Part shown: one piece after another, positions 1 through 64,000 of the stretch
Numbering within the stretch: the first letter of the stretch is position 1
How the letters are laid out: each line of letters opens with the position of its first letter
Assembly: GCA_919902505.1 (NCBI GenBank)
Contig: CAKKRE010000016.1
Span: forward strand, 186,001 to 250,000
DNA length: 64,000 nucleotides
From: Nitrospiraceae bacterium
GTDB lineage: Bacteria; Nitrospirota; Nitrospiria; Nitrospirales; Nitrospiraceae
Direction of reading: 5' to 3'
The notes under the pieces: generated by a model
Told to the model about the DNA's origin: nothing
What the model saw: the letters and a program-made list of their open reading frames with translations, nothing else
Databases searched by the model: none
Position numbers and translations under genes: made by a program

Positions 1-424
1 GCAGCCACCGCGACGATGGAGTGACACCCTGGCAGGCCTAATGTGGCTGCCACGGTTGATCGATAAGGTGCGCGCCTTTCAGGCCGGCACGCTCGGAACC
101 TATGCCTACCCCTCCGCACTGGACCAGTCCTTCATGCGCCGGTTCCAGCTGACGCCTGCCTACATCGAACCGCTGGTCCGTGAAGCGGCATCCGATGAGG
201 CCATCGGAACTGCGATCCGGGCGCGCATCCAGCTGAGCGACGAGGAGGTGCAACACCGCTGCGCGATCTTCCGGGACAAGTACCGGCTGGCATTCGCCGT
301 GCTGGACCGGGATGACGGCTATGTCCGCGGCCTGGGCTATCCGATCCCCCGCTTCCTGCAGCCACCGCTCTGGCGATGGTATCAACGCTGGTCGGCACAA
401 AAGGCCTCTGCCACGTCTATCTGA
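1..424 (+). CDS. DUF5069 family protein, 5' end outside window
   Basis: The frame is open from base 2, and residues upstream of the first ATG (base 41) already resemble the family start (a D-T-L-A-G segment followed by LPRLIDKVRAF). The true start is therefore before the window. The L-P-R-L-I-D-K-x-R-A block and the C-terminal R-D-D-G segment are typical of DUF5069, a short soluble family of unknown function. The stop codon TGA at 422-424 overlaps the ATG of the next gene (TGATG), which suggests translational coupling. The family call is from memory of the conserved block; the function is unknown. Confidence 0.75.
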   Translation, partial: QPPRRWSDTLAGLMWLPRLIDKVRAFQAGTLGTYAYPSALDQSFMRRFQLTPAYIEPLVREAASDEAIGTAIRARIQLSDEEVQHRCAIFRDKYRLAFAVLDRDDGYVRGLGYPIPRFLQPPLWRWYQRWSAQKASATSI

Positions 425-2016
425 TGCCCTGCGATCGCTCCATACCACGTGCGCCTTGCCGGCGAAACACCAGGCGCAGTGAATCGTCATACATTGGTCT
501 CCTCCCGTTCCAGCTACTGTTCATCTTATGTCTGGCCCTGTCCGCCGGCCAGAGTATCGCCGCAGAGACGGGCGCCCCGTCCACAGCGCTGACGCAGGCA
601 TTGAGCCTGATTTCCAGTGAGCGCATGCTGGCGGATATTCGCACGTTGAGCGGACCGGCATTCAACGGACGCCAGACCGGAACACCTGACGACCTTGCCT
701 CCGCGGAGTTTGTGCAACAGCGATTCCTGGAGCTACAGCAGCATCGCTCACCGGGGTCCGAATCTCCCGGCGCGCCCGCTCGAAGTCCCATACACACCCA
801 GATTCAGTCCGCCTCCGTCCGCACAACGAAGATCGACGATGATTCACTGCTCCAGATTGGAGGGATCGGTGAGAGTCAACCTGCCGCGATCGGCACCGAC
901 TATCTACCGATCCTCGATTCTCCTTCAGCAGAGCTGGAGGCTTCGATCGTTTTTGTCGGATATGGAATCTCCGATCCGGCCGGCGGGGTCGATGACTATG
1001 CCGGGATCGACGTCCGGAACAAGGTGGTGCTGTTTCTCCGGGGAAAACCCGAAGGGTATGCCAAACAGGTTTCTCACGCCGACAAAGCGCACATGGCCCA
1101 CGCACATGGCGCCATCGGCTACCTGACCGCAACCGGCCCGATCCTCAACGCCTATGAAACCCGCCGTGGGGTCACGGGTCGGCCGAGCGCCTTCTACGGA
1201 CTCACGGACCCTCACCGGACAATCCCCGGCGCATGGATCAGTACCGCTCTCGCCTCAGCTATCCTCAGCGCCCAACAGCCCGGCGAGGACAACCGGTTGC
1301 GGCGCTTGCAGCAGCAACTCAACGACACCATGGCCCCACAATCCATGACCACCGACGTCTCGATTCGAGTGCAGTGGCACAGTACGCAACAAAACGGCAC
1401 GCTGCAGAACGTCGTCGCACTCCTTCCCGGACAGGATGCCGCACATCAGCACGACGCCATCCTGATCGGAGCTCACCGCGATCATTTTGGGAAACAAGGG
1501 GGGCTGCTCTTTGCCGGAGCCGACGACAACGCATCAGGCACCGCCCTGATCCTGGAGGTCGCCCGGGTGCTCACCTCCATGCCCGTCGGCCCGAAACGTT
1601 CGGTTCTATTGGTGTCGTTCAGCGGAGAAGAACAGGGATTGCTGGGATCGAAGCTGTACGTGAGTCAACCGGTTATGCCGCTGACCTCTACCGTGGCCAT
1701 GATCAACGTGGACCATGCAGCGGTCGGCAACGGACGGCTTACCATCGGGGTGACCGGTTTAGACAAACCGGCTGCGCAACAGGCAGGCGAACGGGCGGGA
1801 CTTGCGGAACGGATCGACCTGTTCGGCTTTTTCCCTGGGGGAGACCATGTGCCGTTTAAGGAAGCGGGAGTGCCCACCGTAACCGTGGTGAGCGGCGGAA
1901 TCCATCCGCACTTCCATCAGCCGACCGACCGGGCGGACACCGTCAATGCGGATATTCTCTCAGCCGCCGCGCGCTACGTACTCGCCATAGCCTGGCAACT
2001 TGCCGACGCGCCTTAA
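424..2016 (+). CDS. Secreted M28-family zinc aminopeptidase with PA domain
   Basis: A longer frame begins at 376, but the ATG at 424 overlaps the upstream stop and is the better start (530 aa). A hydrophobic segment at about residues 22-45 ending in AGQSIAAET looks like a signal peptide, so the enzyme probably acts outside the cytoplasm. Residues 160-330 resemble a protease-associated domain. The zinc and catalytic residues of M28 peptidases follow: H-R-D near 351-353, the GADDNASG block near 366, the catalytic SGEEQG pair near 401-402, the INVDHA aspartate near 430 and a C-terminal histidine cluster. The expected activity is release of N-terminal amino acids from peptides; the substrate is not known. 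Confidence 0.85.
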   Translation: MPCDRSIPRAPCRRNTRRSESSYIGLLPFQLLFILCLALSAGQSIAAETGAPSTALTQALSLISSERMLADIRTLSGPAFNGRQTGTPDDLASAEFVQQRFLELQQHRSPGSESPGAPARSPIHTQIQSASVRTTKIDDDSLLQIGGIGESQPAAIGTDYLPILDSPSAELEASIVFVGYGISDPAGGVDDYAGIDVRNKVVLFLRGKPEGYAKQVSHADKAHMAHAHGAIGYLTATGPILNAYETRRGVTGRPSAFYGLTDPHRTIPGAWISTALASAILSAQQPGEDNRLRRLQQQLNDTMAPQSMTTDVSIRVQWHSTQQNGTLQNVVALLPGQDAAHQHDAILIGAHRDHFGKQGGLLFAGADDNASGTALILEVARVLTSMPVGPKRSVLLVSFSGEEQGLLGSKLYVSQPVMPLTSTVAMINVDHAAVGNGRLTIGVTGLDKPAAQQAGERAGLAERIDLFGFFPGGDHVPFKEAGVPTVTVVSGGIHPHFHQPTDRADTVNADILSAAARYVLAIAWQLADAP

Positions 2017-2100
2017 CAGGCTGCGGAAAACGTCCACCAGCGGTGAAACGTAAAACGTACCTCGTTGGGATAAGAGCGTATGGCTGATGGCATATCGCTG
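2017..2100. repeat. Intergenic repeat modules (GTGAAACGT and GCGTATGGCTGATGGC types)
   Basis: Two short modules sit side by side. GGTGAAACGTAAAACGT (2042-2058) recurs at 32271-32287. AGCGTATGGCTGATGGCATA (from 2075) recurs in inverted orientation, with a few changes, at 26971-27000 and 32330-32353. No coding function is visible. They look like dispersed non-coding repeats. Confidence 0.6.
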
Positions 2101-2237
2101 CTAGGAGCCTGTCCGACATTGCCGAAATTGACCGATTTGGGGGGATGAAATCATATGGATCGAATCGACATCGTTGATCCTGAGCCAAATGCGTGCGTCG
2201 AAATTTTCGCGGTTCCTAATGTCGGACAGGCTCCTAG
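2101..2237. mobile_element. MITE-like element with perfect 20-bp terminal inverted repeats
   Basis: The left end CTAGGAGCCTGTCCGACATT (2101-2120) is repeated perfectly in inverted orientation at 2218-2237, enclosing about 97 bp with no convincing gene. CTAG at each outer edge may be a target duplication or part of the repeat. The size and structure fit a non-autonomous transposable element (MITE). Its parent transposase is not in the window. Confidence 0.65.
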
Positions 2238-2243
2238 GCGCCG

Positions 2244-4409
2244 CTATTTCACCGAGACCACTTCGACTTTTCCTGCACGACGGATGACCGTGATGCCCAC
2301 ATCGAGGTCATGGCGCCGCAAGAGAAGGTCCACCGAGGCGGTTCCCACCTTCAGATTCTTGATCTGCATCTCGCCGATGAACTCCGGGAGAATCGGATAG
2401 TTGAACACCACCTTCTGCTCCGATGCGATAATCGATAAGCCGAGACAGGCCTGAAGCACCATGAAGGCCGACCCCGCGGCCCAGGCTTGAGGATTACAGG
2501 CGACTGGATACCGCGTCAGGCCCTGACCGGGCCGACGTACGAATCCGCAGAAGAGTTCCGGCAAGCGGTGAAAGTCGAGCACGAGACTGACTTCGAACAT
2601 GCCGGTCATGATTTTTTCCACACCGGACTTGAGGCCGTACCGGGCTAGACCGACCGCAATCATAGCGTTGTCGTGCGGCCAGATCGATCCATTGTGGTAG
2701 GACATCGGATTGTACCGGCGCTCCGAATCGGCGAGGGTCCGCACACCCCACCCGCTGAACAGTTCGTCGGACATGAGCGTTTCCGCCACACGCCTGGCAT
2801 GCTCATCGCTTGCGATCCCCGTATAGAGACAATGGCCGGCGTTGGAAGTCTTCACCTGACAGGGCCGTTTCTGGCCATCCAGGGCAAGCGCATAGGTTGA
2901 CGATTCCTCGCACCAGAAGACCTCTTCGAAACGTTCCTTGAGCGACCGCGCCTGACGCCGAAGCTGACTGGCACGATCGATATAGCCGAGCGCATCTGCC
3001 AGCTTCGAAGCCTGCACTTTAGCGTCGTACACATACCCTTGTACTTCACACAAGGCGATCGGTCCTTCAGCCAGCGAACCGTCCTCATGCGAAATCGAAT
3101 CATGGGAATCTTTCCATCCCTGATTGTCCAGACCGGTGGGCGATTTCCGTACATACTCTACAAACCCGTCACGGTCGGAATCGCCGAAGGTGTCCATCCA
3201 GGTCAGCGCCGATTCGAGGTTGGCCCATATCGACTGGATAAACGCCAGGTCCGCCGTCCGTTCGTAATAAGCGCCGGCCAGCATCACAAACAGCGGCGTG
3301 GAATCGACACTGCCGTAGTAGAGGCCGAAGGGAATCTCGTTCAACGCCGCCATCTCACCCTTACGGGTCTCGTGGAGGATCTTCCCCGGCTCGGCATCCT
3401 GAGCAGGGTTCACCTCTTTGGCCTGCGTCGATGCCAGATAGGCCAGGACGCCGCGCGCCAATTCCGGTCTAATCCAGAGACACTCGAGCGCCGTGATGAC
3501 CCCGTCCCGTCCGAAGGGTGTGCTGAACCAGGGCACGCCGGCATAGGGATAGGGGCCCTCATTCGTGTCGGTTACCATCATACGAACATCCAACACCGAG
3601 CGATTCCACCATTCATTGAATTGGGCGTTGGAAGTCTGAATCGCGCAATCCTCGGTCTGCTCCGCACCAAAGGCCAGCCCCGCTTCGGCCATTGCCGCAT
3701 CGTACGCCAACAGGGGCCGATGGCTGTCCCCCACATCGCAGGCCACCATCACCGCCACCGCCGTTTCCCCCTTCGGGTCGAGCTCAATATCGAAGGTGGC
3801 TTGTGACGCCGTGATCTCCAGCGGCTCCGGAGAAAACTGAATCCGCGCCTCCCGGGTTACCTCATCGAGGCCTTCGTACCTCAACACCAGCAGGTCCTTC
3901 CGCAGCACATTCGGCAGCATCCGCCCCTTCCGTTCACGCTTTTTTCCGCGCACCTCGAAGATATCCGCAAAGTCGGCCTCAAAGCGGATCGACAAGGTCA
4001 TCTTCACCGGCGACAGACTGTAGTTGGACAGGCGGAACCGTTCGTAACTCACCCCATTCCAAAGGAAGCGCGACCGAAAGACGTGCACACTTCCCCGCGG
4101 GATCGCGATCCGGCCGTCCCGATACAAGTCGGGATTTGTGAGGTCCACGGCCAGCAGGGCATTGTCCTCCTTGACCGTTGAACTGAGCAGCATCGGCCGG
4201 TCGTTGTTCAGAAACAATTCCTGCCGCGACAAAAACCTCGTCCCCTGATGAAAGACGCCCTGGGTTCCCCGGCCTACCGGCTGAATGTCCCCATATCGAT
4301 CGTAGACGCCGAACGTTTCCCCATGCTTCAGCACGCGCGTGCGGTCGTCCGCCATCGATGAACTGGCGAGGATATAGAACTGATCATTCACACTGATGAT
4401 TTCTTCCAC
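2244..4409 (-). CDS. Amylo-alpha-1,6-glucosidase / glycogen-debranching-type protein
   Basis: This 721-aa protein starts at a GTG with GGGAGGAAG just upstream. Residues about 25-230 match the N-terminal bis domain of glycogen-debranching-like enzymes (GVYDRYGDI, FHQGTRFLSR). Residues about 290-700 form the (alpha/alpha)6-barrel glucosidase part, with the segments PWFSTPFGRDG, GWKDSHDSISH and SYHNGSIWPHDNAMIA. Proteins of this type hydrolyse alpha-1,6 branches or related alpha-glucosides in the cytoplasm. No signal peptide is visible. The exact substrate cannot be read from sequence. Confidence 0.85.
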   Translation of the reverse strand: MEEIISVNDQFYILASSSMADDRTRVLKHGETFGVYDRYGDIQPVGRGTQGVFHQGTRFLSRQELFLNNDRPMLLSSTVKEDNALLAVDLTNPDLYRDGRIAIPRGSVHVFRSRFLWNGVSYERFRLSNYSLSPVKMTLSIRFEADFADIFEVRGKKRERKGRMLPNVLRKDLLVLRYEGLDEVTREARIQFSPEPLEITASQATFDIELDPKGETAVAVMVACDVGDSHRPLLAYDAAMAEAGLAFGAEQTEDCAIQTSNAQFNEWWNRSVLDVRMMVTDTNEGPYPYAGVPWFSTPFGRDGVITALECLWIRPELARGVLAYLASTQAKEVNPAQDAEPGKILHETRKGEMAALNEIPFGLYYGSVDSTPLFVMLAGAYYERTADLAFIQSIWANLESALTWMDTFGDSDRDGFVEYVRKSPTGLDNQGWKDSHDSISHEDGSLAEGPIALCEVQGYVYDAKVQASKLADALGYIDRASQLRRQARSLKERFEEVFWCEESSTYALALDGQKRPCQVKTSNAGHCLYTGIASDEHARRVAETLMSDELFSGWGVRTLADSERRYNPMSYHNGSIWPHDNAMIAVGLARYGLKSGVEKIMTGMFEVSLVLDFHRLPELFCGFVRRPGQGLTRYPVACNPQAWAAGSAFMVLQACLGLSIIASEQKVVFNYPILPEFIGEMQIKNLKVGTASVDLLLRRHDLDVGITVIRRAGKVEVVSVK

Positions 4410-4506
4410 GTCTTCCTCCCGTCCTCACAGAATCACCGACACAACGAGTCACGCCTGATGGCCTGCTCCGCTCCGGTGCATGGTCTCATCTCCCCGCTGA
4501 ACCGGC

Positions 4507-5847
4507 TCAATGGCTCGTGGGCTGCGTGACCATGACCACGGGGCGCACGTCTTCTTCAGAAGGCAGGCTCGCCTCTGCCCAATTGGTCTGTACCCAGCGC
4601 GCCACCCGCATCGAGACCAGCGCCGACAGGAATAACCCCACACCGATCCCGAACACGCTGGGACGCTCGCCAAATTCCTGCGTCACCCAGCCGAAAATCG
4701 TCATGCCGGCAATGGCGGAAGTCATCGCGCCAAGATTATAAATCGCCAGCACCCGTCCCAGGAGCGATGCCGGGGCAATCTCCTGCAACACGCCCCAGGC
4801 CACCGGCGTGAGCGTCCCGGCCCCCATCCCAATGATGACCATGAGTGCCGCCGCGCTCAACCGATTCGACGTCACAATTAAGCCGAGCAGCGCCAGGCCG
4901 CTGATGAAGCTGGAAAGCGCCATCAGCTGGATCCGTTTAGGTAACGACCAGGCCGACAGGGATACGAGCCCCAGCGACACCAGCAACAACCCGATGCCGA
5001 ATGCCGACCAGAGATACCCGACCTCGATAGGACCGAGGTCCAGCAACTTCTTGCCGAACACCGGAAAGAGCGTGCTGAAGGCGCTCGTGGCGAAGGTATA
5101 CATGGACGCCGCTCCGATGAGCATCAAAATGACCCGTTGGCGATGGAGCACATAGTGGAAGCCATCGAGCACATCGCTGAAGGTTCCCGCCAGGGAGCCG
5201 CCGCCGGCCGGCTGAGACTCGGCCCGCGGAAAGCGAATGAACGCAAAACAGGCGGCGGAAATGACATAGCTGACCGCATTCACACAGAGCACTTCCTGAG
5301 AACTCATGGTCGCGATCCCGACGCCACTCAGCGCCGGCCCCACGATGATCCCGATGCTGGTCGTCGTCTGCAGCAACGCATTGGCGGCGGTGAATTCGTG
5401 GCGGGAGACCAGCGACGGAATGGCGGCCGTCAATGCCGGACCGAACACCGCGGAGGCGACCGCATGGACGAACACCATGAGATACAGCCGCTCGATACTG
5501 AACGAATCCACCGGCAATAAGCAGGGCAGCACGCCTAACACAAGCGCGCGAATCAGGTCGCTGCTGATCAACAACAGTTTCTTGGGAACGCGATCGACGA
5601 TGACGCCGATGAACGGCCCGAACAGAATGGGCGGCAGGGTCTGCAGCAGCCCGATCATGGTGGTCTTGAGAGGAGAACCGGTAATGGAGTAGACGAACCA
5701 GAGCAACGCGAGCTTCGACACCCCATCGCCGATTTGCGAGACCATCTGGCCCCACCAGACAAGCGTGAAGTCGCGCGTCAACAGATGCGGCGACCACTTC
5801 ACGTTCGGGCGTCCCGGCCCCCCGCCGCTCACGTGCCGTGGTTCCAT
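4507..5847 (-). CDS. MFS transporter (EntS/MFS_3-like), copy 1
   Basis: The 446-aa protein has about 12 hydrophobic segments. The N-terminal pattern VVSQIGDG..K.ALLWFVY.ITGS and the loop VDRVPKK after the second segment are typical of the EntS-like MFS subgroup that exports small molecules such as siderophores. It is a clear paralogue of the 7139-8419 gene, with long aligned blocks through the first 150 residues; the two flank a BON-domain gene. No strong ribosome binding site precedes the ATG at 5847. The substrate is unknown. Confidence 0.85.
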   Translation of the reverse strand: MEPRHVSGGGPGRPNVKWSPHLLTRDFTLVWWGQMVSQIGDGVSKLALLWFVYSITGSPLKTTMIGLLQTLPPILFGPFIGVIVDRVPKKLLLISSDLIRALVLGVLPCLLPVDSFSIERLYLMVFVHAVASAVFGPALTAAIPSLVSRHEFTAANALLQTTTSIGIIVGPALSGVGIATMSSQEVLCVNAVSYVISAACFAFIRFPRAESQPAGGGSLAGTFSDVLDGFHYVLHRQRVILMLIGAASMYTFATSAFSTLFPVFGKKLLDLGPIEVGYLWSAFGIGLLLVSLGLVSLSAWSLPKRIQLMALSSFISGLALLGLIVTSNRLSAAALMVIIGMGAGTLTPVAWGVLQEIAPASLLGRVLAIYNLGAMTSAIAGMTIFGWVTQEFGERPSVFGIGVGLFLSALVSMRVARWVQTNWAEASLPSEEDVRPVVMVTQPTSH

Positions 5848-5902
5848 AGCGTCAGCAGCCTGCGTGTCGGACCTCCTGTAGCCTTGAACTCATGGACCGT
5901 TC

Positions 5903-6907
5903 CTATTCTCCGGCCACCAAGCGCACGGCCTCGGTATTCACAGCGCGCACCCCTGGAACCTGCCGGGCGGCTTGCGCCGCTTCAAGCACAATAATCTGGA
6001 ACCGCGTCGCCCCGTTCAGGGTGACGATGCCGTCCTCAGTTTTTACATCGAACTTGACCGATTGCAAGGTTTTGCTCTTCTCGAACCGTTCTTTCACCAA
6101 TTGCGTGATGATTTTGTCGCGTTCCGCAAAGAGCCCATGGGCCGCGTCCTGTTCAACTTTGAGTCGATTCTCGACGACGTGCACCCCTTCGAGACACCGC
6201 ACGATGTCCGTCGCCACGCGCTTATCCGATTCCTGCGACACCTTTCCGAGCAGGACGAGATCCTTGTCCTTGGCATCGACCTCGATGTCATAGGGAAACA
6301 GGTGCGGATCCGCCATGAGCGCCAGCTTGGCCGTCACCATCGACGAACGTATCGGCTTCTTAGCTTCCGGCTCGACCGCTTTGGGGCGCTCTCCTGCACC
6401 GGGCTCTCCTGGCGGTGCCTGCGTCTCTGCCGCCGGTTTCACCTCTGCCACATGAGGCACCGTGGGACAGGGATGTTCAGTCGCCACCTCGGGTTCTTTC
6501 GCTTTCGACTCCGGCTCCTTAGACTTCTGCTCCGCCTCTTTGGCCTTGTGTTCGGAATCTTTGGCCTTCGCCGCTGGCTCCTTTGCTTTCGGCTCCTGAT
6601 CTTTGGCCTTAGACTCCGGTTCCTTTATTTTCGACTCGGTCTCTTTGGGTTTCGCATCCGCTTCTTTGGGCTTTTCAGTCGGCTTGGCGTCTGATTCCTT
6701 GGGCTTCGAGTCAGGCTCCTTGGCTTTCGTCTCCGGCTCCTTCGGCTTCACTTCGGGATCCTTCGGTCGCGGCACCGGGGGGGCGTCCGCCTTTCCCTCA
6801 GGCGTGGATTCTGCCAGAGCAGTCCAGTTCACATTTCCCAATCCCGACGCCGCGAAAAACGCCAGGACACCTGTCACGTAGACGGTCCGAATCACCCGCA
6901 TAGGCAT
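5903..6907 (-). CDS. Exported BON-domain protein with long Lys-Glu-Pro repeat
   Basis: The frame extends to 6949, but the ATG at 6907 follows an AGGGG ribosome site and gives an N-terminus (MPMRVIRTVYVTGVLAFFA) that looks like a signal peptide. The product is 334 aa. Residues about 45-150 are a low-complexity repeat of K-E-P/D-x-K-x-K units, probably an extended charged linker. After it come two BON-like modules (about 185-255 and 260-334), domains associated with binding phospholipid or envelope surfaces. The gene lies between two paralogous MFS exporters on the same strand, so an envelope-linked role is likely, but nothing more specific is supported. Confidence 0.75.
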   Translation of the reverse strand: MPMRVIRTVYVTGVLAFFAASGLGNVNWTALAESTPEGKADAPPVPRPKDPEVKPKEPETKAKEPDSKPKESDAKPTEKPKEADAKPKETESKIKEPESKAKDQEPKAKEPAAKAKDSEHKAKEAEQKSKEPESKAKEPEVATEHPCPTVPHVAEVKPAAETQAPPGEPGAGERPKAVEPEAKKPIRSSMVTAKLALMADPHLFPYDIEVDAKDKDLVLLGKVSQESDKRVATDIVRCLEGVHVVENRLKVEQDAAHGLFAERDKIITQLVKERFEKSKTLQSVKFDVKTEDGIVTLNGATRFQIIVLEAAQAARQVPGVRAVNTEAVRLVAGE

Positions 6908-7138
6908 GTGCCCCTCATGTATTGAATTGATGCGAGACTGTGAAGCCAATTACCGAGAGCCCGTCTTCACCATCGTCTCGGAATACGAAACATCCCCGGA
7001 AGAAAAGACATACGCGACGGAGGGGCAGAAAGCAACACCGACAGTGCCCCGATTAGAAGACCATGCCATGGCACGATAAGACTCGCGGCACAGACTGGAT
7101 GCCATGCCGGCCGATAAGAAACGGATGTGAGGAGAAAA

Positions 7139-8419
7139 TTATGCAACAGCCGGACTCACCACGTGGCCACGGCGGCTTACCTGCACCGTGACCATCGCAG
7201 TGAGTAAGAGGAGGAGTCCGATCCCGATGAGGCTGACGGCCGGACCGAGCGTATCAGCGGCCCATCCGAACCCGGCCATCCCGACCATGGCGGAGGCCAT
7301 CCCGCCGACGCTGAACGTGGTGAACACACGTCCCAATAAATGTTCCGGTGTGACTTCCTGGAGCATCGCCCAGACGACCGGGTAAAAGAGGGAGGTACTC
7401 CCGCCGATGATGACGATCAGTAAAAACGTACTGAACAGGACCGGTGTCTGGATCAATCCCAAGGTACAGACGGCGATACCGCCGACCGTCAGCGAGCGCC
7501 CGATCTTGCCGATGCGATCCTGGAAGGTGCCCTGGGGCGTCCGCGCCAGCCAGATGGAGGCCGCCAGCATTCCGATGCCCAAGGCCGACCACAACCAGCC
7601 CAGCTCCATGGGGCCGACTTGCAACAACTCCTTCGCCACCACCGGGAGCAGGAAGACGAAGGCGCTGATCGCGAGGTTGTAGAGTACGGCGGTAATCATC
7701 AACGCGAATACCACTCGATGCTGGAGGAATACGAAACGGAATCCGACCATCATGTCCTGCATGACGGGTGTCGCCAACACATCGAGCCCCTTCACCGTCC
7801 GGCTGTCCCGCACCCGAATCGGCAGGAGGAAGAGCGCAGAGACGAAAAAGGTCGCGGCATCCACATAGAGCACATTCTGGGCGCCAATCAATGCGATGCC
7901 CAATCCGCTCATGGCCGGTCCCAGTAAGACGCCGATGTTGGTGGTGCTCTGGAGGAACGCATTCGCCGTCGTCAGTTGCGACCGCTGCACGATCAGCGGC
8001 ACCGCAGAGGCCAGCGCGGGCCCGAAGATGGTGGACACGATGGAGATGAGGAAGACCAGCACGTACAACCGCTCAAGCGTCAGCATGTCGAACGCGTAGA
8101 AGAGCGGGATCAAGAGCACCATCAGCGTGCGTAAGAGATCGACGACGATCATGACCGTCTTCTTGGGAAGGTAATCGAGGTAGACACCGATCAACGGACC
8201 GAAGACCAGGGGGGGAATCGTCTGCAACAACCCGATGGCGGTCATCTTGAGCGCCGACCCGGTCATTTCATAGACGAACCAGAGGAGCGCCACCTTATTC
8301 AGACCGTCACCGATCTGGGAGACGACCTGGCCGGCCCAGAGACAGCCGAAATCACGGGTGCCTAATAACCGCCACCCGTCGACTTTCGGCTCAGGGGTAG
8401 ATTGCGACTCAGCTGCCAT
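7139..8419 (-). CDS. MFS transporter (EntS/MFS_3-like), copy 2
   Basis: The 426-aa membrane protein has about 12 hydrophobic segments and the same signature stretch as the 4507-5847 gene (VSQIGDGLNKVALLWFVYEM, LDYLPKK). A GGAAGGAC site sits 5 nt before the ATG. The duplicate pair suggests a local gene duplication with the BON gene kept in between. It probably exports a small hydrophobic compound by proton antiport; the compound is unknown. Confidence 0.85.
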   Translation of the reverse strand: MAAESQSTPEPKVDGWRLLGTRDFGCLWAGQVVSQIGDGLNKVALLWFVYEMTGSALKMTAIGLLQTIPPLVFGPLIGVYLDYLPKKTVMIVVDLLRTLMVLLIPLFYAFDMLTLERLYVLVFLISIVSTIFGPALASAVPLIVQRSQLTTANAFLQSTTNIGVLLGPAMSGLGIALIGAQNVLYVDAATFFVSALFLLPIRVRDSRTVKGLDVLATPVMQDMMVGFRFVFLQHRVVFALMITAVLYNLAISAFVFLLPVVAKELLQVGPMELGWLWSALGIGMLAASIWLARTPQGTFQDRIGKIGRSLTVGGIAVCTLGLIQTPVLFSTFLLIVIIGGSTSLFYPVVWAMLQEVTPEHLLGRVFTTFSVGGMASAMVGMAGFGWAADTLGPAVSLIGIGLLLLLTAMVTVQVSRRGHVVSPAVA

Positions 8420-8452
8420 GCTTGTCCTTCCGCGAGGTGAATGTCGCGCTGA

Positions 8453-9526
8453 CTAGAGGTTCGAAGCGTGCTGCTGCCCGGACTTTCCAGGGAGCGCAGC
8501 GGCATCAGTGATTAACTGCTGGTAGATCTTCACGTAGTCGTTCGTCATGCGCTGGGCGGTGAATCGCTCGTCGAACACCTGTCGGCATCGGTTACGATCG
8601 ATCGTGCCGAGCTTCTCGACCTGACTCACCATTTCATCGAGATTTTCGCTGATGAAGCCCGTGACACCGTGGCCGATAATCTCTGGAATGGATCCCCGTC
8701 GGTAGGCGAGAACCGGAGTTCCGCAGGCAAGACTTTCAATCAACACAAGGCCGAAGGGTTCCGGCCAATCGTAGGGACAGATCAGGCCGATGGCGTTTCC
8801 GATAAAATCGCTCTTCTCCGCATCGGTGATTTCTCCCACAAACTCGATCAAGGGATGGTCGAGGAGAGGCTCCACGACCCGCTCGAAATAGGCGCGGTCG
8901 GCCGGATCGACTTTCGCCGCCATCTTCATGGGAATGCCGACACGTTTGGCCAGTTCGATCGCTTGATCCGGGCATTTTTCCGGCGAGACCCGCCCCAGAA
9001 AGGCCAAGTACTTACCCGGTTCGGGATTGAATTTATAGAGGTCGTGCGGCAGGCCGTGATAGACGGTGTTTTGCCAGTTGCACCAGGGCAGTGGCCGCCG
9101 TTGCGAATCCGAAATGGACACCAGGGGCATTTCAGCAAAATCGCGAAAAACCGGCACGAGTTCGGGCAAATCCAGCCGGCCGTGGAGCGTCGTCACGACG
9201 GGCACACGACATCGACGAGAGAGAGAAAATGCCAGAAAGTCGAGGTGGGAGTGAATGAGGTCGAACTGGTCGGCGGAAGCGAAGACCTGTTCCATCATCT
9301 GAATGAGAGGCGCTTCTCGGTTGAAAATCCCGGTATTCAAACGAAGGGCCTGCTGACAGGGCGCTTCCAGTTTTGCCTTCGTGACCGAATCACCGCTGGC
9401 GAACAACGTCACCTGGTGCCCCTGACGGACAAGTTCTTCCGTCAAGTAGGAGACGATGCGTTCCGTGCCTCCGTACAACTTCGGAGGGACGCTCTCCCAC
9501 AACGGCGATACCTGCGCAATCCTCAT
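8453..9526 (-). CDS. Glycosyltransferase family 4 protein
   Basis: This 357-aa protein begins with MRIAQVSPLWESVPPKLYGG, the typical N-terminal Rossmann start of GT4 enzymes, including the glycine-rich GGTERIVSYLTEELVRQGH segment. The C-terminal half contains FLGRVSPEKCPDQAIELA and the donor-site block EPFGLVLIESLACGTPVLAY, whose E-x7-E pattern binds nucleotide-sugar. It probably transfers a sugar to an envelope glycan or glycolipid in the cytoplasm. An AGGAG site precedes the ATG. It lies 33 bp downstream of no obvious partner and upstream of the second MFS gene on the same strand. Confidence 0.88.
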   Translation of the reverse strand: MRIAQVSPLWESVPPKLYGGTERIVSYLTEELVRQGHQVTLFASGDSVTKAKLEAPCQQALRLNTGIFNREAPLIQMMEQVFASADQFDLIHSHLDFLAFSLSRRCRVPVVTTLHGRLDLPELVPVFRDFAEMPLVSISDSQRRPLPWCNWQNTVYHGLPHDLYKFNPEPGKYLAFLGRVSPEKCPDQAIELAKRVGIPMKMAAKVDPADRAYFERVVEPLLDHPLIEFVGEITDAEKSDFIGNAIGLICPYDWPEPFGLVLIESLACGTPVLAYRRGSIPEIIGHGVTGFISENLDEMVSQVEKLGTIDRNRCRQVFDERFTAQRMTNDYVKIYQQLITDAAALPGKSGQQHASNL

Positions 9527-10116
9527 AAGGACAATCTCCTTTAGTCTTGAACGGTCAGTGGTCGGTGCCGGAAACGGCGTCGAACCTTACACCAGGCCCA
9601 CCACCATCTGCCGCATTCTTTCTGTTCTGCCTATCCGATTCAATTGACATCTTTGACACGGGCTGATTGTTTTTGTCGTCTTGATGCCGATGGAGTGAAT
9701 GCTCGCGATGACCGGAGGGCAAAGCAAGCGTTGTACCGCCACGCGCCTCAGGAGTGAGACTCACGGAAACAAGCGTTCAAAACAATTGTTAATCAATAAC
9801 TTAGCATAACCACCGCAACATTTCACCTGAACATCGATGGATTTGCGGGCTGTGGATTCTGTTGATAATTCACTTCCCGACGCGAATCGGCTGTGACAGG
9901 CTTGCGTCGACAAACCAAACCGCCACAGAGAGTCCCTTATCCGCACCGAATAAGACTCGACGAATCCCGATCGCGGCGTTGAGAGTCCGCCCCGGCGAGT
10001 ACCAGGCTGGCGCAGACAAGAAGTTTCGTGATGAGGCGTTGGGTAAGGAGTGGTGGATCGACAGGCGCGAGCGCGAACCCATGAATGCCCCCAGGACAAG
10101 GCATGATGAATGGCGG
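9527..10116. other. Non-coding gap with AT-rich segment
   Basis: About 590 bp separate the GT4 gene start from the exported-protein gene. Short frames exist on both strands but lack good start sites and recognisable products. The stretch around 9775-9860 is AT-rich and contains AACAATTGTTAATC, a likely promoter or regulator region for the leftward GT4 gene. Nothing else is supported. Confidence 0.4.
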
Positions 10117-10536
10117 CTAGGGAATGTCCTCGAGTAGGCCGGACTGAATGGGCAGCAGCGGACCTGCTTCGCGCGGCACGGGGGGAAAGACCACCGGAGA
10201 ACCGACTTGATTGGCCCCTTGAATCAGCCCCACCGACAGTTGCGGGCCAAGGGTCATGATGGCGCCGCTCCAGGCTTGCCCTGTTGCGGGGTTACGAAAA
10301 TTATACGATTCGAAGTTATTCCCGAAGTTATAAATATACCCCTGCGTGCCTTGGGTATCGATAGACAGATTACCGGGGCCCACGAGATTGAACAGCGGGG
10401 CCACCCCACCGTTAAACCCACGCACACCCGACACCGATTGCGCCGCGGCCGAAGCGGCCACTACCAGTACAGTCAGCCCCACGACCGGCAGGATTTTCAT
10501 CGCGACATTCACAGCCGCTACGGCCCTTCCCAGCAT
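10117..10536 (-). CDS. Exported hypothetical protein
   Basis: The open frame reaches 10785, but the ATG at 10536 follows an AAGGCAG site; a second candidate start is 10500. Either gives an N-terminus with a clear signal peptide (MKILPVVGLTVLVVAASAAA). The mature part (about 100 aa) is rich in Gly, Asn and Phe (FNGGVAPLFNLVGPGN) and has no family I recognise. It is transcribed divergently from the outer-membrane channel gene at 10624, sharing an 87-bp promoter region, so the two may be co-regulated envelope proteins. Confidence 0.5.
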   Translation of the reverse strand: MLGRAVAAVNVAMKILPVVGLTVLVVAASAAAQSVSGVRGFNGGVAPLFNLVGPGNLSIDTQGTQGYIYNFGNNFESYNFRNPATGQAWSGAIMTLGPQLSVGLIQGANQVGSPVVFPPVPREAGPLLPIQSGLLEDIP

Positions 10537-10623
10537 GGACACTGCCTTGTGTTTATGGTACCACGCCAATATCATTGCCAATTCAGTATGGCTCAACCCA
10601 GACCTCGCATCAAGGAGTTTGTT

Positions 10624-12174
10624 ATGACGAACACAATCCGCCGGGGGTGCTTGCTCATCGGGAGTGCGGCGGCGCTCCTCCTCTGGACAGCGCCCGATTC
10701 CTTTGGACTGGAAGTGAACAAACCGGTGCCGACCGAACGCCGCGAGGCCATGTCGCTCGCCGATGCCGTGCTGAAAGCACTCCAAAACAATCTAGACATC
10801 AGTATCGGTCGCCAAACGAGAGAGAGCCGCCTGGCCGACATCGTGATCGAGCAGGCAAAGTTTGATCCGACCGTCAGTTTGAACGGGCAATACAACCGAC
10901 AGGTTGCCCCGCTCAACCGACCGATCCTGGGGTTCACGGGAGCAGCCCTGCAAGACATCACCAAATTCGACCAGAACACCTCGACCGTCACCGCCGACAT
11001 CACGCAGAATCTTCCGACCGGCGCCAATTACGATTTGAACTATAGCCCGCAACGCAGTTATGTGAGCGGCCCCAATACGTTCCTCTTCAACCCCGCCTGG
11101 ACAGGCGGCCTCGCTCTGACCGTCACCCAGCCGCTGTTAAAGAACTTCGGAACCGACATCAATAAGACGTTCATTTCGATCGCGCAAAACAATGCCACCG
11201 TCGAACAGCATGTGTTCCTCGACCGTGTGCTGACGGTCATCGCCAGCGTCGAACAAACCTTCTGGGAAATGGTGTTCGCGAATGAGAACCTCAAGGTGGC
11301 GCAGGCAGCGCTGAAGGCGGCGGAGGAACTGCTGGCCAGCAACCGCGCCAAAGCCAAGGCCGGCGTCATGTCGATCGTGGATGTGCTGCAGGCGGAAGCT
11401 GCCGTCGCTTCACGGGTCGAACAGATCCTCGTCGCAGAAAAATCGATTCGCGATCAGGAAGACCAATTGCGCCGCCTCCTGAACCCCGTCGAGGAGGAAC
11501 TCCGGCAGGACTTGCGCCTGATCCCGACCGATCCACCTGTCACATCACTGGAGGCGATCAGCTTGCAAGAAGCCATCGATATCGCCATGGAGCGCCGGCC
11601 GGAGGTGTTACAAGCAGGGAAGAATGTGGAGAGCAGCGACCTGAATGTGAAGTTCGCCAAGAACCAACTCCTCCCGACCCTGTCCGTACAGGGCACGATG
11701 GGACTGTCGGGGCTCGGCGCAGACTACGGCGATGCCACGAGGCGAAATTTAGGCGGTGACTTCTACAACTACGGCGCGGGCCTGGTCCTCAGTTACCCCA
11801 TCGGGAACCGGTCGGCGTACAGCACCTACAACAAACGGCAACTGGAATCGCGCAATGCCCAGTCGTCGCTCCAGAGCGTCCGTCAGCAGGTGATCGTCGG
11901 TGTCCGTGAAGCGGTCCGTCGCGTCCACACCGATTTCAAGCGGATCGAAACCACCCGGTCGGCCCGTATCATGGCCGAGAAACAATTACAGGCCGAACAG
12001 GAGCGGTTGAAGGTCGGTCTCAGCACGACACGCTTCGTGCTCGACTTTCAGCGCGACCTGGCCACCGCCCAAGGGAATGAGCTGCGAGCGGTTTTGGATT
12101 ACAACAAGTCGTTGTCGAATCTCGCCCGCAACAAAGCCACCACCCTTGAGCGATACAGTCTGCGCCTCGACTAA
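10624..12174 (+). CDS. TolC-family outer membrane efflux protein
   Basis: An upstream extension is open, but the ATG at 10624 has AAGGAG 6 nt before it and opens a signal peptide (residues 1-28, ending near DSFGL). The 516-aa length and two long coiled-coil repeats (for example LKVAQAALKAAEELLASNRAKAKAG and its counterpart near the C-terminus) are typical of the TolC/OMF family, which forms a trimeric tunnel across the outer membrane. No inner-membrane pump or adaptor gene is adjacent, so its partner must be encoded elsewhere. The next gene begins 8 bp after the stop. Confidence 0.85.
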   Translation: MTNTIRRGCLLIGSAAALLLWTAPDSFGLEVNKPVPTERREAMSLADAVLKALQNNLDISIGRQTRESRLADIVIEQAKFDPTVSLNGQYNRQVAPLNRPILGFTGAALQDITKFDQNTSTVTADITQNLPTGANYDLNYSPQRSYVSGPNTFLFNPAWTGGLALTVTQPLLKNFGTDINKTFISIAQNNATVEQHVFLDRVLTVIASVEQTFWEMVFANENLKVAQAALKAAEELLASNRAKAKAGVMSIVDVLQAEAAVASRVEQILVAEKSIRDQEDQLRRLLNPVEEELRQDLRLIPTDPPVTSLEAISLQEAIDIAMERRPEVLQAGKNVESSDLNVKFAKNQLLPTLSVQGTMGLSGLGADYGDATRRNLGGDFYNYGAGLVLSYPIGNRSAYSTYNKRQLESRNAQSSLQSVRQQVIVGVREAVRRVHTDFKRIETTRSARIMAEKQLQAEQERLKVGLSTTRFVLDFQRDLATAQGNELRAVLDYNKSLSNLARNKATTLERYSLRLD

Positions 12175-12181
12175 CCTGCCC

Positions 12182-12865
12182 ATGATCAAGCCTGACGACG
12201 CGTCCTCGACTCATGCGACTCAGGCCAGCGAACGGGGAGCAGCCCTCGTGCTGCTCCCCCTGACCGCCACAATCCTATTTTACAGCTCACCGACCACACT
12301 CCAACAGCATACCCTCTTTCAGTTTTTCCCCCAGGCCTGTGCCTATGCCGCCTTCATTGCCTGGAGCACGATCAATAGATCCGTCGCCCGGCGTCTCGGA
12401 CTCGCTTACCGACTCCTCCCGCAAGGCCTTTATTGGGGCCTGTTCACCGGCCTGACACTCGGACTGATCAATGTGCTTGTCATCCTGTACCTCGTTCCAA
12501 TTCTTGGAGGAGACTACAAATTTCTCGCCGATACCCCGCACGCCCACATTCCCCTGCTGATTATGGTGCCCTGGTTCATCCTGTTCATCGCCATGATGGT
12601 CGAGCTGAACTTTCGCGGCTTCACCCTGGGACGTCTCCTGGCGCTGGGACTTCCAGGTCCGATCGCCGTTCCAATGAGTGCCCTGCTGTTTGCGTTCGAT
12701 CCCTTTCTGGTGGCAACCTTTCAACACCTGCATTGGATTGCCGTCTGGGACGGCTTGGTGTGGGGGGCCATCTGGGTCATGCTCAGGAACCTGTATGCCA
12801 CCATCGTGGCCCACGCCGTCGAAGTCATCGTCTTATACGGCGTCATGCGAGCGATTCTGACTTGA
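12182..12865 (+). CDS. CPBP-like multi-pass membrane protein
   Basis: This 227-aa hydrophobic protein has about 6-7 predicted membrane segments. The block VELNFRGFTLGRLLALGLPG and the later TIVAHAVEVIVLYG resemble motifs 1 and 3 of CPBP (CAAX protease/bacteriocin-processing) intramembrane proteins. The usual EE pair of motif 1 is reduced to a single Glu, and the FxxxH motif is not evident, so protease activity is doubtful. It follows the TolC-type gene by 8 bp, which suggests co-transcription. Confidence 0.55.
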   Translation: MIKPDDASSTHATQASERGAALVLLPLTATILFYSSPTTLQQHTLFQFFPQACAYAAFIAWSTINRSVARRLGLAYRLLPQGLYWGLFTGLTLGLINVLVILYLVPILGGDYKFLADTPHAHIPLLIMVPWFILFIAMMVELNFRGFTLGRLLALGLPGPIAVPMSALLFAFDPFLVATFQHLHWIAVWDGLVWGAIWVMLRNLYATIVAHAVEVIVLYGVMRAILT

Positions 12866-12963
12866 TATTCCCCTGCTCCGGCAGCCTGAATAACCTAAAG
12901 TAACAGTTGCACTCACAATGGGTTCACCGCTCCTGATAAAGTGATGCAGCGCTCCATCAAACC

Positions 12964-13983
12964 ATGAACCCGTCCTTCTCAAGCTACCTCGTCAATGATG
13001 TCTTCGGCGATCCAGGCCTGTTCGTGGAGGTTCGCTGGTCCAAACGCGCTCTCCTCTTCGATCTTGGCCACAACGATGCCCTGGGCCCGACCCGCCTTCT
13101 GCGCGCCGGCGACATCTTCATCTCGCACACGCACATGGACCACTTCATCGGGTTCGACGCCTTGCTCCGCGTGGCCCTCGGACGAGGGAAAACACTCCAT
13201 CTCTATGGGCCGCCCGGCCTCATCGCCAATGTTCAAGGAAAACTTCAGGGCTACACCTGGAACCTCGTGGATGGGTACCCGCTCACCATCACCGTGCAGG
13301 AATTCCACGAGCAGACAATCCAGCGCGCCACCCTCCTGGCAACCGACGGATTCCAGCGCCATGACGCTCCGGAGGTAGCCCCCATCAATCGGCAAGCCGG
13401 CCATCGTTTTTCCGTGTTCGCAGATCCCATGTTCACTGTCGAAGCGGTCGCCCTTAATCACCGCATTCCTTCCCTGGCCTACTCGCTACAGGAACAGTTT
13501 CACGTGAACGTCAACAAGGAGCGGCTGCACGAAGCCGAGCTGCCGGTGGGCTACTGGCTGAAGGAAGTGAAGCAGTACCTCTGGCAGGGCAAGCCGGACG
13601 ACTTTCGGTTTCAGGCCACGCTCTACCATGAACATCACAAGGAGGAACGCGAGTTTGTCCTGGGTGAGGTACGTGAGCGATTCATCACCATCAGCCGCGG
13701 CCAGAAACTCGCCTACGTCGTGGACGCCCGCTACGACGAAGACAATGAAACCAAGATCGTCGAGCTTGCGCAAGGCGCCGACATCTTTTACTGTGAGGCC
13801 CCCTATCTGGATCAGGATACGGACAAGGCGAGGGATCGCTACCATCTCACCGCGCGCCAGGCCGGGGTCATGGCGAAGAAAGCCGGCGTGCGCGAGCTGG
13901 TCGTGTTCCATTTCTCCCCGCGCTACACCGGACTGGGCCACCGGATCGAGGCGGAAGCGCAACAGGCATTTCGAGGCAGTTGA
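12964..13983 (+). CDS. Metallo-beta-lactamase-fold hydrolase (RNase Z-like)
   Basis: The 339-aa protein carries the MBL metal motif ISHTHMDHFIG (about residues 57-66) and further ligands downstream (LNHRIPS; DARYDED; HLTARQAG; FHFSPRY). The organisation resembles ribonuclease Z-type members of the superfamily, which cleave tRNA 3' trailers or act on related phosphodiesters. It is unusually long through a middle insertion. The function on RNA is inferred only from fold similarity. The next gene starts 12 bp after the stop. Confidence 0.75.
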   Translation: MNPSFSSYLVNDVFGDPGLFVEVRWSKRALLFDLGHNDALGPTRLLRAGDIFISHTHMDHFIGFDALLRVALGRGKTLHLYGPPGLIANVQGKLQGYTWNLVDGYPLTITVQEFHEQTIQRATLLATDGFQRHDAPEVAPINRQAGHRFSVFADPMFTVEAVALNHRIPSLAYSLQEQFHVNVNKERLHEAELPVGYWLKEVKQYLWQGKPDDFRFQATLYHEHHKEEREFVLGEVRERFITISRGQKLAYVVDARYDEDNETKIVELAQGADIFYCEAPYLDQDTDKARDRYHLTARQAGVMAKKAGVRELVVFHFSPRYTGLGHRIEAEAQQAFRGS

Positions 13984-13995
13984 AGGAGGGCACGG

Positions 13996-14334
13996 ATGGG
14001 TGAGTGGGCGAAGTACGGATTGTACTTCTTGTTAGGCGGGACGATCGTGAGTATCTCGACGTATCTTGGCTCGCAAGGCCGGTCGTTTCTCGCCGCCTTC
14101 GCCAGCACCTTTCCCGCAATGACCGGCGCGACGTTCATCCTCATCTACCTCAACGGCGGCAGCGAACACCTCGTCACCTACGCCAAGAACCTCCTCTGGT
14201 TCGTTCCCCCCTGGCTCGTCTATGTCGGCTGCATGATTTACGGAGTGGAGCGCGTCGGCTTCTGGCTCTCCATGGCCGGCTCCATGGTCCTCTACATGTG
14301 CTGCGTCGGGCTGGTAAAGTTGTTGGCGCGGTAG
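13996..14334 (+). CDS. DUF3147/GlpM-like small membrane protein
   Basis: The 112-aa protein has four hydrophobic segments (LYFLLGGTIVSISTYL; FLAAFASTFPAMTGATFILI; LLWFVPPWLVYVGCMI; SMAGSMVLYMCCVGLV). The order, size and the F-P-x-x-x motif resemble the GlpM/DUF3147 family of inner-membrane proteins of unknown function. A GGAGG site precedes the start, and it is probably co-transcribed with the MBL-fold gene. Confidence 0.6.
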   Translation: MGEWAKYGLYFLLGGTIVSISTYLGSQGRSFLAAFASTFPAMTGATFILIYLNGGSEHLVTYAKNLLWFVPPWLVYVGCMIYGVERVGFWLSMAGSMVLYMCCVGLVKLLAR

Positions 14335-14394
14335 GGCTTACAACTTGTCGGATGAGACACAATTGCATACACTCCACATCAACGAGGTATGACG

Positions 14395-14661
14395 ATGACA
14401 AGAACCATGTCGCTCAAGCAGGCCCGGTCCCGATTCTCCTCCTTGGTGGACAATGCCGATCGTTTGTCCGAACGGGTAATCGTGACAAAAAATGGAACCC
14501 CTAAAGCGGTGGTCATGGGGGCGGAAGAATTTGAAAGCTGGGTTGAAACGTTGGAGCTGCTCTCAAATCCCAAAGCAGTCAAGGCTCTTGAGCAGGGGCT
14601 CAAAGAAGCCAAAGCAGGAAAACTTCGTTCGTTCAAGGACGTGTTCGGCGAAAAGCAGTGA
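14395..14661 (+). CDS. Phd/YefM-type antitoxin
   Basis: The ATG at 14395 lies 7 nt after GAGG; an earlier ATG at 14389 is too close to it. The 88-aa product begins MTRTMSLKQARSRFSSLVD and contains VIVTKNGTPKAVVMGAEEFES, the DNA-binding fold of Phd/YefM antitoxins. The C-terminal tail (KAVKALEQGLKEAKAGKLRS) would bind the toxin. Its stop TGA overlaps the GTG of the downstream toxin gene, the standard type II operon layout. The antitoxin appears intact although the toxin is not. Confidence 0.88.
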   Translation: MTRTMSLKQARSRFSSLVDNADRLSERVIVTKNGTPKAVVMGAEEFESWVETLELLSNPKAVKALEQGLKEAKAGKLRSFKDVFGEKQ

Positions 14662-14904
14662 GACAAGCGAGACTCACCCCACAAGCCATCAAGGACGTGG
14701 CCTCCTTCGATGCCGGAACCCGAGACAGCCGCCATTCGCCACCTCGCAGACCATCCTCTCGACGGCAAACCGCTCAAGGGAAAGTTTCAGAAAGATAAGA
14801 TCTGGTCCTACCGGGTCTGGCCCTATCGGATCCTCTACCGGAAGACCGGCACGGAGTGGTTGGATATCCTCTCAATTGAACATCGCAAAGATGTCTATCG
14901 CTAG
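14658..14904 (+). pseudogene. RelE-family toxin, frameshifted
   Basis: The GTG at 14658 overlaps the antitoxin stop. Its frame encodes a typical RelE N-terminus (RLTPQAIKDVASFDAGTRD, about residues 4-23), then runs into unrelated sequence. The rest of the toxin (IRHLADHPLDGKPLKGK and DILSIEHRKDVYR) continues in the next frame up to 14904. The shift lies at about 14728-14740, in GACAGCCGCC. RelE toxins cleave mRNA on the ribosome. This copy would be inactive unless the shift is a sequence error or is bypassed. Confidence 0.75.
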
Positions 14905-15055
14905 ATAGCGACATTGCAGACCGATGCTGCTCCAGATCCTCACTTCCCCATGGCCCTGAAGCTGCTCGCGCGGTAAACACATCCTTGCGCGCAGCGGTCT
15001 ACTTCGACATTTTTCCAGGCGTCACGTATACTCCGATCAATCAGCAGGCATACCG

Positions 15056-15451
15056 ATGGATACACGCTCGATCACACAGTTTCTCAACGAGCAGATCCCC
15101 GATCTGTTGGCCATCTACCAATTCGGCTCACAGGCCCAGGGCACCGCGCGGCCGGACAGCGACATCGATGTGGCTGTCCTGAGCGTCCACCCGATCCCCG
15201 GTGAGCAGATCTTTCATCTGGCACAGGAGCTAGCCATCCACCTTCATCGCGACGTCGACCTTGTGGACTTGCGTAGCGCTTCGACGGTGATGCGCATGCA
15301 GGTCCTCACAACGGGACAGTGCCTGGACACAAAGCACCTTCAAGCAAAGGCCGAGTTTGAAATGTACACCTACGCCGACTATGCGAGACTCAACGAGGAG
15401 CGGCGGGAGTTGGTGAAGGGCATCAAAGCGCGCGGACTTGTCTATGGCTGA
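15056..15451 (+). CDS. mntA: MntA-type nucleotidyltransferase antitoxin
   Basis: The 131-aa protein has the minimal nucleotidyltransferase motif G24-S25-x10-D36-x-D38 (FGSQAQGTARPDSDIDVAV), followed by a third acidic site in VDLVDLRS. In the type VII toxin-antitoxin family, MntA adenylylates the HepT toxin on a tyrosine near its active site. The 3' end overlaps the hepT start by 8 nt, the usual operon order. Confidence 0.85.
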   Translation: MDTRSITQFLNEQIPDLLAIYQFGSQAQGTARPDSDIDVAVLSVHPIPGEQIFHLAQELAIHLHRDVDLVDLRSASTVMRMQVLTTGQCLDTKHLQAKAEFEMYTYADYARLNEERRELVKGIKARGLVYG

Positions 15452-15857
15452 TGATGTGATCCTCAACAAGGCCGCGAGCATCGAACGGTGCCTGCACCGC
15501 ATCACCGAAGAATTTGCGGGAGACCGGCAAAACCTGGCCGCGAATCAAACCAAACAAGACGCCATCGTTCTCAACCTGCAGCGAGCCTGCGAGACCGCGA
15601 TCGATCTCGCCATGTATGTGATCAGCCAGCGACGACTCGGTCTTCCCCAAGAAAGTCGCGACGCCTTTGCGCTGCTCGAAACCGCAGGAATTCTTCCAAC
15701 CAACTTGACCACCCGCATGCAACGCATGGTCGGCTTCCGCAACGTGGCCGTGCGCGAATATATCCGCCTCAATCTCGATATCGTCCTCACAATCATCACG
15801 AAACATTTGGAAGACTTCCGCCGGTTCTCCTCGGCCATCGTCAAAGCCTGCGCGTAA
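15444..15857 (+). CDS. hepT: HepT-like ribonuclease toxin with altered active-site motif
   Basis: The ATG at 15444 overlaps the end of mntA; a TTG 6 nt earlier is less likely. The 137-aa, mostly helical protein matches HepT (DUF86). HepT ribonucleases use an R-x4-H-x-Y motif. Here the corresponding block is GFRNVAVREY, so R99 and Y106 are kept but the histidine is arginine (R104, codon CGC at 15752-15754). One A-to-G change from CAC would explain it. The protein may lack RNase activity while keeping the tyrosine that MntA modifies. It could instead be a natural variant. Confidence 0.8.
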   Translation: MADDVILNKAASIERCLHRITEEFAGDRQNLAANQTKQDAIVLNLQRACETAIDLAMYVISQRRLGLPQESRDAFALLETAGILPTNLTTRMQRMVGFRNVAVREYIRLNLDIVLTIITKHLEDFRRFSSAIVKACA

Positions 15858-16010
15858 TCGTTCCACGGGCGAGACACCCTTTCGACTTTTGGCTCCCGAT
15901 GGTCCGGGGGGAGCGATTCGCTATATGGGCTGTGGGGAGGCTGGTGAAAATCCTGAGGCGGTCACCACCAATATGCCTCCTTCCTGCACGTCCCTGAGAT
16001 CCTAAAAGTC

Positions 16011-16062
16011 TTGCGACCCTATGGCATATCCCGTATGATGTTCATGTACAGAAGATGTACAT
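16011..16062 (+). promoter_or_regulatory. vapBC promoter and twin palindromic operator
   Basis: TTGCGA (16011-16016) and TATGAT (16034-16039) are 17 bp apart, a good sigma-70 type promoter. Just downstream, two palindromic boxes, ATGTACA (16044-16050) and ATGTACAT (16055-16062), have centres 11 bp apart, about one helical turn. This is what tandem VapB dimers would bind for autorepression. The assignment is inferred from position. Confidence 0.65.
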
Positions 16063-16075
16063 CATGGAGGCTCAC

Positions 16076-16282
16076 ATGGGCGCACCATCACTCAAACACA
16101 AGCATTTGGTGCTGGATCAGCGAAAGATCAACGCAGCCAAACGTTATTTCGGAGTTCAATCCGAACAGGAGGCCGTCGACAAAGCCCTCTCACTTCTAGT
16201 GGAAGAACAGCGCCTCAACAAGGCCTTGAAACCATTGAAGGGAGTCCTGAAAGGGGACAACCGGCCGTGGCCCTACCGATAG
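16076..16282 (+). CDS. vapB: VapB-type antitoxin
   Basis: ATGs at 16055 and 16064 lie in or next to the operator. The ATG at 16076 has GGAGG 5 nt upstream and gives a 68-aa protein (MGAPSLKHKHLVLDQRKINA). The region KRYFGVQSEQEAVDKALSLLVEEQ is a ribbon-helix-helix DNA-binding segment, and the C-terminal tail (LKGVLKGDNRPWPYR) would occupy the toxin. It overlaps vapC by 16 nt. Confidence 0.82.
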   Translation: MGAPSLKHKHLVLDQRKINAAKRYFGVQSEQEAVDKALSLLVEEQRLNKALKPLKGVLKGDNRPWPYR

Positions 16283-16701
16283 GAGGGAAAGTCCTTCTCG
16301 ACACCAACGTGCTGATCGATTACTTGCGAGCCGGACTGCACGCCGAATGGGTATTGGGTGGTGGTGGCAGCATTGTCCGCTTCATTTCCGCGGTCGTCCT
16401 CTTGGAACTACGCCTCGGCGCAGACACACCTAAGCGCAAGAGAGCAGTTGACCGACTCCAGCAGGCATTTCATTCCGGACGCATGCTCGGTCTCACTCCA
16501 CCTCTCATGGATCATGCCGGACGGATCTTCCGAGCCCTCTATGGGAATGCAGCGGGAATGGGCGATCGCTTGGGTCCACTCAACGATGTGCTGATCGCGC
16601 TCACCGCGAGGCAAATCGGAGCCGCCGTCGTGACGAGCAATGTCATGGAATTTCGGCGCATTGCGGCGAAGGTGCCCGGCCTCAGAATCGTGGTTCCGTA
16701 A
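16267..16701 (+). CDS. vapC: VapC-type PIN-domain ribonuclease toxin
   Basis: It starts at GTG 16267 inside the end of vapB, with AGGGG 9 nt upstream. The 144-aa PIN domain has acidic residues D12 (LLDTNVLIDYL), E47 (VLLELRLG) and D107 (GPLNDVLIAL). The fourth position, usually D in TxNxxDF, is E128 (VTSNVMEF). VapC enzymes cut RNA, typically tRNA, when released from VapB. The Asp-to-Glu change is conservative, so activity is plausible. Confidence 0.85.
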   Translation: MALPIGGKVLLDTNVLIDYLRAGLHAEWVLGGGGSIVRFISAVVLLELRLGADTPKRKRAVDRLQQAFHSGRMLGLTPPLMDHAGRIFRALYGNAAGMGDRLGPLNDVLIALTARQIGAAVVTSNVMEFRRIAAKVPGLRIVVP

Positions 16702-16760
16702 CATCATCAAAATTTTCTCCCCTGGAATTCCCGACCCCTTCTGCACTGTGCCTTCCTGGG

Positions 16761-18068
16761 TCACAGTTTCAAGAGCTCCTTCACCGGCACCGCTGCATCG
16801 AGACGCGCCTCACAGGCGGCCACGCCTTCGCGTCGAAGCACTTCAGGAATGCGTTCACCTTCAGACAGGAGCATAAACGCCAGCCGCCCAATGGATTCGT
16901 CTGTGAGGCTGAAGAGATGCTGCAGGAACTCGACGTTCAGCTGCGACTGATGGACGGGCCAGATAGCCCTCCGAGTACGCACCAGGAATCCGTTCAGGCG
17001 ATCATGGTACTCAGCAGGATCGAGCGGACAGACATACACAGCCTGCTCCATGCCTCCCTCAGCGAGCGACACAACATCCCAGGGATGCTCCACCAGAACC
17101 ACTGAGGGGAATGTTTCGAAGCCCGTTGAGACGCTGGGCGAAGAAAAGACCAGGCGTTCTACTCGACGGGGTTGCAGAAGTCGAAAGCCGTAGGGCAAGC
17201 AGGATGAAGTGTTGCCAAGCTCAGCCGTCTCCCCCACAATCTGTTCATAGAACCCGCAGCAACGGCCCTGCCGGTCACGCACCGGCACCAAGATGGAACG
17301 ATCCGTTTCACCATTCCGCACCAGGTCTCCCTTGCAATCCAGCCATCCGGTCACCCCGGCATCGTCGAGTTGCTGAGCGTCGAAACCGGCTGCCAACAAG
17401 CTGTCCACAAGCCGACGACCGACGGCGGAAGACATCACACCGAGAGCGAAGCGCTCGATCGTGGCTTCGGTGATCCCCTGCCGCTCCAGCCAGGCGAGGG
17501 CTGACTGTCCCTCACAATCCTCGACAAGGCTATTGTGGGCCAATTCAGCCGTGGCCTCCATCATGCGTCGCAGCGCTTTCAACCACGGCCTCTTTCCTTG
17601 CAACTGTCCCACATCCAACAGTTCCCTCACCTGCCGAACCGATTCCGACAGGCTGAGCCCCTCCATGCGCCCATAGAAATCCAAAGCATGACCACCCGCA
17701 AGGCAGTCGGTGCAGAAATAGGAATCGTCACGCGCATCGACCAGAAGCGAATTGGGCCCATGTCGGCAGAACGGACAAGGGCCCTTGCCGCTATTCGAGT
17801 GATCGCCGGATCGAATGAGCGGGGTATATCGTCCGATCAATTCGACGCCATCCAAGTCGTCGAGCAGGTTCTCCCACTGTTCGACGATTGAGAGGTCCGA
17901 AATGGAGCCAACCGGACTCGGCTCAGTTTTGCCCGGCGCAGGCGGGAACGCTGGGAAGGCTTGATTGAAGCGGAACCTTCGATAAAGGCCGGCCGGCCCA
18001 TCAGTCGACAATACTGAGCTGCCCCCAACCGCCGCCAAGATCTTGAACAACACCCTCCTCGTGAACAT
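16761..18068 (-). CDS. Primase-like protein with Tat-type signal (zinc ribbon + degenerate TOPRIM), copy 1
   Basis: The 435-aa protein starts 6 nt after GGAGGG. Residues 1-20 (MFTRRVLFKILAAVGGSSVL) form a twin-arginine signal: T-R-R-x-L-F-K followed by a hydrophobic stretch. Residues 98-122 hold C98-P-F-C101 and C119-x2-C122, like the CHC2 zinc finger of DnaG but with all-Cys ligands. Residues about 150-290 resemble the DnaG N-terminal core (ITEATIERFALG; DRSILVPVRDRQGRCCGF). About 320-350 matches the TOPRIM first strand (VVLVEHPWDVVSLAEGGMEQAVY), but the DxD motif is missing. It is therefore unlikely to be an active primase. It is a paralogue of 20720-21991; palindrome TGTGAC-N7-GTCACA is upstream. 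Confidence 0.7.
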   Translation of the reverse strand: MFTRRVLFKILAAVGGSSVLSTDGPAGLYRRFRFNQAFPAFPPAPGKTEPSPVGSISDLSIVEQWENLLDDLDGVELIGRYTPLIRSGDHSNSGKGPCPFCRHGPNSLLVDARDDSYFCTDCLAGGHALDFYGRMEGLSLSESVRQVRELLDVGQLQGKRPWLKALRRMMEATAELAHNSLVEDCEGQSALAWLERQGITEATIERFALGVMSSAVGRRLVDSLLAAGFDAQQLDDAGVTGWLDCKGDLVRNGETDRSILVPVRDRQGRCCGFYEQIVGETAELGNTSSCLPYGFRLLQPRRVERLVFSSPSVSTGFETFPSVVLVEHPWDVVSLAEGGMEQAVYVCPLDPAEYHDRLNGFLVRTRRAIWPVHQSQLNVEFLQHLFSLTDESIGRLAFMLLSEGERIPEVLRREGVAACEARLDAAVPVKELLKL

Positions 18069-18135
18069 GACTTTCCCTCCTGCGATCGCAGTGAACGATC
18101 TTTGATTCCGAATAATGGAAAGCTTATGACGAGGG

Positions 18136-18154
18136 TGTGACAGAGAAGGTCACA
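18136..18154 (-). promoter_or_regulatory. Shared palindrome TGTGAC-N7-GTCACA, site 1
   Basis: On the minus strand it reads TGTGACCTTCTCTGTCACA and lies 67 nt upstream of the copy-1 primase-like gene. Conservation with site 2 continues towards the gene to a TTTCC block (18115-18119). Likely an operator or activator site; the protein that binds it is unknown. Confidence 0.6.
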
Positions 18155-18208
18155 AGAGGACGGGGGGCAAGCTATATTTTATTTGAAACAGCCAGTGCAG
18201 CGAACGGA

Positions 18209-18439
18209 TCACCGACCGGATTGGTTTCCCGGGCCATCCCACATTTCCTCCAATTGCCGGCATCTTTCAAATCGCTCCATTATTGGAATCATTTCCATCA
18301 ATATTTCCGGCGTGAGATAGGCGAGATCGTTCGAGTCAGCCCCATCGTCCACGGAAATCCGCTTCTTCATATCGGCGATGAAACGCTCGTCAATGACAAA
18401 TTGCTTGCCGCGCCAGTTGGTGTAGATATAGCTACCCAT
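18209..18439 (-). CDS. Small hypothetical protein in primase-like island
   Basis: The ATG at 18439 has GGGGAGG 7 nt upstream and is preferred to the GTG at 18469. The 76-aa soluble product begins MGSYIYTNWRGKQFVIDERF, has a central acidic patch (VDDGADSND) and a helical C-terminal part (ILMEMIPIMERFERCRQLEEMW). I recognise no family. It sits 140 bp upstream of the copy-1 primase-like gene on the same strand and has its own copy of the shared palindrome 146 nt before its start, so it may belong to the same regulon. Confidence 0.55.
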   Translation of the reverse strand: MGSYIYTNWRGKQFVIDERFIADMKKRISVDDGADSNDLAYLTPEILMEMIPIMERFERCRQLEEMWDGPGNQSGR

Positions 18440-18585
18440 CGAAAGACCTCCCCTCAACCTGAGGTTCACTCCCGGGGTCGATCGTCGCAGAACGCGAGAT
18501 TCCCGACCACGCGCACCGCGGACCGTCCCAGCTTTGTTGTCACGGATAGAGATTCAGAATGACCGAGGAAAGCCTACTACGGGGA

Positions 18586-18604
18586 TGTGACAGAAAAGGT
18601 CACA
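18586..18604 (-). promoter_or_regulatory. Shared palindrome TGTGAC-N7-GTCACA, site 2
   Basis: On the minus strand it reads TGTGACCTTTTCTGTCACA, one base different from site 1. The block towards the gene (CCCCGTAGTAGGCTTTCC) also matches site 1 (CCCTCGTCATAAGCTTTCC). It lies 146 nt upstream of the 76-aa gene. Confidence 0.6.
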
Positions 18605-18998
18605 GCACCCAAGACTATCTCGGATCGTAATTGCTCTTGTTGGCGACACAGGCCATCGCGCATAGCATTTGGTCGAGGCCACAGAAAACCGAGGGCAAGG
18701 CTGTCTCAAGGAACATCGAGGGGAATATTCAGAAGGACAGGAAATCATTTACCGTCAGTTCGTTCATGTAGATGGCGGCATTAAATCGAAATTTCTTAAT
18801 GAGCGACAATCGCACAGTCCCTTTTTCCCAGTAGCGGGCCACAGGGGCAAACCACAATCACCATCTATATTTGAACACTATGCGTCTCGCGCACATGGCT
18901 TTGCTTAATCGTAGTTCAGCGGACTTTTGCGAGATCGAAAAAGGCGTTCTAAGAACATGACGAAGCCGGTCACGAACGGATAGGTTACCTGAGAAACA
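18605..18998. other. AT-richer non-coding gap
   Basis: No frame with a good start site or family resemblance is visible on either strand. Base composition is more AT-rich than the window average. A weak relative of the shared palindrome (TGAC-N7-GTCAC, 18958-18973) lies near the 3' end of the next leftward gene. It may be a remnant of older island DNA. Confidence 0.4.
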
Positions 18999-19637
18999 CT
19001 ACGGGAAGCTTAACTGCAGATCCCGCGCAAGAACTTCCTTAAATTGACTCGCAGTGCGAAGCATCGCCTCCTTATTTGACAGATCCGAAAGATCGAATTG
19101 GGCACCACAGATTGATACACCAATTTTTTCGATCGTAACGACATTCCAGTCCGATGGATACTTAGGTAGATAGTTGATCGCTGGACGCCAAACACTTTCT
19201 TGCCAGTTCCGCCTCTCATCTATATCACTCTTGAACGCATAGATCCCAAGACGCGAGAAAGAGTCTTCCGCAACCGGGAAATCTAAGGGATTTGGCTCAC
19301 CCTTTTTCCAACTAATGCCGTCGGGGTAACCGGTATCCGAAACGAGGTGAATGGCCAACAACCATTCCCCTTTCTTCGTCTGATTTTGATCAGTAGAGAG
19401 AGAAAGAAACAAGAAGCTGACACGGTACATTGGAAGCATGTCCCAGACCCACTTATCAAATGGATTCACTGTAGTCGGCCTGTTGAATCCATAGACCGCG
19501 GAATACGGTCGAAGGCCCATTTCATTAGCGAATGTCTTGGAGAAATCTAAAATTCGCCTTTGATACAAAAACAACAAACGAAAAGCTTTTCTGACATCAA
19601 CCAAAGCCAGCTTGAGTTCATCACTATGAGACTCCAT
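18999..19637 (-). CDS. Hypothetical protein, partner of nuclease candidate
   Basis: The frame opens at 19745, but the ATG at 19637 follows AGGAAGGA and overlaps the upstream gene by 14 nt, which suggests coupling. The 212-aa product (MESHSDELKLALVDVRKAFR start) is soluble, with an N-terminal helix and a central region rich in Trp and aromatic residues (PFDKWVWDMLPMYRVSFLF). No family is recognised. The AT-richer codon use, shared with the 19624-20397 gene, suggests both arrived together by transfer. Confidence 0.55.
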   Translation of the reverse strand: MESHSDELKLALVDVRKAFRLLFLYQRRILDFSKTFANEMGLRPYSAVYGFNRPTTVNPFDKWVWDMLPMYRVSFLFLSLSTDQNQTKKGEWLLAIHLVSDTGYPDGISWKKGEPNPLDFPVAEDSFSRLGIYAFKSDIDERRNWQESVWRPAINYLPKYPSDWNVVTIEKIGVSICGAQFDLSDLSNKEAMLRTASQFKEVLARDLQLSFP

Positions 19638-20397
19638 TAGAAATCCTTCCTGCAAACTGTTCCAAACTTTCATCGCGAATCGAGGCGAAAGGCCTTGCTT
19701 CACGGCGCAAACTCTCCAACCAGGTAGGTTGTCGTGACTGGACATTGTACAATTGGAACGCCTCCAATATGTCGTTGATTACGGTCAAAATGTTCGCATC
19801 AATTGGGTGCGCAGATACAACCCTCTTCAATGCTTTGGCAATCAACTGCCATGAAGTTCCAACTAACTGCACTCGCGCTCCATCTCTGCCAAGGTTGCGC
19901 AGCGCCTCCTCAATTTGCCTACGAAAACCTATCACGCAATCATCGGTGACTTCCTCTAACCCACTCACCATCATCAACCACATTTGCCTTCCTTCAATCT
20001 CTTCGTTATATCCAAGCCACTCCAGCGCCAGCTGTTGGGCATCTTGAGAACGCTGGCCATCATTGAGCTTTGCTTCCACCGCAATATCTATTTTTTCGAA
20101 AGATAAAAAAACATCGGGTATGCATCTCATTCTATCGCTTGTTGCCTGGGAGATGTCCCAAGTAGGCCAAAACTCAGACGCTCTGAGGTTTCCTACATGC
20201 ATCGGCAAACTTCCTACTGGAATTGCGGCTTCGGACAAAACCTTCCAGAAAAGATTAGCCGGAAGATATCGTAAGCGCTCAAATACAGCCGCCGTCAGGA
20301 AATCTTCAAGGGTTCGAAACCGCTCCTTAAAACTTTCTCCCTCCGCCCCCTTTTCAAACAACATTCCAATTTTTCCATGCAAAATTGCTTGAAGCAT
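19624..20397 (-). CDS. PD-(D/E)XK nuclease-like hypothetical protein
   Basis: This 257-aa protein has P94-D95 (CIPDVFLSF) and E108-A-K110 (IDIAVEAKLNDGQ), the spacing and context of a PD-(D/E)XK nuclease core, followed by a helix with Gln residues (DAQQLALEWLGY). An N-terminal Glu (about E40, TAAVFERLRYL) could complete the active site. The family therefore probably cleaves DNA, but this is a motif-based inference. It overlaps the 212-aa gene and follows the 79-aa and primase-like genes in the same direction. Its GC content is visibly lower than the neighbours. Confidence 0.55.
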   Translation of the reverse strand: MLQAILHGKIGMLFEKGAEGESFKERFRTLEDFLTAAVFERLRYLPANLFWKVLSEAAIPVGSLPMHVGNLRASEFWPTWDISQATSDRMRCIPDVFLSFEKIDIAVEAKLNDGQRSQDAQQLALEWLGYNEEIEGRQMWLMMVSGLEEVTDDCVIGFRRQIEEALRNLGRDGARVQLVGTSWQLIAKALKRVVSAHPIDANILTVINDILEAFQLYNVQSRQPTWLESLRREARPFASIRDESLEQFAGRISNGVS

Positions 20398-20458
20398 TTA
20401 GGCACTCCCCCCATGCGATTCATCTCTAAAGCATTACTCAATTCATATCTATCAAACG

Positions 20459-20698
20459 TCATGGCCTCACACCGCACCGCAATAGCACAGACCTCCGTAA
20501 TCTGTCGATGGCATTTAGCCGAGCAATCGCGTCATCAATACTATTTACCCGCTCGAACTCCGGCCTCGCCTCGTCGAACTCCTTGCGGCAACTGATCTGC
20601 TCCTGAATGACCTGCGCCAGGGATTTGTTCAGAGTCACCTGCATGAGTGAATCGGCAGGAATCACGATCTGTAAAATGATCGGCAACAGCCATTCCAT
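20459..20698 (-). CDS. Small hypothetical protein between primase-like and nuclease-like genes
   Basis: The ATG at 20698 follows AAGGGAA at 9 nt. The 79-aa product has a hydrophobic N-terminus (MEWLLPIILQIVIPADSLM) that could be a membrane anchor, followed by a charged helical part (QEQISCRKEFDEARPEFERV). It starts 21 bp after the stop of the copy-2 primase-like gene, so it is likely in the same transcript. No family is recognised, and it is not visibly similar to the 76-aa protein. Confidence 0.5.
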   Translation of the reverse strand: MEWLLPIILQIVIPADSLMQVTLNKSLAQVIQEQISCRKEFDEARPEFERVNSIDDAIARLNAIDRLRRSVLLRCGVRP

Positions 20699-20719
20699 GA
20701 CAACATTCCCTTCTAGACC

Positions 20720-21991
20720 TCACGCCTCCAGCCACTGATGAAACGGGATAGCCTGACTCATCGCCTTGCGTACCGCCTGAGGGCCGCTCGCCTGCAGCAA
20801 TGCGAGAAGCCCGCCCTTGGACGGCACGGACATGACGCGAAGTGGCCGCCCTTCACGTTCGAGCACTTCAATAAGGCGCAAGGCCGTCACCGACCTTCGC
20901 CCCTTGGGGTCGACGCAACAAATCAAGTCTTGGCCGAGAGACAGCAGCGTCCGAAGACGAACGGGATCGGTCGCGCAGTCAAACAGATAGACGGCATTCT
21001 CGATACCGGCATTGTGCAAGGCGACGACCTCCCAGGGTGTCTCCGTAATCAACACTTTCTGGTGCCGGTTGAATTCCTGCGGCCAGGCGGGATGGGGAAA
21101 GATGAGTCTGCGCAGCCGGCGCTCCGAAACGGCCAAGGTGTCCTGCGTCCATCCTGCCTGCAGAGAGTCCTGCCGCGAGGTGAGCCTGCGTTTCATGAAT
21201 CCCCAGCTACGCCCTGCCTGATCGCAAATTGGAATGAGCAGGTGGCCGCCGCCATATCGATCGATCAGCTTTTCCTCACCCGCTTCGTTCACCCGAACCG
21301 TTTGCAGGAGCTTGGGAATCACATACCCTTCCGCCACCAAGTGGCGGCTTAAGAGATCATCCGGATCGTGCGGGGCATACCCAAGCCGAAACCGTTCGAT
21401 CGTGGACGGCGCGATCCCTTGTTCGGCCAGACACTCCCGAGCCACTGCCCCTTCCGGTCTTACGCACAGCAAGGCATGGTAGAAGCGCGCCGCCTCCTCC
21501 AACATTCTGTACGCATGTTCGTTTTCACGACGACGCCCCTTGAGCACCCCGTCTGTCAACAGCGCATCAAGGCGCGCCGCCGCCACCTCATGCGGCAGTC
21601 CTTCAGCTCTGGCGTAACACTCAATCGCGGATCCCTCAGCCTCGCACCACCTGCAGCGAAAAGATTCCGGCCCCACGCGAAAACCAGCCTCACCACAAAA
21701 CGGGCAATGGGAACTCCCCCGGATCAGATTGATCTCGGCTGAACAGGTCATGCTTCGCGCCGAAGCCACGTACGCGACTACCTCAATACAGTCCAAGTCA
21801 TCTTTGAGGTTTTCGAACCATTCGCTCTCCAGGAGCGATCTTTCTGGCTGTGAGGAAAAAATTTCAGAAGGCGGATTCCGCCCCGGCCGCAACTCCATTG
21901 CTGCACCACTGGCGGACCGGTCAAGCCATGGCGCGAACGTACCCAGCCCAAGTGTGACGGCGAACTTGAAGAGATTTCGTCTCGTCAGCAT
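20720..21991 (-). CDS. Primase-like protein with Tat-type signal (zinc ribbon + degenerate TOPRIM), copy 2
   Basis: The 423-aa protein starts 4-6 nt after GGGGGAGGG. Residues 1-31 are a full Tat-type signal: T-R-R-N-L-F-K, a hydrophobic region FAVTLGLGTFAPWL and a possible A-x-A type site near SASGAA. A zinc ribbon follows (C96-P-F-C99, C113-x2-C116). The middle has the DnaG core blocks IAPSTIERFRLGYAPHD and LLIPICDQAGRSWGFMKR, then a TOPRIM-like strand (VLITETPWEVVALHNAGIENAVY) and a second strand CVDPKGRRSV where DnaG has DGDxAG. Catalytic acids are therefore largely lost. It shares ENLKDDLDCIEVV with copy 1 (ENLLDDLDGVELI). It heads a leftward run of four genes and has palindrome site 3 upstream. 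Confidence 0.7.
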   Translation of the reverse strand: MLTRRNLFKFAVTLGLGTFAPWLDRSASGAAMELRPGRNPPSEIFSSQPERSLLESEWFENLKDDLDCIEVVAYVASARSMTCSAEINLIRGSSHCPFCGEAGFRVGPESFRCRWCEAEGSAIECYARAEGLPHEVAAARLDALLTDGVLKGRRRENEHAYRMLEEAARFYHALLCVRPEGAVARECLAEQGIAPSTIERFRLGYAPHDPDDLLSRHLVAEGYVIPKLLQTVRVNEAGEEKLIDRYGGGHLLIPICDQAGRSWGFMKRRLTSRQDSLQAGWTQDTLAVSERRLRRLIFPHPAWPQEFNRHQKVLITETPWEVVALHNAGIENAVYLFDCATDPVRLRTLLSLGQDLICCVDPKGRRSVTALRLIEVLEREGRPLRVMSVPSKGGLLALLQASGPQAVRKAMSQAIPFHQWLEA

Positions 21992-22037
21992 GACACCCTC
22001 CCCCCGACAATTTGATGGGGGAAAACTAACAGGCAGA

Positions 22038-22056
22038 CGTGACAGAGAATGTCACA
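22038..22056 (-). promoter_or_regulatory. Shared palindrome GTGAC-N7-GTCAC, site 3
   Basis: On the minus strand it reads TGTGACATTCTCTGTCACG, 47 nt before the copy-2 primase-like gene. A TTTTCC block follows at the same relative position as in sites 1 and 2. It lies between that gene and the WYL regulator gene. Confidence 0.6.
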
Positions 22057-22154
22057 GTGCAGCGAGGACGGAGTGGACCAAGATAAAGGGAAACGGCTCT
22101 GGCTCCGCACCATTGGCGAAGAAGTCGTTATCCTCCCTGAGCTCTTCGTTGAGT

Positions 22155-23150
22155 CTAGCGATAGCGCTCTAGGGCGCGAGCTAAGTGAGAGGTGACAGCA
22201 TCAACCAGCGCTTGAGGTTCCAACACTCTCGCCGCCGGCCCCCAGGAGAGAACCCAGGAGGCAAGTTCATCCATTCCGCCTGCGGTAATGGTGGCGATCA
22301 CGGAGCCGTCTTTTTGAATTTCGTTCTCCTGACTCGGATGCCAGCGGCGCTCCTTCACCAGATAAGCGACATCCGGGGCGAACTGGATGCGGACAGTTTG
22401 AGCCGGTTCATCGACCAAGCCGAACAGGTTGTTATAGATCTGCTCCACCTGTAATTCTTCGGGCAGACTGAACCGCTCCTCAAGAACTTCAACCGAGACT
22501 ACCCGCTCCACCGCGAACATGCGCAAGGCCTCGGCCCGGTGCGAATAGCCGACCAGATACAACCCAAACTGGTACAGCAACAGCAGATAGGGATCGACAC
22601 GATGTTCCGTCGACTCCTCGTAATCCGGCCTGCGATGCTCAAGGACGACGGTGCACTGCAGGAGTAACGCCTTCTGGAGTTGCTGGAGAACAACCTTCTG
22701 TCCCGCATAGTCCCGCACCGGCCCGGAGCGAGGCAGAAACACCTGATTGATGCGCGCCAGGTGATTGAACACCCTGTGCGATAAGCCGCCCTCGACTTTC
22801 TCGATGAGACTGTCGAGATCATCGACAAACGGTGTGCCCGCCAAATAGTCGAGATGGCGCTTGGCAAAATGCAACGCCATGAGTTCATAGGGAGACACCG
22901 TAATCGGCGGGAGGCCCTTGTAGCCCAGCGGCAGGTGCCAGGTCTTTTCCCCATCACCGTCCGATTGCTCCAGAGGATGTCCTTCTTCATGGATTCGATC
23001 CAGATCGCGATAGACCTGCCGCTTCGTCACCTCGAAGGCTTCGGCCAGATCCTTAACCGTCATCGACCGACTCGCCAGTGCGCGCAACATGCGAGCAAGC
23101 CGGTCGGCCTGGCTATAGGCTTTGGGACGTCGTCCTCTTTGTGCTGCCAT
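22155..23150 (-). CDS. HTH-WYL transcriptional regulator
   Basis: The frame starts with GTG at 23174, but the ATG at 23150 with AAGGGGGGAGG before it is better (331 aa). Residues 15-70 form a DeoR/HTH_11-type winged helix (MTVKDLAEAFEVTKRQVYRDLDRI). Residues about 140-215 are a WYL domain (VVLEHRRPDYEESTEHRVDPYLLLLYQFGLYLVGY), and a WCX-type C-terminal region follows. Proteins of this kind bind ligands, often nucleic acid or nucleotides, and frequently control defence loci. It is 164 bp upstream of the copy-2 primase-like gene in the same direction and is a candidate binder of the shared palindrome. Confidence 0.85.
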   Translation of the reverse strand: MAAQRGRRPKAYSQADRLARMLRALASRSMTVKDLAEAFEVTKRQVYRDLDRIHEEGHPLEQSDGDGEKTWHLPLGYKGLPPITVSPYELMALHFAKRHLDYLAGTPFVDDLDSLIEKVEGGLSHRVFNHLARINQVFLPRSGPVRDYAGQKVVLQQLQKALLLQCTVVLEHRRPDYEESTEHRVDPYLLLLYQFGLYLVGYSHRAEALRMFAVERVVSVEVLEERFSLPEELQVEQIYNNLFGLVDEPAQTVRIQFAPDVAYLVKERRWHPSQENEIQKDGSVIATITAGGMDELASWVLSWGPAARVLEPQALVDAVTSHLARALERYR

Positions 23151-23189
23151 CCTCCCCCCTTCTTTGCCTCTCACTGCGTCAACGAACGG

Positions 23190-23981
23190 CTACTTGCCCT
23201 CCACCATCAAGAACCTCAAGCAATCGTTAATGGTCAATCCAAAGTGCTCCTGGAGCAGCTGTTTGCACTCCCCTTCATTCGTTACATGAAGTTCCTGCGT
23301 ACCATCCAGCGCTCGAACTTTGAGCAGTTTACCGATGAATGTTTTCCGCCCCTCCTGAGTAGGCATCGTGCACATCCATCGCTGAACGAACTGCGACTCC
23401 GGCGCTTGCGAGTGATAATAGTTGGCAAACTGGTAGTCCACCGGCAGCCAGGGCTCGAGAGTAAAGGAATAGAGATTCGTCCAGGCCTCCTCGAGGCGAC
23501 ATTGCAGCACATGCTCTCCCCGCTCGTCGGTCGCGAGCCTAAATTGATCCGGCCCCTGCCGATGTTCCAGACCAACCACAAAGGGCAACGGCTCACGCAA
23601 TCCCTGCCCTCCGAATCCCACATCCACAATCCAGCGCTCCCCGTCCAGATGAACGAGCAGCACCTGGTGACTCCGCGGCCTCACACCCTCCGCCCCATAT
23701 AACACCCGGGCGGCCAGTCGCGTGACGACAAATCCAAGCTCCTCCAACAGGAGCGCAAACAATCCGTTCAACTCGAAGCAATACCCGCCCCGCCGACTGA
23801 TCACGATCTTCCGAAACAGATCGGAGGGATCCAACGAAATCGGGCGCCCGAGGTGGATGTCCAGATTTTCGAACGGCACGCTCAGAACATGGGAGAGATG
23901 CAGACCACGCAACGTCTCCATCGACGGAACCACCGAGCCTTGATATCCGATGCGCGCGAGATAGGCCGATCGATCAACCAT
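23190..23981 (-). CDS. Arylamine N-acetyltransferase
   Basis: The ATG at 23981 has GGAGAA 6 nt upstream and replaces the longer start at 24005 (263 aa). The NAT catalytic triad is visible: C68 in RRGGYCFELN, H105 in RSHQVLLV and D120 in IVDVGFGGQG. The family transfers acetyl groups from acetyl-CoA to arylamines, hydrazines or related amines in the cytoplasm. The natural substrate here is unknown. Confidence 0.9.
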   Translation of the reverse strand: MVDRSAYLARIGYQGSVVPSMETLRGLHLSHVLSVPFENLDIHLGRPISLDPSDLFRKIVISRRGGYCFELNGLFALLLEELGFVVTRLAARVLYGAEGVRPRSHQVLLVHLDGERWIVDVGFGGQGLREPLPFVVGLEHRQGPDQFRLATDERGEHVLQCRLEEAWTNLYSFTLEPWLPVDYQFANYYHSQAPESQFVQRWMCTMPTQEGRKTFIGKLLKVRALDGTQELHVTNEGECKQLLQEHFGLTINDCLRFLMVEGK

Positions 23982-24123
23982 AGAGTTCTCCGATGAGTGG
24001 GCCATTATACAAATCTGCCCGGGTGGATCACACAGGTCTCAGCTCCGACGCCGGCAGGTGACATTGCAGACGACTGCAGCGCTTGCTACGATGGTCGGTC
24101 TTTCTCCGGAAGGAACCGCTGCC

Positions 24124-26910
24124 GTGGCACACCGTAGTCCGCCAAATCACACCACCAACGACTTGATCGTCGAAGGCGCGCGCCAGAACAATCTCAAGAA
24201 CATCTCACTGCGGATTCCGCACGACAAGGTCACGGCCATCACCGGCCTGTCAGGATCCGGCAAATCCTCGCTGGCCTTCGACACCTTATTCGCAGAGGGA
24301 CAGTGGCGGTATGTGGAATCGCTCTCGACCTACGCGCGGATGTTTCTCGACAAGGTGAACCGGCCCGACGTCGACCGCATCACCAACATCCGTCCCGCAA
24401 TCGCAATCGAACAGAAAAATCCGATCCGCACCGCCCGTTCGACAGTCGGCACCGCCACCGAACTTGCCGACCTGCTACGGCTGCTGTTCGCCAAAATCGG
24501 CAAACCCGTCTGCCCGGATTGCAAACAGGAGGCGCGTGGCTACCATCCAGGGTCGGTGGCCGAGGAACTGCTGGCACGATTTCCCGACGCGCGGGCGATG
24601 GTGCTCTTTCCCCTCAAGGATCTCGGACCGGGCCACGACCGCTCGCTGCTCGACTCACTCTTGAAGCGAGGATTTACCAGACTACGCTGCGGCGAGGAAC
24701 TGCTGGATCTGCACGAGCAGGCCGTGCTTCCGGAGACCCGCGAATCGGGCATCCAGGTCGTGCTGGATCGACTCGTCCTCAGACCGGATAACCGCCACCG
24801 GTTGATCGAGGCCATCGAAACGGCGTTTCAGGAAGCCGAAGGCACCTGCCAGGTCCTGGTGATCGGGCAGGGGCTCCGGACCTACAGCACCCACTTTCGC
24901 TGTCAGGGCTGCGGGCGGACCTTCGAACCGTTGCGCCCGCTGCTGTTTTCCTTCAACCACCCGTTGGGAGCCTGCCCGGAATGCAAAGGCTTCGGCAATA
25001 TCCTGCAATACGACAGGGATCTGGTGATCCCCGACCGCAGCAAATCGCTGGCCGGCGGCGTGATCGAGCCCTGGAGCAAACCTGGCTCGGATTGGTGGCA
25101 GAAGCAGATATTGCTGGCGATGAAAAAACAGGGCGTCGATTTGACGGCCCCTTTTCAGGAGCTTCCCGAAGCGGTGCAACAGCTGATTTGGGAAGGAAGC
25201 AAGGACGTTGAAGGCATTCGGCAATACTTCGACTATCTGGAAACCAAACGTTACAAGCTCCATGTGCGGGTGCTGCTCAGCCGCTACCGCAGTCCGTCCA
25301 CCTGTCCGACCTGCCATGGCAGCCGCCTGAAGCCGGCCGCCCGGTTCGTCAAACTGGCAGGGCAGGATATCGTGGAGATCGGCGAACTCACCATTGAAGC
25401 CGCAGCCGCCTGGTTCGAGCGCCTGGCCCTGCCAGCCTTCGACGCGGAGGTCGCAAAGGATATTCTGCGCCAGCTGCATGCGAAGCTGAACTTTCTGCTG
25501 CGCGTAGGATTGAGCTACCTCACCCTGTCACGGCAGACCAAAACCTTATCCGGTGGAGAAGCGCAACGAATTGCACTAGCCAACCAGCTGGGCTCTCGTT
25601 TAGTGGGCACACTCTACGTATTGGATGAACCGACGATCGGCCTGCATCCCCGCGACACGGACACCCTGGCCGGGATCCTTCGCGATCTCGCCAATCATGG
25701 CAACACCGTCGTCGTGGTGGAGCACGATCCCTTGATGATTCAGGCTGCCGACCACATCGTCGAAATGGGACCCGGTTCGGGCGAGCAGGGCGGACACATC
25801 GTCTGCGCGGCGCCACGGGAACAATTCCTCGCCGATCAGGCCTCACTCACCGCCCGTTACCTCCGCGGGGACAACCGCATTCCTCTGCCGAAGATGCGAC
25901 GTTCGGGCAACGGCAAGGCCCTAAGCATCGCCGGCGCAGCTGAGCACAATCTCAAGCATCTCATGGTCCGCATTCCGCTCCACATGTTGGTCTGCGTCAC
26001 CGGCGTTTCGGGATCGGGCAAAAGCACCCTCATCGAAAAGACGCTGTACCGTGCCGCCGCCCGCGCCTTTCGCATCGAGTCGCTCCCGATGGGAAAGTTT
26101 CAGGCCATCAAGGGACTCGAACATGTGAAAGGCGTGCGGCTCATCGACCAACAACCGATCGGCCGGACGCCGCGCTCCAACCCCATCACCTACCTAAAGG
26201 CCTTCGACGAGATCCGCACCCTGTTCGCTTCCGAGCGGGAGGCCCTGCGCCGGGGCCTGACACCCGGGCACTTCTCCTTCAATTCCGCCGATGGACGCTG
26301 CGAGCGCTGCGAAGGGAACGGGTATGAAAAGCTGGAGATGTATTTCTTCGAAGACATCTATGCCACCTGCGAGCAATGCGACGGCAAGCGCTTCAAACCG
26401 GAGGTGCTGAGCATCCGGTATCGAGGCAAAACGATCCACGATGTGCTGAACCTCACCGTGACAGAGGCGCAGGGCTTTTTCTCGGGATCACCGAAGTTGA
26501 CCGAGAAACTCTACCTGCTGTCGTCGATCGGATTGGGCTACCTGCGGCTGGGCCAGGCAGCCACCACGCTGTCGGGCGGAGAAGCACAACGGCTAAAGAT
26601 CGCCGCCGAATTGAAAGATCCTTCGGCGCACAACCTGCTCTATATCCTCGATGAGCCGACCACCGGCCTGCATCTCGACGACATTAAGAAGCTGCTGACC
26701 GTCCTGCACAAACTCGTGGACGCCGGCAACACCCTCATCGTCGTCGAACACAATTTGGATGTCATTAAGACGGCCGATTGGGTGATCGACCTCGGACCGG
26801 AAGGAGGCGAAGCAGGCGGACAGATCGTGGCCGAAGGACGCCCGGAGCAGGTCGCGAAAGTGGCCCAGTCCCACACGGGACAGTTTCTGGCGAAAATACT
26901 GCAGAGCTAA
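24124..26910 (+). CDS. uvrA: UvrA-family excision repair ATPase
   Basis: Frames open at 24058 (GTG) and 24091 (ATG), but the GTG at 24124 has GGAAGGAA 8 nt upstream and best fits UvrA N-termini (928 aa). There are two ABC ATPase halves, with Walker [10 protein letters not shown] and GVSGSGKST and signature motifs LSGGEAQR twice. Zinc sites are CQGC...CPEC and CERCEGNG...CEQCDGKRF. Blocks such as [17 protein letters not shown] match UvrA. It would recognise bulky DNA damage with UvrB. Whether it is the main UvrA or a second UvrA2-type copy cannot be decided from one window. Confidence 0.9.
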
Positions 26911-27000
26911 TGGCTTATAGCTGATAGCGTATGGCAAGGACGGAACGGAGATTCCGCCTCCGAACCCTATGCTATATGCGATCCGCTATACGCTCTTATG
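26911..27000. repeat. Dispersed intergenic repeat copy
   Basis: GCTTATAGCTGATAGCGTATGGC begins right after uvrA; at 26971-27000 lies an inverted relative of the 2075 module (reverse complement CATAAGAGCGTATAGCGGAT). The two arms could form an imperfect hairpin. This is non-coding repeat DNA. Confidence 0.5.
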
Positions 27001-27181
27001 CTAGCCCGGATTATTCATGAATGCCGTCGCGAGGCGTTCGAGACGGAAGCCCGCCGAGGCTGCTCGCACGTGAGGCCGACGCAGGCGTACTCGCAGTCCG
27101 TCGAGGAGGCCGAATGAGAACAACCTCGCCGGGCGAGAGAATCGGACGCCGGAGCAGGTATTCATGAATAGTCCGGGCTAG
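27001..27181. mobile_element. CTAG-ended MITE, copy A
   Basis: The left end CTAGCCCGGATTATTCATGA (27001-27020) pairs with an inverted copy at the right end (27160-27181), 21 of 22 positions identical. The 181-bp body is GC-rich and has a central block (CGTACTCGCAGTCCGTCGAGG) also found in the 35813-36007 element. There is no coding sequence. The last CTAG supplies the TAG stop of the yqgE gene. Confidence 0.75.
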
Positions 27182-27738
27182 TTGCTGGTGGGATCGAACG
27201 GCATATCCGCATAATAGCGGGAGGTGTCGCCCAGCGAGAGGAAAATATCCGACCAGATGCGGGTCGGTTCTTTTTCAAACACAATCGAGGGGTCGGCAGG
27301 CAACGTGATCCAGGAACCTACCTGCATTTCTGACTCCAGCTGGCCGGGTCCCCACCCCGAGTACCCCAAGTAGGCCCGAAACGATTCCTTCCCCGGCTGC
27401 TCCATCAGAATCCGCTCCATGATCTCTAAGTCGCCGCCCAGACAGACACCATCGAACACCTGGTGCGAATTTTCGGGCGTCTGATTGATGCGATAGAGCA
27501 TCATCACCTGATTGGTTTGAACGGGGCCGCCGGAATACAGCACATGCGGTTGGCCTTCCAAGATCGGCACCTGCGGCAGCGCCTCAGAGATGGACATGGC
27601 GGTCGGACGGTTGACGATCACACCCAGCGCCCCCTCCGGCCCATGCTCACACAGGAGCACCACCGTCTGCCGGAAGTTGGGATCGTTCAACGCCGGCGCG
27701 GCCACGAGGAGAATGCCTTTACCGAGTGGAATTGACAT
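27178..27738 (-). CDS. yqgE: YqgE/AlgH family protein
   Basis: The 186-aa protein matches the YqgE/AlgH (UPF0301) family: an N-terminal GKGILLVAAPALNDPNFRQTVVLLCEHGPEGALGVIVNRP pattern, YSGGPVQ and YLGYSGWGPGQLE. The molecular role of the family is unsettled. The stop codon TAG lies in the terminal CTAG of the adjacent MITE, so the extreme C-terminus may have been set by that insertion. Confidence 0.9.
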   Translation of the reverse strand: MSIPLGKGILLVAAPALNDPNFRQTVVLLCEHGPEGALGVIVNRPTAMSISEALPQVPILEGQPHVLYSGGPVQTNQVMMLYRINQTPENSHQVFDGVCLGGDLEIMERILMEQPGKESFRAYLGYSGWGPGQLESEMQVGSWITLPADPSIVFEKEPTRIWSDIFLSLGDTSRYYADMPFDPTSN

Positions 27739-27802
27739 GGTTCATCCTACCGTGCGCTCGTGAGTCACGCAAGTTGAGTCATGAAACGTATACGACGCGG
27801 GA

Positions 27803-28594
27803 TTAGTCGCCATACAAGGCTGGGCGCCGGTCGCGCAGGAGATCGTTGTAGTCATTGAGCGCTTTGATCCTGGCCTCGGCGGGGTCGATCTCGACGATGG
27901 TCAGGTCCTCGGTGTCACGCGGTGCGCGATGCAGAATCCGGCCGCGCGGACTGACGACTTCGCTCATGCCGATAAACGCCAGCCGGTCCTTTCCTCCGCG
28001 CGCTTCACTGCCGATCCGATTCGCCGTCACGCTGAAGACTCGATTTTCCAAACAGCGGGTCACCATGGAATCAGGACAATGCGGCAGCACCAGGTTCGAC
28101 GGATGGGCGATGATATCCGCGCCCTGCAACGCCAGCGTGCGGGCGGATTCCGGATAATACCAGTCGAAGCAGATCATCACGCCGACTTTGGCAAGGCCGA
28201 TGTCCCACACGTGAAACCCGCTGTCGCCCGGAGTAAACCAGAGCGTTTCCTCGAAAAAGAGATGCGTTTTCCGATAGCAGCCGATGAATCCCCTGGGTCC
28301 GACCACGACCGCCGAGTTAAAGCAATGCCCGCCGGCGCGCTCGGGCAAGCCGGCAACGATCGTCATCCCGCGGCGCGCGGCAATGTCCACAAGCCGTTTC
28401 GTGGTCGCCCCGTCCGGCACCGGCTCCGCCAGCCGGCACATCTCTTCCTGCGACACAAACTGGTAGCCGGATGCACACAATTCCGGCAGCACGATAAGGT
28501 CGGCCTCCGCCTGTTCAAGCCGAGCCGTGATGAGGTCGAGATTGTGCGCGACCTCGCCGAAGACCGGATCAAATTGGAGATACCCGACCCGCAT
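27803..28594 (-). CDS. Nitrilase-superfamily carbon-nitrogen hydrolase
   Basis: The 263-aa protein carries the Glu-Lys-Cys triad: Glu in DLIVLPELCASG (about E39), Lys in CYRKTHLF (about K108) and Cys in VMICFDWYYPE (about C142). These enzymes hydrolyse amides or nitriles, or transfer acyl groups, in the cytoplasm. Length and motifs fit a single-domain omega-amidase or carbamoyl-amidase-like member; the substrate is not determined. AAAGG precedes the ATG. Confidence 0.88.
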   Translation of the reverse strand: MRVGYLQFDPVFGEVAHNLDLITARLEQAEADLIVLPELCASGYQFVSQEEMCRLAEPVPDGATTKRLVDIAARRGMTIVAGLPERAGGHCFNSAVVVGPRGFIGCYRKTHLFFEETLWFTPGDSGFHVWDIGLAKVGVMICFDWYYPESARTLALQGADIIAHPSNLVLPHCPDSMVTRCLENRVFSVTANRIGSEARGGKDRLAFIGMSEVVSPRGRILHRAPRDTEDLTIVEIDPAEARIKALNDYNDLLRDRRPALYGD

Positions 28595-28616
28595 GATGTC
28601 GCCTTTCTACCCAAAG

Positions 28617-28650
28617 AAAAACGGGCAGGGACGGCCCTGCCCGTTTCATC
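28617..28650 (-). terminator. Intrinsic terminator after smbP
   Basis: A 12-bp perfect stem, AAACGGGCAGGG (28619-28630) with CCCTGCCCGTTT (28635-28646), has a 4-nt loop. Read on the minus strand it is followed by TTTTTC, a proper U-tract, so it ends the leftward smbP transcript before the nitrilase gene. Confidence 0.85.
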
Positions 28651-28678
28651 TTACACACCGTCGACGCGCAAGAACCGA

Positions 28679-29035
28679 CTACATACCTTCCGACAGATGG
28701 GGAAGGGCGTTCTCAACGGCTTTGGTCGCCACATCGGCGTGGCCGGCCTTGCCGTGCTCGATCCCGTCCTTGAGCCCCTTGATGGCTTCAGTGACATGCG
28801 GATTCTTGGTTTCGGCCACCGCACCCTCGGCATGCTTGAGCGCCGCTTCGGCATGCTTCACCAAGGCGTCCGCATGGCCCTGCTTCCCATGCGCCACGGC
28901 TTCCTTGGCATGCTCCACCGCTTCGGCCTGATGCTTATTGCCTGCCGCGAAAGCCACACCGGCAACCATCGGCGCCCCGACGAGCGCCATCATTACACCG
29001 GCCACCACGACTCCCCGCCATTTCGCAGTCTGCAT
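28679..29035 (-). CDS. smbP: SmbP-like small periplasmic metal-binding protein
   Basis: The long frame starts at 29227, but the ATG at 29035 has AGGAGG 6-7 nt upstream. The 118-aa product has a signal peptide (residues 1-30, ending VAGVAFAAG) and a mature part of helical repeats with regularly spaced histidines (AVEHAKEAVAHGKQGHADAL, AALKHAEGAV, GIEHGKAGHAD). This matches SmbP of ammonia oxidisers, a periplasmic protein that binds copper and other divalent metals. It ends in a strong terminator and so is its own transcript. Confidence 0.8.
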   Translation of the reverse strand: MQTAKWRGVVVAGVMMALVGAPMVAGVAFAAGNKHQAEAVEHAKEAVAHGKQGHADALVKHAEAALKHAEGAVAETKNPHVTEAIKGLKDGIEHGKAGHADVATKAVENALPHLSEGM

Positions 29036-29115
29036 GAACCGCCTCCTCTGTATGTATGTGCACCGCATGATTCCAACGATCCTGTATTTCAGCATAAAGA
29101 CGGGCCTGCATCCTG

Positions 29116-30009
29116 TCAAGACGGACGCATACCGGTCGGCACCTGCGACTCCGACAGGCCGAGCAGTTTCTGCAACGCGACCAAATCCTTTTCGACCGGG
29201 CAGGCGAAATCGCGGCTCCACTCCCACCAGGAACCCGGATAGTTACGCAGCCGCTGATAACCGGCCAGTCGCAAAATGAAATAGAGCCAGGCCGAACGCA
29301 CGCCACCGGTGCAATAGCAGATCGTTTCATGTGCCGGGTTCAACCCCTTGAGATCCAACTGCGCATTGATGGCGGCCAGATCCTTGACCGTCGCATCGGC
29401 ATTCAAGAATCCGCTCCACGCCACGTGGACGGCACCGGGAATATGGCCGGGCCTCGGAATGCCGGAAATTTCTTTTCCGAGATACTCTTCCAGACTCCGC
29501 GCATCCACGATCGTGGTCGTCTGGTTCGGCTTCCGCGCGATCCCCTTCAACTCGCTCTTCATGATGATCGCCGACTCCACCGGCGACACGACGAAGTTGC
29601 CGGACGCGCAGCGGACCGCGCCATGCTCGAACGGCCGGCGTTCATGGATCCACTTGACCCACCCGCCGTCCAGCACTTTGAGGTTTTTGTGGCCTAAGTA
29701 TTCCAGCATCCAGAACATGCGTCCTTCGTCGCCCCAATTGTCGAAGGGGTTCGAATAGATCACCACGTCGCTGTCCTGATTGATACCGAGTGCCTGAATG
29801 CGCTTCTCGATGCGTTTCAGGTCCGGATCCAGCAAACCTTTGGCGACGGCATCGGGGTCGCTGTATTCATGCCAGGTGGAATGCACGGCCCCGGGTATAT
29901 GGCCTCCGAACTCATAGGCGGCCCTGCCTCGCACGTCGAGAATGACCAGGCCCTGTTGCCCTAAGCGTTTCTGAAGCGTTTCACAATCGATGAGTAATGA
30001 ATGTTGCAT
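29116..30009 (-). CDS. Two-domain rhodanese-type sulfurtransferase
   Basis: The ATG at 30009 follows GAGGAA and is preferred to 30123 (297 aa). It has an N-terminal non-catalytic rhodanese domain (LVILDVRGRAAYEFGGHIPGAVH) and a C-terminal catalytic domain with active-site loop CYCTGGVRS. The expected reaction is transfer of sulfane sulfur from thiosulfate or 3-mercaptopyruvate to cyanide or another thiophile. No signal peptide is seen. It follows the cytochrome gene by 28 bp on the same strand. Confidence 0.9.
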   Translation of the reverse strand: MQHSLLIDCETLQKRLGQQGLVILDVRGRAAYEFGGHIPGAVHSTWHEYSDPDAVAKGLLDPDLKRIEKRIQALGINQDSDVVIYSNPFDNWGDEGRMFWMLEYLGHKNLKVLDGGWVKWIHERRPFEHGAVRCASGNFVVSPVESAIIMKSELKGIARKPNQTTTIVDARSLEEYLGKEISGIPRPGHIPGAVHVAWSGFLNADATVKDLAAINAQLDLKGLNPAHETICYCTGGVRSAWLYFILRLAGYQRLRNYPGSWWEWSRDFACPVEKDLVALQKLLGLSESQVPTGMRPS

Positions 30010-30037
30010 GGGTTCCTCGATCTCGGTGGGTGATGAC

Positions 30038-31312
30038 TTACCCTTTGGATACGGTCGGACTCGCACAGGCCATCGGCGGCGGCTCCGGCAAGGGATCGAC
30101 CAACGCGGCCGCCAACGTTTCATTCAGCGGCACTTCCCGCTCGTAGACCGTGAAGGCGTAAGGGTCGTCCGCCATCAGGCCGTACTTGGTCTTCAACATC
30201 TCATGCTGCCCGTCGGTCAAAATGTGGTACCGAACCCGGGTCTTCAACGTCAACCCCTTGGGCGCCTCCGGCATCCGATAGGCAAATTGATACTCCCGGC
30301 TGGCCAGGGGGAGCAAGCGGTTATCGTACAACTCTACGATGGCCGGTTGCCACATAATCCAGCGGCCCATCGTGTGCGATTTCTCGGCCAGCACCTGCCG
30401 GTTCCCGTCCTGAACCGTAAATTCCACCGTGAAGTGCCGGTCCGGATCGCCGGTCGGAATCTTGTGCCCCGCCCCGGCATTCATCAGAGAGAGGGTCACG
30501 GTGACCTGCTCGCCCGGTTTGGGCGCCGGAGGATCGGCTTTCACCTGAATCGCCACGGCCCGCTTCACCATGTCGGGATCGTGCCCCCCGCGCCAGAGAT
30601 GTCGCCGCCCGCGCCTGATCGGGCCGTTCTCCGCCACTGGTCGGTCCACCTCCGGCATATGACAGCTTTGACAGATAAAGCCCCGCTCCTGCATGAAATA
30701 CTTACCTTCATATTCGGCGTAGGTTCCGCAGGGGCCGACATTGTAAAACTGCGCCGGGCCGGAGACCACATTGTGGCAACGTGAGCAGAACTGCCCGTTG
30801 CGGAAACTGGGATCGAATTTCGTGGGATGCGGCGCGGCGGAATCGTCGAAGGGTCCTAGGATCATCCCGTCGCGCACATGACAGGCGGCACAGGTGATCG
30901 ATTCTTTTTGCAAGGCGGGATCAAAATGGGGATTGGGTTCCTGCGTCGCCTTTTCGACCCGACCCCTCGGAATGTCTTTCACCAGCGTCGGCTGTTGATT
31001 CTCCAACGGCGTGTGGCAATTCAAGCAAACCCAGATGTTTTTGTCTTTTTTCCAGTAGGCTTGAAAGAACGGGTCTTCGTAGGCCTGGGCGTGGATACTG
31101 GTTTTCCATTCTTCATAGATTTCCCGATGGCACTGTCCGCAAGACTCAGCCTTCAGGCTGGTCAAACCCTCCGGGACCTTCTGAAATGGAATGGCATGGG
31201 CATAGTCTGACCGCAATCCGAAAATGACGACCGGCTTCACCTCGGTGTAATAGAGGTAGATCGCCCCGGCGAGAGCTGCGACACCCAGCAGAATTTTCAT
31301 CCAAAGGTTCAT
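30038..31312 (-). CDS. Membrane-anchored pentaheme cytochrome c (c554-like)
   Basis: The 424-aa protein has an N-terminal membrane anchor (residues 5-22) and five CxxCH heme-binding motifs: C58-H62, C96-H100, C141-H145, C176-H180 and C214-H218. The remaining 200 residues form a beta-rich C-terminal domain without hemes. The N-terminal heme part resembles cytochrome c554-type multihemes. It would carry electrons on the periplasmic face; partners are unknown. Its ATG overlaps the stop of the upstream deacetylase-like gene (ATGA), indicating tight coupling. Confidence 0.85.
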   Translation of the reverse strand: MNLWMKILLGVAALAGAIYLYYTEVKPVVIFGLRSDYAHAIPFQKVPEGLTSLKAESCGQCHREIYEEWKTSIHAQAYEDPFFQAYWKKDKNIWVCLNCHTPLENQQPTLVKDIPRGRVEKATQEPNPHFDPALQKESITCAACHVRDGMILGPFDDSAAPHPTKFDPSFRNGQFCSRCHNVVSGPAQFYNVGPCGTYAEYEGKYFMQERGFICQSCHMPEVDRPVAENGPIRRGRRHLWRGGHDPDMVKRAVAIQVKADPPAPKPGEQVTVTLSLMNAGAGHKIPTGDPDRHFTVEFTVQDGNRQVLAEKSHTMGRWIMWQPAIVELYDNRLLPLASREYQFAYRMPEAPKGLTLKTRVRYHILTDGQHEMLKTKYGLMADDPYAFTVYEREVPLNETLAAALVDPLPEPPPMACASPTVSKG

Positions 31313-32253
31313 GCCTCCACCAGCGTTTGGAGATGCCGCTCGACCGACGCCGCCAACGCCGTCAGGTTATACCCGCCTTCGAGCGACGACAGCAGGCGTC
31401 CCTGGCAATGTTGTTTGGCAATCCCGGCCACGATCGTAGTCAGGTCGGCATACCCTTCCTCAGTCAACCCCATACTCGCTAACGGATCATCCCTGTGGGC
31501 GTCAAAACCGGCGGACACGATGACAAACTCCGGCTTAAAGGCATCGGCAGCCGGCACGAGCACCTTCTGGAAGACCGCCCGATATTCGTCGTCGCCTTCC
31601 CCCGCTTCCATCGGCACATTGATCGTCAGGCCTTCCCCGGCTCCGCGGCCGCACTCGCTGGCGCGCCCGGTCCCGGGATAATGAGGATATTGGTGCGTAC
31701 TGAAAAACAGCACCGACGGATCCGATTCAAAGCTGTGCTGAGTGCCGTTGCCATGATGGACATCCCAATCGACGATCAGCACCCGCTGCAAGCCATACCG
31801 TTTCTGCGCATACCGCGCCGCGATCGCCACATTGTTGAAGAGACAGAACCCCATCGCCCGATCGGCTTCCGCATGGTGACCCGGCGGACGGACGGCGCAG
31901 AAGGCATGCCGGACTTGACCGGCCATAATCGCATCCACCCCGGCCAAGGCTCCACCGGCCGCGAGATAGGCGGCCCGGAGCGATCCGGGAGACATGGCGG
32001 TATCGGCATCCAGGGAGATCCGGCCATGCGTCGGCGCCTGCCGATTGAGCATCGCGACATACTCCGGCCGATGCACCAGTGTGACCCACTCATCTTCGGC
32101 TTTTCGCGGCTCGATCCTGGTAAGTGTGGCCAGCCTGCCGCTCTGTTCGAGCCGTTGCATGATGGCGCGCAGCCGGTTGGGAGACTCCGGATGTCCGGCG
32201 CCCATGTCGTGCTCCAGGTAACGTGTATCGTAGATGAGCCCGGTTGTTCCCAT
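31309..32253 (-). CDS. Histone deacetylase-family hydrolase (AcuC/AphA-like)
   Basis: The 314-aa protein has the deacetylase core: GAGHPESPNRL near the N-terminus, RPPGHHAEADRAMGFCLFNN with the His-His pair, and the zinc-binding DWDVHHGNGTQ and SAGFDAHRDDPL. Bacterial members remove acetyl groups from lysines or polyamine-type small molecules. It overlaps the cytochrome gene by 4 nt, so the two are translated together, an unexplained pairing. Confidence 0.88.
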   Translation of the reverse strand: MGTTGLIYDTRYLEHDMGAGHPESPNRLRAIMQRLEQSGRLATLTRIEPRKAEDEWVTLVHRPEYVAMLNRQAPTHGRISLDADTAMSPGSLRAAYLAAGGALAGVDAIMAGQVRHAFCAVRPPGHHAEADRAMGFCLFNNVAIAARYAQKRYGLQRVLIVDWDVHHGNGTQHSFESDPSVLFFSTHQYPHYPGTGRASECGRGAGEGLTINVPMEAGEGDDEYRAVFQKVLVPAADAFKPEFVIVSAGFDAHRDDPLASMGLTEEGYADLTTIVAGIAKQHCQGRLLSSLEGGYNLTALAASVERHLQTLVEA

Positions 32254-32353
32254 ATTCAGAGTGCGTGAAAGGTGAAACGTAAAACGTTACATGCCAAGCA
32301 GGAGCGGATACAGGCGTTCTAACCTCAGGTATACGCCATCAGCCATACGCTCA
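32254..32353. repeat. Dispersed intergenic repeat modules, second locus
   Basis: GGTGAAACGTAAAACGT (32271-32287) repeats the module at 2042. TATACGCCATCAGCCATACG (from 32330) is the reverse complement of the 2075 module. Here both modules again lie within 100 bp of each other, but in opposite relative orientation. Confidence 0.6.
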
Positions 32354-32493
32354 GACCCCTCACGAGATCCGCTTCACGCTGCACGAGATACGAACAGTTG
32401 CCTCAGCCTATCATGCAGGAAAGAGCGTAGACAATGAGCGGAAACGCGTGCTACGGTTTGGATCTACCTCGCCGATTGACCCTGGAGAAGCCG

Positions 32494-32811
32494 ATGCCGA
32501 ATCCGAGAATTGAACCGCTCAAACGAGTGCTGGCCGTCGAACCCGACGATGATGTCGCCTGGTTCGGACTGGGGAAAGCCTATATGGAAGATGCCAATTT
32601 CGAAGAGGCTGCCAAGGCCTTGAGGCAGTGCATCACGGTCAAGCCCACCTACTCCGCCGCGTATTATGCGCTGGCGCAATCGCTCCAGAAGCTGAATCGG
32701 CTTGAAGAATGCCGGCAGGTTTCGGATCAGGGCATCGAGGTGTCTACCAAGAACGGCGATGCGATGGTGACGAAAAATCTGGACGCGCTGAAGAGCACAC
32801 TCCCCGCCTGA
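32494..32811 (+). CDS. Small TPR-repeat protein
   Basis: The ATG at 32494 follows GGAGAAG and replaces an earlier open start at 32434 (105 aa). Two to three tetratricopeptide repeats are visible (DDVAWFGLGKAYMEDANFEEAAKALRQCI and YSAAYYALAQSLQKLNRLEECRQV), so it is a protein-protein interaction scaffold. It stands alone between two repeat-containing gaps, and its partner is unknown. Confidence 0.75.
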   Translation: MPNPRIEPLKRVLAVEPDDDVAWFGLGKAYMEDANFEEAAKALRQCITVKPTYSAAYYALAQSLQKLNRLEECRQVSDQGIEVSTKNGDAMVTKNLDALKSTLPA

Positions 32812-32870
32812 CCTCCCACTTCTCAGCCCACTCAGTCGATTGGTGTTTACGGAGTCCGTGAAGCGTCTCT

Positions 32871-32931
32871 CGTGAAACGTATCTCGTAAGAGGTGAAAGA
32901 GACAACGAGGGACGTTTCACGAACGACAGGC
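32871..32931. repeat. Inverted repeat CGTGAAACGT...ACGTTTCACG
   Basis: A 10-bp perfect inverted repeat (32871-32880 and 32922-32931) encloses 41 nt that contain further relatives of the GTGAAA and CTCGT words. It belongs to the same intergenic repeat family as 2042 and 32271. Confidence 0.55.
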
Positions 32932-32947
32932 GTCGTCCATGCGATGT

Positions 32948-33277
32948 TCACGCCGTTGCTGCGCCGGGCTCATCGTCATCCCCGGCGCTCGACTGCGCGT
33001 CGCGCCGCTGGGCCACCGTCGTGGCCACTTCATCCAGCCAGCGGCCCGCGCCATCGAGCACCTCACGCACCAGCGGCTCAGGATGACCGGTGCGTTTCAT
33101 CGTCCAGAGACAGAGATAGCCCATGAGATCTTCCCGCTCGAAACGGCAGGTTGACTGCGTGGACAATTGCGCCAGTTCCGACAAACCGGTCCGGAGAATC
33201 TCCGCCACCGTGTCCCGTCCGTGCGACGTGGCGGCTGTCACATATTGAATCGCGCGGTTGATTTCCTGTTCGGTCAT
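32948..33277 (-). CDS. Hypothetical protein
   Basis: The 109-aa product starts after AAGGTGAGG. It is soluble and mainly helical (EQEINRAIQYVTAATSHGRD; LVREVLDGAGRWLDEVATTV), with one Cys-Trp rich stretch (YLCLWTMKRTGH) and an acidic tail. No family is recognised. Its strong ribosome site and coding character make it a probable gene. Confidence 0.6.
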   Translation of the reverse strand: MTEQEINRAIQYVTAATSHGRDTVAEILRTGLSELAQLSTQSTCRFEREDLMGYLCLWTMKRTGHPEPLVREVLDGAGRWLDEVATTVAQRRDAQSSAGDDDEPGAATA

Positions 33278-33429
33278 GTCCTCACCTTGCAGCGGATTGT
33301 AACATTCGAGCCGGACCTGTCAACGGGGCCTCGCCCTCCGGAGACGCGTGCCTTCGAAGAATCTCCACGCCCTTGGCCTCCGACGATGGTATGATTCCTT
33401 CTATCATTTACTTTCTAGGAGCCTCGACC

Positions 33430-35247
33430 ATGGCCGTTTCGCGCAAGATCGCCTCCGCTACGTCATCACGTCGTTCGTCTACCTCCCGCGAGTTTGCCGA
33501 TCACTGGGAACTCTCCGACCTCGTCACCGATCCGGTGAAACAGTTCGACCGCTATCTGAAAGACCTGAGCGCGAAAGTGTCCCGTTTCGAATCGGCTCGC
33601 GCAGAGCTGTCTGCCACTATGCCCGAACAGGCCTTTTTAAATCTCCTGACGCTCTCGGACCAGATCACGAGGGATTCCGGCCGGCTTGGGGCCTACGCCT
33701 ATCTGTGGTTTTCTGAAGACACGAAGCAGTTGCAGGCCCGGTCGTTCAAGACCAAAGTGGAAGAACATCTCACCGCCCTCCAGAACCAGCTGCTGTTCTT
33801 CGATCTGTGGTGGCAGAGCGTGGATCAGCGGAACGCGGAGCGCCTGATGGCCCAGAGCGGCGACTTCCGGTATCACCTGGAGACCATCCGCCGTTTCAAG
33901 CCGCATACGCTCTCGGAACCGGAAGAGAAGATCATCAACATCAAGAACATCACCGGACAAAGCGCCGTCCACCAGCTCTACGATGTCGTCACGAACAGTT
34001 TCACCTTCACGATGCGCATCGGCGGGAAAAAGAAAACGATGAATCGCGAAGCCCTGACGGCCTACCTTCGTAGCCCGAAAGCCGCCGTCCGAGAAGCCGC
34101 CTATCGGGAGATGTATCGCGTCTATGAGTCGCAGCAGGATCTCCTGGGCGAAATCTATAAAACCCTGGTCAACGACTGGAAAGCGGAAAATCTGCAGTTG
34201 CGGCACTTCAAGACGCCGCTGGAGTCCCGGAACCTTAGCAACGACATTCCGGATCGCGCCGTGGATGCCCTCCTCTCCGTCTGCATGAACAATGCGCCGA
34301 TCTTCCAACGATATTTCAAATTGAAGGCGCGACTTTGCAAGATCAAAACGATGAACCGCTACCACATCTATGCGCCACACCGGGCCGAACAAAAGACTTA
34401 CCGCTACGCGGATGCGGTGCGGATGGTGTTGGATGCTTATTACGGCTTTTCGCCGCGCCTCGCCGAATTGGCGCAACGCGTCTTCGCCGATCGTCACATC
34501 GATGCCCGCACGAAGCCGGGGAAAATGGGCGGCGCCTATTGTTACAGTGTGACCCCCACCCTGACGCCCTACGTCATGCTGAATTTCACGGGTGAAGCGC
34601 GCGACATCGCCACCATGGCCCATGAGTTAGGCCATGCCGTCCATGCGATGATGGCCGAGCAGCACAACGTCTTCACCTTCCACTCCACGTTGCCGCTGGC
34701 GGAAACGGCGTCGGTCTTCGGCGAGCGAATTCTCTCCGATGCCTTGATGGCCACGGAAACCAATCGATCCGTCAAACAGAGCTTGCTCGTCAACCAACTG
34801 GACGACATCTATGCCACGGTCATGCGGCAAGCCTATTTTGTCGCCTTCGAACGAACCGCTCACGACATGGTGGCCCAAGGCGCCACGACGACCGACCTGG
34901 CAAAGACATACATGACGTTGTTGCGGCAGCAATTCGGAAAGTCCCTGCGGGTGCCGCAGGAATTCCAATGGGAATGGCTGACGATCCCGCACCTCTACGC
35001 CAGTCCGTTTTATTGTTATGCGTATAGTTTCGGCAACCTGCTCGTGCTGGCGCTCTATCGCATGTACCAGGAACAAGGCAGCGGGTTCGTGCCGAAATAT
35101 CTGGAGCTACTCGCGGCAGGCGGGTCGAAGGCGCCGCAAGCGATCCTTGCGGAGGTGGGAGTCGATATGAACTCCCCCGCCTTCTGGCAATCCGGGTTCG
35201 ATGCGATTTCGGGAATGGTCGATCAGCTGGAACAGACGATGAAGTAA
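33430..35247 (+). CDS. pepF: M3-family oligoendopeptidase F
   Basis: The ATG at 33430 has AGGAG 8 nt upstream; the open frame begins earlier at 33373. The 605-aa protein has the M3 zinc motif MAHELGHAVHAMM (H-E-x-x-H) and the third ligand Glu region (TASVFGER), with pepF-type flanks (GKMGGAYCYSVTPTLTPYVMLNF and YASPFYCYAYSFGNLLVLALY). It degrades oligopeptides in the cytoplasm. A strong hairpin follows the stop. Confidence 0.92.
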   Translation: MAVSRKIASATSSRRSSTSREFADHWELSDLVTDPVKQFDRYLKDLSAKVSRFESARAELSATMPEQAFLNLLTLSDQITRDSGRLGAYAYLWFSEDTKQLQARSFKTKVEEHLTALQNQLLFFDLWWQSVDQRNAERLMAQSGDFRYHLETIRRFKPHTLSEPEEKIINIKNITGQSAVHQLYDVVTNSFTFTMRIGGKKKTMNREALTAYLRSPKAAVREAAYREMYRVYESQQDLLGEIYKTLVNDWKAENLQLRHFKTPLESRNLSNDIPDRAVDALLSVCMNNAPIFQRYFKLKARLCKIKTMNRYHIYAPHRAEQKTYRYADAVRMVLDAYYGFSPRLAELAQRVFADRHIDARTKPGKMGGAYCYSVTPTLTPYVMLNFTGEARDIATMAHELGHAVHAMMAEQHNVFTFHSTLPLAETASVFGERILSDALMATETNRSVKQSLLVNQLDDIYATVMRQAYFVAFERTAHDMVAQGATTTDLAKTYMTLLRQQFGKSLRVPQEFQWEWLTIPHLYASPFYCYAYSFGNLLVLALYRMYQEQGSGFVPKYLELLAAGGSKAPQAILAEVGVDMNSPAFWQSGFDAISGMVDQLEQTMK

Positions 35248-35263
35248 ATGAGCGGCGCCGCGC

Positions 35264-35288
35264 TCCGGCATGACGGCGTCATGCCGGA
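35264..35288 (+). terminator. Hairpin after pepF (no clear U-tract)
   Basis: TCCGGCATGAC (35264-35274) pairs perfectly with GTCATGCCGGA (35278-35288) across a GGC loop, 17 bp after the pepF stop. No T-run follows, so it may be a processing or Rho-linked end rather than a classic terminator. Confidence 0.55.
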
Positions 35289-35397
35289 CGCAACAGGTTC
35301 AATGCTCAGTTCTCAGTGTTCAATTGTGCATTCATCATGAAAAGTTGAACCGTTGTTGAAATCACGAACGCGGACGGGAAACTGGTTCAGTATCCTG

Positions 35398-35643
35398 TCA
35401 GATGCGTTCGGAGGCCTTATCCATCACGATCGGATGCCCCAGGATTTCCCGCTCTGCTTCCAGCCAGTCATGCAGGTGATACCCATCCAAACAACCCCGC
35501 TGTTCATACAGCTCATGCGCCCGTGCCGCAATCCGTACCTGGATATCCTGGACCGGCCCGAGAACATTAGTTTTTTTCGCCACTGACGTCATCCGTTTCG
35601 CCGGACGCGAGGCGGTCTTCTTCGGCGCCGTCTTTTTCTTCAT
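35398..35643 (-). CDS. DUF2934 domain protein
   Basis: The ATG at 35643 follows GGAG at 6 nt. The 81-aa protein has a Lys/Ala-rich basic N-terminus (MKKKTAPKKTASRPAKR), which could bind nucleic acid. The DUF2934 pattern follows: QVRIAARAHELYEQRG, then DGYHLHDWLEAEREILG. The function is unknown. Confidence 0.8.
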   Translation of the reverse strand: MKKKTAPKKTASRPAKRMTSVAKKTNVLGPVQDIQVRIAARAHELYEQRGCLDGYHLHDWLEAEREILGHPIVMDKASERI

Positions 35644-35812
35644 GCATGCTCCATCTAAACTTGTATCCATTCATTAGACCCAGCTTCTCGCGTGAGGGCC
35701 AGAAGGCCATACGATACCATATTCAAGCCGGATCTGATCAGGCGGCAGAACGTTCGCCTCAACCCCGTCCCCCTCCTTCAAGCACAGACACCTTCCTCGA
35801 GGTGACCACCCG

Positions 35813-36007
35813 CTAGCCCGCATTATTCATGACGGTTCGTCACGAAATCGCTGAGGCGCGTCGCGAGACCGGCGCGCGGAGCCCGGAGGCCCCGACGCGT
35901 ACTCGTGCAGTACGTGGAGGGTCCGAGGGACGAGCCCGCCGGCCGAAGGCTCGTCCCAGCAGCGAATCGGCGATGCAGTAGAAGCGCTCATGAATAATGT
36001 GGGCTAG
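35813..36007. mobile_element. CTAG-ended MITE, copy B
   Basis: The left end CTAGCCCGCATTATTCATGA (35813-35832) pairs with its inverted copy at 35988-36007 (19 of 20). The 195-bp body includes a central inverted repeat CGTACT-N5-AGTACG (35898-35914) and shares blocks with the 27001-27181 element. It ends 19 bp before the IS630 insertion. Confidence 0.75.
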
Positions 36008-36023
36008 GAGGACGATACTGATT

Positions 36024-36617
36024 CTAGTTCGCGTTCAAGGTGAGGCTAATAATCCAGGGCCAGGCACAGATACTCCGCACGCGGTCTCGATCCGCGGCTA
36101 ACCGTGGCAGACCCGTTTCTACGGTTCGCACCACCCCGGCCATGTCTGAAAACACCCGGTTCGGAAATTCTTTCTCGCGCAGCTCATCCCACAGATGTTC
36201 CTGTGGATTGAGTTGCGGCGAATAGCCGGGCAAGCGATGCAGGCGAATGTTCTCTGGCACCACCAGTGCCTTTGCGCCATGCGAACTGGCGCCATCCACG
36301 ACCATGACGATGAAGTCTTCAGGGTGGGCGGCACTGACGTGAGCCAGGAAGGTTCCCATCTGTTCGGTATTCATGACGGGGCAGATCCTCCAGTCCAGTT
36401 CTCCCTCCAGCGGGCTGACCGCCCCGTACACATAGTGAAACTCCCGTTCGTAACCAGTGTCCACCACCGGACGCGGCGGCGCGGGAGCCCAGCAGCGCCG
36501 AATCCGCACCAGGCGTCCAAAGCGAGCCTCGTCTTGAAACATCAACCGCACGTGACGCCCCTTGACTACATCGGGTGTCAGCAGGGTTGCCAGCACTTCG
36601 GGGAGTTTTTTTTCCAC
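36024..36617 (-). CDS. IS630-family transposase, C-terminal part (orfB)
   Basis: The frame holds the DDE catalytic region: FQDEARFG (first Asp), VMVVDGASSHGAK (second Asp) and LPGYSPQLNPQEHLWDELR (Glu). It has its own GTG, but the product is normally made by -1 frameshifting from the upstream frame on the A8 run (plus-strand T8 at 36606-36613), joining W-K-K to K-L-P-E-V. The stop TAG uses the TA target duplication at 36025-36026 plus the first base of the element. Confidence 0.88.
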   Translation of the reverse strand: MEKKLPEVLATLLTPDVVKGRHVRLMFQDEARFGRLVRIRRCWAPAPPRPVVDTGYEREFHYVYGAVSPLEGELDWRICPVMNTEQMGTFLAHVSAAHPEDFIVMVVDGASSHGAKALVVPENIRLHRLPGYSPQLNPQEHLWDELREKEFPNRVFSDMAGVVRTVETGLPRLAADRDRVRSICAWPWIISLTLNAN

Positions 36618-37134
36618 GCCTCCTGCACCTCAGGTTTGCTCTTGGGATGGCGCGTGTCAGGGGCCACTTTTCGCCAGCCATGGCGTGCCAACAAGCGGTA
36701 GACGACCGACGGTTTGACCGGTTTGCCGAGTCGTTGCGCCAAGGCGGCCCGCAGCGGAGAAACGACCACCACCTGGCCGGTGGCCGCGCGTTCCAGCCAC
36801 GGTTTTAAGAACGCGACTTCTTCCTGTTGCGTGAGGAGGGATTTCCGGCGTCCGCCCCAGGTGCGGGCAGGGTTCGACCCCGCCGACCGGTGCTGGCGGA
36901 AGGCGGCCTGGAGGCGTGGCACGGTCGCACGGCCAACGCCCAGAACGGCGGCGGTTTGTTCGAGAGTGGCCCCGAACAAGGCCGGCAGCAGCACCGCCTG
37001 ACATTGTCGCAGGGACTCGACCGAGGTGGCGGTGGCGGCGGTCATGTGCGCCCGTTTCACGATGAGTGGATCAATCCGGCGTGGTCGTGCCATGCCGAGA
37101 CTCTACCACGTTTAGTCTCATCTTGAAAGCGACT
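36027..37134 (-). mobile_element. IS630-family insertion sequence
   Basis: Imperfect terminal inverted repeats (18 of 23 matching) lie at 36023-36045 and 37115-37137; both contain CGCxTTCAAGxTGAG when read inward. TA dinucleotides at 36025-36026 and 37135-37136 are the target duplication expected for this family. The 1.1-kb element holds two overlapping frames joined by an A8 slippery run. Both frames look intact, so it may still be mobile. Confidence 0.85.
36578..37093 (-). CDS. IS630-family transposase, N-terminal part (orfA)
   Basis: The 171-aa frame has the helix-turn-helix region of IS630 transposases (LEQTAAVLGVGRATVPRLQAAF) and the linker SVVYRLLARHGWRKVAPDTRHPKS. It runs into the A8 slippery run and stops shortly after. 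A -1 shift there would continue into orfB. Confidence 0.88.
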   Translation of the reverse strand: MARPRRIDPLIVKRAHMTAATATSVESLRQCQAVLLPALFGATLEQTAAVLGVGRATVPRLQAAFRQHRSAGSNPARTWGGRRKSLLTQQEEVAFLKPWLERAATGQVVVVSPLRAALAQRLGKPVKPSVVYRLLARHGWRKVAPDTRHPKSKPEVQEAWKKNSPKCWQPC

Positions 37135-37565
37135 TAGAATGAGAAGGTGTTATTCGTCCCCTCACTCGGGATCGGACTCGGTGAGCAACCACTACAGGCC
37201 GCTTCTACCGCCGACTGCAGCACCTGCAGGAGCCCCTGCGAATCGAAGGGTTTCGGCACGAGAGCACAGGCGCCTTGCATGTTCAGAATCACGGGCAAAT
37301 CCGTATGCTCGGCGGACAGGAGCACGGTCGGAGTCTGGGGCCACATCAGGCGACTCAGCAACAGGAACTGCTCCCCATCCAGGCGGGGCATGCGGTAATC
37401 CGCGACTACCGCATCGAACCGCCGTTTCTTCATTTCGGCCAGGGCTTCAATGCCATCTTCCACCGCATGCACGGTATACCCGGCTTCCTCGAGCACCACG
37501 GCCAGCAGGCGCCGCACACTCTCCTCGTCCTCTGCAATCAACACACGTTTTCCATACCCTTCCAT
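37134..37565 (-). CDS. CheY-like response regulator receiver protein
   Basis: The 143-aa single-domain receiver has the acidic pair E12-D13, phospho-acceptor D56 (DAVVADYRMP), Thr/Ser in TVLLSAEH and Lys in VPKPFDS. It has no output domain. The C-terminal tail (SPSPIPSEGTNNTFSF) ends with TAA created exactly at the IS630 target site (37134-37136), so the last residues may have been replaced by the insertion. No kinase is adjacent. Confidence 0.85.
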   Translation of the reverse strand: MEGYGKRVLIAEDEESVRRLLAVVLEEAGYTVHAVEDGIEALAEMKKRRFDAVVADYRMPRLDGEQFLLLSRLMWPQTPTVLLSAEHTDLPVILNMQGACALVPKPFDSQGLLQVLQSAVEAACSGCSPSPIPSEGTNNTFSF

Positions 37566-37713
37566 GGCACCTCCTCCGTCCGGCGGTATTCCACCAGTGG
37601 TGTGACTACTCTCCTTCCGACCTCCATCACACGCGAATCCACAGGCCTCTTCATTGCGGGCGGGGGCGAGCCATTCGATGAATCTGCTCGGGAAGGCGTC
37701 GCGCCAGTCCGAT

Positions 37714-37839
37714 CTACGGATCCTCTACATTGCCGCAATTCAGGCAGCGCGCGGCGAACACCCACGCATGAGTCGCCCCTTCGCTGGGAGTAAACAGGTC
37801 TTCGGCCACCATCAGGCCCCGACATCGACTGCAGGACAT
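37714..37839 (-). CDS. Micro-ORF: 41-aa zinc-ribbon protein
   Basis: An ATG at 37839 has GAAGGAGG 6 nt upstream and opens a 41-codon frame ending in TAG. The product starts MSCSRCRGLMVAEDLF and ends ARCLNCGNVEDP, giving two C-x2-C pairs that would bind zinc. The strong ribosome site and paired cysteines argue that it is real. It lies between the CheY-like gene and the 87-aa gene, all leftward. Confidence 0.65.
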   Translation of the reverse strand: MSCSRCRGLMVAEDLFTPSEGATHAWVFAARCLNCGNVEDP

Positions 37840-37899
37840 CCTTTGCCTCCTTCGATCACTCGCGTCCGTCGCGAGGTCGTGGCCATCGCAACATCGCCA

Positions 37900-38163
37900 T
37901 CACATCCTGAGGCGCCCTTCGGATATCAGGGACAGGCGTTCACTCCCCTGCTGCCAGACCACTTCGTAATCTCCGGCCAGCGGTAGCAGATCCACATGGT
38001 GTTGACCACGGAGCCGGTTCAACGCCGCAAACAAGGCATGCCAGGTGTACAATGGAAGGGATTCGGCCAGGGTGAGGAAGGTCAGCCGCCGGTGGTACTG
38101 CAGCAAACCAAGAATCTGCTCGTCGATGGCGCCATTGCCCGGAGAAACAACCTGAGGGTCCAT
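37900..38163 (-). CDS. Small hypothetical protein
   Basis: The ATG at 38163 follows GGAGGTG and is preferred to 38283. The 87-aa product has a helical core (QILGLLQYHRRLTFLTLAESLP, WHALFAALNRLRGQ) and a C-terminal beta-like stretch (HVDLLPLAGDYEVVWQQG), possibly a small winged-helix fold. No family is assigned. It lies 60 bp upstream of the zinc-ribbon micro-ORF in the same direction. Confidence 0.6.
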   Translation of the reverse strand: MDPQVVSPGNGAIDEQILGLLQYHRRLTFLTLAESLPLYTWHALFAALNRLRGQHHVDLLPLAGDYEVVWQQGSERLSLISEGRLRM

Positions 38164-38460
38164 CACGCACCTCCATTGCGGACAGAGCGGACTGCTCGCT
38201 TCACGTGTGGTCCAGCCCACCCCGGAGATGTTGCAATATGCGATCCTGCTGACGGCACACATCCAGCGAACTGAATCCGCCATTCAGCAATGGTTACAGC
38301 ATGCTGACTCCGCAACCAGATGTCCTTAACCGGGACATTCCGCACTGTCTGCCCCGTGAGGAATCGCTCGCACCTACAGAATCAGCGCAGCCCGCAATTC
38401 ATCGACCTGCCGACACGTCTCGCACACTCGATGGCTGTTGCCGCATCGAAAGGAGACATC

Positions 38461-38886
38461 ATGAGTCGCGTAGGAATTCCAGCTGAAGGGTTCAAAACGG
38501 TCGGACAAATAGTGGGAACGAATACGGTACAATTCCATTCCGGGCAGGACGGAATGTCGATCACGATCGAGATGCTTTCCGCGCATGTATCCGGGGGACC
38601 GGTGTTGGATCAACAGGGCCGCTATGTGGGATTCATCAGCGAATTTGATATCCTCAAGGCCCTTGAGGCGGGAAAGGACTTAAACAGCCTCACGGCGGAA
38701 GATCTCATGGTCAGGGATCCCATTGCCGTCCGTAAATCGACACCGATACCGGACGCGATCAAGCTCATGGCAGACCACCACTTGCTGAACCTCCCTGTCG
38801 AGGAGAACGGCGAGGTGACCTATTCGGTGACCAGGCACGACCTGCTCCGTGCATCAATCGGCCTTGCCGTAGGCATCGAAGAGTAG
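38461..38886 (+). CDS. CBS-domain pair protein
   Basis: The ATG at 38461 has AAGGAG 5-6 nt upstream; the open frame is longer. The 141-aa protein consists of two CBS motifs (VSGGPVLDQQGRYVGFISEFDILKAL and the second, partly diverged, LMADHHLLNLPVEENGEV..SVTRHDLLRA). Such pairs sense adenosyl nucleotides, but stand-alone proteins have varied roles. It precedes a DUF488 gene by 27 bp. Confidence 0.85.
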   Translation: MSRVGIPAEGFKTVGQIVGTNTVQFHSGQDGMSITIEMLSAHVSGGPVLDQQGRYVGFISEFDILKALEAGKDLNSLTAEDLMVRDPIAVRKSTPIPDAIKLMADHHLLNLPVEENGEVTYSVTRHDLLRASIGLAVGIEE

Positions 38887-38913
38887 CCGCGCGCGGATTG
38901 TTGCTGCGCAATC

Positions 38914-39276
38914 ATGATTCGAACCAAACGGGTCTACGAAATACCAAGCGCGCGCGATGGGATTCGGATTCTGGTCGACCGGATATGGCCGAGGGGATGC
39001 ACGAAGGAGCAGGCACGTCTCCATGCATGGCAAAAGGAATTGGCTCCCAGCACGGCGCTCCGCACATGGTTCGGCCATGACCCGGCAAAGTGGATGGAAT
39101 TTCGGACACGGTACCGCAAGGAACTGAGCCGACCGGAACAGAACCGCGCGATCGAAGATCTCGCCCGGCTTGCACAAACACAGACCGTCACGCTGCTCTA
39201 TGGGGCATCAGACAAGGAACATAATCAGGCCGTGGTCTTGAAGGAATGCATCGACAGTGCGAAGAATCGCGTTTAG
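38914..39276 (+). CDS. DUF488 family protein
   Basis: The 120-aa protein has the family pattern RVYEIPSARDGIRILVDRIWPRG and the later LLYGASDKEHNQAVVLKE. DUF488 proteins are small, soluble and of unknown function. It probably shares a transcript with the CBS protein. Its stop overlaps the stop of a convergent 33-aa micro-ORF. Confidence 0.88.
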   Translation: MIRTKRVYEIPSARDGIRILVDRIWPRGCTKEQARLHAWQKELAPSTALRTWFGHDPAKWMEFRTRYRKELSRPEQNRAIEDLARLAQTQTVTLLYGASDKEHNQAVVLKECIDSAKNRV

Positions 39277-39374
39277 CTTGCCAACCCCCAGGTGCTCCAG
39301 AGAGCGACCGCGGCAATCGCCAACATCACCCAGGCTAACTCCCGATCTCCGACTTTCTTGATCATCCGTACCAT
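39273..39374 (-). CDS. Micro-ORF: 33-aa single-span membrane protein
   Basis: An ATG at 39374 preceded by AAGGAGTCAG opens a 33-codon frame: a basic start (MVRMIKKVGDRELAW) followed by a hydrophobic span (VMLAIAAVALWSTWGLAS) and TAA. The topology, positive N-terminus then one span, and the good ribosome site suggest a true small membrane protein. It is tail-to-tail with DUF488, overlapping by 4 nt. Function unknown. Confidence 0.55.
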   Translation of the reverse strand: MVRMIKKVGDRELAWVMLAIAAVALWSTWGLAS

Positions 39375-39844
39375 GGGCTGACTCCTTGTTTCGTATGCGT
39401 TCACTGGACGAACGCCTTAAAAAGCAAGGTACATGCCAGTGCTCATGAACGGAATTCCAATGGTTTTCAGATTTTCACAGCCTCAAATCGAGCGAATTCG
39501 CACGCTACGCACTGTGCGAATCGACACCGAGAGCAAATGGGGAAGCATCAGGAAGGGCAGCAAGGGAGGAATCTTCAATCCGGCGTACCGACGCCCCTCA
39601 TAAGATACACGCACGAGAGGGCCCCCGGACGTTCAACAACCAACTGCTGCCAGGAGACGAAGGCACGCACAGAACTGCAGGCAAGCCTCGATGGTCGGCG
39701 TGGCTTGTGCGCTGTCGGCATCATAGGCCGGGCCGATTCCAGTCGATCGTCGAATCTTCATCAAAATTTCATGTGGCGCAGGCGGCATCCTACCGGACGA
39801 CGTGGTTCGGTAAGGCTTGTCTTCCCGATGCTGCGACAGGGAAA
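39375..39844. other. Non-coding gap downstream of efflux operon
   Basis: About 470 bp between the micro-ORF and the end of the emrA-like gene. An 8-bp inverted repeat ATTCGCAC-N10-GTGCGAAT (39496-39521) is the only clear structure, possibly a binding site or RNA hairpin. No gene is supported. Confidence 0.4.
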
Positions 39845-41392
39845 CTAATGACGTCCTGTGCCCAAGGCCGGCCTGCCTTCATCCATCTCAAAGCCTGACC
39901 TGAGCCGCGAGCCACTGCGCCCCGCCTCAGGCCCCAACGCCCCGGAACTTGGACCGATTGCAGGCGCGAGCGGATGCGTCGTGACTCCCAGATCAGGACT
40001 TCTTCGCGGAATGAATGAACTCGGCGCCGGGTCACGATGCGCGCGCATCCGATCGAGGTCCGCCGGCACCCGTCCGTCAGGCGACGTACGCATATCGCCT
40101 TTCCTGGGAGTCATCCGCTGAATTTCCTCGTCGTCGTCGAGAAGGGAATCGATCGACTCTCCACGATCGCTGACCACCAAATTGGTCGCCATCACTTCTT
40201 TTGCCAAGGATTCCGCCATAGGCAATTCGTCGGCGTAGACATCGGTCTCGTATTCGGCCGTGGATGGAGTCGCCAACGAAGTCCATACCGATTGCCCGGA
40301 CTCGGTAATGTTGATACTGGTCACGGTCGACAGGCCCGGCCGGATCGGATGTTCCCGGAGTTCGTCGGCCGGCAGAGCGATACGCACCGGGACGCGCTCG
40401 ACGATATGAATAAAGTTTCCTGTGGAATTGTCAGGGGGCAAGAGGGCGAAGGCGCTTCCACTGCCGGGTACGAGGCCCTCGACCGTGCCATGGAACGTTT
40501 GCTTCGATCCGTAGAGGCTGACGTTCACTAAGGCCGGCTGCCCTGGACGCACATGCTGCAGTTCCGTTTCACGCAAATTCGCTTCGACCCACAGATGATC
40601 CAGCGGCACGATGGTCATGAGCAGCGCCCCGGGCTGAACACGATCTCCCACCTGGGCTTTACGCTTGGCGACATATCCTGATATCGGAGCCCGAATCTGT
40701 TGTCGCGCATATTCCAGATGCGCTTCGATGAGCTGGTGCTTAGCTAAATCGACGGCCGGATGGGCCATGACGGTCGTACCTCCGATCTGGGCATCGAGCG
40801 AATCCAGCTCGGCCTGCGTCTCCCGTACCTCCGCTTCCAGACTCGCAATTTTATCGGCCGTATTTTGCAAGATTTGCTTGGAGATTGCGCCGCTCGGGGA
40901 GGCTCGTTGATACCGTTCCATGTCGTGCTCGGCCAATTCCAGGCGGGCCGTGCGTGACCGCAATTTTTCCGCGAGTTGTTTCCTATTGATAAACAGTGAG
41001 GCAATGCGCCGGACTTCCTCGCCTAACCGCCCACGGGCTCTTCCCAGGGCGGCATAGGCCTGATGCTCATCCAGCCGGATCATCAAGTCCCCCCGGTTGA
41101 CAAACTGCGTCTCCTCCGCCAACACCTGCGTCACGATGCCGGACGCCTGCGCCGCCACCGGCACCAGGTTCCCGGTGACGTACGCGTTATCGGTTCGTAC
41201 CCAAAACCGATCGTGGGTATACCAGTACACCAGATAACCGACGGTGGCGACCAAGACCAGCAAGGCCACCACCAATAAACGTCGATTCCGTCGCGCGCGT
41301 ATGGCCTTCGGATGGATGCGATAGGGGCCGGCCGACGGCGAGCCACCGGCGGATTGCGGATGCTGAGACATATCTGCAGTTGTGGTTGTCAT
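39845..41392 (-). CDS. emrA: EmrA/HlyD-type membrane fusion protein with long C-terminal tail
   Basis: The frame opens at 41428 inside the upstream gene. The ATG at 41392, after that gene's stop, is chosen tentatively because neither start has a strong ribosome site. The 515-aa protein has a basic N-terminus, one membrane span (LLVVALLVLVATVGYLVYWY), a biotinyl-lipoyl/HlyD domain with coiled coil (residues about 50-210) and a beta-barrel (about 220-370). The final 140 residues, rich in Pro, Arg and Asp, have no parallel in usual EmrA (about 390 aa). It would link the EmrB pump to the outer-membrane channel. Confidence 0.82.
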   Translation of the reverse strand: MTTTTADMSQHPQSAGGSPSAGPYRIHPKAIRARRNRRLLVVALLVLVATVGYLVYWYTHDRFWVRTDNAYVTGNLVPVAAQASGIVTQVLAEETQFVNRGDLMIRLDEHQAYAALGRARGRLGEEVRRIASLFINRKQLAEKLRSRTARLELAEHDMERYQRASPSGAISKQILQNTADKIASLEAEVRETQAELDSLDAQIGGTTVMAHPAVDLAKHQLIEAHLEYARQQIRAPISGYVAKRKAQVGDRVQPGALLMTIVPLDHLWVEANLRETELQHVRPGQPALVNVSLYGSKQTFHGTVEGLVPGSGSAFALLPPDNSTGNFIHIVERVPVRIALPADELREHPIRPGLSTVTSINITESGQSVWTSLATPSTAEYETDVYADELPMAESLAKEVMATNLVVSDRGESIDSLLDDDEEIQRMTPRKGDMRTSPDGRVPADLDRMRAHRDPAPSSFIPRRSPDLGVTTHPLAPAIGPSSGALGPEAGRSGSRLRSGFEMDEGRPALGTGRH

Positions 41393-41396
41393 AGAT

Positions 41397-42905
41397 TTAG
41401 CTCGGGTTCTGTTTCGGTCGTTTTTCAATGTCCGGATTGTGATAACCGCCGCCCAAGGATTCGATCAGATCGACTGCCGCCACCAGTTGGTCGCTCTCCA
41501 AGGCCCTCAGCGCATATTCCTGCTCCAGGACCGGATATCGATGCCGTAGCACCTCCCGATCATCGTCGAGACCATTGACGAGTCGCACCTTCGCCAAACG
41601 CCAGTCATCACCCAACGAGGCCACTAACCGTTTATGTGAGGCCATGATCTCGTTAGTCGTGTGCCAGGCACTCAAACTGTCGGCCACTTCCCGCATGGCA
41701 TCCAGCAAGGTGTCATTGTAGAGTTCCACCGCCGCATCGTATTCCGCACGTTGCGCCCCCAATTCTCCTCGCAACCGGCCGCCTTCAAACCAAGGCATAC
41801 GCAGGCCGGGTGCCAGTCCATAGGTGAAGCTTTGGCCGCTGAAGAGGAAGTTGGCCAGCTTGTCGGTGCCCTTGGCCAATGTCAGCGCATTGAATCCCAC
41901 GAACCCCGTCAGATCGATGGTGGGATAAAACTGGGTCGTCGCCACCCTGACCAAACGCGATGCGGCGTGGGCGCGATAAAGGGCTGCAGCCAAGTCAGGC
42001 CGATGGACGAGTAATCCCATGGACAAATGATCCGGTGCCGCAATCTGATTGGGAACTACCACCTTCGGCTTGGCAAACAGATGGGCCGCCTCATCGGGAC
42101 CCTTCCCGGCCAATCGCGCGAGCAAATGCCGCTGCACATCCAGCTGATCACGGATCGCCGCCTGGCGCTTGAACGCGGCTTCATAGTCGGCCACCGCGAT
42201 TTTGACCGGCTGGTCGTTATCGAGCCCGAGCCGGAATCGAGTCTCCGCCAGCGTCTTGAGCTCGCGGCGGATGCCGACAATGGTCTTCACGATAGTGAGT
42301 TGCTGTTGAAGGGCCTGCCCGCGAAAATAGGCGCGGGCAATGCCCGTCGTCAACCGTAGTCGAACCTCGGCCGTTTCCGCTTCTTCTGCCGCCGCATGGC
42401 CCAAGGCGGCTTCCAGCATGGCCCGGTTCTTTCCCCAAAAATCGAATTCGTACCGGAAGCTCAACGGGTTGATAATCCCGTACATGATCCTGATTCCAGC
42501 CACTTCCGGATTCAGAGCCGCAAACACACCGTGCTGCGAAATGCGCTCATAGGTCAGTGAGGCGTCGGCTTCGAGAAACGGCAACAGCCGCGCGCCTTCC
42601 ACCTTCACGAGTGATTGCGCCTGCCGCAGCCTGGCGGACGCATGCTTTAATCCGGGGTTATCCTTGAGCGCGGTTTCGATCAGCCCATTCAGCTCCGGAT
42701 TGCCGAACTGTTCCCACCAATGGTCCTCCGGCCACTGTTGGAGCCGGCTTGTGACTTCAGCCAGCGTTTCTTGCATCTCCGGCGCTTCAAGATATTGAGC
42801 CGGCGGATCGCCTTTCGGGATCCAGGCACAGCTGCTGAAGAACAGGACGCAGCCGATCCCAAGACAGATCTGCAACCGGCGCGCGACCGTTGAACGCCCT
42901 CTCAT
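41397..42905 (-). CDS. NodT-family outer membrane factor lipoprotein
   Basis: The 502-aa protein has a lipoprotein signal (CVLFFSSCAWIP; lipobox S-S-C) and two coiled-coil repeats typical of NodT/OprM-type outer membrane factors (HASARLRQAQSLVKVEGARL and FYPTIDLTGFVGF segments). It forms the outer-membrane tunnel of the tripartite exporter encoded here. Its ATG overlaps the stop of the EmrB-like gene (ATGA). Confidence 0.9.
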   Translation of the reverse strand: MRGRSTVARRLQICLGIGCVLFFSSCAWIPKGDPPAQYLEAPEMQETLAEVTSRLQQWPEDHWWEQFGNPELNGLIETALKDNPGLKHASARLRQAQSLVKVEGARLLPFLEADASLTYERISQHGVFAALNPEVAGIRIMYGIINPLSFRYEFDFWGKNRAMLEAALGHAAAEEAETAEVRLRLTTGIARAYFRGQALQQQLTIVKTIVGIRRELKTLAETRFRLGLDNDQPVKIAVADYEAAFKRQAAIRDQLDVQRHLLARLAGKGPDEAAHLFAKPKVVVPNQIAAPDHLSMGLLVHRPDLAAALYRAHAASRLVRVATTQFYPTIDLTGFVGFNALTLAKGTDKLANFLFSGQSFTYGLAPGLRMPWFEGGRLRGELGAQRAEYDAAVELYNDTLLDAMREVADSLSAWHTTNEIMASHKRLVASLGDDWRLAKVRLVNGLDDDREVLRHRYPVLEQEYALRALESDQLVAAVDLIESLGGGYHNPDIEKRPKQNPS

Positions 42906-44500
42906 GGTACTTCCTCCATCAGTTCTTCAGCACGTCGTTCTCGCAAATCTTCTGCCGGGGTCGGCGCTAACGGCAACTGCGTCGGATGGGCGAACCAGAC
43001 GAGGATGCCCAACCCGATAAACATGAAACTGGCGACGAAAAAGGCATCGTTGAGGCCGAGAATCGCCGCTTCTTGCCTGATTAAGAGTCCGAGCTTGGCC
43101 TGGATCTGAGCCTGCGACAATCCTGCCGCGCTGAGTTTGGCCGTCAACTGTCCCATCGGATCGAAGGAGATCGACTGGCGCCCCCCAAAATGATCGGCCA
43201 AATGCAGCTGATGGAAGTGGATGCGACGGAACAGCACAATGCCTTGGAACGTAATTCCGAACGCGCCGGCTGCGACACGCAACAAGTTGGCGACTTCCGC
43301 CGCGCGCATGACCAAAGGGCCGGACAGGCCATGCAGCGTCAGCACTGTCACGGGCGTGAAGAAGGAGCCCAGAAAGATCCCCTCCACCACCATGGGCCAG
43401 AACAGCTCTTCGTAGGAATGCGGATCGTCGTACAATCCTATCCAATAGAAGGTCCAGGCGAACCCGAGACAATTGAGGCAGACCAGCCAGCGTGCATCGA
43501 TATACTTGCAGAGGTAGTGCATGACCGCAATGATCGGCGCACCCAACAAGACCAACGGCAACAGGGCCAACCCGGCCAGCTTCGACGAATAGCCGAGAAT
43601 GAGTTGAATTTGGACGATCAAAAGCGACAAGAGCCCTTGGATCGAGAAAAACCCGAGTGTCAGGCTAATGAGGCCGATCACAAAATTGCGGTGCATGAAC
43701 AATCGAAGATCCAGCGTCGGATGTCGCTCCCCGAGTTCCCAAATGATGAAGCAGGGAAATGCCACGAGCAGAATCACCGCAATGATCTGGAGAAATGGTG
43801 AATCCAGCCAATCGAAATCGTTGCCCATATTGAGCAACGTCTGAAGCCCTAAGAGCAACACCGCCAGCAGCACGAACCCGACCAGGTCGAACCGGGAGTA
43901 CCGGCGTCGAAAACCCCGCCCGTACAATAAGGCCCCCAGCGTGCCGACAATCACCAGCGTCAGCACAAAGTCGAGGTAGAACAGAAAGCGCCATCCAAGC
44001 ATATACGCGATGTAACCACCTACCGGCATCCCGATGGTGAAGGGCGTAATGCTGAACAAGCCCCACACGGTCAACGCGACCGCCTTTAACCGTTTGGGAT
44101 ATTCGTTGAGCAGCATGGACTGGGCAATCGGCAAGGTGATGCCGCCCGCGATGCCTTGCACGATGCGGGCAGGAACAAACTGGGCAAGCGTCCGGCTGTC
44201 CCCGCACAAGTAGGACGCCACGCTGTACACCATGAACGCCCCGATCAGCAGGCGATAGTCGCCGATTCGTCCCGACAGGTATCGCGCGAGAGGAAAGCCC
44301 AGGGCCAACCCGACCATGAAGTCGGTTTGCGCCCAGGTGAGAAAACTCGGTAACACGCCGCCCAGATCGCCCGACACGTGCGGCAACAGGGCGATGTAGG
44401 AACCGGCATTGAACAACACGACGATGTGCGACAAGCCGAGTACGGCATTGAAGAGCACGAATCGCCATCCGTGCAACCGTCTGAGATACACCACTGCCAT
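42902..44500 (-). CDS. emrB: DHA2-family MFS drug exporter (EmrB-like)
   Basis: The 532-aa protein has about 14 hydrophobic segments. DHA2 features include the early D-x-x-M-V-G-L-A-L-G-F-P-L-A-R segment and ARIVQGIAGGITLPIAQSMLLNEYP (motif C region). With the NodT and EmrA genes it completes a proton-driven tripartite pump across both membranes. The cargo is unknown. AAGGAG lies 8 bp after the upstream channel gene's stop. Confidence 0.9.
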   Translation of the reverse strand: MAVVYLRRLHGWRFVLFNAVLGLSHIVVLFNAGSYIALLPHVSGDLGGVLPSFLTWAQTDFMVGLALGFPLARYLSGRIGDYRLLIGAFMVYSVASYLCGDSRTLAQFVPARIVQGIAGGITLPIAQSMLLNEYPKRLKAVALTVWGLFSITPFTIGMPVGGYIAYMLGWRFLFYLDFVLTLVIVGTLGALLYGRGFRRRYSRFDLVGFVLLAVLLLGLQTLLNMGNDFDWLDSPFLQIIAVILLVAFPCFIIWELGERHPTLDLRLFMHRNFVIGLISLTLGFFSIQGLLSLLIVQIQLILGYSSKLAGLALLPLVLLGAPIIAVMHYLCKYIDARWLVCLNCLGFAWTFYWIGLYDDPHSYEELFWPMVVEGIFLGSFFTPVTVLTLHGLSGPLVMRAAEVANLLRVAAGAFGITFQGIVLFRRIHFHQLHLADHFGGRQSISFDPMGQLTAKLSAAGLSQAQIQAKLGLLIRQEAAILGLNDAFFVASFMFIGLGILVWFAHPTQLPLAPTPAEDLRERRAEELMEEVP

Positions 44501-44517
44501 CGCCGACTTCGTACTCC

Positions 44518-45396
44518 TTAAAACGAGGGAGAATAATCAGGTTGTTTAGCCTGGGGGGTTGATTGTCCGACCGGTGCCGCTGCTGGGACAGGCTGTGCCC
44601 CCGGGGCAACGGTACGATGCGCCGTATAAATCGCCAATCCGGTAAACAGCATTCCTCCGACCAAATTTCCCAACGTCACCGGAATCTGATTCCAGAGCCA
44701 CCAGGTCGAGACACTGACATTCGCGCCCAGCACCATGCCGACGGGAATCAGGAACATATTGACGACCGCATGCTCGAATCCTTGAGAAAAGAACAGCAAG
44801 GTGGGACCCCAGATGGCGAGGATTTTCCCGGAGAAGGACGTCGACATAAATGCCGCGACGACCGCCAGGCTGACCATCCAGTTGCACAACATGCCCTTAG
44901 TGAAGGCCGCAAGGAGGCCCGCCGCGCCATGCGACGCGTAATAGTTGGTTTTTGCCTCGGCAATCGCAATAAGCTTGGTGCCGATCGCATTGATCTGGGC
45001 GTCTCCTGCGGTGGTCAGGGCGATTGTGAACAACCCTGCATACAAGACGCTGCCCAGGAGATTGCCTAAAAACACCCAGCCCATGTTTGCCACCACATGA
45101 CGGAGGCCGGAATTCTTCTGGCCATCGGCCACCGCGACGGGGAGAAGCGCAAAACTTCCCGTAATAATCTCGGCGCCGAGCAAAATCGCCAGGGCCAGGC
45201 CGAACGGAAACAGCAAACTCCCGATGATCCAATAGCCGGTTTCAACCGCGACCGTCACCGCCATGCTGGTTCCGATTCCCAGATAGGCGCCGGCCAGCAT
45301 GCCGCGAAGTATCAATTGGCGAGGTGGCAAACTCAGCTTCAATGCGCCGCCGGCCAGCATACTGTCCACTACGCCGTATGGCTTCACATAGTCCAT
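44518..45396 (-). CDS. Formate/nitrite transporter (FNT) channel
   Basis: The ATG at 45396 has AAGGAGG 6 nt upstream (292 aa); an earlier start at 45456 is unlikely. Six hydrophobic segments and FNT blocks such as LILRGMLAGAYLGIGTSMAV, GAEIITGSFALLPV, NWMVSLAVVAAF and NMFLIPVGMVLGANVSVSTW are visible. FNT channels pass nitrite or formate across the inner membrane. In a nitrite oxidiser with nxrA 16 kb away, nitrite uptake or efflux is the likely role. It leads a run into emrB and has a sigma-54 promoter 84 nt upstream. Confidence 0.9.
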   Translation of the reverse strand: MDYVKPYGVVDSMLAGGALKLSLPPRQLILRGMLAGAYLGIGTSMAVTVAVETGYWIIGSLLFPFGLALAILLGAEIITGSFALLPVAVADGQKNSGLRHVVANMGWVFLGNLLGSVLYAGLFTIALTTAGDAQINAIGTKLIAIAEAKTNYYASHGAAGLLAAFTKGMLCNWMVSLAVVAAFMSTSFSGKILAIWGPTLLFFSQGFEHAVVNMFLIPVGMVLGANVSVSTWWLWNQIPVTLGNLVGGMLFTGLAIYTAHRTVAPGAQPVPAAAPVGQSTPQAKQPDYSPSF

Positions 45397-45479
45397 CACA
45401 TCCTCCTTGTTCGGTTCGCCGACCATCACTCGTCGCGCGATGCGTGGCACGGTCACGGAGATCCTTCTGTCACACGTTG

Positions 45480-45495
45480 AGCAAAGCGCGTGCCT
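45480..45495 (-). promoter_or_regulatory. Sigma-54 promoter for FNT channel operon
   Basis: On the minus strand AGGCACGCGCTTTGCT matches the -24/-12 consensus TGGCACG-N4-TTGCW at every position but the first, with exact GG-N10-GC spacing. It lies 84-99 nt upstream of the FNT start. Transcription should begin about 12 nt downstream, near 45469. A sigma-54 activator gene lies divergently 2.3 kb away. Confidence 0.75.
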
Positions 45496-45806
45496 TAGCG
45501 TTTTTCACCCCTCTGTACCGCTCTGAGACAGATGGGGAAGATCGTTCGTCGCCGCCTGGGCCGGATCCGGATCATCCGCCCCCTTGAGGAACTTCATCAA
45601 TACGGGCGAGATCGCACAGGCGCACGGTGCGAAACCGCTCATTTCGCATCCCGCCGCAGGAACTTCATGCGGAACAGAGACCGGCACCCGCTGAAGGCAA
45701 GGGGATTTCTCCGGAGAGGCGCGTTTTGTGACAGGACGGATCAGGCGGCAAAGTTGCACACAGACAAGCGCACAGACTACGATATCGTCGGAGATGAAGA
45801 CCGCCC

Positions 45807-47762
45807 TTGAGTGACCTGCTCAGCAATCTGCCCATTGCCCGCAAGTTGTTTCTTGCGTCGGTGATTCCTGCGCTCACTGTTCTGCTCCTCAGCGTCTTGA
45901 CCTACCGCAGCGTCACGACGTTCTCCGACGACGAAGGCCAGTTGAACGACATCTATTACTCTCAGCGATTGGCGTCGGAATACCTACGACTCGTCGTCGA
46001 CCTTGAAACAGGATTCCGGGGCTTCGTACTGACGAGCCAGGAACATTATCTGTTCCCCTATCGAACCGCCCAAGACCATGTGCTGAACATCGGCCGGACG
46101 CTGGAAGCGCAGGTCTCCGCCTATGACGATCAACGCGCGCTGATCACCTCCATCCAACAACTGGTCAAGCAGTTCATCGATGAAAAGGAAACGCTGATCG
46201 AAGCCGTGAAGGCCGAGCATCCCGACGAGGCGCGACGCTACATCGAGGAGGGCAAAGGGCGGACGCTGATGTTGACGATCCGGCAGGACATGGGGCGGTT
46301 CGAGCATCTCGCGCAGGCCGCGCTGAACAGCAAGCTCGCGAAAATCGCCCAGGATTGGGACGAGATGCTGATGACCATTCTGGGCGGCGGCCTCTTCGCG
46401 TTGATCTGCATGGTGGCAGCCTTGCACCTCATCGCCCACTCCATCACAACGCCGCTGGAGCGCCTGGCCAGGGCGGTGGTGGCGTCGGACAGCAATCCGA
46501 TTCCGCAGGTTCCGGTGATGACAAGAACGGATGAAATCGGCAATCTATCCCGTGTCATGCACGCCATGAGTTCGGCCATCCATTCCCACATTGCGGCGTT
46601 ACAACTGTCGGAAGCCAACCTGCGCCGGCTCAACCAGGATCTGGCCGGTTCGGAAGCCAAGTATCGCAGTATCGTCGACCACGCCCCCTTCGGCATCTTC
46701 ACCACGCGCGGCATGACCCTCGTGTTCAGCAATCGGTACAACAGCCTCCTCGCAGGACTCGATCCGAGTGAAGAAAAAGATCCTGAGGCGGTCCGGCGCG
46801 CCATCCACCCGGAGGACCGGGAGCGGGTCATCGAGGAATTCGCGCAGGCGGTGACGGAGGGGCAACCCTATGAAACGGTCTTCCGGTTTCTCCATGCGGA
46901 CGGCACGGTCAGAAAAGTCTTGAGCCGACGCATCCCGATTCGCGATCATTCCGGAGAGGTCGTCATGTACCAGGGGTTCAACGTGGACATCACGACCCTC
47001 GATCTCATGCAATCGCGACTGCGGCGGGCCGAGCGACTGGCCACACTCGGGCAGGTGGCCGCAGGCATCGCGCACGAAATCAGAAACCCGCTCGTCGGCA
47101 TCGGCTCGACCACGTCCCTCCTGCTCGACGACACCGATCCAGCCGATGCGCGCCGCCCCGATCTGGCCGTCATTCTGCAGGAGACCAAACGCCTCGATCG
47201 GATCGTGAACCAGATCATCGACTATGCCCGCCCCCGTGAGATCGTGGCGTTCGCTTTCGACATGGCACAGCTGGTGCAAGAGGTGATGAAGGTCTTGGAT
47301 GAGCCGCTCACGCGCAAACAGGTGACCATCCGTCTCTCGGCGCCGGACTCCCCCTACACCATTCAGGCCGATCGCGATCAACTGAAACAAGTGCTGCTCA
47401 ACGTCCTGCAGAACGCGATCGAAGCCAGCCCCTCCGGCGGGACTATCGCCGTCACCCTGACCCAGCAGGCTCGCGGTGTGGAACCGGGGCTGGAGGTCGC
47501 CGTCGCGGATCGGGGAGTCGGGATCAGCCCCACCCACCTCCCGCATGTGTTCGAACCGTTTTTCACCAGCGGCAAACCGCGAGGGACAGGATTAGGACTT
47601 GCCATCTGCCGCAACATTCTCGAAGCACACGGCGGAGACATTGCGCTGGACAGTGAAGCGGGACGCGGCACCACGGTGCGCGTCTGGGCCCCCTTACGAC
47701 AACTGCCACCACGAATGCAGGAAGAGGAACAGCATGCAGGCCACGATCTACGTCACGGATGA
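45807..47762 (+). CDS. Membrane sensor histidine kinase (CHASE3-HAMP-PAS-HisKA)
   Basis: The frame opens with TTG (GGAG about 13 nt upstream). The 651-aa protein has two membrane spans (12-34 and about 188-211) around a periplasmic CHASE3-like domain (DLETGFRGFVLTSQEHYLFPYR). A HAMP linker (about 210-265), a PAS domain (about 283-400), the phospho-acceptor H423 (GIAHEIRNPL) and an ATPase domain with NVLQNAIEAS, DRGVGI and GTGLGLAI follow. It overlaps the NtrC-type regulator gene by 29 nt and is its likely partner. Confidence 0.9.
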   Translation: MSDLLSNLPIARKLFLASVIPALTVLLLSVLTYRSVTTFSDDEGQLNDIYYSQRLASEYLRLVVDLETGFRGFVLTSQEHYLFPYRTAQDHVLNIGRTLEAQVSAYDDQRALITSIQQLVKQFIDEKETLIEAVKAEHPDEARRYIEEGKGRTLMLTIRQDMGRFEHLAQAALNSKLAKIAQDWDEMLMTILGGGLFALICMVAALHLIAHSITTPLERLARAVVASDSNPIPQVPVMTRTDEIGNLSRVMHAMSSAIHSHIAALQLSEANLRRLNQDLAGSEAKYRSIVDHAPFGIFTTRGMTLVFSNRYNSLLAGLDPSEEKDPEAVRRAIHPEDRERVIEEFAQAVTEGQPYETVFRFLHADGTVRKVLSRRIPIRDHSGEVVMYQGFNVDITTLDLMQSRLRRAERLATLGQVAAGIAHEIRNPLVGIGSTTSLLLDDTDPADARRPDLAVILQETKRLDRIVNQIIDYARPREIVAFAFDMAQLVQEVMKVLDEPLTRKQVTIRLSAPDSPYTIQADRDQLKQVLLNVLQNAIEASPSGGTIAVTLTQQARGVEPGLEVAVADRGVGISPTHLPHVFEPFFTSGKPRGTGLGLAICRNILEAHGGDIALDSEAGRGTTVRVWAPLRQLPPRMQEEEQHAGHDLRHG

Positions 47763-49125
47763 CGAACCAGCCATTCGATCCGCCATCGTCAAACGCCTGT
47801 CGCGGCGCCACCACACCGTGACCGGCTTCGAATCCGGCGAGGACTTGATCCGCGCCGTCACGCAACACGTGCCCGACCTGGTTCTGCTGGACTTGAAGAT
47901 GCCCGGCATGGGAGGCGTCGACACGCTCCGGCAGCTCCGTCCGATCGCTCCCCAGGCGCTGATCATTATGTTGACGGCCTATGGCACCGTGGAAGATGCG
48001 GTCGAAGCGATGCGGCTGGGCGCCTACGATTTCCTGATCAAATCGGTCGACCTCGCCGGTGTCGACCCCGTCGTCGATCGCGCGATCGAATTCCTCACCC
48101 TGCGCCACCGGGTCGAATTTTCGCTCGAAGACCAGAACAGCCCGTACGCGCTCTCCAACATCGACGCCCGTAGTCCGGCGATGCAGCTCCTGCTCGGCCA
48201 GGTTCGGGATGTGGCGGAGAACGCCAAATCCACCGTGCTGCTCCAAGGCGAAACGGGCACCGGCAAGGAGTTCCTCGCGCGGGTCATTCATTGCAATAGC
48301 CCGCGCGCGTCCGGCCCCTTCGTCGCGGTGAACTGCACGGCCATTCCGAAGGATCTCTTTGAAAGCGAGCTGTTCGGACACGAGCGGGGCGCCTTCACCG
48401 GCGCCCATCAGCGCAAACGCGGGCTGCTGGAGAAGGCCGAAGGCGGCACGTTATTTCTGGACGAAATCGGCGACCTGGACCCGGCCATGCAAGCGAAGCT
48501 GCTCCGCGTACTGCAGGAACGCATGTTCAGGCGCGTGGGCGGCACGGAAGACCTCTCCGTAGACTTCCGCTTGATGACCGCCACCAATCGCGACCTCAAG
48601 AAAGACACCGCGCGCGGCAGCTTCCGGGAAGATCTCTTCTTTCGCCTGAACGTGGTGACCTTCGAACTCCCGCCCCTGCGCGTGCGCACGGAGGATATTC
48701 TCCCGCTTTCCATGCAAGCCATGCTGCGATTCGGCAAAGAGTTCGGCAAGGAGGTCGTCGACATCGAACCCGAAGCGCAAGAACTCCTTCAGCGGTACAG
48801 CTATCCGGGCAATATTCGCGAACTCCAGAACATCATCGAGCGCGCCATGATTCTCTGCCACGACAAAACCTTGACCGCCGGCTGCCTCCCGCGCGAATTG
48901 CGCGAGCAGGCCCCGCACATCTCCGTGGCCATGGCGCAAGGCGAGCACCCCTCCCTTCGCATTGAGATGGTGCTGGGACAACAGACGCTGGCCGATATCG
49001 AGTCGGCCCTGATCGAGGAAGTCGTGCGCCTCTCGGATCACAACAAGACCCTGGCCGCCAAACATCTTGGATTGACGCGATTCGCCCTGGATCGGCGCCT
49101 CAAGAAGCAAATGGAACAGGACTGA
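47734..49125 (+). CDS. NtrC-family sigma-54-dependent response regulator
   Basis: The ATG at 47734 (463 aa) is preferred to an upstream frame start. It has a receiver domain with D53 (LLDLKMPGM), an AAA+ domain with Walker A GETGTGKE and the sigma-54 contact loop ERGAFTGAHQR, and a Fis-type helix-turn-helix (NKTLAAKHLGLTRFALDRRL). It activates promoters of the -24/-12 kind. The sigma-54 promoter before the divergent FNT gene is the obvious candidate target. Confidence 0.92.
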   Translation: MQATIYVTDDEPAIRSAIVKRLSRRHHTVTGFESGEDLIRAVTQHVPDLVLLDLKMPGMGGVDTLRQLRPIAPQALIIMLTAYGTVEDAVEAMRLGAYDFLIKSVDLAGVDPVVDRAIEFLTLRHRVEFSLEDQNSPYALSNIDARSPAMQLLLGQVRDVAENAKSTVLLQGETGTGKEFLARVIHCNSPRASGPFVAVNCTAIPKDLFESELFGHERGAFTGAHQRKRGLLEKAEGGTLFLDEIGDLDPAMQAKLLRVLQERMFRRVGGTEDLSVDFRLMTATNRDLKKDTARGSFREDLFFRLNVVTFELPPLRVRTEDILPLSMQAMLRFGKEFGKEVVDIEPEAQELLQRYSYPGNIRELQNIIERAMILCHDKTLTAGCLPRELREQAPHISVAMAQGEHPSLRIEMVLGQQTLADIESALIEEVVRLSDHNKTLAAKHLGLTRFALDRRLKKQMEQD

Positions 49126-49207
49126 GCATGCAGGCGGCAGGGAGTGCATTCCGGGGTTGAACCGCGCCACTCGGGAACGGATAATGGGCACATGAATCAG
49201 GCAGGCG

Positions 49208-50350
49208 ATGGCCGGCAATCATAAGAGCTGGATTCTCCCAGGCATCGTCGGATTGACCTGCGGCCTCTTTGCGCTCGATCTGTTTATGCCGCTCGGAGTC
49301 GCCATCGGTGCGCTCTACGCGGGGATCGTGCTGCTCGCATCATTCTCCACGAATCCGCGACTTCCGCTGCTCACCGCCGCCTGCGCCACAGGGCTGCTCA
49401 TCGTGGGGGCCGTGGCGGGGCCTCGCTTGAGCAGCATTCCGCTGTGGGTGGGCGTCACCAATGCCTCTCTCGGTCTCGTCGTCGTCTGGATCTCGGCCGT
49501 GCTGCTGCGACAACGGCATCATGCGGAGATTCGACTCCGCCAGGCGAAAGACGAACTCGAAGCGCGGGTCGCCGCCCGCACCAGCGAACTGGCCGACGTA
49601 AACCGCACCCTGCTGCATGAAATCTCTGAACACGTCGAGACGGAAGAGTCCCTGCGCGCCAGTGAACACGATCTCGCCACCAGCCGGCAGGAGTTGCGGG
49701 ATCTGGCAGCCCGTCTGCTCACAGTCCAGGAAGAGGAACGCCGTCGCATCTCCAGAGATCTCCATGACGATATCAACCAGCGTCTGGCCATGCTGGTCGT
49801 CCAAGCCGAATCATTGGAAAGCACCCTCCCCCCCTCGGCGAGCGACTGCAGCAAAGAACTGCGCTCGATCCAGGATCGGCTCACCGAGCTCTCGGACGAT
49901 GTGCGCCATCTGGCCTACCAGTTTCATCCGTCCATTCTGGACGACCTGGGACTGACCGTCGCCTTGCAGCGCCTGGTCGATGAATGTGCGACACGCGCGA
50001 GCCTTCAAGGCACGTTCGAGGCGTCGCCCCCGCCGCCGGCCATGCCGCAAACCATTTCCACCTGTCTCTACCGCATTGCCCAGGAGAGTCTGGCGAATGT
50101 GATGAAACATGCGCAGGCGAACAAGGTAATCGTTTCCCTCGCCTCGACGGCCGATGCCATCACGCTCACCGTGCAGGATGACGGAGTCGGTTTTGACATG
50201 CAGCAACTGGCGAACAGCCATCGCGGTCTCGGACTGATCAGCATGGCGGAGCGCCTCCGCCTGGTCCGCGGCACCGTCACCATCGATTCGATCCCTCACC
50301 AGGGCACGCGCCTCTCTATCAAAGTTCCGCACGTGGAGGTTCCCGTATGA
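49208..50350 (+). CDS. NarX/DegS-type sensor histidine kinase
   Basis: The 380-aa protein has three to four N-terminal hydrophobic segments (MASE-like, residues 9-100), a coiled coil, and a HisKA_3 domain with H186 in RRRISRDLHDDINQRLAML. The ATPase domain (LYRIAQESLANVMKHAQANKV, DDGVGFD, GLGLISMAERL) is typical of kinases that pair with LuxR/NarL-type regulators. It overlaps the regulator gene by 4 nt (ATGA). Confidence 0.9.
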   Translation: MAGNHKSWILPGIVGLTCGLFALDLFMPLGVAIGALYAGIVLLASFSTNPRLPLLTAACATGLLIVGAVAGPRLSSIPLWVGVTNASLGLVVVWISAVLLRQRHHAEIRLRQAKDELEARVAARTSELADVNRTLLHEISEHVETEESLRASEHDLATSRQELRDLAARLLTVQEEERRRISRDLHDDINQRLAMLVVQAESLESTLPPSASDCSKELRSIQDRLTELSDDVRHLAYQFHPSILDDLGLTVALQRLVDECATRASLQGTFEASPPPPAMPQTISTCLYRIAQESLANVMKHAQANKVIVSLASTADAITLTVQDDGVGFDMQQLANSHRGLGLISMAERLRLVRGTVTIDSIPHQGTRLSIKVPHVEVPV

Positions 50351-50991
50351 CCACGCCCCCTCGAGTATTGCTGGCCGACGACCATACGTTGGTGCTGGAA
50401 GGATTCCGGCGAATCGTGGAACAACGTTGTGAGGTCGTGGGGGCGGTCGAAGACGGCCGCGCGCTCCTCGACGCGGCCACGCGGCTGCGCCCCGACTTGA
50501 TCCTGCTGGATATCTCCATGCCGTTATTAAATGGAGTCGATGCCGCGCGCCAATTAAAGAAGCTGCTGCCCAACGTGAAACTCATCTTCGTCACCATGCA
50601 TGCGGACCCGGCCTATGTGAGCGAGGCCTTCAAGGCCGGGGCATCAGCCTACCTGCTCAAACGATCCGCGGCCAGAGAACTGGAGCAAGCCATCGACTCC
50701 GTCTTGAAAGGACAGTATTTCGTCACCTCCCTGCTGACCAAGGATCTCGTCACAACCCTCTCCGCAGGGCAGGCCGGCCTATTCGCACAACGGCAGGACC
50801 TGACGCCGCGCCAGCGGGAAGTGCTGCAGCTCATTGCCGAGGGGCGCACCATCAAGGAGATCGCTTCACTGCTGAATATCTCTCCCAAAACCGTCGAGTT
50901 TCACAAAGCCCAGATCATTTTTCATCTCAACCTCCGCACCACCGCAGAATTGACGAAGTACGCGCTGGCGCATGGGCTGACCTCGGCTTAA
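50347..50991 (+). CDS. NarL/FixJ-type response regulator
   Basis: The 214-aa protein has a receiver domain with D11-D12 and phospho-acceptor D55 (LILLDISMPLL) and a C-terminal LuxR-type HTH (LTPRQREVLQLIAEGRTIKEIASLLNISPKTVEFHKAQI). It works with the overlapping kinase. No target promoter is identifiable by eye. Confidence 0.92.
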   Translation: MTTPPRVLLADDHTLVLEGFRRIVEQRCEVVGAVEDGRALLDAATRLRPDLILLDISMPLLNGVDAARQLKKLLPNVKLIFVTMHADPAYVSEAFKAGASAYLLKRSAARELEQAIDSVLKGQYFVTSLLTKDLVTTLSAGQAGLFAQRQDLTPRQREVLQLIAEGRTIKEIASLLNISPKTVEFHKAQIIFHLNLRTTAELTKYALAHGLTSA

Positions 50992-51188
50992 TTCTCGACA
51001 AGGTCAGTCCCCCCATTTCCTGCCACCCGACCCATCGCAGATGAGCGACTCGGGACATTTCAGCTCCGACCTAGGATATCGCCTAGTTGTCTTGCCTCTG
51101 CTCATTCGTTATCCTGCGCGTATATGTTTCGCCGTTCTCCATGCCCATCCGTCTTGTTGGCTCGATACGGTCGAAGGAGGTCTGGACG

Positions 51189-51398
51189 ATGGACTCCGCA
51201 GCCACACAATGCCAGGTTTGCTGGCGAGTGCGGGATAACAGGACCGAAGCAAGCTCCAGTGCGGTATGGTCAGACCTGCAGACGTTCATGGACAATCACG
51301 ATGTAACATCGCATGGCCCCAGCTTTTCCGAAGGGTATTGCCCCCAGTGCACCACCTTGTATCATCGACTCACGCAAGAACATCTCTACGACGCATAA
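51189..51398 (+). CDS. Small cysteine-pair protein (zinc-ribbon-like)
   Basis: The ATG at 51189 has GAAGGAGG 8 nt upstream (69 aa). CQVC near the N-terminus and CPQC near the C-terminus (SEGYCPQCTTLYHRLTQEHL) could bind one zinc. No family is known to me. It is similar in style, not sequence, to the 41-aa zinc-ribbon micro-ORF. Confidence 0.6.
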   Translation: MDSAATQCQVCWRVRDNRTEASSSAVWSDLQTFMDNHDVTSHGPSFSEGYCPQCTTLYHRLTQEHLYDA

Positions 51399-51854
51399 CA
51401 GATCCATACCCGACACGACCAGGCGCCGATCCAAGGTGGGTGAGCCGTAGCCGCGTTGTCGTCCGGTCTTTACGAAGAATTCGTCCATTGCCTGCTCCAG
51501 GAGAGCGACAATGGATCAGTGACAGAGGAATGCCCGCAATCAGATGCATCGGACCATACATTCGACCTGTTCGCCAGGCCGGCTCCATCGAACCGCACAG
51601 TGCTGGACTCGCTTCATCGCAAGTCATTGGGAGACCCCTCCTACACCACACAGACTGTACTCTCACTGGACTCACCGGCCTGGCATCTATCCCTGCCCTC
51701 TCCGCACTGTAGCTCGCGACACAGGCTCTGGCGCGCTTGATCGACTTCGCTCCGGGAAGGTGCTACGTTGTTTGAAGCAGGACAACGGACATCGCGCGGT
51801 CATGACGCACCGTTCAGTGCCGGGCACAGTTCTGCGGAGGGAGGAAGTGCGACG
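51399..51854. other. Non-coding gap before metal efflux operon
   Basis: About 455 bp without a convincing gene; short frames have non-ATG starts and no family resemblance. The promoter of the RND operon should lie in its last 100 bp, but no clear -35/-10 pair stands out. Confidence 0.35.
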
Positions 51855-53300
51855 ATGAACTACGCAGGTCGACGCGGACCGATTCAGGAGCCGCAGCAGC
51901 AATCAGAGGCCGGAGAAGGCCGGGCATGTGGACCACAGCCCGGCGCGGTCTCCATTCCTCAACAATCCATGCCATGGAGCGAACGACCGGCGCCGACGCG
52001 CAGACGCAACGCGAGAATCGCCGCTTTCGCGCTCCTCGCGTGTCTATTCGTCGTGCCCTCGAGTCCAATCTCCAGCCTGGCAGCCTCGGCATCAACCACT
52101 CCGTCCCCGGCGGCGCCGGAGCCGGTCTATTCGCTGGATGCCGTGCTGAATTTCGCGTTGACGCGAAACCCCACCGTCGCCAGCGCGGAAGGGACCATCG
52201 ATCAAAATCGTGGGCAACAGGTGGCCGCGTACACCTATCTCAACCCCTCGGTCAGCGCCAACAGCGGCGTCGGCAGGATGCGCGACCTGGGACTCTTCGA
52301 TCCGGCGGTGCGCGAGCGGGTGACAGAATTCAATCTCAGCGTCGGACAGCCGATCGAGTGGCCGTCAAAACGCGCGGCACGCCAGCGTGCCAGCGAAGCC
52401 GGCGTAGCCGCCGCCTCGGCCGGACTGGCGGAGACCCAGCTGAATTTAGTCGCCGACGTCAAGGTCGCCTTTTACGATCTTCTCCTGGCTCAGCGCGCGC
52501 TGATCCTCGCACAGCAGAATCTGGCCACCGTAGAGGATGTCGATAAGGCGGTCCGGACCAGGGTACGCCTGGGGGAGAGTCCGCAGTTCGAAGCGATTCG
52601 CTCCGGAGTGGAAGTGTTGAAAGCCAACCAGTCGGTCACCAGAGCGGCCAATCGAGTGCGGGTCAATCGGGTGATGCTCGACACCCTGACGGCCGGGTCA
52701 CTCGGCCCCATGTATGCCATCGACGGGCAACTCCACCGTGTGGGCCCGGGATTCGGCATCGACATTCTGACCGAACGCGCGCTCACCCAACATCCGACGA
52801 TCGTGCGCCTGCGCAAGTCGGTCGAACAGGCCGACCATAGCCTGGAATTCGAGCGTCAAGCCCGCGTGCCCAATATCACAATCGGAGGCAGCTACTGGCG
52901 GGAAATCGGTCGGGAAGCCTTCACCGGTGGCCTCACATTCCCCACCCCCGTGTGGGATCGGCGGCAGGGTGAAATCATCTCGGCCTTCGGAAGCAAACGG
53001 AAAGGCGAAGCTGAATTTCTTCGTGCGCGAAATGAACTCATCCGGAACGTCAGCCAGCATTTCCAGGATGCGAAAACGACTGCCGATATGATCGAGGTCT
53101 ATGAAAAGGGTCTTTTGAAACAGGCCGATGAGGCGCTTCGAATCGCGAAGTTCAGCTTCCAGCAGGGGGCCTCCAGCCTCATCGAGGTACTCGACGCCCA
53201 ACGCGTGCAGCGTCAGATTTTGCTAGACTATGCGCAGGCCCAGTTCGATCTCTCCATGTCACTCGCGCTCCTGGAACGCGCCGTGGGAGGCGCTCTGTAA
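51855..53300 (+). CDS. CzcC/CusC-type outer membrane efflux protein
   Basis: The ATG at 51855 follows GGAGGGAGG (481 aa). The N-terminal 45 residues precede a hydrophobic stretch (IAAFALLACLFVVPSSPIS), an unusually long signal region. The TolC-family core follows (LDAVLNFALTRNPTVASAEG, coiled coils, QQGASSLIEVLDAQRVQRQ). It is the outer-membrane part of the RND pump; its stop overlaps the adaptor's start. Confidence 0.88.
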   Translation: MNYAGRRGPIQEPQQQSEAGEGRACGPQPGAVSIPQQSMPWSERPAPTRRRNARIAAFALLACLFVVPSSPISSLAASASTTPSPAAPEPVYSLDAVLNFALTRNPTVASAEGTIDQNRGQQVAAYTYLNPSVSANSGVGRMRDLGLFDPAVRERVTEFNLSVGQPIEWPSKRAARQRASEAGVAAASAGLAETQLNLVADVKVAFYDLLLAQRALILAQQNLATVEDVDKAVRTRVRLGESPQFEAIRSGVEVLKANQSVTRAANRVRVNRVMLDTLTAGSLGPMYAIDGQLHRVGPGFGIDILTERALTQHPTIVRLRKSVEQADHSLEFERQARVPNITIGGSYWREIGREAFTGGLTFPTPVWDRRQGEIISAFGSKRKGEAEFLRARNELIRNVSQHFQDAKTTADMIEVYEKGLLKQADEALRIAKFSFQQGASSLIEVLDAQRVQRQILLDYAQAQFDLSMSLALLERAVGGAL

Positions 53301-54532
53301 TGAAACCAGCCCATTCTCACCTCCGCGCAGCCCGGTTCCCTACAAGCACCTGCTTGCAGCGATTGACCGTGACGATGCTGCTCAGTGCCTTGCCCCTGCA
53401 GCTCCTCTCCGGATGCGAAGGCCCGCCCCCGAACGCCACGGGGGCCAATCCGCCCGCCGCTGCGACCGAAAGCGGCCTGGTCCGGCTGACAGCCGACAAA
53501 ATCAAATCGGCCGGCATCGAAGTGCAACCCCTGACGCGCGGTGAGTTCCGAACCTTTCGCGATTTTCCCGGCACCATCGAACCGAACGAACATGCCTTAG
53601 CTGAGATCACCACCCTGGTCCGCGGGCGGGTTATCGACGTCTACGCCGACCTGGGGCGCGAAGTTAAAGGCGGCACCCTGCTGGCCCTGCTCTATAGCAG
53701 TGAACTGGGCATGGCGCAGTCGGCCTACCTCAAAGCCACGGCCAAACTGAACGTCGCCGACCGAGCCTTCCGGCGGGCGGAGTTGCTCTTGAAGGAAAAG
53801 GTCATCGGGGTGGCTGAATTGCAACGGCGCGAGGGGGAAATGATCAGTCTTCGCGCCGAGCAACGGGAAACGCGAGACCGCCTCCTGATTCTGGGACTCA
53901 CCGACGAGGATTTGCGCAATCTGGATCGCAATCACACCATCCGGTCGCACGTCCCGGTGGTCGCTCCCTTCGACGGCCGCATCATCGTCCGGAACCTGAC
54001 CAAGGGCGAGGTCGTGGAAACCACGGAGAAATTGTTTGTTGTCGCCGATCTTTCGGAGGTCTGGGTCTCCGCCAACATTCCCGAGAAAGACATTCCCTAC
54101 ATCCGCGCCGATCAGACCGACACCGGCCAATTGGTGGAAGTGCATGTGACCGCGTATCCGGGACAGAACTTTCAGGGGCGGATCACCTATGTGGGAGACG
54201 TACTCGATCCGGCCACCCGCACCATGCGGTTGCGACTCGAACTCTCCAACCCCGAACGCAAGCTGAAACCCTCGATGTATGCCACCGTCCGCGTGCATTC
54301 CGAACCGCAACCGGAGACACTCCTGATTCCCGAAACGGCCGTCCAGCGCGACCGTGACCGTCAATTCGTCTTCGTTCAACGTGAACCGGGAGTCTTCGAA
54401 GTCCGCGACGTGCAATTGGGTGAGTCCAACGGCAAGCAGGTCAAGGTGCTGGGCGGCCTTCAGGAACAGGAGGCCGTCGTCGTGAAAGGCTCCTACGTGC
54501 TCAAATCCGAGTTGTTTAGTTCCCAGATCTGA
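53300..54532 (+). CDS. CzcB/CusB-type periplasmic adaptor lipoprotein
   Basis: The start overlaps the upstream stop (TAATG). The 410-aa protein has a lipoprotein-like signal (LPLQLLSGCEG), a barrel-sandwich/lipoyl region with GRVIDVYADLGREVKGGTLLALLYS and a hairpin, and a beta-barrel with VVAPFDGRIIVRNLTKGEVV. It joins the RND pump to the outer-membrane channel. No His/Met-rich metal-binding tail is visible. Confidence 0.9.
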   Translation: MKPAHSHLRAARFPTSTCLQRLTVTMLLSALPLQLLSGCEGPPPNATGANPPAAATESGLVRLTADKIKSAGIEVQPLTRGEFRTFRDFPGTIEPNEHALAEITTLVRGRVIDVYADLGREVKGGTLLALLYSSELGMAQSAYLKATAKLNVADRAFRRAELLLKEKVIGVAELQRREGEMISLRAEQRETRDRLLILGLTDEDLRNLDRNHTIRSHVPVVAPFDGRIIVRNLTKGEVVETTEKLFVVADLSEVWVSANIPEKDIPYIRADQTDTGQLVEVHVTAYPGQNFQGRITYVGDVLDPATRTMRLRLELSNPERKLKPSMYATVRVHSEPQPETLLIPETAVQRDRDRQFVFVQREPGVFEVRDVQLGESNGKQVKVLGGLQEQEAVVVKGSYVLKSELFSSQI

Positions 54533-54536
54533 TTGC

Positions 54537-57500
54537 ATGGTCTCCTCACTTCTGCAATTGGCCCTTCGTCAACGCGTCCTGGTCGTCGTGATCGCCTTGG
54601 CACTCAGCTTGGGAGGCCTCTACTCCTTTCAGACGATTCCCATCGATGCCTTTCCCGACGTCACCACGGTCCTGGTCCAAGTTGTGACCAAAGCACCGGG
54701 ACTCTCGCCTGAGGAAATCGAACGGTTTGTGACGTTTCCCCTCGAACTCCAATTGACCGGCTCTCCCGGCCTGGTCGAGGTGCGCTCCCTCTCGAAGGTC
54801 GGCCTCTCCATGATCGACGTGATCTTCGAAGACACCGTCGATATTTACCTGGCGCGTCAGGTGGTGCTGGAACGCGTCCTGGAAGTGCAAGACCAGCTAC
54901 CGCCCGGCTCGCTGTCCCAGTTGGTTCCCAATACCACCGGCCTGGGTGAAGTCTTTCAATATTTCCTGAAAGGTCCTCAGGACGACGCGGTAGGCGCACA
55001 GCTCTCTGAGTCTGAACTGATGCACCGACGTACGCTCCAGGATTGGCTGATCCGGCCGCTGCTCAAGGGACTCCCGGATGTCGTAGACGTGAACTCCCTG
55101 GGTGGCTTCGTCAAACAGTACCAGGTCATGGTCGATCCGGGACTGCTGCGAAAATACAACCTCGCGCTCCACGATGTCTTCACAGCAGTCGAGCAAAACA
55201 ATGCCAATGCCGGGGGCAATATCCTGGAAAAAAACGCCGAACGCTACATCGTCCGGGGGGTCGGCCTCATCAAGACGCTGCGCGACATTGAGCAGATCGT
55301 GGTCAAAGAAGTCGGCGGCACTCCCGTCTATATTCGAGACGTCGCCGAGGTACGGATCGGCAGCGCCATCCGCCATGGTGCGGCCGTGATCAACGGGACC
55401 CACGAGACGGTGACCGGCATCGTGCTCATGCTTCGAGGCGGCAATGCCCGCGAGGTCGTCCAAGCCGTCAAAGATAAGATCGACGATATCCACGCACACA
55501 AACTGCTCCCCGACGGTCTCCGCATTGTTCCGTTTTACGACCGGATCGAATTGATCACCGCGGCGCTCGGCACGGTCTATAAAGCGCTCCTGGAAGGGAT
55601 GCTTCTCGTCGTCGTTGTGCTCTTCCTCTTCCTCGGCAACGTCCGTAGCGCCCTCATCGTCACCGCAACCCTCCTGCTCACCCCGCTCGCCACCTTTATC
55701 GTCATGGACCGTGTCGGGTTGACCGCAAATTTGATGTCGCTGGGAGGGTTAGTCATCGCCATCGGCATGATGGTGGACGGCTCGGTGGTCGTGGTCGAAA
55801 ACATTTACCGGCATTTGTCCGAGCATCGCACGTCCTCGACAGGCACGACCTCGTTGATCCTGCAAGCCGCGATGGAGGTGGGACAGCCGGTCGTGTTCGG
55901 CATCCTGATTATCATCATCGTCTTTTTTCCGATCCTCTCCCTGCAAGGCATGGAAGGGAAAATGTTTCAGCCGTTGGCCTATACCATCATCATTGCCCTG
56001 CTGATCTCGCTCTTGCTTTCGCTGACCCTGTCGCCTGTGCTCTGCTCCCTGGTCCTCAAGGATGCGAAGGAAGAGGACACCTTTCTCCTGCGGTGGGTCA
56101 AGCGTGGCTACCTGCCGACGCTCGGATGGGCGCTCGGCCATCGCACCGCCGTGCTCGCACTCGCGCTCGGCCTGTTGGCCGGCAGCCTGGCGCTGTTTCC
56201 ATTTCTGGGGGGCGAGTTCATCCCGATTCTGAACGAAGGCTCGGTATCGCCGCAAACGATCCGGCTCCCCGGAATCTCGCTGGAAAAATCCATTGAGATC
56301 GAGAAGGACATGCAGCGGGCGGTGCTGGAATTCCCCGAGGCCAAGAGAGTGGTTTCGAAAATCGGGCGGACCGAATTAGGGAACGATCCTCAGGAACCCA
56401 ACTCGAGCGACCCGGTCGTATCGCTTGCGCCGATGGACCAATGGACAACCGCCCACCGCAAAGCCGAGCTCAATGATGCCATTCGCCGCCGCTTGCAACA
56501 GATTCCGGGCGCGAACTTCCTCATCAGCCAGCCGATTCAACAACGGGTCGATGAGCTGGTCTCGGGAGTCCGTTCGGAAGCGACTGTGAAAGTGATCGGC
56601 GAGGACCTGGACATTCTGCGCAGCACAGCGGAAAAAATTCAGGGCATCATGACCGGCATCCAGGGGGTCAAAGACGTGCGTGTGGAGCAACTTTTCGGAC
56701 AGTCCTACCTGACCATCGATATCGAGCGCGGCAAGATCGCCCGCCACGGCATCAATGTCGCCCAGATCCGTGAAATCATTACAACCGCCATCGGCGCCGA
56801 CGCCGCTACACGCGTCTACGAGGGTCAACGCCGCTTCGACCTCATCCTTCGGTATCCGGAACAATATCGCGACAGCGTGGACACCATCGGCAATATTCTC
56901 CTGACCACCGCAACCGGCGCGGTCATTCCACTGGGCGACATCGCGAAGGTCGAGTTACGCGAAGGCCCGGCGTTGATCAGTCGTGAAGGCCTGCAGCGGC
57001 GAATTTATGTCGGCTTCAACACGTTCGGCCGCGACATTGAAAGCATCGTGCACGAGGCCCAGACCAAAATCGACCGGCAGGTCCCGTTACCGACCGGATA
57101 CCGGCTGCTGTGGGGCGGCTCGTTTGAAAACATGCAGCGAGCCATGGCCCGACTGAAGATCGTCGTGCCGCTGACCATCGCCGTGATTTTTCTCATCCTC
57201 TTCTCGTCGTTCAACTCGTTGCGCCACGCCGCGCTGATTATTTTGAACCTGCCCTTCGCCTTGATCGGCGGCATCGCCGCCCTGTGGTTGACGGGCGAAT
57301 ATCTCAGCGTGCCGGCCTCCGTCGGCTTCATCAATCTCTTCGGGGTCGCCGTGCTCAACGGCATCGTCCTGGTCTCCTACATCAACAAACTTCGCGACGA
57401 GGGGATGAATCAGAGCGAGGCGGTCGTCACCGGTTGCACCCTCCGATTGCGCCCCGTGCTGATGACGGCGGTCGTCGCGTTGCTCGGTCTGCTGCCGCTG

Positions 57501-57668
57501 GCGCTGTCTCACGGCATCGGATCGGAGGTGCAGCGGCCGCTGGCCATCGTGGTGATCGGAGGGCTCGTCAGCTCCACCCTTCTGACCTTGATCGTGCTGC
57601 CGGTGCTGTATCAATGGTTCGACCGGCCAGATAAACCGGCAACGCTCGACGAGGAACCCGCCCGTTGA
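54537..57668 (+). CDS. CzcA/CusA-type heavy-metal RND transporter
   Basis: The 1043-aa protein has the RND layout of 12 spans and two large periplasmic loops. It matches HME-RND proteins at FQTIPIDAFPDVTTVLVQVVTKAPGLSPEEIERFVTFPLE, the GMMVDGSVVVVENIYRHL segment in TM4, and FINLFGVAVLNGIVLVSYIN near the end. The family exports Zn/Co/Cd/Ni or Cu/Ag from periplasm or cytoplasm. The TM4 aspartate is kept, but the metal cannot be named by eye. It is 4 bp downstream of the adaptor gene. Confidence 0.92.
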   Translation: MVSSLLQLALRQRVLVVVIALALSLGGLYSFQTIPIDAFPDVTTVLVQVVTKAPGLSPEEIERFVTFPLELQLTGSPGLVEVRSLSKVGLSMIDVIFEDTVDIYLARQVVLERVLEVQDQLPPGSLSQLVPNTTGLGEVFQYFLKGPQDDAVGAQLSESELMHRRTLQDWLIRPLLKGLPDVVDVNSLGGFVKQYQVMVDPGLLRKYNLALHDVFTAVEQNNANAGGNILEKNAERYIVRGVGLIKTLRDIEQIVVKEVGGTPVYIRDVAEVRIGSAIRHGAAVINGTHETVTGIVLMLRGGNAREVVQAVKDKIDDIHAHKLLPDGLRIVPFYDRIELITAALGTVYKALLEGMLLVVVVLFLFLGNVRSALIVTATLLLTPLATFIVMDRVGLTANLMSLGGLVIAIGMMVDGSVVVVENIYRHLSEHRTSSTGTTSLILQAAMEVGQPVVFGILIIIIVFFPILSLQGMEGKMFQPLAYTIIIALLISLLLSLTLSPVLCSLVLKDAKEEDTFLLRWVKRGYLPTLGWALGHRTAVLALALGLLAGSLALFPFLGGEFIPILNEGSVSPQTIRLPGISLEKSIEIEKDMQRAVLEFPEAKRVVSKIGRTELGNDPQEPNSSDPVVSLAPMDQWTTAHRKAELNDAIRRRLQQIPGANFLISQPIQQRVDELVSGVRSEATVKVIGEDLDILRSTAEKIQGIMTGIQGVKDVRVEQLFGQSYLTIDIERGKIARHGINVAQIREIITTAIGADAATRVYEGQRRFDLILRYPEQYRDSVDTIGNILLTTATGAVIPLGDIAKVELREGPALISREGLQRRIYVGFNTFGRDIESIVHEAQTKIDRQVPLPTGYRLLWGGSFENMQRAMARLKIVVPLTIAVIFLILFSSFNSLRHAALIILNLPFALIGGIAALWLTGEYLSVPASVGFINLFGVAVLNGIVLVSYINKLRDEGMNQSEAVVTGCTLRLRPVLMTAVVALLGLLPLALSHGIGSEVQRPLAIVVIGGLVSSTLLTLIVLPVLYQWFDRPDKPATLDEEPAR

Positions 57669-57756
57669 CGACGTTCCCTCTGATGAGAATGCGTATCCCG
57701 TATTCCATTCAGTCGCCCCGCTCGATGTCCCTAGTGATCTGCCGAGGTTACCCGGA

Positions 57757-57779
57757 AGAGATGATCGTGTACCATCTCT
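57757..57779 (+). promoter_or_regulatory. Leader hairpin upstream of sugE-like gene
   Basis: AGAGATG (57757-57763) and CATCTCT (57773-57779) form a perfect 7-bp stem with a 9-nt loop in the 190-bp leader. A second possible pairing, GGGAG with CTCCC, follows. I do not find the conserved blocks of the known guanidine (ykkC) riboswitches. Confidence 0.35.
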
Positions 57780-57857
57780 CTCCTGGGAGTGTTTCCATGT
57801 TAACGTTGATGCTCCCTCTCTAAGTCATACGTCACGAAGGTCGATGTAGCCGAAACT

Positions 57858-58172
57858 ATGGCGTGGACGTTACTGTGTGTCGCCGGACTCTTTGAAATCT
57901 GTTGGGCCATCGGGTTGAAGTACACCGAAGGATTTACCCGGCCGTGGCCCACAGTCGGAACATTGGTCGCCATGGCGGCGAGCTTCGGCTGCCTGGCTCA
58001 AGCCGTGCAAACGATCCCCGTGGGAACGGGGTATGCGGTATGGACAGGTATCGGCGCGGCAGGCACCGCCGTCCTCGGCATGGTCCTCTTCGCAGAAACT
58101 GCCTCGACCATCAAAGCGCTCTCATTGCTCTGCATCGTACTCGGCATCATCGGACTCAGAAGCACTTCCTGA
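57858..58172 (+). CDS. sugE: SMR-family exporter, SugE/Gdx type
   Basis: The 104-aa protein has four membrane spans and the Gdx-type signature: catalytic Glu in LFEICWAIGLKYTEGFTR, and GTGYAVWTGIGAAGTAVLG. The W-A-x-G-L-K-Y-T-x-G-F-T-R block separates Gdx/SugE from EmrE. This group exports guanidinium and related cations by proton antiport as a dual-topology dimer. Confidence 0.9.
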   Translation: MAWTLLCVAGLFEICWAIGLKYTEGFTRPWPTVGTLVAMAASFGCLAQAVQTIPVGTGYAVWTGIGAAGTAVLGMVLFAETASTIKALSLLCIVLGIIGLRSTS

Positions 58173-58213
58173 GCCAGACGGCAGCGATGTTCATTGGCGG
58201 ATTCACGTAGACC

Positions 58214-59395
58214 ATGTTGCCACTCACTACACCCACTCAGCACGAATCTCCGTTACTCCACTTCCCGAATCGCAACACCCCGAAGCCGACCGACTGGACG
58301 CTCGGAGAATGGCTCCTCCTCCTGCCCATCGGAACTGCCGCCCTGTTCTTTCACTACGGCCATGAGTGGCTGAGCGATCTCTCTAACCCCGTTCGATTGA
58401 GCGCCATCCTCGGCTGGCTCCTGCTCGTGATTATTCTCTCCGCCTTTGCGGTCCTTCGTCATGCGGAGCACCTTGCGGAGCGGCTCGGCGAACCGATGGG
58501 AACCGTGATCCTGACCTTGTCGGTCACCGGAATCGAGGTGATGATGATCGCCGCCTTTATGTATACGGGCAACGGCAATGCGTCGCTGGCGCGGGATGCC
58601 ATGTTTGCGGTGGTCATGATCGTGCTGAACGGCATGGTCGGCCTCTCGCTCCTGCTCGGCGGCCTGCGGTACCACGAACAGACCTACAATCTCCAAGGGG
58701 CGAACGCGTTCCTCGCCGTCATTGTCCCGCTGGCGGTGTTGGGGCTCGTGCTGCCGAGTTATACGATTTCCTCACCCGGCCCGACATTTTCCCCCCATCA
58801 ATCCATCGTTCTCATTGTCATGTCCTTGGGGTTGTATGGGGTGTTTCTCGCGATTCAAAATCTGCGCCACCGCGACTACTTCGTGGCGCCGCGGAGCACA
58901 CGAACAACGGCCGTGCGCCATCAGCTTGAACCCGCCGCGAAGACACCTGTCTGGCGCCATACACTCCTCCTGATTGCCTACCTGCTGCCGCTCGTCATCC
59001 TCTCGGAACATGTGGCGACACCGATCAACTACACGCTTCGCCTGTGGAATGCCCCGCACACATTAGGCGGTGTACTGGTGGCCGGGCTGGTGCTGGCCCC
59101 AGAATCTCTTGGCGCGGTCCGGGCCGCGCTGGCCAATCAGTTGCAGCGCGCCGTCAATATCCTCCTGGGGTCGGTACTCGCAAGTATCAGCCTCACCATT
59201 CCAGCCGTCCTCGCCATCGGCTTCTTTACGGAGTCCACTATCATTCTCGGAATCGACGCAGTCGACACCATCCTCCTTGTCCTGACCTTCGTGGTCAGCA
59301 TGCTGACCTTTGCCGTCAGACGCACCAATGTCCTTCTCGGAGCCGTCCACCTGCTCCTGTTCCTCGCCTACCTCATGCTGATTTTCGAGAAATAG
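58214..59395 (+). CDS. chaA: ChaA-like Ca2+/H+ antiporter
   Basis: The 393-aa protein has about 11 hydrophobic segments and the two alpha-repeats of the CaCA superfamily: GEPMGTVILTLSVTGIEVMMI and LAPESLGAVRAALANQLQRAVNILLGSVLASISLTIPAV, with the ion-binding glutamates. It exchanges calcium or sodium for protons at the inner membrane. It follows sugE by 41 bp. Confidence 0.88.
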   Translation: MLPLTTPTQHESPLLHFPNRNTPKPTDWTLGEWLLLLPIGTAALFFHYGHEWLSDLSNPVRLSAILGWLLLVIILSAFAVLRHAEHLAERLGEPMGTVILTLSVTGIEVMMIAAFMYTGNGNASLARDAMFAVVMIVLNGMVGLSLLLGGLRYHEQTYNLQGANAFLAVIVPLAVLGLVLPSYTISSPGPTFSPHQSIVLIVMSLGLYGVFLAIQNLRHRDYFVAPRSTRTTAVRHQLEPAAKTPVWRHTLLLIAYLLPLVILSEHVATPINYTLRLWNAPHTLGGVLVAGLVLAPESLGAVRAALANQLQRAVNILLGSVLASISLTIPAVLAIGFFTESTIILGIDAVDTILLVLTFVVSMLTFAVRRTNVLLGAVHLLLFLAYLMLIFEK

Positions 59396-59585
59396 CCGTC
59401 AGGACAAGGCCCTGCTTGGAGTGGGCCACGGAGTTGATTTGCCTCGCCGTCGCCTCCTAAGATACGGGCCAGATGACGGCAATTCACGCAACGCACTCAT
59501 GGCCGCCCCCGGGCCAGTCTGAACCGCACCAGATCAAAAATCCGTTGCTGTGAGCGGACGGTAGGAGTTTCCAGGAAAGACACGC

Positions 59586-61007
59586 ATGTCAGGCACCAAG
59601 CACAAAGTTTTCACGATCCTGCTGGTCGAGGATGATGCGGGAGACGTGGACATGTTCTTGCGCACCGTCGAGCATGAACTGCCCCGCCATGAGGATGAGC
59701 AGGTCACGCTGGTCATCAATGCCACGGCCGAGGGCGCACTGGAGCGGCTGCAACAGCAACCGATCGATCTGATCATCGCCGACGTGCGGCTGCCTGGCAT
59801 GAGCGGAATCGAACTGCTGCGACGGGTACAGGACCTGAACCGACGCATCCCCGTCATCATTGTGAGTTGGGTCCATGCGATCGAGACGGTCATTGACGCG
59901 ATGCGCCATGGAGCGTTCGACTACATCGTGAAGCCCTACGACACGATGGATCTGTCGGCGCGTATTCATCGGGCCATGCGCATGTCGGAGATCCTCTTGC
60001 AGGCCTCTCCGGACGAGCCTGCCGCTCCTCGTATCCCCTTCAAGAACCTGGTGGGTGTGAGCCCCCCGATCAGAAACGTGATGGCCATGATCGAAGCCAT
60101 CGCCAGAGTCCCCTCCACCACCCTGATCATCGGGGAAACCGGCACGGGCAAGGAATTGATCGCCAAGGCGATTCACGAGCGCAGTCTCGATAGCGACGGC
60201 CCGTTCCAGGTCGTCGACTGCACCACCTTCTCGGAAGGCACTGTGGAGAGTGAGTTGTTCGGCCATGTCCGCGGCGCATTCACCGGCGCAGTGGCCGACC
60301 GAACCGGCTTGATCGAGTCAGGCAGCCACGGCACCGTCTTTCTCGACGAAATCGGCGACCTCCCCGCCAATCTGCAGGCGAAACTCCTGCGTGTGCTGGA
60401 AGCCGGGGAAGTGCGGGCGGTCGGCAGCACCCAGCAGCGGAAGGTGAACGTCCGCTTTATCGCTGCGACCAATCAGGACCTGGCCGAGAAGGTGAAGCGA
60501 AACGAGTTCCGGAAAGACCTGTTCTTTCGCCTCAATGTCATGGTGATCCGCGTCCCGCCTCTCCGTGAACGGACGGAAGATATCCCCGTTCTCGCGCGAC
60601 ACTTCATCGCGCGCTATGCCAAGGAGTTTACGAAGCGCGTGGAGAATCTCCATCCCTCCGCCGTCACAGAGCTCGTCGCCTACCCATGGCCGGGGAATGT
60701 CCGGGAATTACGGAACGTGATGGAACGGGCGGTCATGCTCGCCAAGGGCGACCGCATCGGTATCGCGGATGTAGCCGGCATGCTCGCCGTGCCCGACGAG
60801 CGACAACGCGAGGCTCCCGAAGAAGACTATCTTCACCTGCCGTATGCGAAAGCCAAGGAACAGGTCCTGGAAGCCTTCAACCGACGGTACATCTCGACCA
60901 AACTGACGATCCATCAGGGCAACGTCACCCACGCTGCTCAGGATGCCGGACTGCCACGCTCCTACTTCCATGAGATCATGCGCCGCTATACAAAAGACGA
61001 AAAATAG
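59586..61007 (+). CDS. NtrC-family sigma-54-dependent response regulator upstream of nxrA
   Basis: The 473-aa protein has a receiver domain with D66 (LIIADVRLPGM), an AAA+ domain with GETGTGKE near 183-190 and the GAFTGA loop near 229, and a C-terminal Fis-like HTH (GNVTHAAQDAGLPRSYFHEIM). No kinase gene is adjacent. It ends 487 bp before nxrA, whose leader has a sigma-54-like element, so control of nitrite oxidation genes is plausible but unproven. Confidence 0.9.
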   Translation: MSGTKHKVFTILLVEDDAGDVDMFLRTVEHELPRHEDEQVTLVINATAEGALERLQQQPIDLIIADVRLPGMSGIELLRRVQDLNRRIPVIIVSWVHAIETVIDAMRHGAFDYIVKPYDTMDLSARIHRAMRMSEILLQASPDEPAAPRIPFKNLVGVSPPIRNVMAMIEAIARVPSTTLIIGETGTGKELIAKAIHERSLDSDGPFQVVDCTTFSEGTVESELFGHVRGAFTGAVADRTGLIESGSHGTVFLDEIGDLPANLQAKLLRVLEAGEVRAVGSTQQRKVNVRFIAATNQDLAEKVKRNEFRKDLFFRLNVMVIRVPPLRERTEDIPVLARHFIARYAKEFTKRVENLHPSAVTELVAYPWPGNVRELRNVMERAVMLAKGDRIGIADVAGMLAVPDERQREAPEEDYLHLPYAKAKEQVLEAFNRRYISTKLTIHQGNVTHAAQDAGLPRSYFHEIMRRYTKDEK

Positions 61008-61008
61008 C

Positions 61009-61030
61009 GGTGTCAGCAAAGCATGACACC
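61009..61030 (+). terminator. Hairpin after the NtrC-type gene (no U-tract)
   Basis: GGTGTCA (61009-61015) pairs with TGACACC (61024-61030) across 8 nt, starting 2 bp after the stop codon. No T-run follows directly. It could be a transcript end or a binding site. Confidence 0.45.
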
Positions 61031-61299
61031 CGTCCACGCGAAAACAATATAAACAATTGTTTTTATTGAATATACTAACAATAAACCTGCGCGTCCGCGT
61101 TTACAGACACAGATAAATCATTATATTTCAATATCTTAGTCCCTGCACCCCCCATAGTAGTCAGCAGTTACTGACCCCTGAGTTTTCGTCAGCCATCACC
61201 CTCCTCATTCGCATCTCAACATGAATCACAAGATACTGATTTAATTAACTATATATCCTCACTACCAAAACGAAACGGAGCCATCTTTTTAGCCCTCGA
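61031..61299. other. AT-rich upstream region of nxrA
   Basis: About 61040-61260 is strikingly AT-rich for this genome. It contains the perfect 12-bp palindrome AAACAATTGTTT (61051-61062) within a larger imperfect one, and several A/T runs. No gene fits. The likely role is activator or bending-protein (for example IHF) binding upstream of the nxrA promoter. Confidence 0.5.
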
Positions 61300-61362
61300 C
61301 GGCACGTGAATTGTAATACTCCTACACCGCGAGCGAATGTCCGCTCGACAATTTCGAATTGT
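61300..61362 (+). promoter_or_regulatory. Sigma-54-like element and palindrome before nxrA
   Basis: CGGCACGTGAATTGTA (61300-61315) matches the TGGCACG-N4-TTGCA consensus except for the first base and GT instead of GC at -12. It lies about 180 nt upstream of nxrA. At 61348-61362 follows the perfect palindrome ACAATT-TCG-AATTGT, close to the predicted start of transcription (about 61326), where a repressor could bind. Confidence 0.5.
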
Positions 61363-61455
61363 GAGGGACGAATGTTTCCAATTCGACACATGGAAAGGGG
61401 GTACTCCAGACCAGATTGCATCCACGTGAGTGTAGTGAGGTTGTACGAACAGGTG

Positions 61456-61486
61456 CATGAGGGACTCATGTGCCTCACAAGGAGGT
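61456..61486 (+). promoter_or_regulatory. nxrA leader hairpin and ribosome binding site
   Basis: A CATGAG-GGA-CTCATG hairpin (61456-61470) lies 8 nt before AAGGAGGT (61479-61486), itself 7-8 nt before the ATG at 61494. The very strong ribosome site fits a highly expressed gene. The hairpin may protect the mRNA. Confidence 0.5.
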
Positions 61487-61493
61487 AGCTATT

Positions 61494-64000
61494 ATGCAGG
61501 TTTCCGTTTCACGGAGACAGTTTCTCAAAATCTCGGCGGGAACCGTCGCGGCCGTGGCCGTGGCGGACAAAGTCCTCGCGTTGACCGCGCTGCAGCCGGT
61601 CATCGAGGTTGGGAACCCGCTGGGTGAGTACCCGGATCGGTCCTGGGAGCGTGTCTATCACGACCAGTACCGATACGACTCATCCTTTACCTGGTGCTGC
61701 TCACCGAACGACACCCACGGCTGTCGCGTCCGGGCCTTCGTCCGGAACGGCGTCGTCATGCGCGTGGAGCAGAACTATGACCACCAAACCTATGAAGACC
61801 TCTACGGCAACCGCGGAACGTTCGCGCACAATCCGCGCATGTGCTTGAAAGGCTTCACCTTCCACCGTCGCGTGTACGGCCCCTATCGTTTGAAGGGTCC
61901 GTTGATGCGGAAGGGTTGGAAGCAGTGGATGGACGATGGCTCCCCCGAGCTGACGCCCGATGTGAAGCGCAAGTACAAGTTTGACAGCCGCTTCCTGGAC
62001 GACCTCAACCGGGTGTCCTGGGATACGGCCTTCACCTATGTCGCCAAAGCCGCCGTGCTCATCGCGACGCGCTACAGCGGTGAAGCCGGTGCCCGTCGTC
62101 TCCGCGAGCAGGGCTATGCTCCGGAAATGATCGAAATGATGAAGGGTGCGGGCGTGCGGACGTTCAAGCATCGCGCCGGTATGCCGGTGCTCGGCATCGT
62201 CGGTAAGATGATGAACACCCGCTTCAACGGCGGATGTTTGCCGTTGCTGGACTCCTGGATCCGCAAAGTCGATGCGGATAAAGCCCAGGGAGGAAAGTAC
62301 TACTCCAACTACACCTGGCACGGCGACCAAGATCCTTCCCATCCGTTCTGGAACGGGACCCAGAACTGCGACGTCGACCTCTCCGACATGCGCTTCTCCA
62401 AGCTGAACACCAGCTGGGGTAAGAACTTCGTCGAGAACAAGATGCCGGAAGCGCACTGGAAGCTCGAGTCCATCGAGCGCGGCGCGCGGATCGTCGTCAT
62501 TACGCCGGAGTACAACCCAACGGCCTACCGCGCAGACTACTGGATTCCTGTGCGGCCGGAGACCGATGGCGCGAACTTCCTCGGTGCCTGCAAAATCATT
62601 TTCGACGAAAACTTGCAGGACATCGATTACATCAAGGAATTTTCCGACCTGCCGTTGCTCGTACGGACGGATACGCTCCAGTATCTCGATCCGCGCGATG
62701 TGATTGCGGATTACAAGTTCCCGGATTTCTCGAAGAGCTATTCGGGACGCATCCAATCCTTGAAGCCTGAGCAGATCGAACGGCTCGGCGGCATGATGGT
62801 CTGGGACCTGGCGAAGGGGAAAGCTGTTCCTCTGCACCGGGAACAGGTCGGATTCCACTTCAAGGAGAGCGGCATTGATCCAGCACTGACCGGAACCTTC
62901 CGGGTCAAGCTGCTCAACGGTCGCGAGATCGACGTGATGTCGATCTACCAGATGTATCAAGTCCACTTGCAGGACTACGATCTGGACACCACGCACCAAA
63001 TCACCCGTGCGCCGAAGGACCTCATCGTCCGTTGGGCGCGTGATTCGGGCACGATCAAGCCGGCCGCGATGCACAACGGCGAAGGCGTCTGTCACTATTT
63101 CCACATGACGGAAATGGGCCGGGCGGCTGCGTTGGTGATGACCATCACCGGCAACATCGGAAAGTTCGGGACGGGCTGCCATACCTGGTCTGGTAACTAC
63201 AAGGCCGGTATCTGGAACGCCGTTCCTTGGTCCGGCGCGGGACTCGCGGTGCATACCGGTGAAGATCCCTTCAACCTGACCTTGGATCCGAATGCCCACG
63301 GCAAAGAGATCAAGACCCGTTCCTATTACTATGGTGAAGAAGTCGGGTACTGGAACCATGGTGATACGGCCTTGATCGTCAACACGCCGAAGTACGGACG
63401 CAAGGTGTTCACCGGCAAGACCCACATGCCGAGCCCCAGCAAAGTCCGCTGGGTGACCAACGTGAACATTCTGAACAACGCCAAGCACCACTATGACATG
63501 GTGAAAAACGTCGATCCGAACATCGAGATGATCGTCACGCAAGACATCGAGATGACCTCGGACGTCAACCATGCCGACGTGGCGTTTGCATGTAACTCGT
63601 GGATGGAATTCACCTATCCGGAAATGACTGGCACGGTCTCCAATCCGTGGATTCAGATCTGGAAGGGTGGTATCCGCCCGCTGTACGACACCCGTAACGA
63701 TGCGGACACCTTCGCCGGCGTCGCAGCCAAGTTGGCTGAAATGACCGGAGATGCGCGGTTCCGCGGCGTGTTCCACTTCGTGTACATGAACCGCGTCGAT
63801 GTATATCCGCAGCGGATGCTGGATGCCAGCGCCACCTGCTACGGGTACAGCGCTGACGTCATGTTGAAGTCGGAAAAGGGCTGGATGGTCATGGGTCGTA
63901 CCTATCCGCGCCACCCGCTCTGGGAAGAGACCAACGAGTCCAAGCCCCAGTGGACGCGGTCGGGTCGTATCGAGACCTACCGTATTGAGCCGGAAGCCAT
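61494..64000 (+). CDS. nxrA: Nitrite oxidoreductase alpha subunit, 3' end outside window
   Basis: The frame is open from ATG 61494 to the window edge (835 codons of an expected ~1,150). It begins with a Tat signal (S6-R-R-Q-F-L-K12 then a hydrophobic stretch), so the enzyme is exported to the periplasm. Cysteines C69, C77 and C117 in CCSPNDTHGC and RMCLKG, with nearby H, fit the single Fe-S cluster of this DMSO-reductase-family subunit; the rest binds molybdopterin. The whole sequence is characteristic of Nitrospira NxrA, which oxidises nitrite to nitrate and passes electrons to the NxrB Fe-S subunit, presumably encoded just beyond the window. Confidence 0.95.
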   Translation, partial: MQVSVSRRQFLKISAGTVAAVAVADKVLALTALQPVIEVGNPLGEYPDRSWERVYHDQYRYDSSFTWCCSPNDTHGCRVRAFVRNGVVMRVEQNYDHQTYEDLYGNRGTFAHNPRMCLKGFTFHRRVYGPYRLKGPLMRKGWKQWMDDGSPELTPDVKRKYKFDSRFLDDLNRVSWDTAFTYVAKAAVLIATRYSGEAGARRLREQGYAPEMIEMMKGAGVRTFKHRAGMPVLGIVGKMMNTRFNGGCLPLLDSWIRKVDADKAQGGKYYSNYTWHGDQDPSHPFWNGTQNCDVDLSDMRFSKLNTSWGKNFVENKMPEAHWKLESIERGARIVVITPEYNPTAYRADYWIPVRPETDGANFLGACKIIFDENLQDIDYIKEFSDLPLLVRTDTLQYLDPRDVIADYKFPDFSKSYSGRIQSLKPEQIERLGGMMVWDLAKGKAVPLHREQVGFHFKESGIDPALTGTFRVKLLNGREIDVMSIYQMYQVHLQDYDLDTTHQITRAPKDLIVRWARDSGTIKPAAMHNGEGVCHYFHMTEMGRAAALVMTITGNIGKFGTGCHTWSGNYKAGIWNAVPWSGAGLAVHTGEDPFNLTLDPNAHGKEIKTRSYYYGEEVGYWNHGDTALIVNTPKYGRKVFTGKTHMPSPSKVRWVTNVNILNNAKHHYDMVKNVDPNIEMIVTQDIEMTSDVNHADVAFACNSWMEFTYPEMTGTVSNPWIQIWKGGIRPLYDTRNDADTFAGVAAKLAEMTGDARFRGVFHFVYMNRVDVYPQRMLDASATCYGYSADVMLKSEKGWMVMGRTYPRHPLWEETNESKPQWTRSGRIETYRIEPEA

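Follow-up and report, generated by a model that had tools for sequence, protein, structure and literature searches.

Two paralogues of a DnaG-fold protein family (here called Tat-DnaG), whose members pair a conserved Tat-type N-terminal signal with a DnaG-type core that has lost key active-site residues, lie in the window, the 64,000-nt stretch of Nitrospiraceae DNA analysed here. Primase-fold proteins are cytoplasmic replication enzymes, and we know of no primase-like protein at the cell envelope; a literature search on primases with a Tat signal returned nothing relevant. The regulator, promoters, and cargo genes of the locus (Table 1), none of which the sequence-only reading had considered, are the best indication of what the two proteins serve. 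Our working explanation, to which we assign an even chance, is a cargo-exchanging, defence-type locus under a DriD-type WYL regulator, with Tat-delivered, nonpriming DnaG-fold proteins in an envelope-side role.

Table 1. Features of the Tat-DnaG locus, in positions of the window
Feature	Positions	Strand	Description or basis
Tat-DnaG paralogue A	20720..21991	-	423 aa; signal, linker, C4 zinc ribbon, DnaG-type core, degenerate TOPRIM
Tat-type signal of A, residues 1-22	21926..21991	-	MLTRRNLFKFAVTLGLGTFAPW; RR invariance, codon variation, dN/dS
Tat-DnaG paralogue B	16761..18068	-	435 aa; architecture as in A
Tat-type signal of B, residues 1-22	18003..18068	-	MFTRRVLFKILAAVGGSSVLST; RR invariance, codon variation, dN/dS
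WYL regulator (HTH-WYL-WCX), predicted activator of the locus	22155..23174	-	Pfam WCX/WYL/HTH_11; phmmer; co-occurrence
Predicted promoter of A	22023..22055	-	GTGACATTCTCTGTCAC-N10-TAGTTT; motif GTGAC-N7-GTCAC-N10-TANNNT
Predicted promoter of 76-aa ORF	18571..18603	-	GTGACCTTTTCTGTCAC-N10-TAGGCT; same motif
Predicted promoter of B	18121..18153	-	GTGACCTTCTCTGTCAC-N10-TAAGCT; same motif
79-aa conserved ORF	20459..20698	-	hydrophobic N-terminal stretch (MEWLLPIILQIV...); directly 3' of A; conserved across genera
76-aa conserved ORF	18209..18439	-	YIYTNWRGKQF...; own promoter
Cargo: PDC-M15A candidate defence protein	19624..20397	-	PADLOC 6.8e-38
Cargo: PDC-M15B candidate defence protein	18999..19745, likely start near 19637	-	PADLOC 1.8e-43

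The Tat-DnaG family and its N-terminal signal

Both open frames are uninterrupted, follow immediately upon GGAGGG-type ribosome sites, and begin with MLTRRNLFK (A) and MFTRRVLFK (B), in agreement with the T-R-R-type starts first read from the sequence. A and B share 31% identity, B belonging to a clade apart from A within the genus. The family comprises 18 full-length members plus decayed copies and was found in Nitrospirota only; a scan of genome contigs with a single-protein query, which reaches close relatives only, matched solely a Nitrospira MAG, and no relative turned up among the viral contigs searched. Tat-DnaG proteins are monophyletic, separate from 28 housekeeping DnaGs, which rules out ordinary primase duplicates, and have invariant residues of their own. 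Phage or plasmid primases are likewise ruled out, as phage and plasmid matches reach ~22 to 27% identity and cover the DnaG part only.

The RR pair is invariant in all 18 full-length members, which span several genera, and its codons vary (AGA, AGG, CGA, CGC, CGG, and CGT), bearing out the original argument that these N-termini are no chance starts. A miscalled start codon is ruled out by the joint conservation of ribosome site, promoter, and N-terminus, with codons varying synonymously. The family follows the pattern of Tat substrates, (S/T/N)RRx(F/L)(L/F/I)K and then a hydrophobic region, and distant members carry classical motifs (NRRNFLK and SRRTFFK). In the G245 member, the N-terminus clears the curated cut-off of the Pfam TAT_signal model (PF10518); three further members match it below threshold, and TIGR01409 weakly matches four members. 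A and B themselves have no TAT_signal match, a miss that counts for little because the model also overlooks a neighbouring protein with the textbook motif PSRRSFLQ. By dN/dS, residues 1 to 22 and the DnaG part are constrained, and the ~40-aa linker between them (residues ~23 to 62) has a ratio near 1. The genome encodes two TatC genes. At the sequence level, then, the identification of a Tat-type signal is supported, and the segment carrying it, which homologues might have lacked, is present in every full-length one.

AxA-like sites occur around residue 26 to 31 in most members, and some members have no clear AxA cleavage site; B contains several free cysteines, which are unusual for a periplasmic protein. 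The cysteines, the missing cleavage sites, the near-neutral linker, and the cytoplasmic nature of cargo and regulator would all suit a Tat motif that is real and acts as an anchor or timing device. Such a device could dock the protein at the inner membrane for action on the cytoplasmic side or could sense depolarisation, in that infection would collapse the proton-motive force, export would fail, and Tat-DnaG would accumulate in the cytoplasm. We found no precedent for this arrangement, the AxA-like sites of most members speak against it, and we rate it as improbable, if worth keeping in mind.

Degraded copies (in G012, G017, G022, G025, G181, and G309) are what might be expected of decaying primases from former mobile elements, with accidental N-termini, carried along as passengers of a variable region. 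This reading is already disfavoured, and we consider it very improbable: signal and DnaG part are under purifying selection, the family is monophyletic with its own invariant residues, and its genes have dedicated promoters in all genera.

Retained fold and lost active-site residues

Pfam profile searches detect PF01807 (2.6e-9) and PF08275 (8.6e-6) in one paralogue (P0001) and PF08275 (1.2e-9) in the other (P0002). TIGR01391 (dnaG) matches both (2e-20 and 7e-24), with scores of 72.9 and 84.4 bits that lie below its equivalog cut-off of 283.6. In structural comparisons, DnaG RNA-polymerase-domain structures rank at the top (3b39, Z of 24.0 and 21.4 for the two paralogues). Profile searches, proposed at the outset as a check, and structural comparisons thus agree with the zinc ribbon and DnaG core originally described, and the fold remains that of DnaG. 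The four-Cys zinc ribbon is invariant in the family, which retains 19 of 120 DnaG-conserved positions. Both proteins end just past the TOPRIM region and lack the C-terminal helicase-interaction domain (open frames of ~425 to 435 aa, versus ~640 aa for DnaG).

The sequence-only reading held that the TOPRIM acidic residues are largely lost, which is correct for the second and third motifs: among the 18 full-length members, the aspartates of DGDxAG are retained in 7 and 1 and those of DPD in 1 and 0. It is incorrect for the first motif, where VEHPWD, cited as an example of loss, corresponds to the EGYMD box with both acids in place; the glutamate of this box is retained in 13/18 members, and its fifth position is acidic (D or E) in 18/18. 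The template- and NTP-binding residues GGR and PKYLNSPET are also gone from the family, whereas the housekeeping DnaG of the same genome retains these along with DGDxAG and DPD. Given these losses, priming by Tat-DnaG proteins is, to judge from their residues, almost certainly dead, as the proposal of a noncatalytic function had anticipated. Nucleic acid binding is doubtful as well, since the residues by which DnaG contacts its template are lost.

Regulator, promoters, and cargo

Adjoining the Tat-DnaG genes is a WYL regulator whose closest relative in the PDB is DriD (phmmer to 8tp8/9pfq, 5e-17, near full length), with PafC at 5.6e-9. Of 61 genomes, 12 encode the WYL protein (11 together with Tat-DnaG), and the other 49 have neither (Fisher 2.9e-11, a significance that is overstated because related genomes are not independent). 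In G036, the WYL protein occurs without Tat-DnaG, beside a DUF2779-like gene.

A TANNNT box lies exactly 10 nt 3' of the palindrome at 26 of 31 sites, such that the predicted operator overlaps the -35 region at a fixed distance from the box. Across 31 genomes, strict matches to the motif fall at the Tat-DnaG locus in 14 of 15 cases. The one promoter-like sequence in G047 is internal to an ORF and seems coincidental. The DriD consensus (ATACGAC-N7-GTCGTAT) also overlaps the -35 region at a fixed distance from the -10 box (PMC12340889), and the PafBC motif is tTGTCRgtg-8-TannnT (PMC5656591); in predicted layout, the locus promoters match both. By its kinship with DriD, the regulator would be an activator responding to single-stranded DNA (ssDNA). 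It could instead repress, as does BrxR through an inverted repeat of 11 bp that lies 3' of the promoter (PMC9122601).

Between the paralogues lies cargo that differs from genome to genome, with matches to PDC-M15A/B, PDC-S02/Mrr_cat, GmrSD_N, PDDEXK_4, and, weakly, UDG (M15, S02, and similar being PADLOC candidate models); the Tat-DnaG genes are thus co-located with candidate nuclease and defence genes. Several cargo genes match none of the defence models searched, a literature search on PDC-M15 found nothing relevant, and neither the 79-aa nor the 76-aa ORF has a Pfam match. The distribution of the locus is patchy, and its decay is repeated.

The DriD-type regulator and promoters, together with the hydrophobic N-terminus of the 79-aa ORF beside A, would also fit a DNA-damage envelope checkpoint or toxin comparable to Caulobacter DidA under DriD, in which damage would induce a membrane-targeted protein that arrests growth and has no specific antiphage role. 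We judge this quite unlikely, as the cargo between the paralogues is of nuclease and defence type and differs between genomes, and patchy distribution with repeated decay suits defence better than a housekeeping checkpoint.

Proposed role and comparison with known systems

In the explanation that we prefer, this chromosomal, cargo-exchanging locus of Nitrospira and relatives would be switched on when cytoplasmic ssDNA, arising from DNA damage or phage replication, activates the DriD-like WYL protein, which would then turn on the GTGAC-N7-GTCAC-N10-TANNNT promoters of the Tat-DnaG genes and the small conserved ORF. Its variable products would be cytoplasmic nucleases or defence candidates; its constant products, nonpriming DnaG-fold proteins, would fold with zinc and, as their Tat signal and flexible linker of ~40 aa suggest, probably be delivered, either cleaved or tethered, to the inner membrane's periplasmic side. 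Their likeliest task would be envelope-side binding, of nucleic acid or of a phage or partner protein, complementing the cytoplasmic cargo. More tentatively, and with the chances against it, Tat-DnaG proteins could be a new class of inducible immunity component: dead primase-fold proteins that Tat exports to the periplasmic side of the inner membrane, there to capture phage proteins or nucleic acid, whether entering or released, and that an ssDNA-sensing activator switches on along with swappable cytoplasmic nucleases.

If true, this would be a primase fold reused outside the cytoplasm, with its active site lost and its export signal under purifying selection. Nitrospira are key nitrifiers whose immunity is little studied, and the locus offers a concrete, testable link of DNA-damage sensing to envelope-side and cytoplasmic responses in them. 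As the locus combines exchangeable genes for DNA cutting with promoters that resemble DNA-damage activator promoters in shape, its Tat-DnaG proteins may serve in antivirus defence at the envelope.

Compared with bacterial DnaG (TIGR01391; PF01807, PF08275, and TOPRIM), Tat-DnaG proteins have the same domain order, fold, and zinc-ribbon position but add a Tat-type signal and linker, carry C4 in place of CHC2, and lack two of three TOPRIM metal motifs, the basic substrate residues, and the DnaB-binding C-terminal domain. RTasDnaG-like systems (PADLOC DRT, PDLC03800) also associate a DnaG-like protein with defence; the model matches B at 1e-8 and A at 0.006 over the shared DnaG region only, and, unlike in those systems, no reverse transcriptase was found here. 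With the WYL activators DriD (Caulobacter) and PafBC (mycobacteria), the regulator shares the HTH-WYL-WCX architecture, and its putative sites share the N7-spaced palindrome over -35 and the constant spacing from a -10 box of the form TANNNT, the 10-nt gap equalling that of the PafBC motif. The half-site here is GTGAC rather than CGAC, however, the predicted regulon is restricted to the locus rather than genome-wide, and a response to ssDNA is suggested by homology. Defence islands with BrxR or CapW likewise set a WYL regulator beside changing defence genes; they differ in that the site here overlaps -35, in contrast to that of BrxR, and in that the constant genes here are those of Tat-DnaG.

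A DnaG-like family with a Tat-type N terminus

Paralogues A and B are members of a conserved family (Tat-DnaG) whose proteins combine a Tat-type signal with a degenerate active site; the genes come with a partner regulator and the matching promoters and lie beside exchangeable nuclease/defense genes. Both open frames proposed in the sequence-only reading are present as described, and HMM searches recover the zinc ribbon and DnaG-like core that it assigned: B is recognized by the models for a CHC2-type zinc ribbon and for the N-terminal core of DnaG, and A by that for the DnaG core, with a weak hit to Toprim_4. The two are 31% identical and match the NCBI dnaG model well under its equivalog cutoff; housekeeping DnaG is a separate gene (open frame, 643 aa) in the host genome (84 contigs, 4.24 Mb).

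Most of 61 near relatives carry housekeeping DnaG alone. Some species of the genus have members that match residues 1 to 433, the one in G044 (another taxonomic family) is alignable from its first residue, and a profile run against 396 Nitrospirota genomes recovered members in other genera (G133, G245, G278, and G342) and fragments in G012, G181, and G309; the only named relative added was the Nitrospira MAG VOPT01000011. In a tree with 28 housekeeping DnaGs, the family is monophyletic; all seven B sequences fall in a single clade (support, 1.0).

AlphaFold2 models of the paralogues (pLDDT, 79.0 and 74.0) have DnaG RNA-polymerase domains as top structural matches (A versus 3b39, Z 24.0, rmsd 2.8 over 254 residues; B versus 3b39, Z 21.4, rmsd 3.0 over 254 residues; B zinc-ribbon domain versus 1d0q, Z 12.1). 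Relative to the host DnaG and 27 others, 19 of 120 DnaG-conserved positions are kept (in ≥80% of the family), and the CHC2 histidine is Cys in 18/18 members. The claimed loss of TOPRIM acids holds for DGDxAG (its two D residues kept in 7/18 and 1/18) and DPD (1/18 and 0/18) but not for EGYMD, whose E is kept in 13/18 and whose fifth position is acidic in 18/18. The C-terminal helicase-binding domain is absent, as are the GGR and PKYLNSPET motifs; with these motifs and most metal-site acids gone, the suggested noncatalytic function is supported. Because the DGDxAG, DPD, GGR, and PKYLNSPET residues are lost, the sequences make it almost certain that these proteins do not prime, and template binding by the core appears doubtful.

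Only family members carry the N-terminal segment: housekeeping DnaGs enter the family model from approximately position 55 onward in the 396-genome search. Its claimed conservation is borne out: R4 and R5 are invariant in the 18 full-length sequences aligned and K9 is kept in 17, while codons for the signal Arg residues vary freely. Members begin MLTRR, MFTRR, MLNRR, or MVSRR; more distant ones display the textbook Tat form (MLNRRNFLK, MLNRRTFIK, MLNRRSFIK, and MVSRRTFFK), and AxA-like sites lie around residues 26 to 31 in most. On the first 60 residues alone, Pfam TAT_signal (cutoff, 22.7 bits) scores 23.4 bits for the G245 member and 15.8 to 16.4 bits for three others and matches neither A nor B; the model is insensitive here, since a neighboring protein with the motif PSRRSFLQ also goes unmatched. 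Pairwise dN/dS is low in alignment columns 1 to 22 (e.g., 0.068/0.588), near 1 in columns 23 to 62 (e.g., 0.489/0.530), and low again in the DnaG part (e.g., 0.109/0.716). Such a constrained signal, free linker, and constrained domain would be expected of an export or tethering signal, and we regard a Tat-type signal as very probable. The host genome encodes two TatC proteins. In several Nitrospira genomes, a tyrosinase-like protein with a Tat-like motif (PSRRSFLQ) recurs in the same interval of the chromosome.

Locus layout and cargo

Within the genus, the genes occupy one chromosomal site, between what we take, by sequence recognition, to be uvrA/N-acetyltransferase and an RNase Z-like gene, in the order WYL regulator gene, A, 79-aa ORF, variable cargo, often the 76-aa YTNWRG ORF, and B; in G342, G278, and G044, the WYL plus Tat-DnaG pair lies elsewhere. 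Cargo comprises PDC-M15A/B (window locus, G013, G017, and G342), Mrr-type nucleases (G022 and G278), GmrSD_N (G007), a weak UDG match (G133), PDDEXK_4 plus DUF2779 (G044), and a SEC-C protein (G025); several cargo genes matched none of the domain or defense models searched. Copies are often truncated or missing, which suggests turnover. Across genera, the locus is accompanied by both small conserved ORFs, one of which has a hydrophobic N terminus. Other genes of the variable region are listed below.

Features of the Tat-DnaG locus and of related loci (window positions unless prefixed)
Feature	Position (strand)	Remarks
A (P0002)	20720-21991 (-)	423 aa
B (P0001)	16761-18068 (-)	435 aa
WYL protein	22155-23174 (-)	adjoins A
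79-aa ORF	20459-20698 (-)	
76-aa ORF	18209-18439 (-)	
Nucleotidyltransferase + HepT-like pair (MntA/HepT type)	15056-15857 (+)	beside B; PF18765/PF01909, 5e-18 and 6e-8; PF01934, 4e-27
PIN-domain protein	16267-16701 (+)	
Phd/YefM antitoxin	14389-14661 (+)	
TatC genes	G000:C16:358151-358822; G000:C23:99024-99641	host genome
DUF2779 gene	L042:1928-3439	Pfam; near WYL regulator of this locus's family
Look-alike ORF	L099:4253-5767	near WYL regulator of same family; L099 lacks Tat-DnaG
Tyrosinase-like protein	L035:14456-15892	Pfam
Presumed same protein	L039:4929-6365; L040:3328-4764; L041:12541-13977	N terminus shared with L035 protein

Regulator, promoters, and proposed working

The WYL protein has an HTH-WYL-WCX architecture; its best PDB match is DriD (5e-17, over nearly the full length), followed by PafC and PafBC. 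Of the 61 genomes, 12 have an orthologue, and 11 of these also carry Tat-DnaG, intact or decayed; neither was found in the other 49 (Fisher, 2.9e-11, a value inflated by shared descent of the genomes). GTGAC-N7-GTCAC precedes A, B, and the 76-aa ORF. All three host-genome occurrences of the stricter pattern GTGACNTTNTCTGTCAC are at this locus, as are 14 of 15 matches across 31 genomes, where the control, the reversed pattern, has none. TANNNT follows exactly 10 nt downstream in 26/31 sites across genera (runner-up among spacings of 4 to 17, 3/31).

DriD, which ssDNA activates through the WYL domain, binds ATACGAC-N7-GTCGTAT, a site that overlaps the -35 at a fixed distance from the -10 (PMC12340889); PafBC, likewise ssDNA activated (PMC11804915), is associated with tTGTCRgtg-8 nt-TannnT (PMC5656591), in which the gap from the GTCRG core to TANNNT, 10 nt, equals that at the sites described above. 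By comparison with DriD and PafBC, the WYL protein is predicted to activate transcription when switched on by ssDNA. BrxR-style repression (PMC9122601) is less likely, since the promoters concerned lack a good -35 box and the site stands in its position; DriD-type control of the locus is the likely arrangement.

Under such activation, ssDNA from damage or phage replication would switch on the WYL protein, and Tat-DnaG and cargo would then be produced. Tat-DnaG would be positioned by its flexible linker on the outer side of the inner membrane, there to bind a ligand, either nucleic acid or protein; nucleic-acid binding on the envelope side seems rather unlikely, and we lean slightly toward a defense role for the locus. 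The combination, profiled within Nitrospirota genomes, has no description in the literature searched; its components, a DnaG fold, a Tat signal, and a WYL activator, are each of a known kind.

Follow-up and report, generated by a model that had tools for sequence, protein, structure and literature searches.

In a stretch of Nitrospiraceae DNA of 64 kb (hereafter, the window), a palindrome of the form TGTGAC-N7-GTCACA recurs before leftward genes, from which a sequence-only reading had derived a small regulon within 6 kb. The locus raises three questions: (i) to what kind of signal the palindrome belongs; (ii) which protein reads it; and (iii) whether it serves these genes alone. The answer that we regard as likely is that sites of a DriD-type WYL activator drive the window genes and that paralogues of this activator drive dispersed defence operons.

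A palindrome at a fixed distance from a -10-like element

Exact copies of the palindrome occupy positions 18136-18154 and 18586-18604, and a copy with one mismatch lies at 22038-22056; the three are co-oriented and each stands 5' of a leftward gene, as had been claimed. With at most one mismatch, the window holds four matches versus 0.13 expected, a number that no shuffle reached. The fourth (16747-16765) is located just beyond the 3' end of the pseudo-primase A gene and has no -10-like block. At up to three mismatches, the bare palindrome is uninformative (20 observed versus 24.4 expected).

Read on the minus strand, the three sites follow the pattern GTGAC-N7-GTCAC-N10-TANNNT, with an exactly constant distance between the two blocks (Table 1), and this extended pattern has three matches in the window versus 0.03 expected. 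The second block, previously described as TAxGCTTTCC-like and near-constant in distance, is real and its distance is fixed; as to its nature, it is now read as the -10-like element of a putative DriD/PafBC-type promoter unit. The palindrome spans about -39 to -23 relative to TANNNT, and no -35 element is visible at spacings of 16-18 before this hexamer (0-1/6 matches). Judged by sequence, the palindrome and the -10-like element are one promoter unit.

Table 1. Features of the locus, with positions in the window
Feature	Position	Strand	Description
Promoter unit, pseudo-primase A	18121..18153	-	GTGAC-CTTCTCT-GTCAC (18137-18153), N10, TAAGCT (18121-18126); 0 mismatches
Promoter unit, 76-aa gene	18571..18603	-	GTGAC-CTTTTCT-GTCAC (18587-18603), N10, TAGGCT (18571-18576)
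Promoter unit, pseudo-primase B	22023..22055	-	GTGAC-ATTCTCT-GTCAC (22039-22055), N10, TAGTTT (22023-22028)
Pseudo-primase A	16761..18068	-	435 aa; Tat-like MFTRRVLFK; zinc finger of CHC2 type; DxD absent
76-aa protein	18209..18439	-	86 aa if begun at GTG 18469; conserved in module, homologues in relatives
PDC-M15B-like protein, candidate defence partner	18999..19745	-	PADLOC PDLC04468, E 1.8e-43
PDC-M15A-like protein, candidate defence gene	19624..20397	-	PADLOC PDLC04455, E 6.8e-38; cargo 3' of pseudo-primase B
79-aa protein	20459..20698	-	Directly after pseudo-primase B, conserved there in most relatives
Pseudo-primase B	20720..21991	-	423 aa; Tat-like MLTRRNLFK; zinc site represented by four Cys; core DnaG-like but lacking DxD
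WYL regulator, proposed DriD-like activator	22155..23174	-	wHTH-WYL-WCX, 339 aa; 331 aa from ATG at 23150

The pseudo-primase module

Pseudo-primases A and B form a paralogous pair with 27% identity and are distinct from the DnaG of the cell itself. They resemble DnaG in having a zinc-binding site and the fold of its RNA-polymerase domain (Foldseek TMt 0.49-0.69 to DnaG structures; profile E 5.3e-31; for A, Pfam PF01807 at 2.6e-09). Their scores for the DnaG family TIGR01391, 72.9 and 84.4 bits, are below the cut-off of 283.6 (for A, E 2.2e-20). Unlike DnaG, they carry a Tat-like signal, measure only 423-435 aa (window copies) and lack the DxD pair, which is found in 0/16 aligned proteins; the position of the Toprim glutamate varies in the same alignment. 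Broken, short or fragmentary copies (G018, G038, G042 and short ones in L062 and L065) were excluded from this alignment and kept in the site counts. The earlier label of "primase-like" thus stands for the fold and not for the identity: because of the missing Toprim acidic pair and the Tat-like N-terminus, these genes probably encode divergent DnaG-fold proteins that are not primases. Tat-signal, toxin-antitoxin and leader labels were assigned by hand.

As for the remaining genes, homologues of the 79-aa protein were detected by tblastn in L061-L065, L067, L068, L070 and others, while the 76-aa protein has no Pfam match and its homologues in L061, L062 and L065 are also preceded by the promoter unit. 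The PDC-M15 system is defined in PADLOC by adjacent M15A and M15B genes, and such a pair is present here.

Conservation and distribution of the site

In the genome that contains the window, GTGAC-N7-GTCAC is found 17 times, versus three for the reversed control. Once the -10 block is required as well, five sites are left, namely the three window sites and two more, one 5' of an operon for type I restriction-modification and one 5' of a Cas3-type CRISPR gene. This genome-wide search had been proposed in the sequence-only reading, for which a motif frequent without relation to genes would have been fatal; the outcome speaks against such a motif. Counts were restricted to exact matches because the two-mismatch extended pattern is mostly chance (31/34 in this genome versus 24/22 in the control).

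Across the family (147 genomes), there are 124 exact sites versus six for the reversed control; nine wrong -10 spacings add up to 90 matches and nine wrong inner spacings to 75. In the 13/13 other genomes that have a pseudo-primase gene, the site is found 5' of it, with TANNNT at exactly N10 and with a palindrome that is exact in 11 cases and has one mismatch in two; the unit of pseudo-primase A has a conserved counterpart 5' of the homologous gene in relatives. The site is also present in Nitrospira moscoviensis. Some family sites look like chance, for instance those within long open frames (L139, L171).

At phylum level, 14 stretches with sites were added, 13 from outside the family and one (G431) from inside. 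Some repeat the pattern: (i) in L266, the site precedes a type I-C CRISPR system; (ii) in L267, a WYL gene, the site and a type I-G CRISPR system follow one another; and (iii) in L261, a WYL gene is followed by the site. The sites in L268, L269 and L262 look like chance.

Defence operons behind the sites

Restriction-modification, CRISPR-Cas or other defence operons follow 70/121 parsed sites, and 31/121 have no assigned target. The pseudo-primase module was assigned 20 sites, which is one too few (the site L064:8741 precedes a pseudo-primase, although the ORF caller had marked the site as unassigned). The "inside an ORF" flag of this simple caller was discarded because it is dominated by spurious antisense frames in GC-rich DNA.

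The longest genes 3' of the sites were searched with PADLOC, from which the labels Cas3, Cas8c, Cas7c, Cas5c, Cas8e, Cas7e, Cas8g, MTase_I, REase_I, Specificity_I, MTase_III and Helicase_II derive. The sets comprise 83 of 87 script-selected genes, after removal of one duplicate and of the WYL-1 module entries L061, L064 and L141; for L150, the HsdM gene replaced the longest gene, and 17 sites had no gene of at least 200 aa in the fetched flank. Cas3 was the longest gene in 17/44 and 9/39 cases and MTase_I in 10/44, versus none of either among 33 genes from random regions, which yielded only three families with one member each.

Since the site is family-wide and most parsed sites precede defence operons, the notion of a private 6-kb regulon has to be abandoned: the unit is dispersed in many Nitrospiraceae genomes, mainly before CRISPR-Cas and restriction-modification operons. 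By its motif and its distribution, the promoter unit is the WYL-1 branch of a putative DriD-type promoter family that serves a defence regulon scattered across Nitrospirota genomes.

The WYL regulator

A link between the sites and the neighbouring WYL regulator had been suggested, and it is plausible. The protein has HTH_11, WYL (Pfam 2.7e-14) and WCX (2.5e-19) domains, and its top sequence match is DriD (8tp8, E 5.1e-17). DriD is also the top Foldseek match of its model (pTM 0.48; E 9.9e-21), although the aligned folds are only about 24% identical in sequence. No second WYL gene adjoins it, so that neither a PafB-PafC pair nor a fusion is seen.

WYL genes occur in 50/52 genomes with an exact site versus 28/95 without one (Fisher p 1.6e-16, kinship ignored). 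The two exceptions, G001 and G049, possess an exact site and no WYL match at E 1e-25. In the 28 genomes with a WYL match and no exact site, several WYL-1-like genes adjoin a variant site; none was found next to those of L117, L120 and L130. Within the fetched flanks, a WYL gene lies 5' on the same strand for only 60/121 sites, so that many of the sites would have to be regulated in trans.

A proposed DriD-type promoter unit

In Caulobacter, the WYL activator DriD acts in a DNA-damage response that is independent of SOS; its targets include the primase gene dnaG, and its promoters match the -35 at 1-2/6 positions (PMC12340889). When ssDNA binds in its WYL domain, DNA binding and activation by DriD are stimulated. 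The driD promoter reads ACGAC-CGTTTCT-GTCGC-N10-CAATCT, to be compared with GTGAC-CTTTTCT-GTCAC-N10-TAGGCT in the window; the spacing is identical, and it is the same in the promoters of the DriD targets didA and bapE. Both systems share the wHTH-WYL-WCX architecture, a GAC-N7-GTC core, a 5-7-5-N10-hexamer layout, a near-identical spacer (CGTTTCT versus CTTTTCT) and a site that stands where the absent -35 would be, with a constant spacing to a weak -10. They differ in the half-site (ACGAC versus GTGAC; with regard to the consensus CGAC-N7-GTCG, core and spacing agree and the outer base differs), in the start of the -10 (CA in Caulobacter, TA here) and in the targets, which here are defence operons and pseudo-primases.

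Other WYL activators show partial parallels. The mycobacterial P1/RecA-independent motif of PafBC, tTGTCRgtg-N8-TannnT (PMC5656591), shares a TGTC half-site with TANNNT 12 bp on; in contrast, its RGTG part is unmatched (ACA/ACG in the window), so that the sites are not P1 motifs, PafBC is a B/C pair with damage-repair targets, and the accessible text does not present the motif as a palindrome. SiwR of M. smegmatis (PMC10693628) is described as a homodimeric activator on a 19-bp imperfect palindrome just 5' of the -10, but its target is one adjacent DinB/YfiT operon, not defence.

In the proposed mechanism, a homodimeric DriD-type WYL activator, in the window most likely the WYL protein of Table 1, would bind each palindrome and fill the place of the missing -35, 10 bp 5' of the weak TANNNT, so that the housekeeping RNA polymerase would initiate only when the activated dimer is bound. 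Its targets in the window would be (i) the operon of pseudo-primase B, the 79-aa gene and PDC-M15A-B; (ii) the 76-aa gene; and (iii) pseudo-primase A. WYL paralogues with a CCCGGAT-like spacer, versus YTTYTCT-like here, would read the same layout at dispersed CRISPR-Cas, restriction-modification and other defence operons. The role would be that of a defence regulon, possibly triggered by ssDNA, by analogy with DriD and PafBC. Thus, the sites, their fixed geometry, their conservation, their place before defence operons and the closeness of the WYL protein to DriD are read from sequence, while we infer WYL binding, activation, an ssDNA trigger and regulation in trans.

Alternative explanations

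An activator or a repressor alike could occupy the position of the palindrome. The sites might hence be operators of a BrxR/CapW-style WYL repressor that silences defence genes until, upon infection, a ligand frees the polymerase. BrxR (BREX) and CapW (CBASS) are indeed defence-linked WYL regulators that repress through palindromes in defence promoters (PMC9122601, PMC9122588), and a dimer spanning -39 to -23 could obstruct the polymerase. We nevertheless consider this unlikely. BrxR and CapW repress one adjacent island from sites at or 3' of the -10, whereas the window-type site lies upstream, at the -35 position and at one fixed distance, is dispersed and precedes many system types. Besides, a basal activity in need of repression is not evident, because no usable -35 is visible; the geometry equals that of the published DriD activator promoters; and the modelled WYL fold appears far nearer to DriD (E 1e-20) and PafBC (1e-15) than to BrxR/CapW (about 1e-8).

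Fixed spacing between two blocks is a hallmark of sigma-factor promoters. The two blocks found here at such a spacing could therefore suggest that GTCAC-N10-TANNNT is recognized by an alternative sigma factor, the left half-palindrome being incidental or an extra activator site. Yet at the pseudo-primase loci, which were found by protein homology, conservation of the left half GTGAC equals that of the right one; near-symmetric halves at one spacing point to a dimer; and WYL genes co-occur with the site and often abut it. This explanation is improbable.

Still less credible is that the three window copies are recent promoter duplicates, carried along with duplicated pseudo-primase genes and without common regulation. 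The pseudo-primases are paralogous and a TTCC block follows the -10 in the window copies, but the unit is kept in 13 other genomes before homologues that are ~30-80% identical, with diverged flanking bases, and also before unrelated defence operons; neutral duplicates would not retain it.

Finally, a CRP/FNR-type or LexA-type binder is the least probable of all: the CRP consensus is TGTGA-N6-TCACA, so that the half-site is CRP-like and the spacer (TGTGA-N9-TCACA) is 3 bp too long for a CRP site, just as had been remarked earlier, while co-occurrence and adjacency point to WYL.

Implications for the control of bacterial defence

The coordination of numerous defence systems in bacteria is still largely open; the defence-linked WYL regulators in the accessible literature, BrxR and CapW, are local repressors. 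Here, CRISPR, restriction and other antiviral operons share a promoter signal that is probably read by a DNA-damage-type (WYL) activator, and in Nitrospira-type bacteria a single type of trigger may turn on many defences. Among the papers listed by a literature search, mostly without subscription journals and preprints, none dealt with a defence regulon under WYL control in Nitrospira or with a primase homologue exported by the Tat route.

A wider reading, which we put forward only tentatively, is that the Nitrospirota immune repertoire (CRISPR-Cas I-C, I-E and I-G; restriction-modification I and III; helicase systems; PDC-M15; others) might be run as one damage-style regulon by ssDNA-sensing WYL activators through a portable GTGAC-N7-GTCAC-N10-TANNNT promoter. 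Any defence cassette gaining this promoter would then fall under common control, and the first gene after it would often be a constant "leader"; one such leader, a primase homologue that is exported and has lost its catalytic activity, would be a new defence component. If one promoter syntax does serve CRISPR-Cas, restriction-modification and candidate systems, immune genes would be swappable behind a common switch, and antiviral defence would be tied to the DriD/PafBC-style logic of ssDNA-sensing activators.

The site would also provide a DNA signature for new defence genes, and the unassigned operons behind it, including the pseudo-primase module, are candidates. The complete genome of Nitrospira moscoviensis carries this module, which makes the hypothesis testable.

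Promoter architecture of the sites

The sequence-only reading had proposed a TGTGAC-N7-GTCACA palindrome before each of three leftward genes, followed by a second block. All three palindromes were confirmed, those at 18136 and 18586 exactly and that at 22038 with one deviating base; if one mismatch is allowed, four matches are found in the window vs. 0.13 expected. Since GTGAC-N7-GTCAC-N10-TANNNT (the extended pattern) is the minus-strand reading of all three sites, i.e., that of the target genes, the second block proves to be a -10-like hexamer whose distance from the palindrome is constant. This extended pattern has three matches in the window vs. 0.03 expected, and no shuffle reached three. 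If the T of the -10-like hexamer is set at -12, the palindrome spans approximately -39 to -23. TTGACA was sought 16-18 bp upstream of the -10 at the window sites, where the hexamer agrees at 0-1 of six positions; in consequence, an ordinary -35 is absent from them.

Features of the window and of the source genome (G000) discussed in the text
Feature	Coordinates	Remark
Gene pairs, presumably nucleotidyltransferase/HEPN-like and antitoxin/PIN-like	15056-16701	adjoining the island
Fourth palindrome match	16747-16765	without -10-like block
Pseudo-primase A (primase-like copy 1)	16761-18068 (-)	
Palindrome	18136-18154	with -10-like block
Palindrome	18586-18604	with -10-like block
PDC-M15B/PDC-M15A pair	18999-20397	overlapping genes within the pseudo-primase operon
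Pseudo-primase B (primase-like copy 2)	20720-21991 (-)	
Palindrome	22038-22056	with -10-like block
WYL regulator (WYL-1 branch)	22155-23174 (-)	HTH, WYL and WCX domains
UvrA-like protein, 950 aa	24058-26910	conserved flank of the island
Second WYL paralogue (L225)	G000:C12:91752-92708	present in nearly all sampled genomes of the genus

Conservation and spread

Using copy 2 as query against 147 genomes of the family, relatives distinct from DnaG were found in 13 genomes besides the source genome. In all 13, the palindrome lies upstream of the pseudo-primase (11 exact, two with one mismatch), TANNNT follows at exactly N10, and a WYL gene adjoins the locus. As these loci were picked by protein homology, the -10 played no part in their selection. 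A scan of named genomes yielded nine loci, labeled Nitrospira or Nitrospirae bar one uncultured Nitrosospira; six appear to duplicate records already used and, hence, only L248, L253, and L254 add evidence. L253 (Nitrospira moscoviensis NSP M-1) presents the order WYL, GTGAC-ATAGTCT-GTCAC-N10-TAGCCT, pseudo-primase, and in L254 the site deviates at one base (GTGCC), with TAGGGT following at N10.

Across the 147 family genomes, 124 exact instances of the extended pattern were counted, spread over 52 genomes, vs. six of the reversed control. Nine wrong spacings of the -10 gave 90 matches in all (10 per spacing) and nine wrong inner spacings of the palindrome gave 75 (8.3 per spacing). In the phylum sample, the pattern is present in 58 of 395 genomes. 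The sites very likely represent genuine promoter elements with a regulatory function. Two spacer classes are prominent: (i) YTTYTCT-like, in WYL-1/pseudo-primase modules; and (ii) CCCGGAT-like, elsewhere. The source genome has two further exact sites: the one on C2 precedes a type I restriction-modification operon, the one on C30 a Cas3 gene.

Relation to known WYL promoters

According to PMC12340889, DriD (consensus ATACGAC-N7-GTCGTAT) is an activator whose site overlaps the -35 at a constant distance to the -10, dnaG being among its targets. Three DriD promoters quoted in the methods of that paper were aligned by script: (i) driD (reverse strand), ACGAC-CGTTTCT-GTCGC-N10-CAATCT; (ii) didA, ACGTC-CGTTTCT-GGCGC-N10-CAAGGT; and (iii) bapE, ATGTT-CTCTTCT-GGCGC-N10-CAAGCC, where the palindrome match is weak and a second placement equally so. 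The window site at 18586 (GTGAC-CTTTTCT-GTCAC-N10-TAGGCT) has the same 5-7-5-10 layout, with a spacer one base off that of DriD. Likewise, the TGTC-to-TA distance of the mycobacterial P1 motif, tTGTCRgtg-8-TannnT (PMC5656591), equals that of the window sites. On account of this layout and distance, the sites are read as WYL-activator promoters. In contrast, BrxR/CapW are described as repressing from sites that coincide with the -10 or lie beyond it (PMC9122601, PMC9122588), and RptR as a repressor of another kind, acting on type I restriction-modification systems (PMC12255303). The kind of promoter is already known (DriD/PafBC-type activator promoters).

The solved structures nearest to the WYL protein by sequence are DriD (8tp8, E 5.1e-17) and then PafC; by fold (model pTM 0.48), they are DriD (E 9.9e-21), PafBC (about 1e-15), and BrxR/CapW (about 1e-8 to 1e-7). 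A WYL match (E 1e-25) was found in 50 of the 52 genomes with the exact site vs. 28 of the 95 without it (Fisher p 1.6e-16, ignoring genome relatedness). Judging from sequence, the sites are likely bound by WYL proteins. They are probably activating, a role suggested for WYL by comparison with DriD, and ssDNA may be the trigger.

The second WYL paralogue (about 32% identical; best PDB matches PafBC, 1.6e-18, and DriD, 6.7e-16) goes with the CCCGGAT-like class; in the source genome, no exact site was found directly behind its gene. A variant site lies just behind several WYL-1 relatives that are without a pseudo-primase, and none was seen behind L117, L120, and L130. The PADLOC Cas3c model PDLC01766 matches the window WYL protein (22155-23150, residues 10-326, E 9.2e-37) and, therefore, includes a WYL-like part; natural WYL-Cas3 fusions may exist.

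Genes behind the sites

From 108 fetched loci, 121 distinct sites were parsed, 24 of which start within 300 bp of the end of a same-strand WYL gene. Targets assigned by gene clusters were restriction-modification (33), CRISPR-Cas (27), other defence-type genes (10), and the pseudo-primase module (20, a figure that is one low), the remaining 31 being without assigned target. Representatives confirmed were REase_I, Cas8c, Cas7c, Cas5c, Cas7e, Cas8e, MTase_I, and Helicase_II. In two PADLOC scans, Cas3 was the longest downstream gene in 17/44 and 9/39 cases, and a type I methyltransferase in 10/44; 33 random-region genes of the same genomes included neither, and matched just three families, with one member each.

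In many class II loci, as at G000:C2:212197 (L194), the site is often followed first by the gene of a small protein from gene clusters C2 (22 sites) or C6 (13 sites); these proteins start like a signal peptide and contain repeats in which Asn-Pro-Phe abounds. In other lineages, the first such gene encodes a small VWA-like protein (cluster C10, eight sites: L198, L201, L203, L205, L206, L220, L222, L226).

The pseudo-primase module and its surroundings

The two primase-like proteins score weakly against DnaG, at 72.9 and 84.4 bits with TIGR01391, where the cut-off is 283.6. The copy 2 model (mean pLDDT 77) has the fold of the DnaG RNA-polymerase domain. The 16 homologues compared share the twin arginines and the four cysteines without exception and differ at the Toprim glutamate; none retains DxD, and one has DxE. 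The N-terminus, MLTRRNLFK and then a hydrophobic stretch, is by eye what we take to be a Tat signal-like start. Copy 2 is followed by a 79-aa gene and then by a candidate defence pair, whose members match the PADLOC models PDC-M15A and PDC-M15B. Since the cargo at this place differs among relatives (Mrr-type nucleases in L062 and L070, a GmrSD N-terminal domain in L064, or match-less genes), the window module has the look of a defence cassette in which the leader gene is constant and the cargo can be exchanged. Within the literature searched at listing level, the dispersed defence regulon and the pseudo-primase leader, predicted to be exported, appear to be new.

The flank order of the island recurs in relatives, with genes that we take to be nitrilase-like and AlgH-like, the UvrA-like gene, and then a DUF gene and presumably MBL and CAAX-type genes; hence, the place of the island is a shared insertion hot spot. 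Homologues of the adjoining gene pairs change place between relatives.
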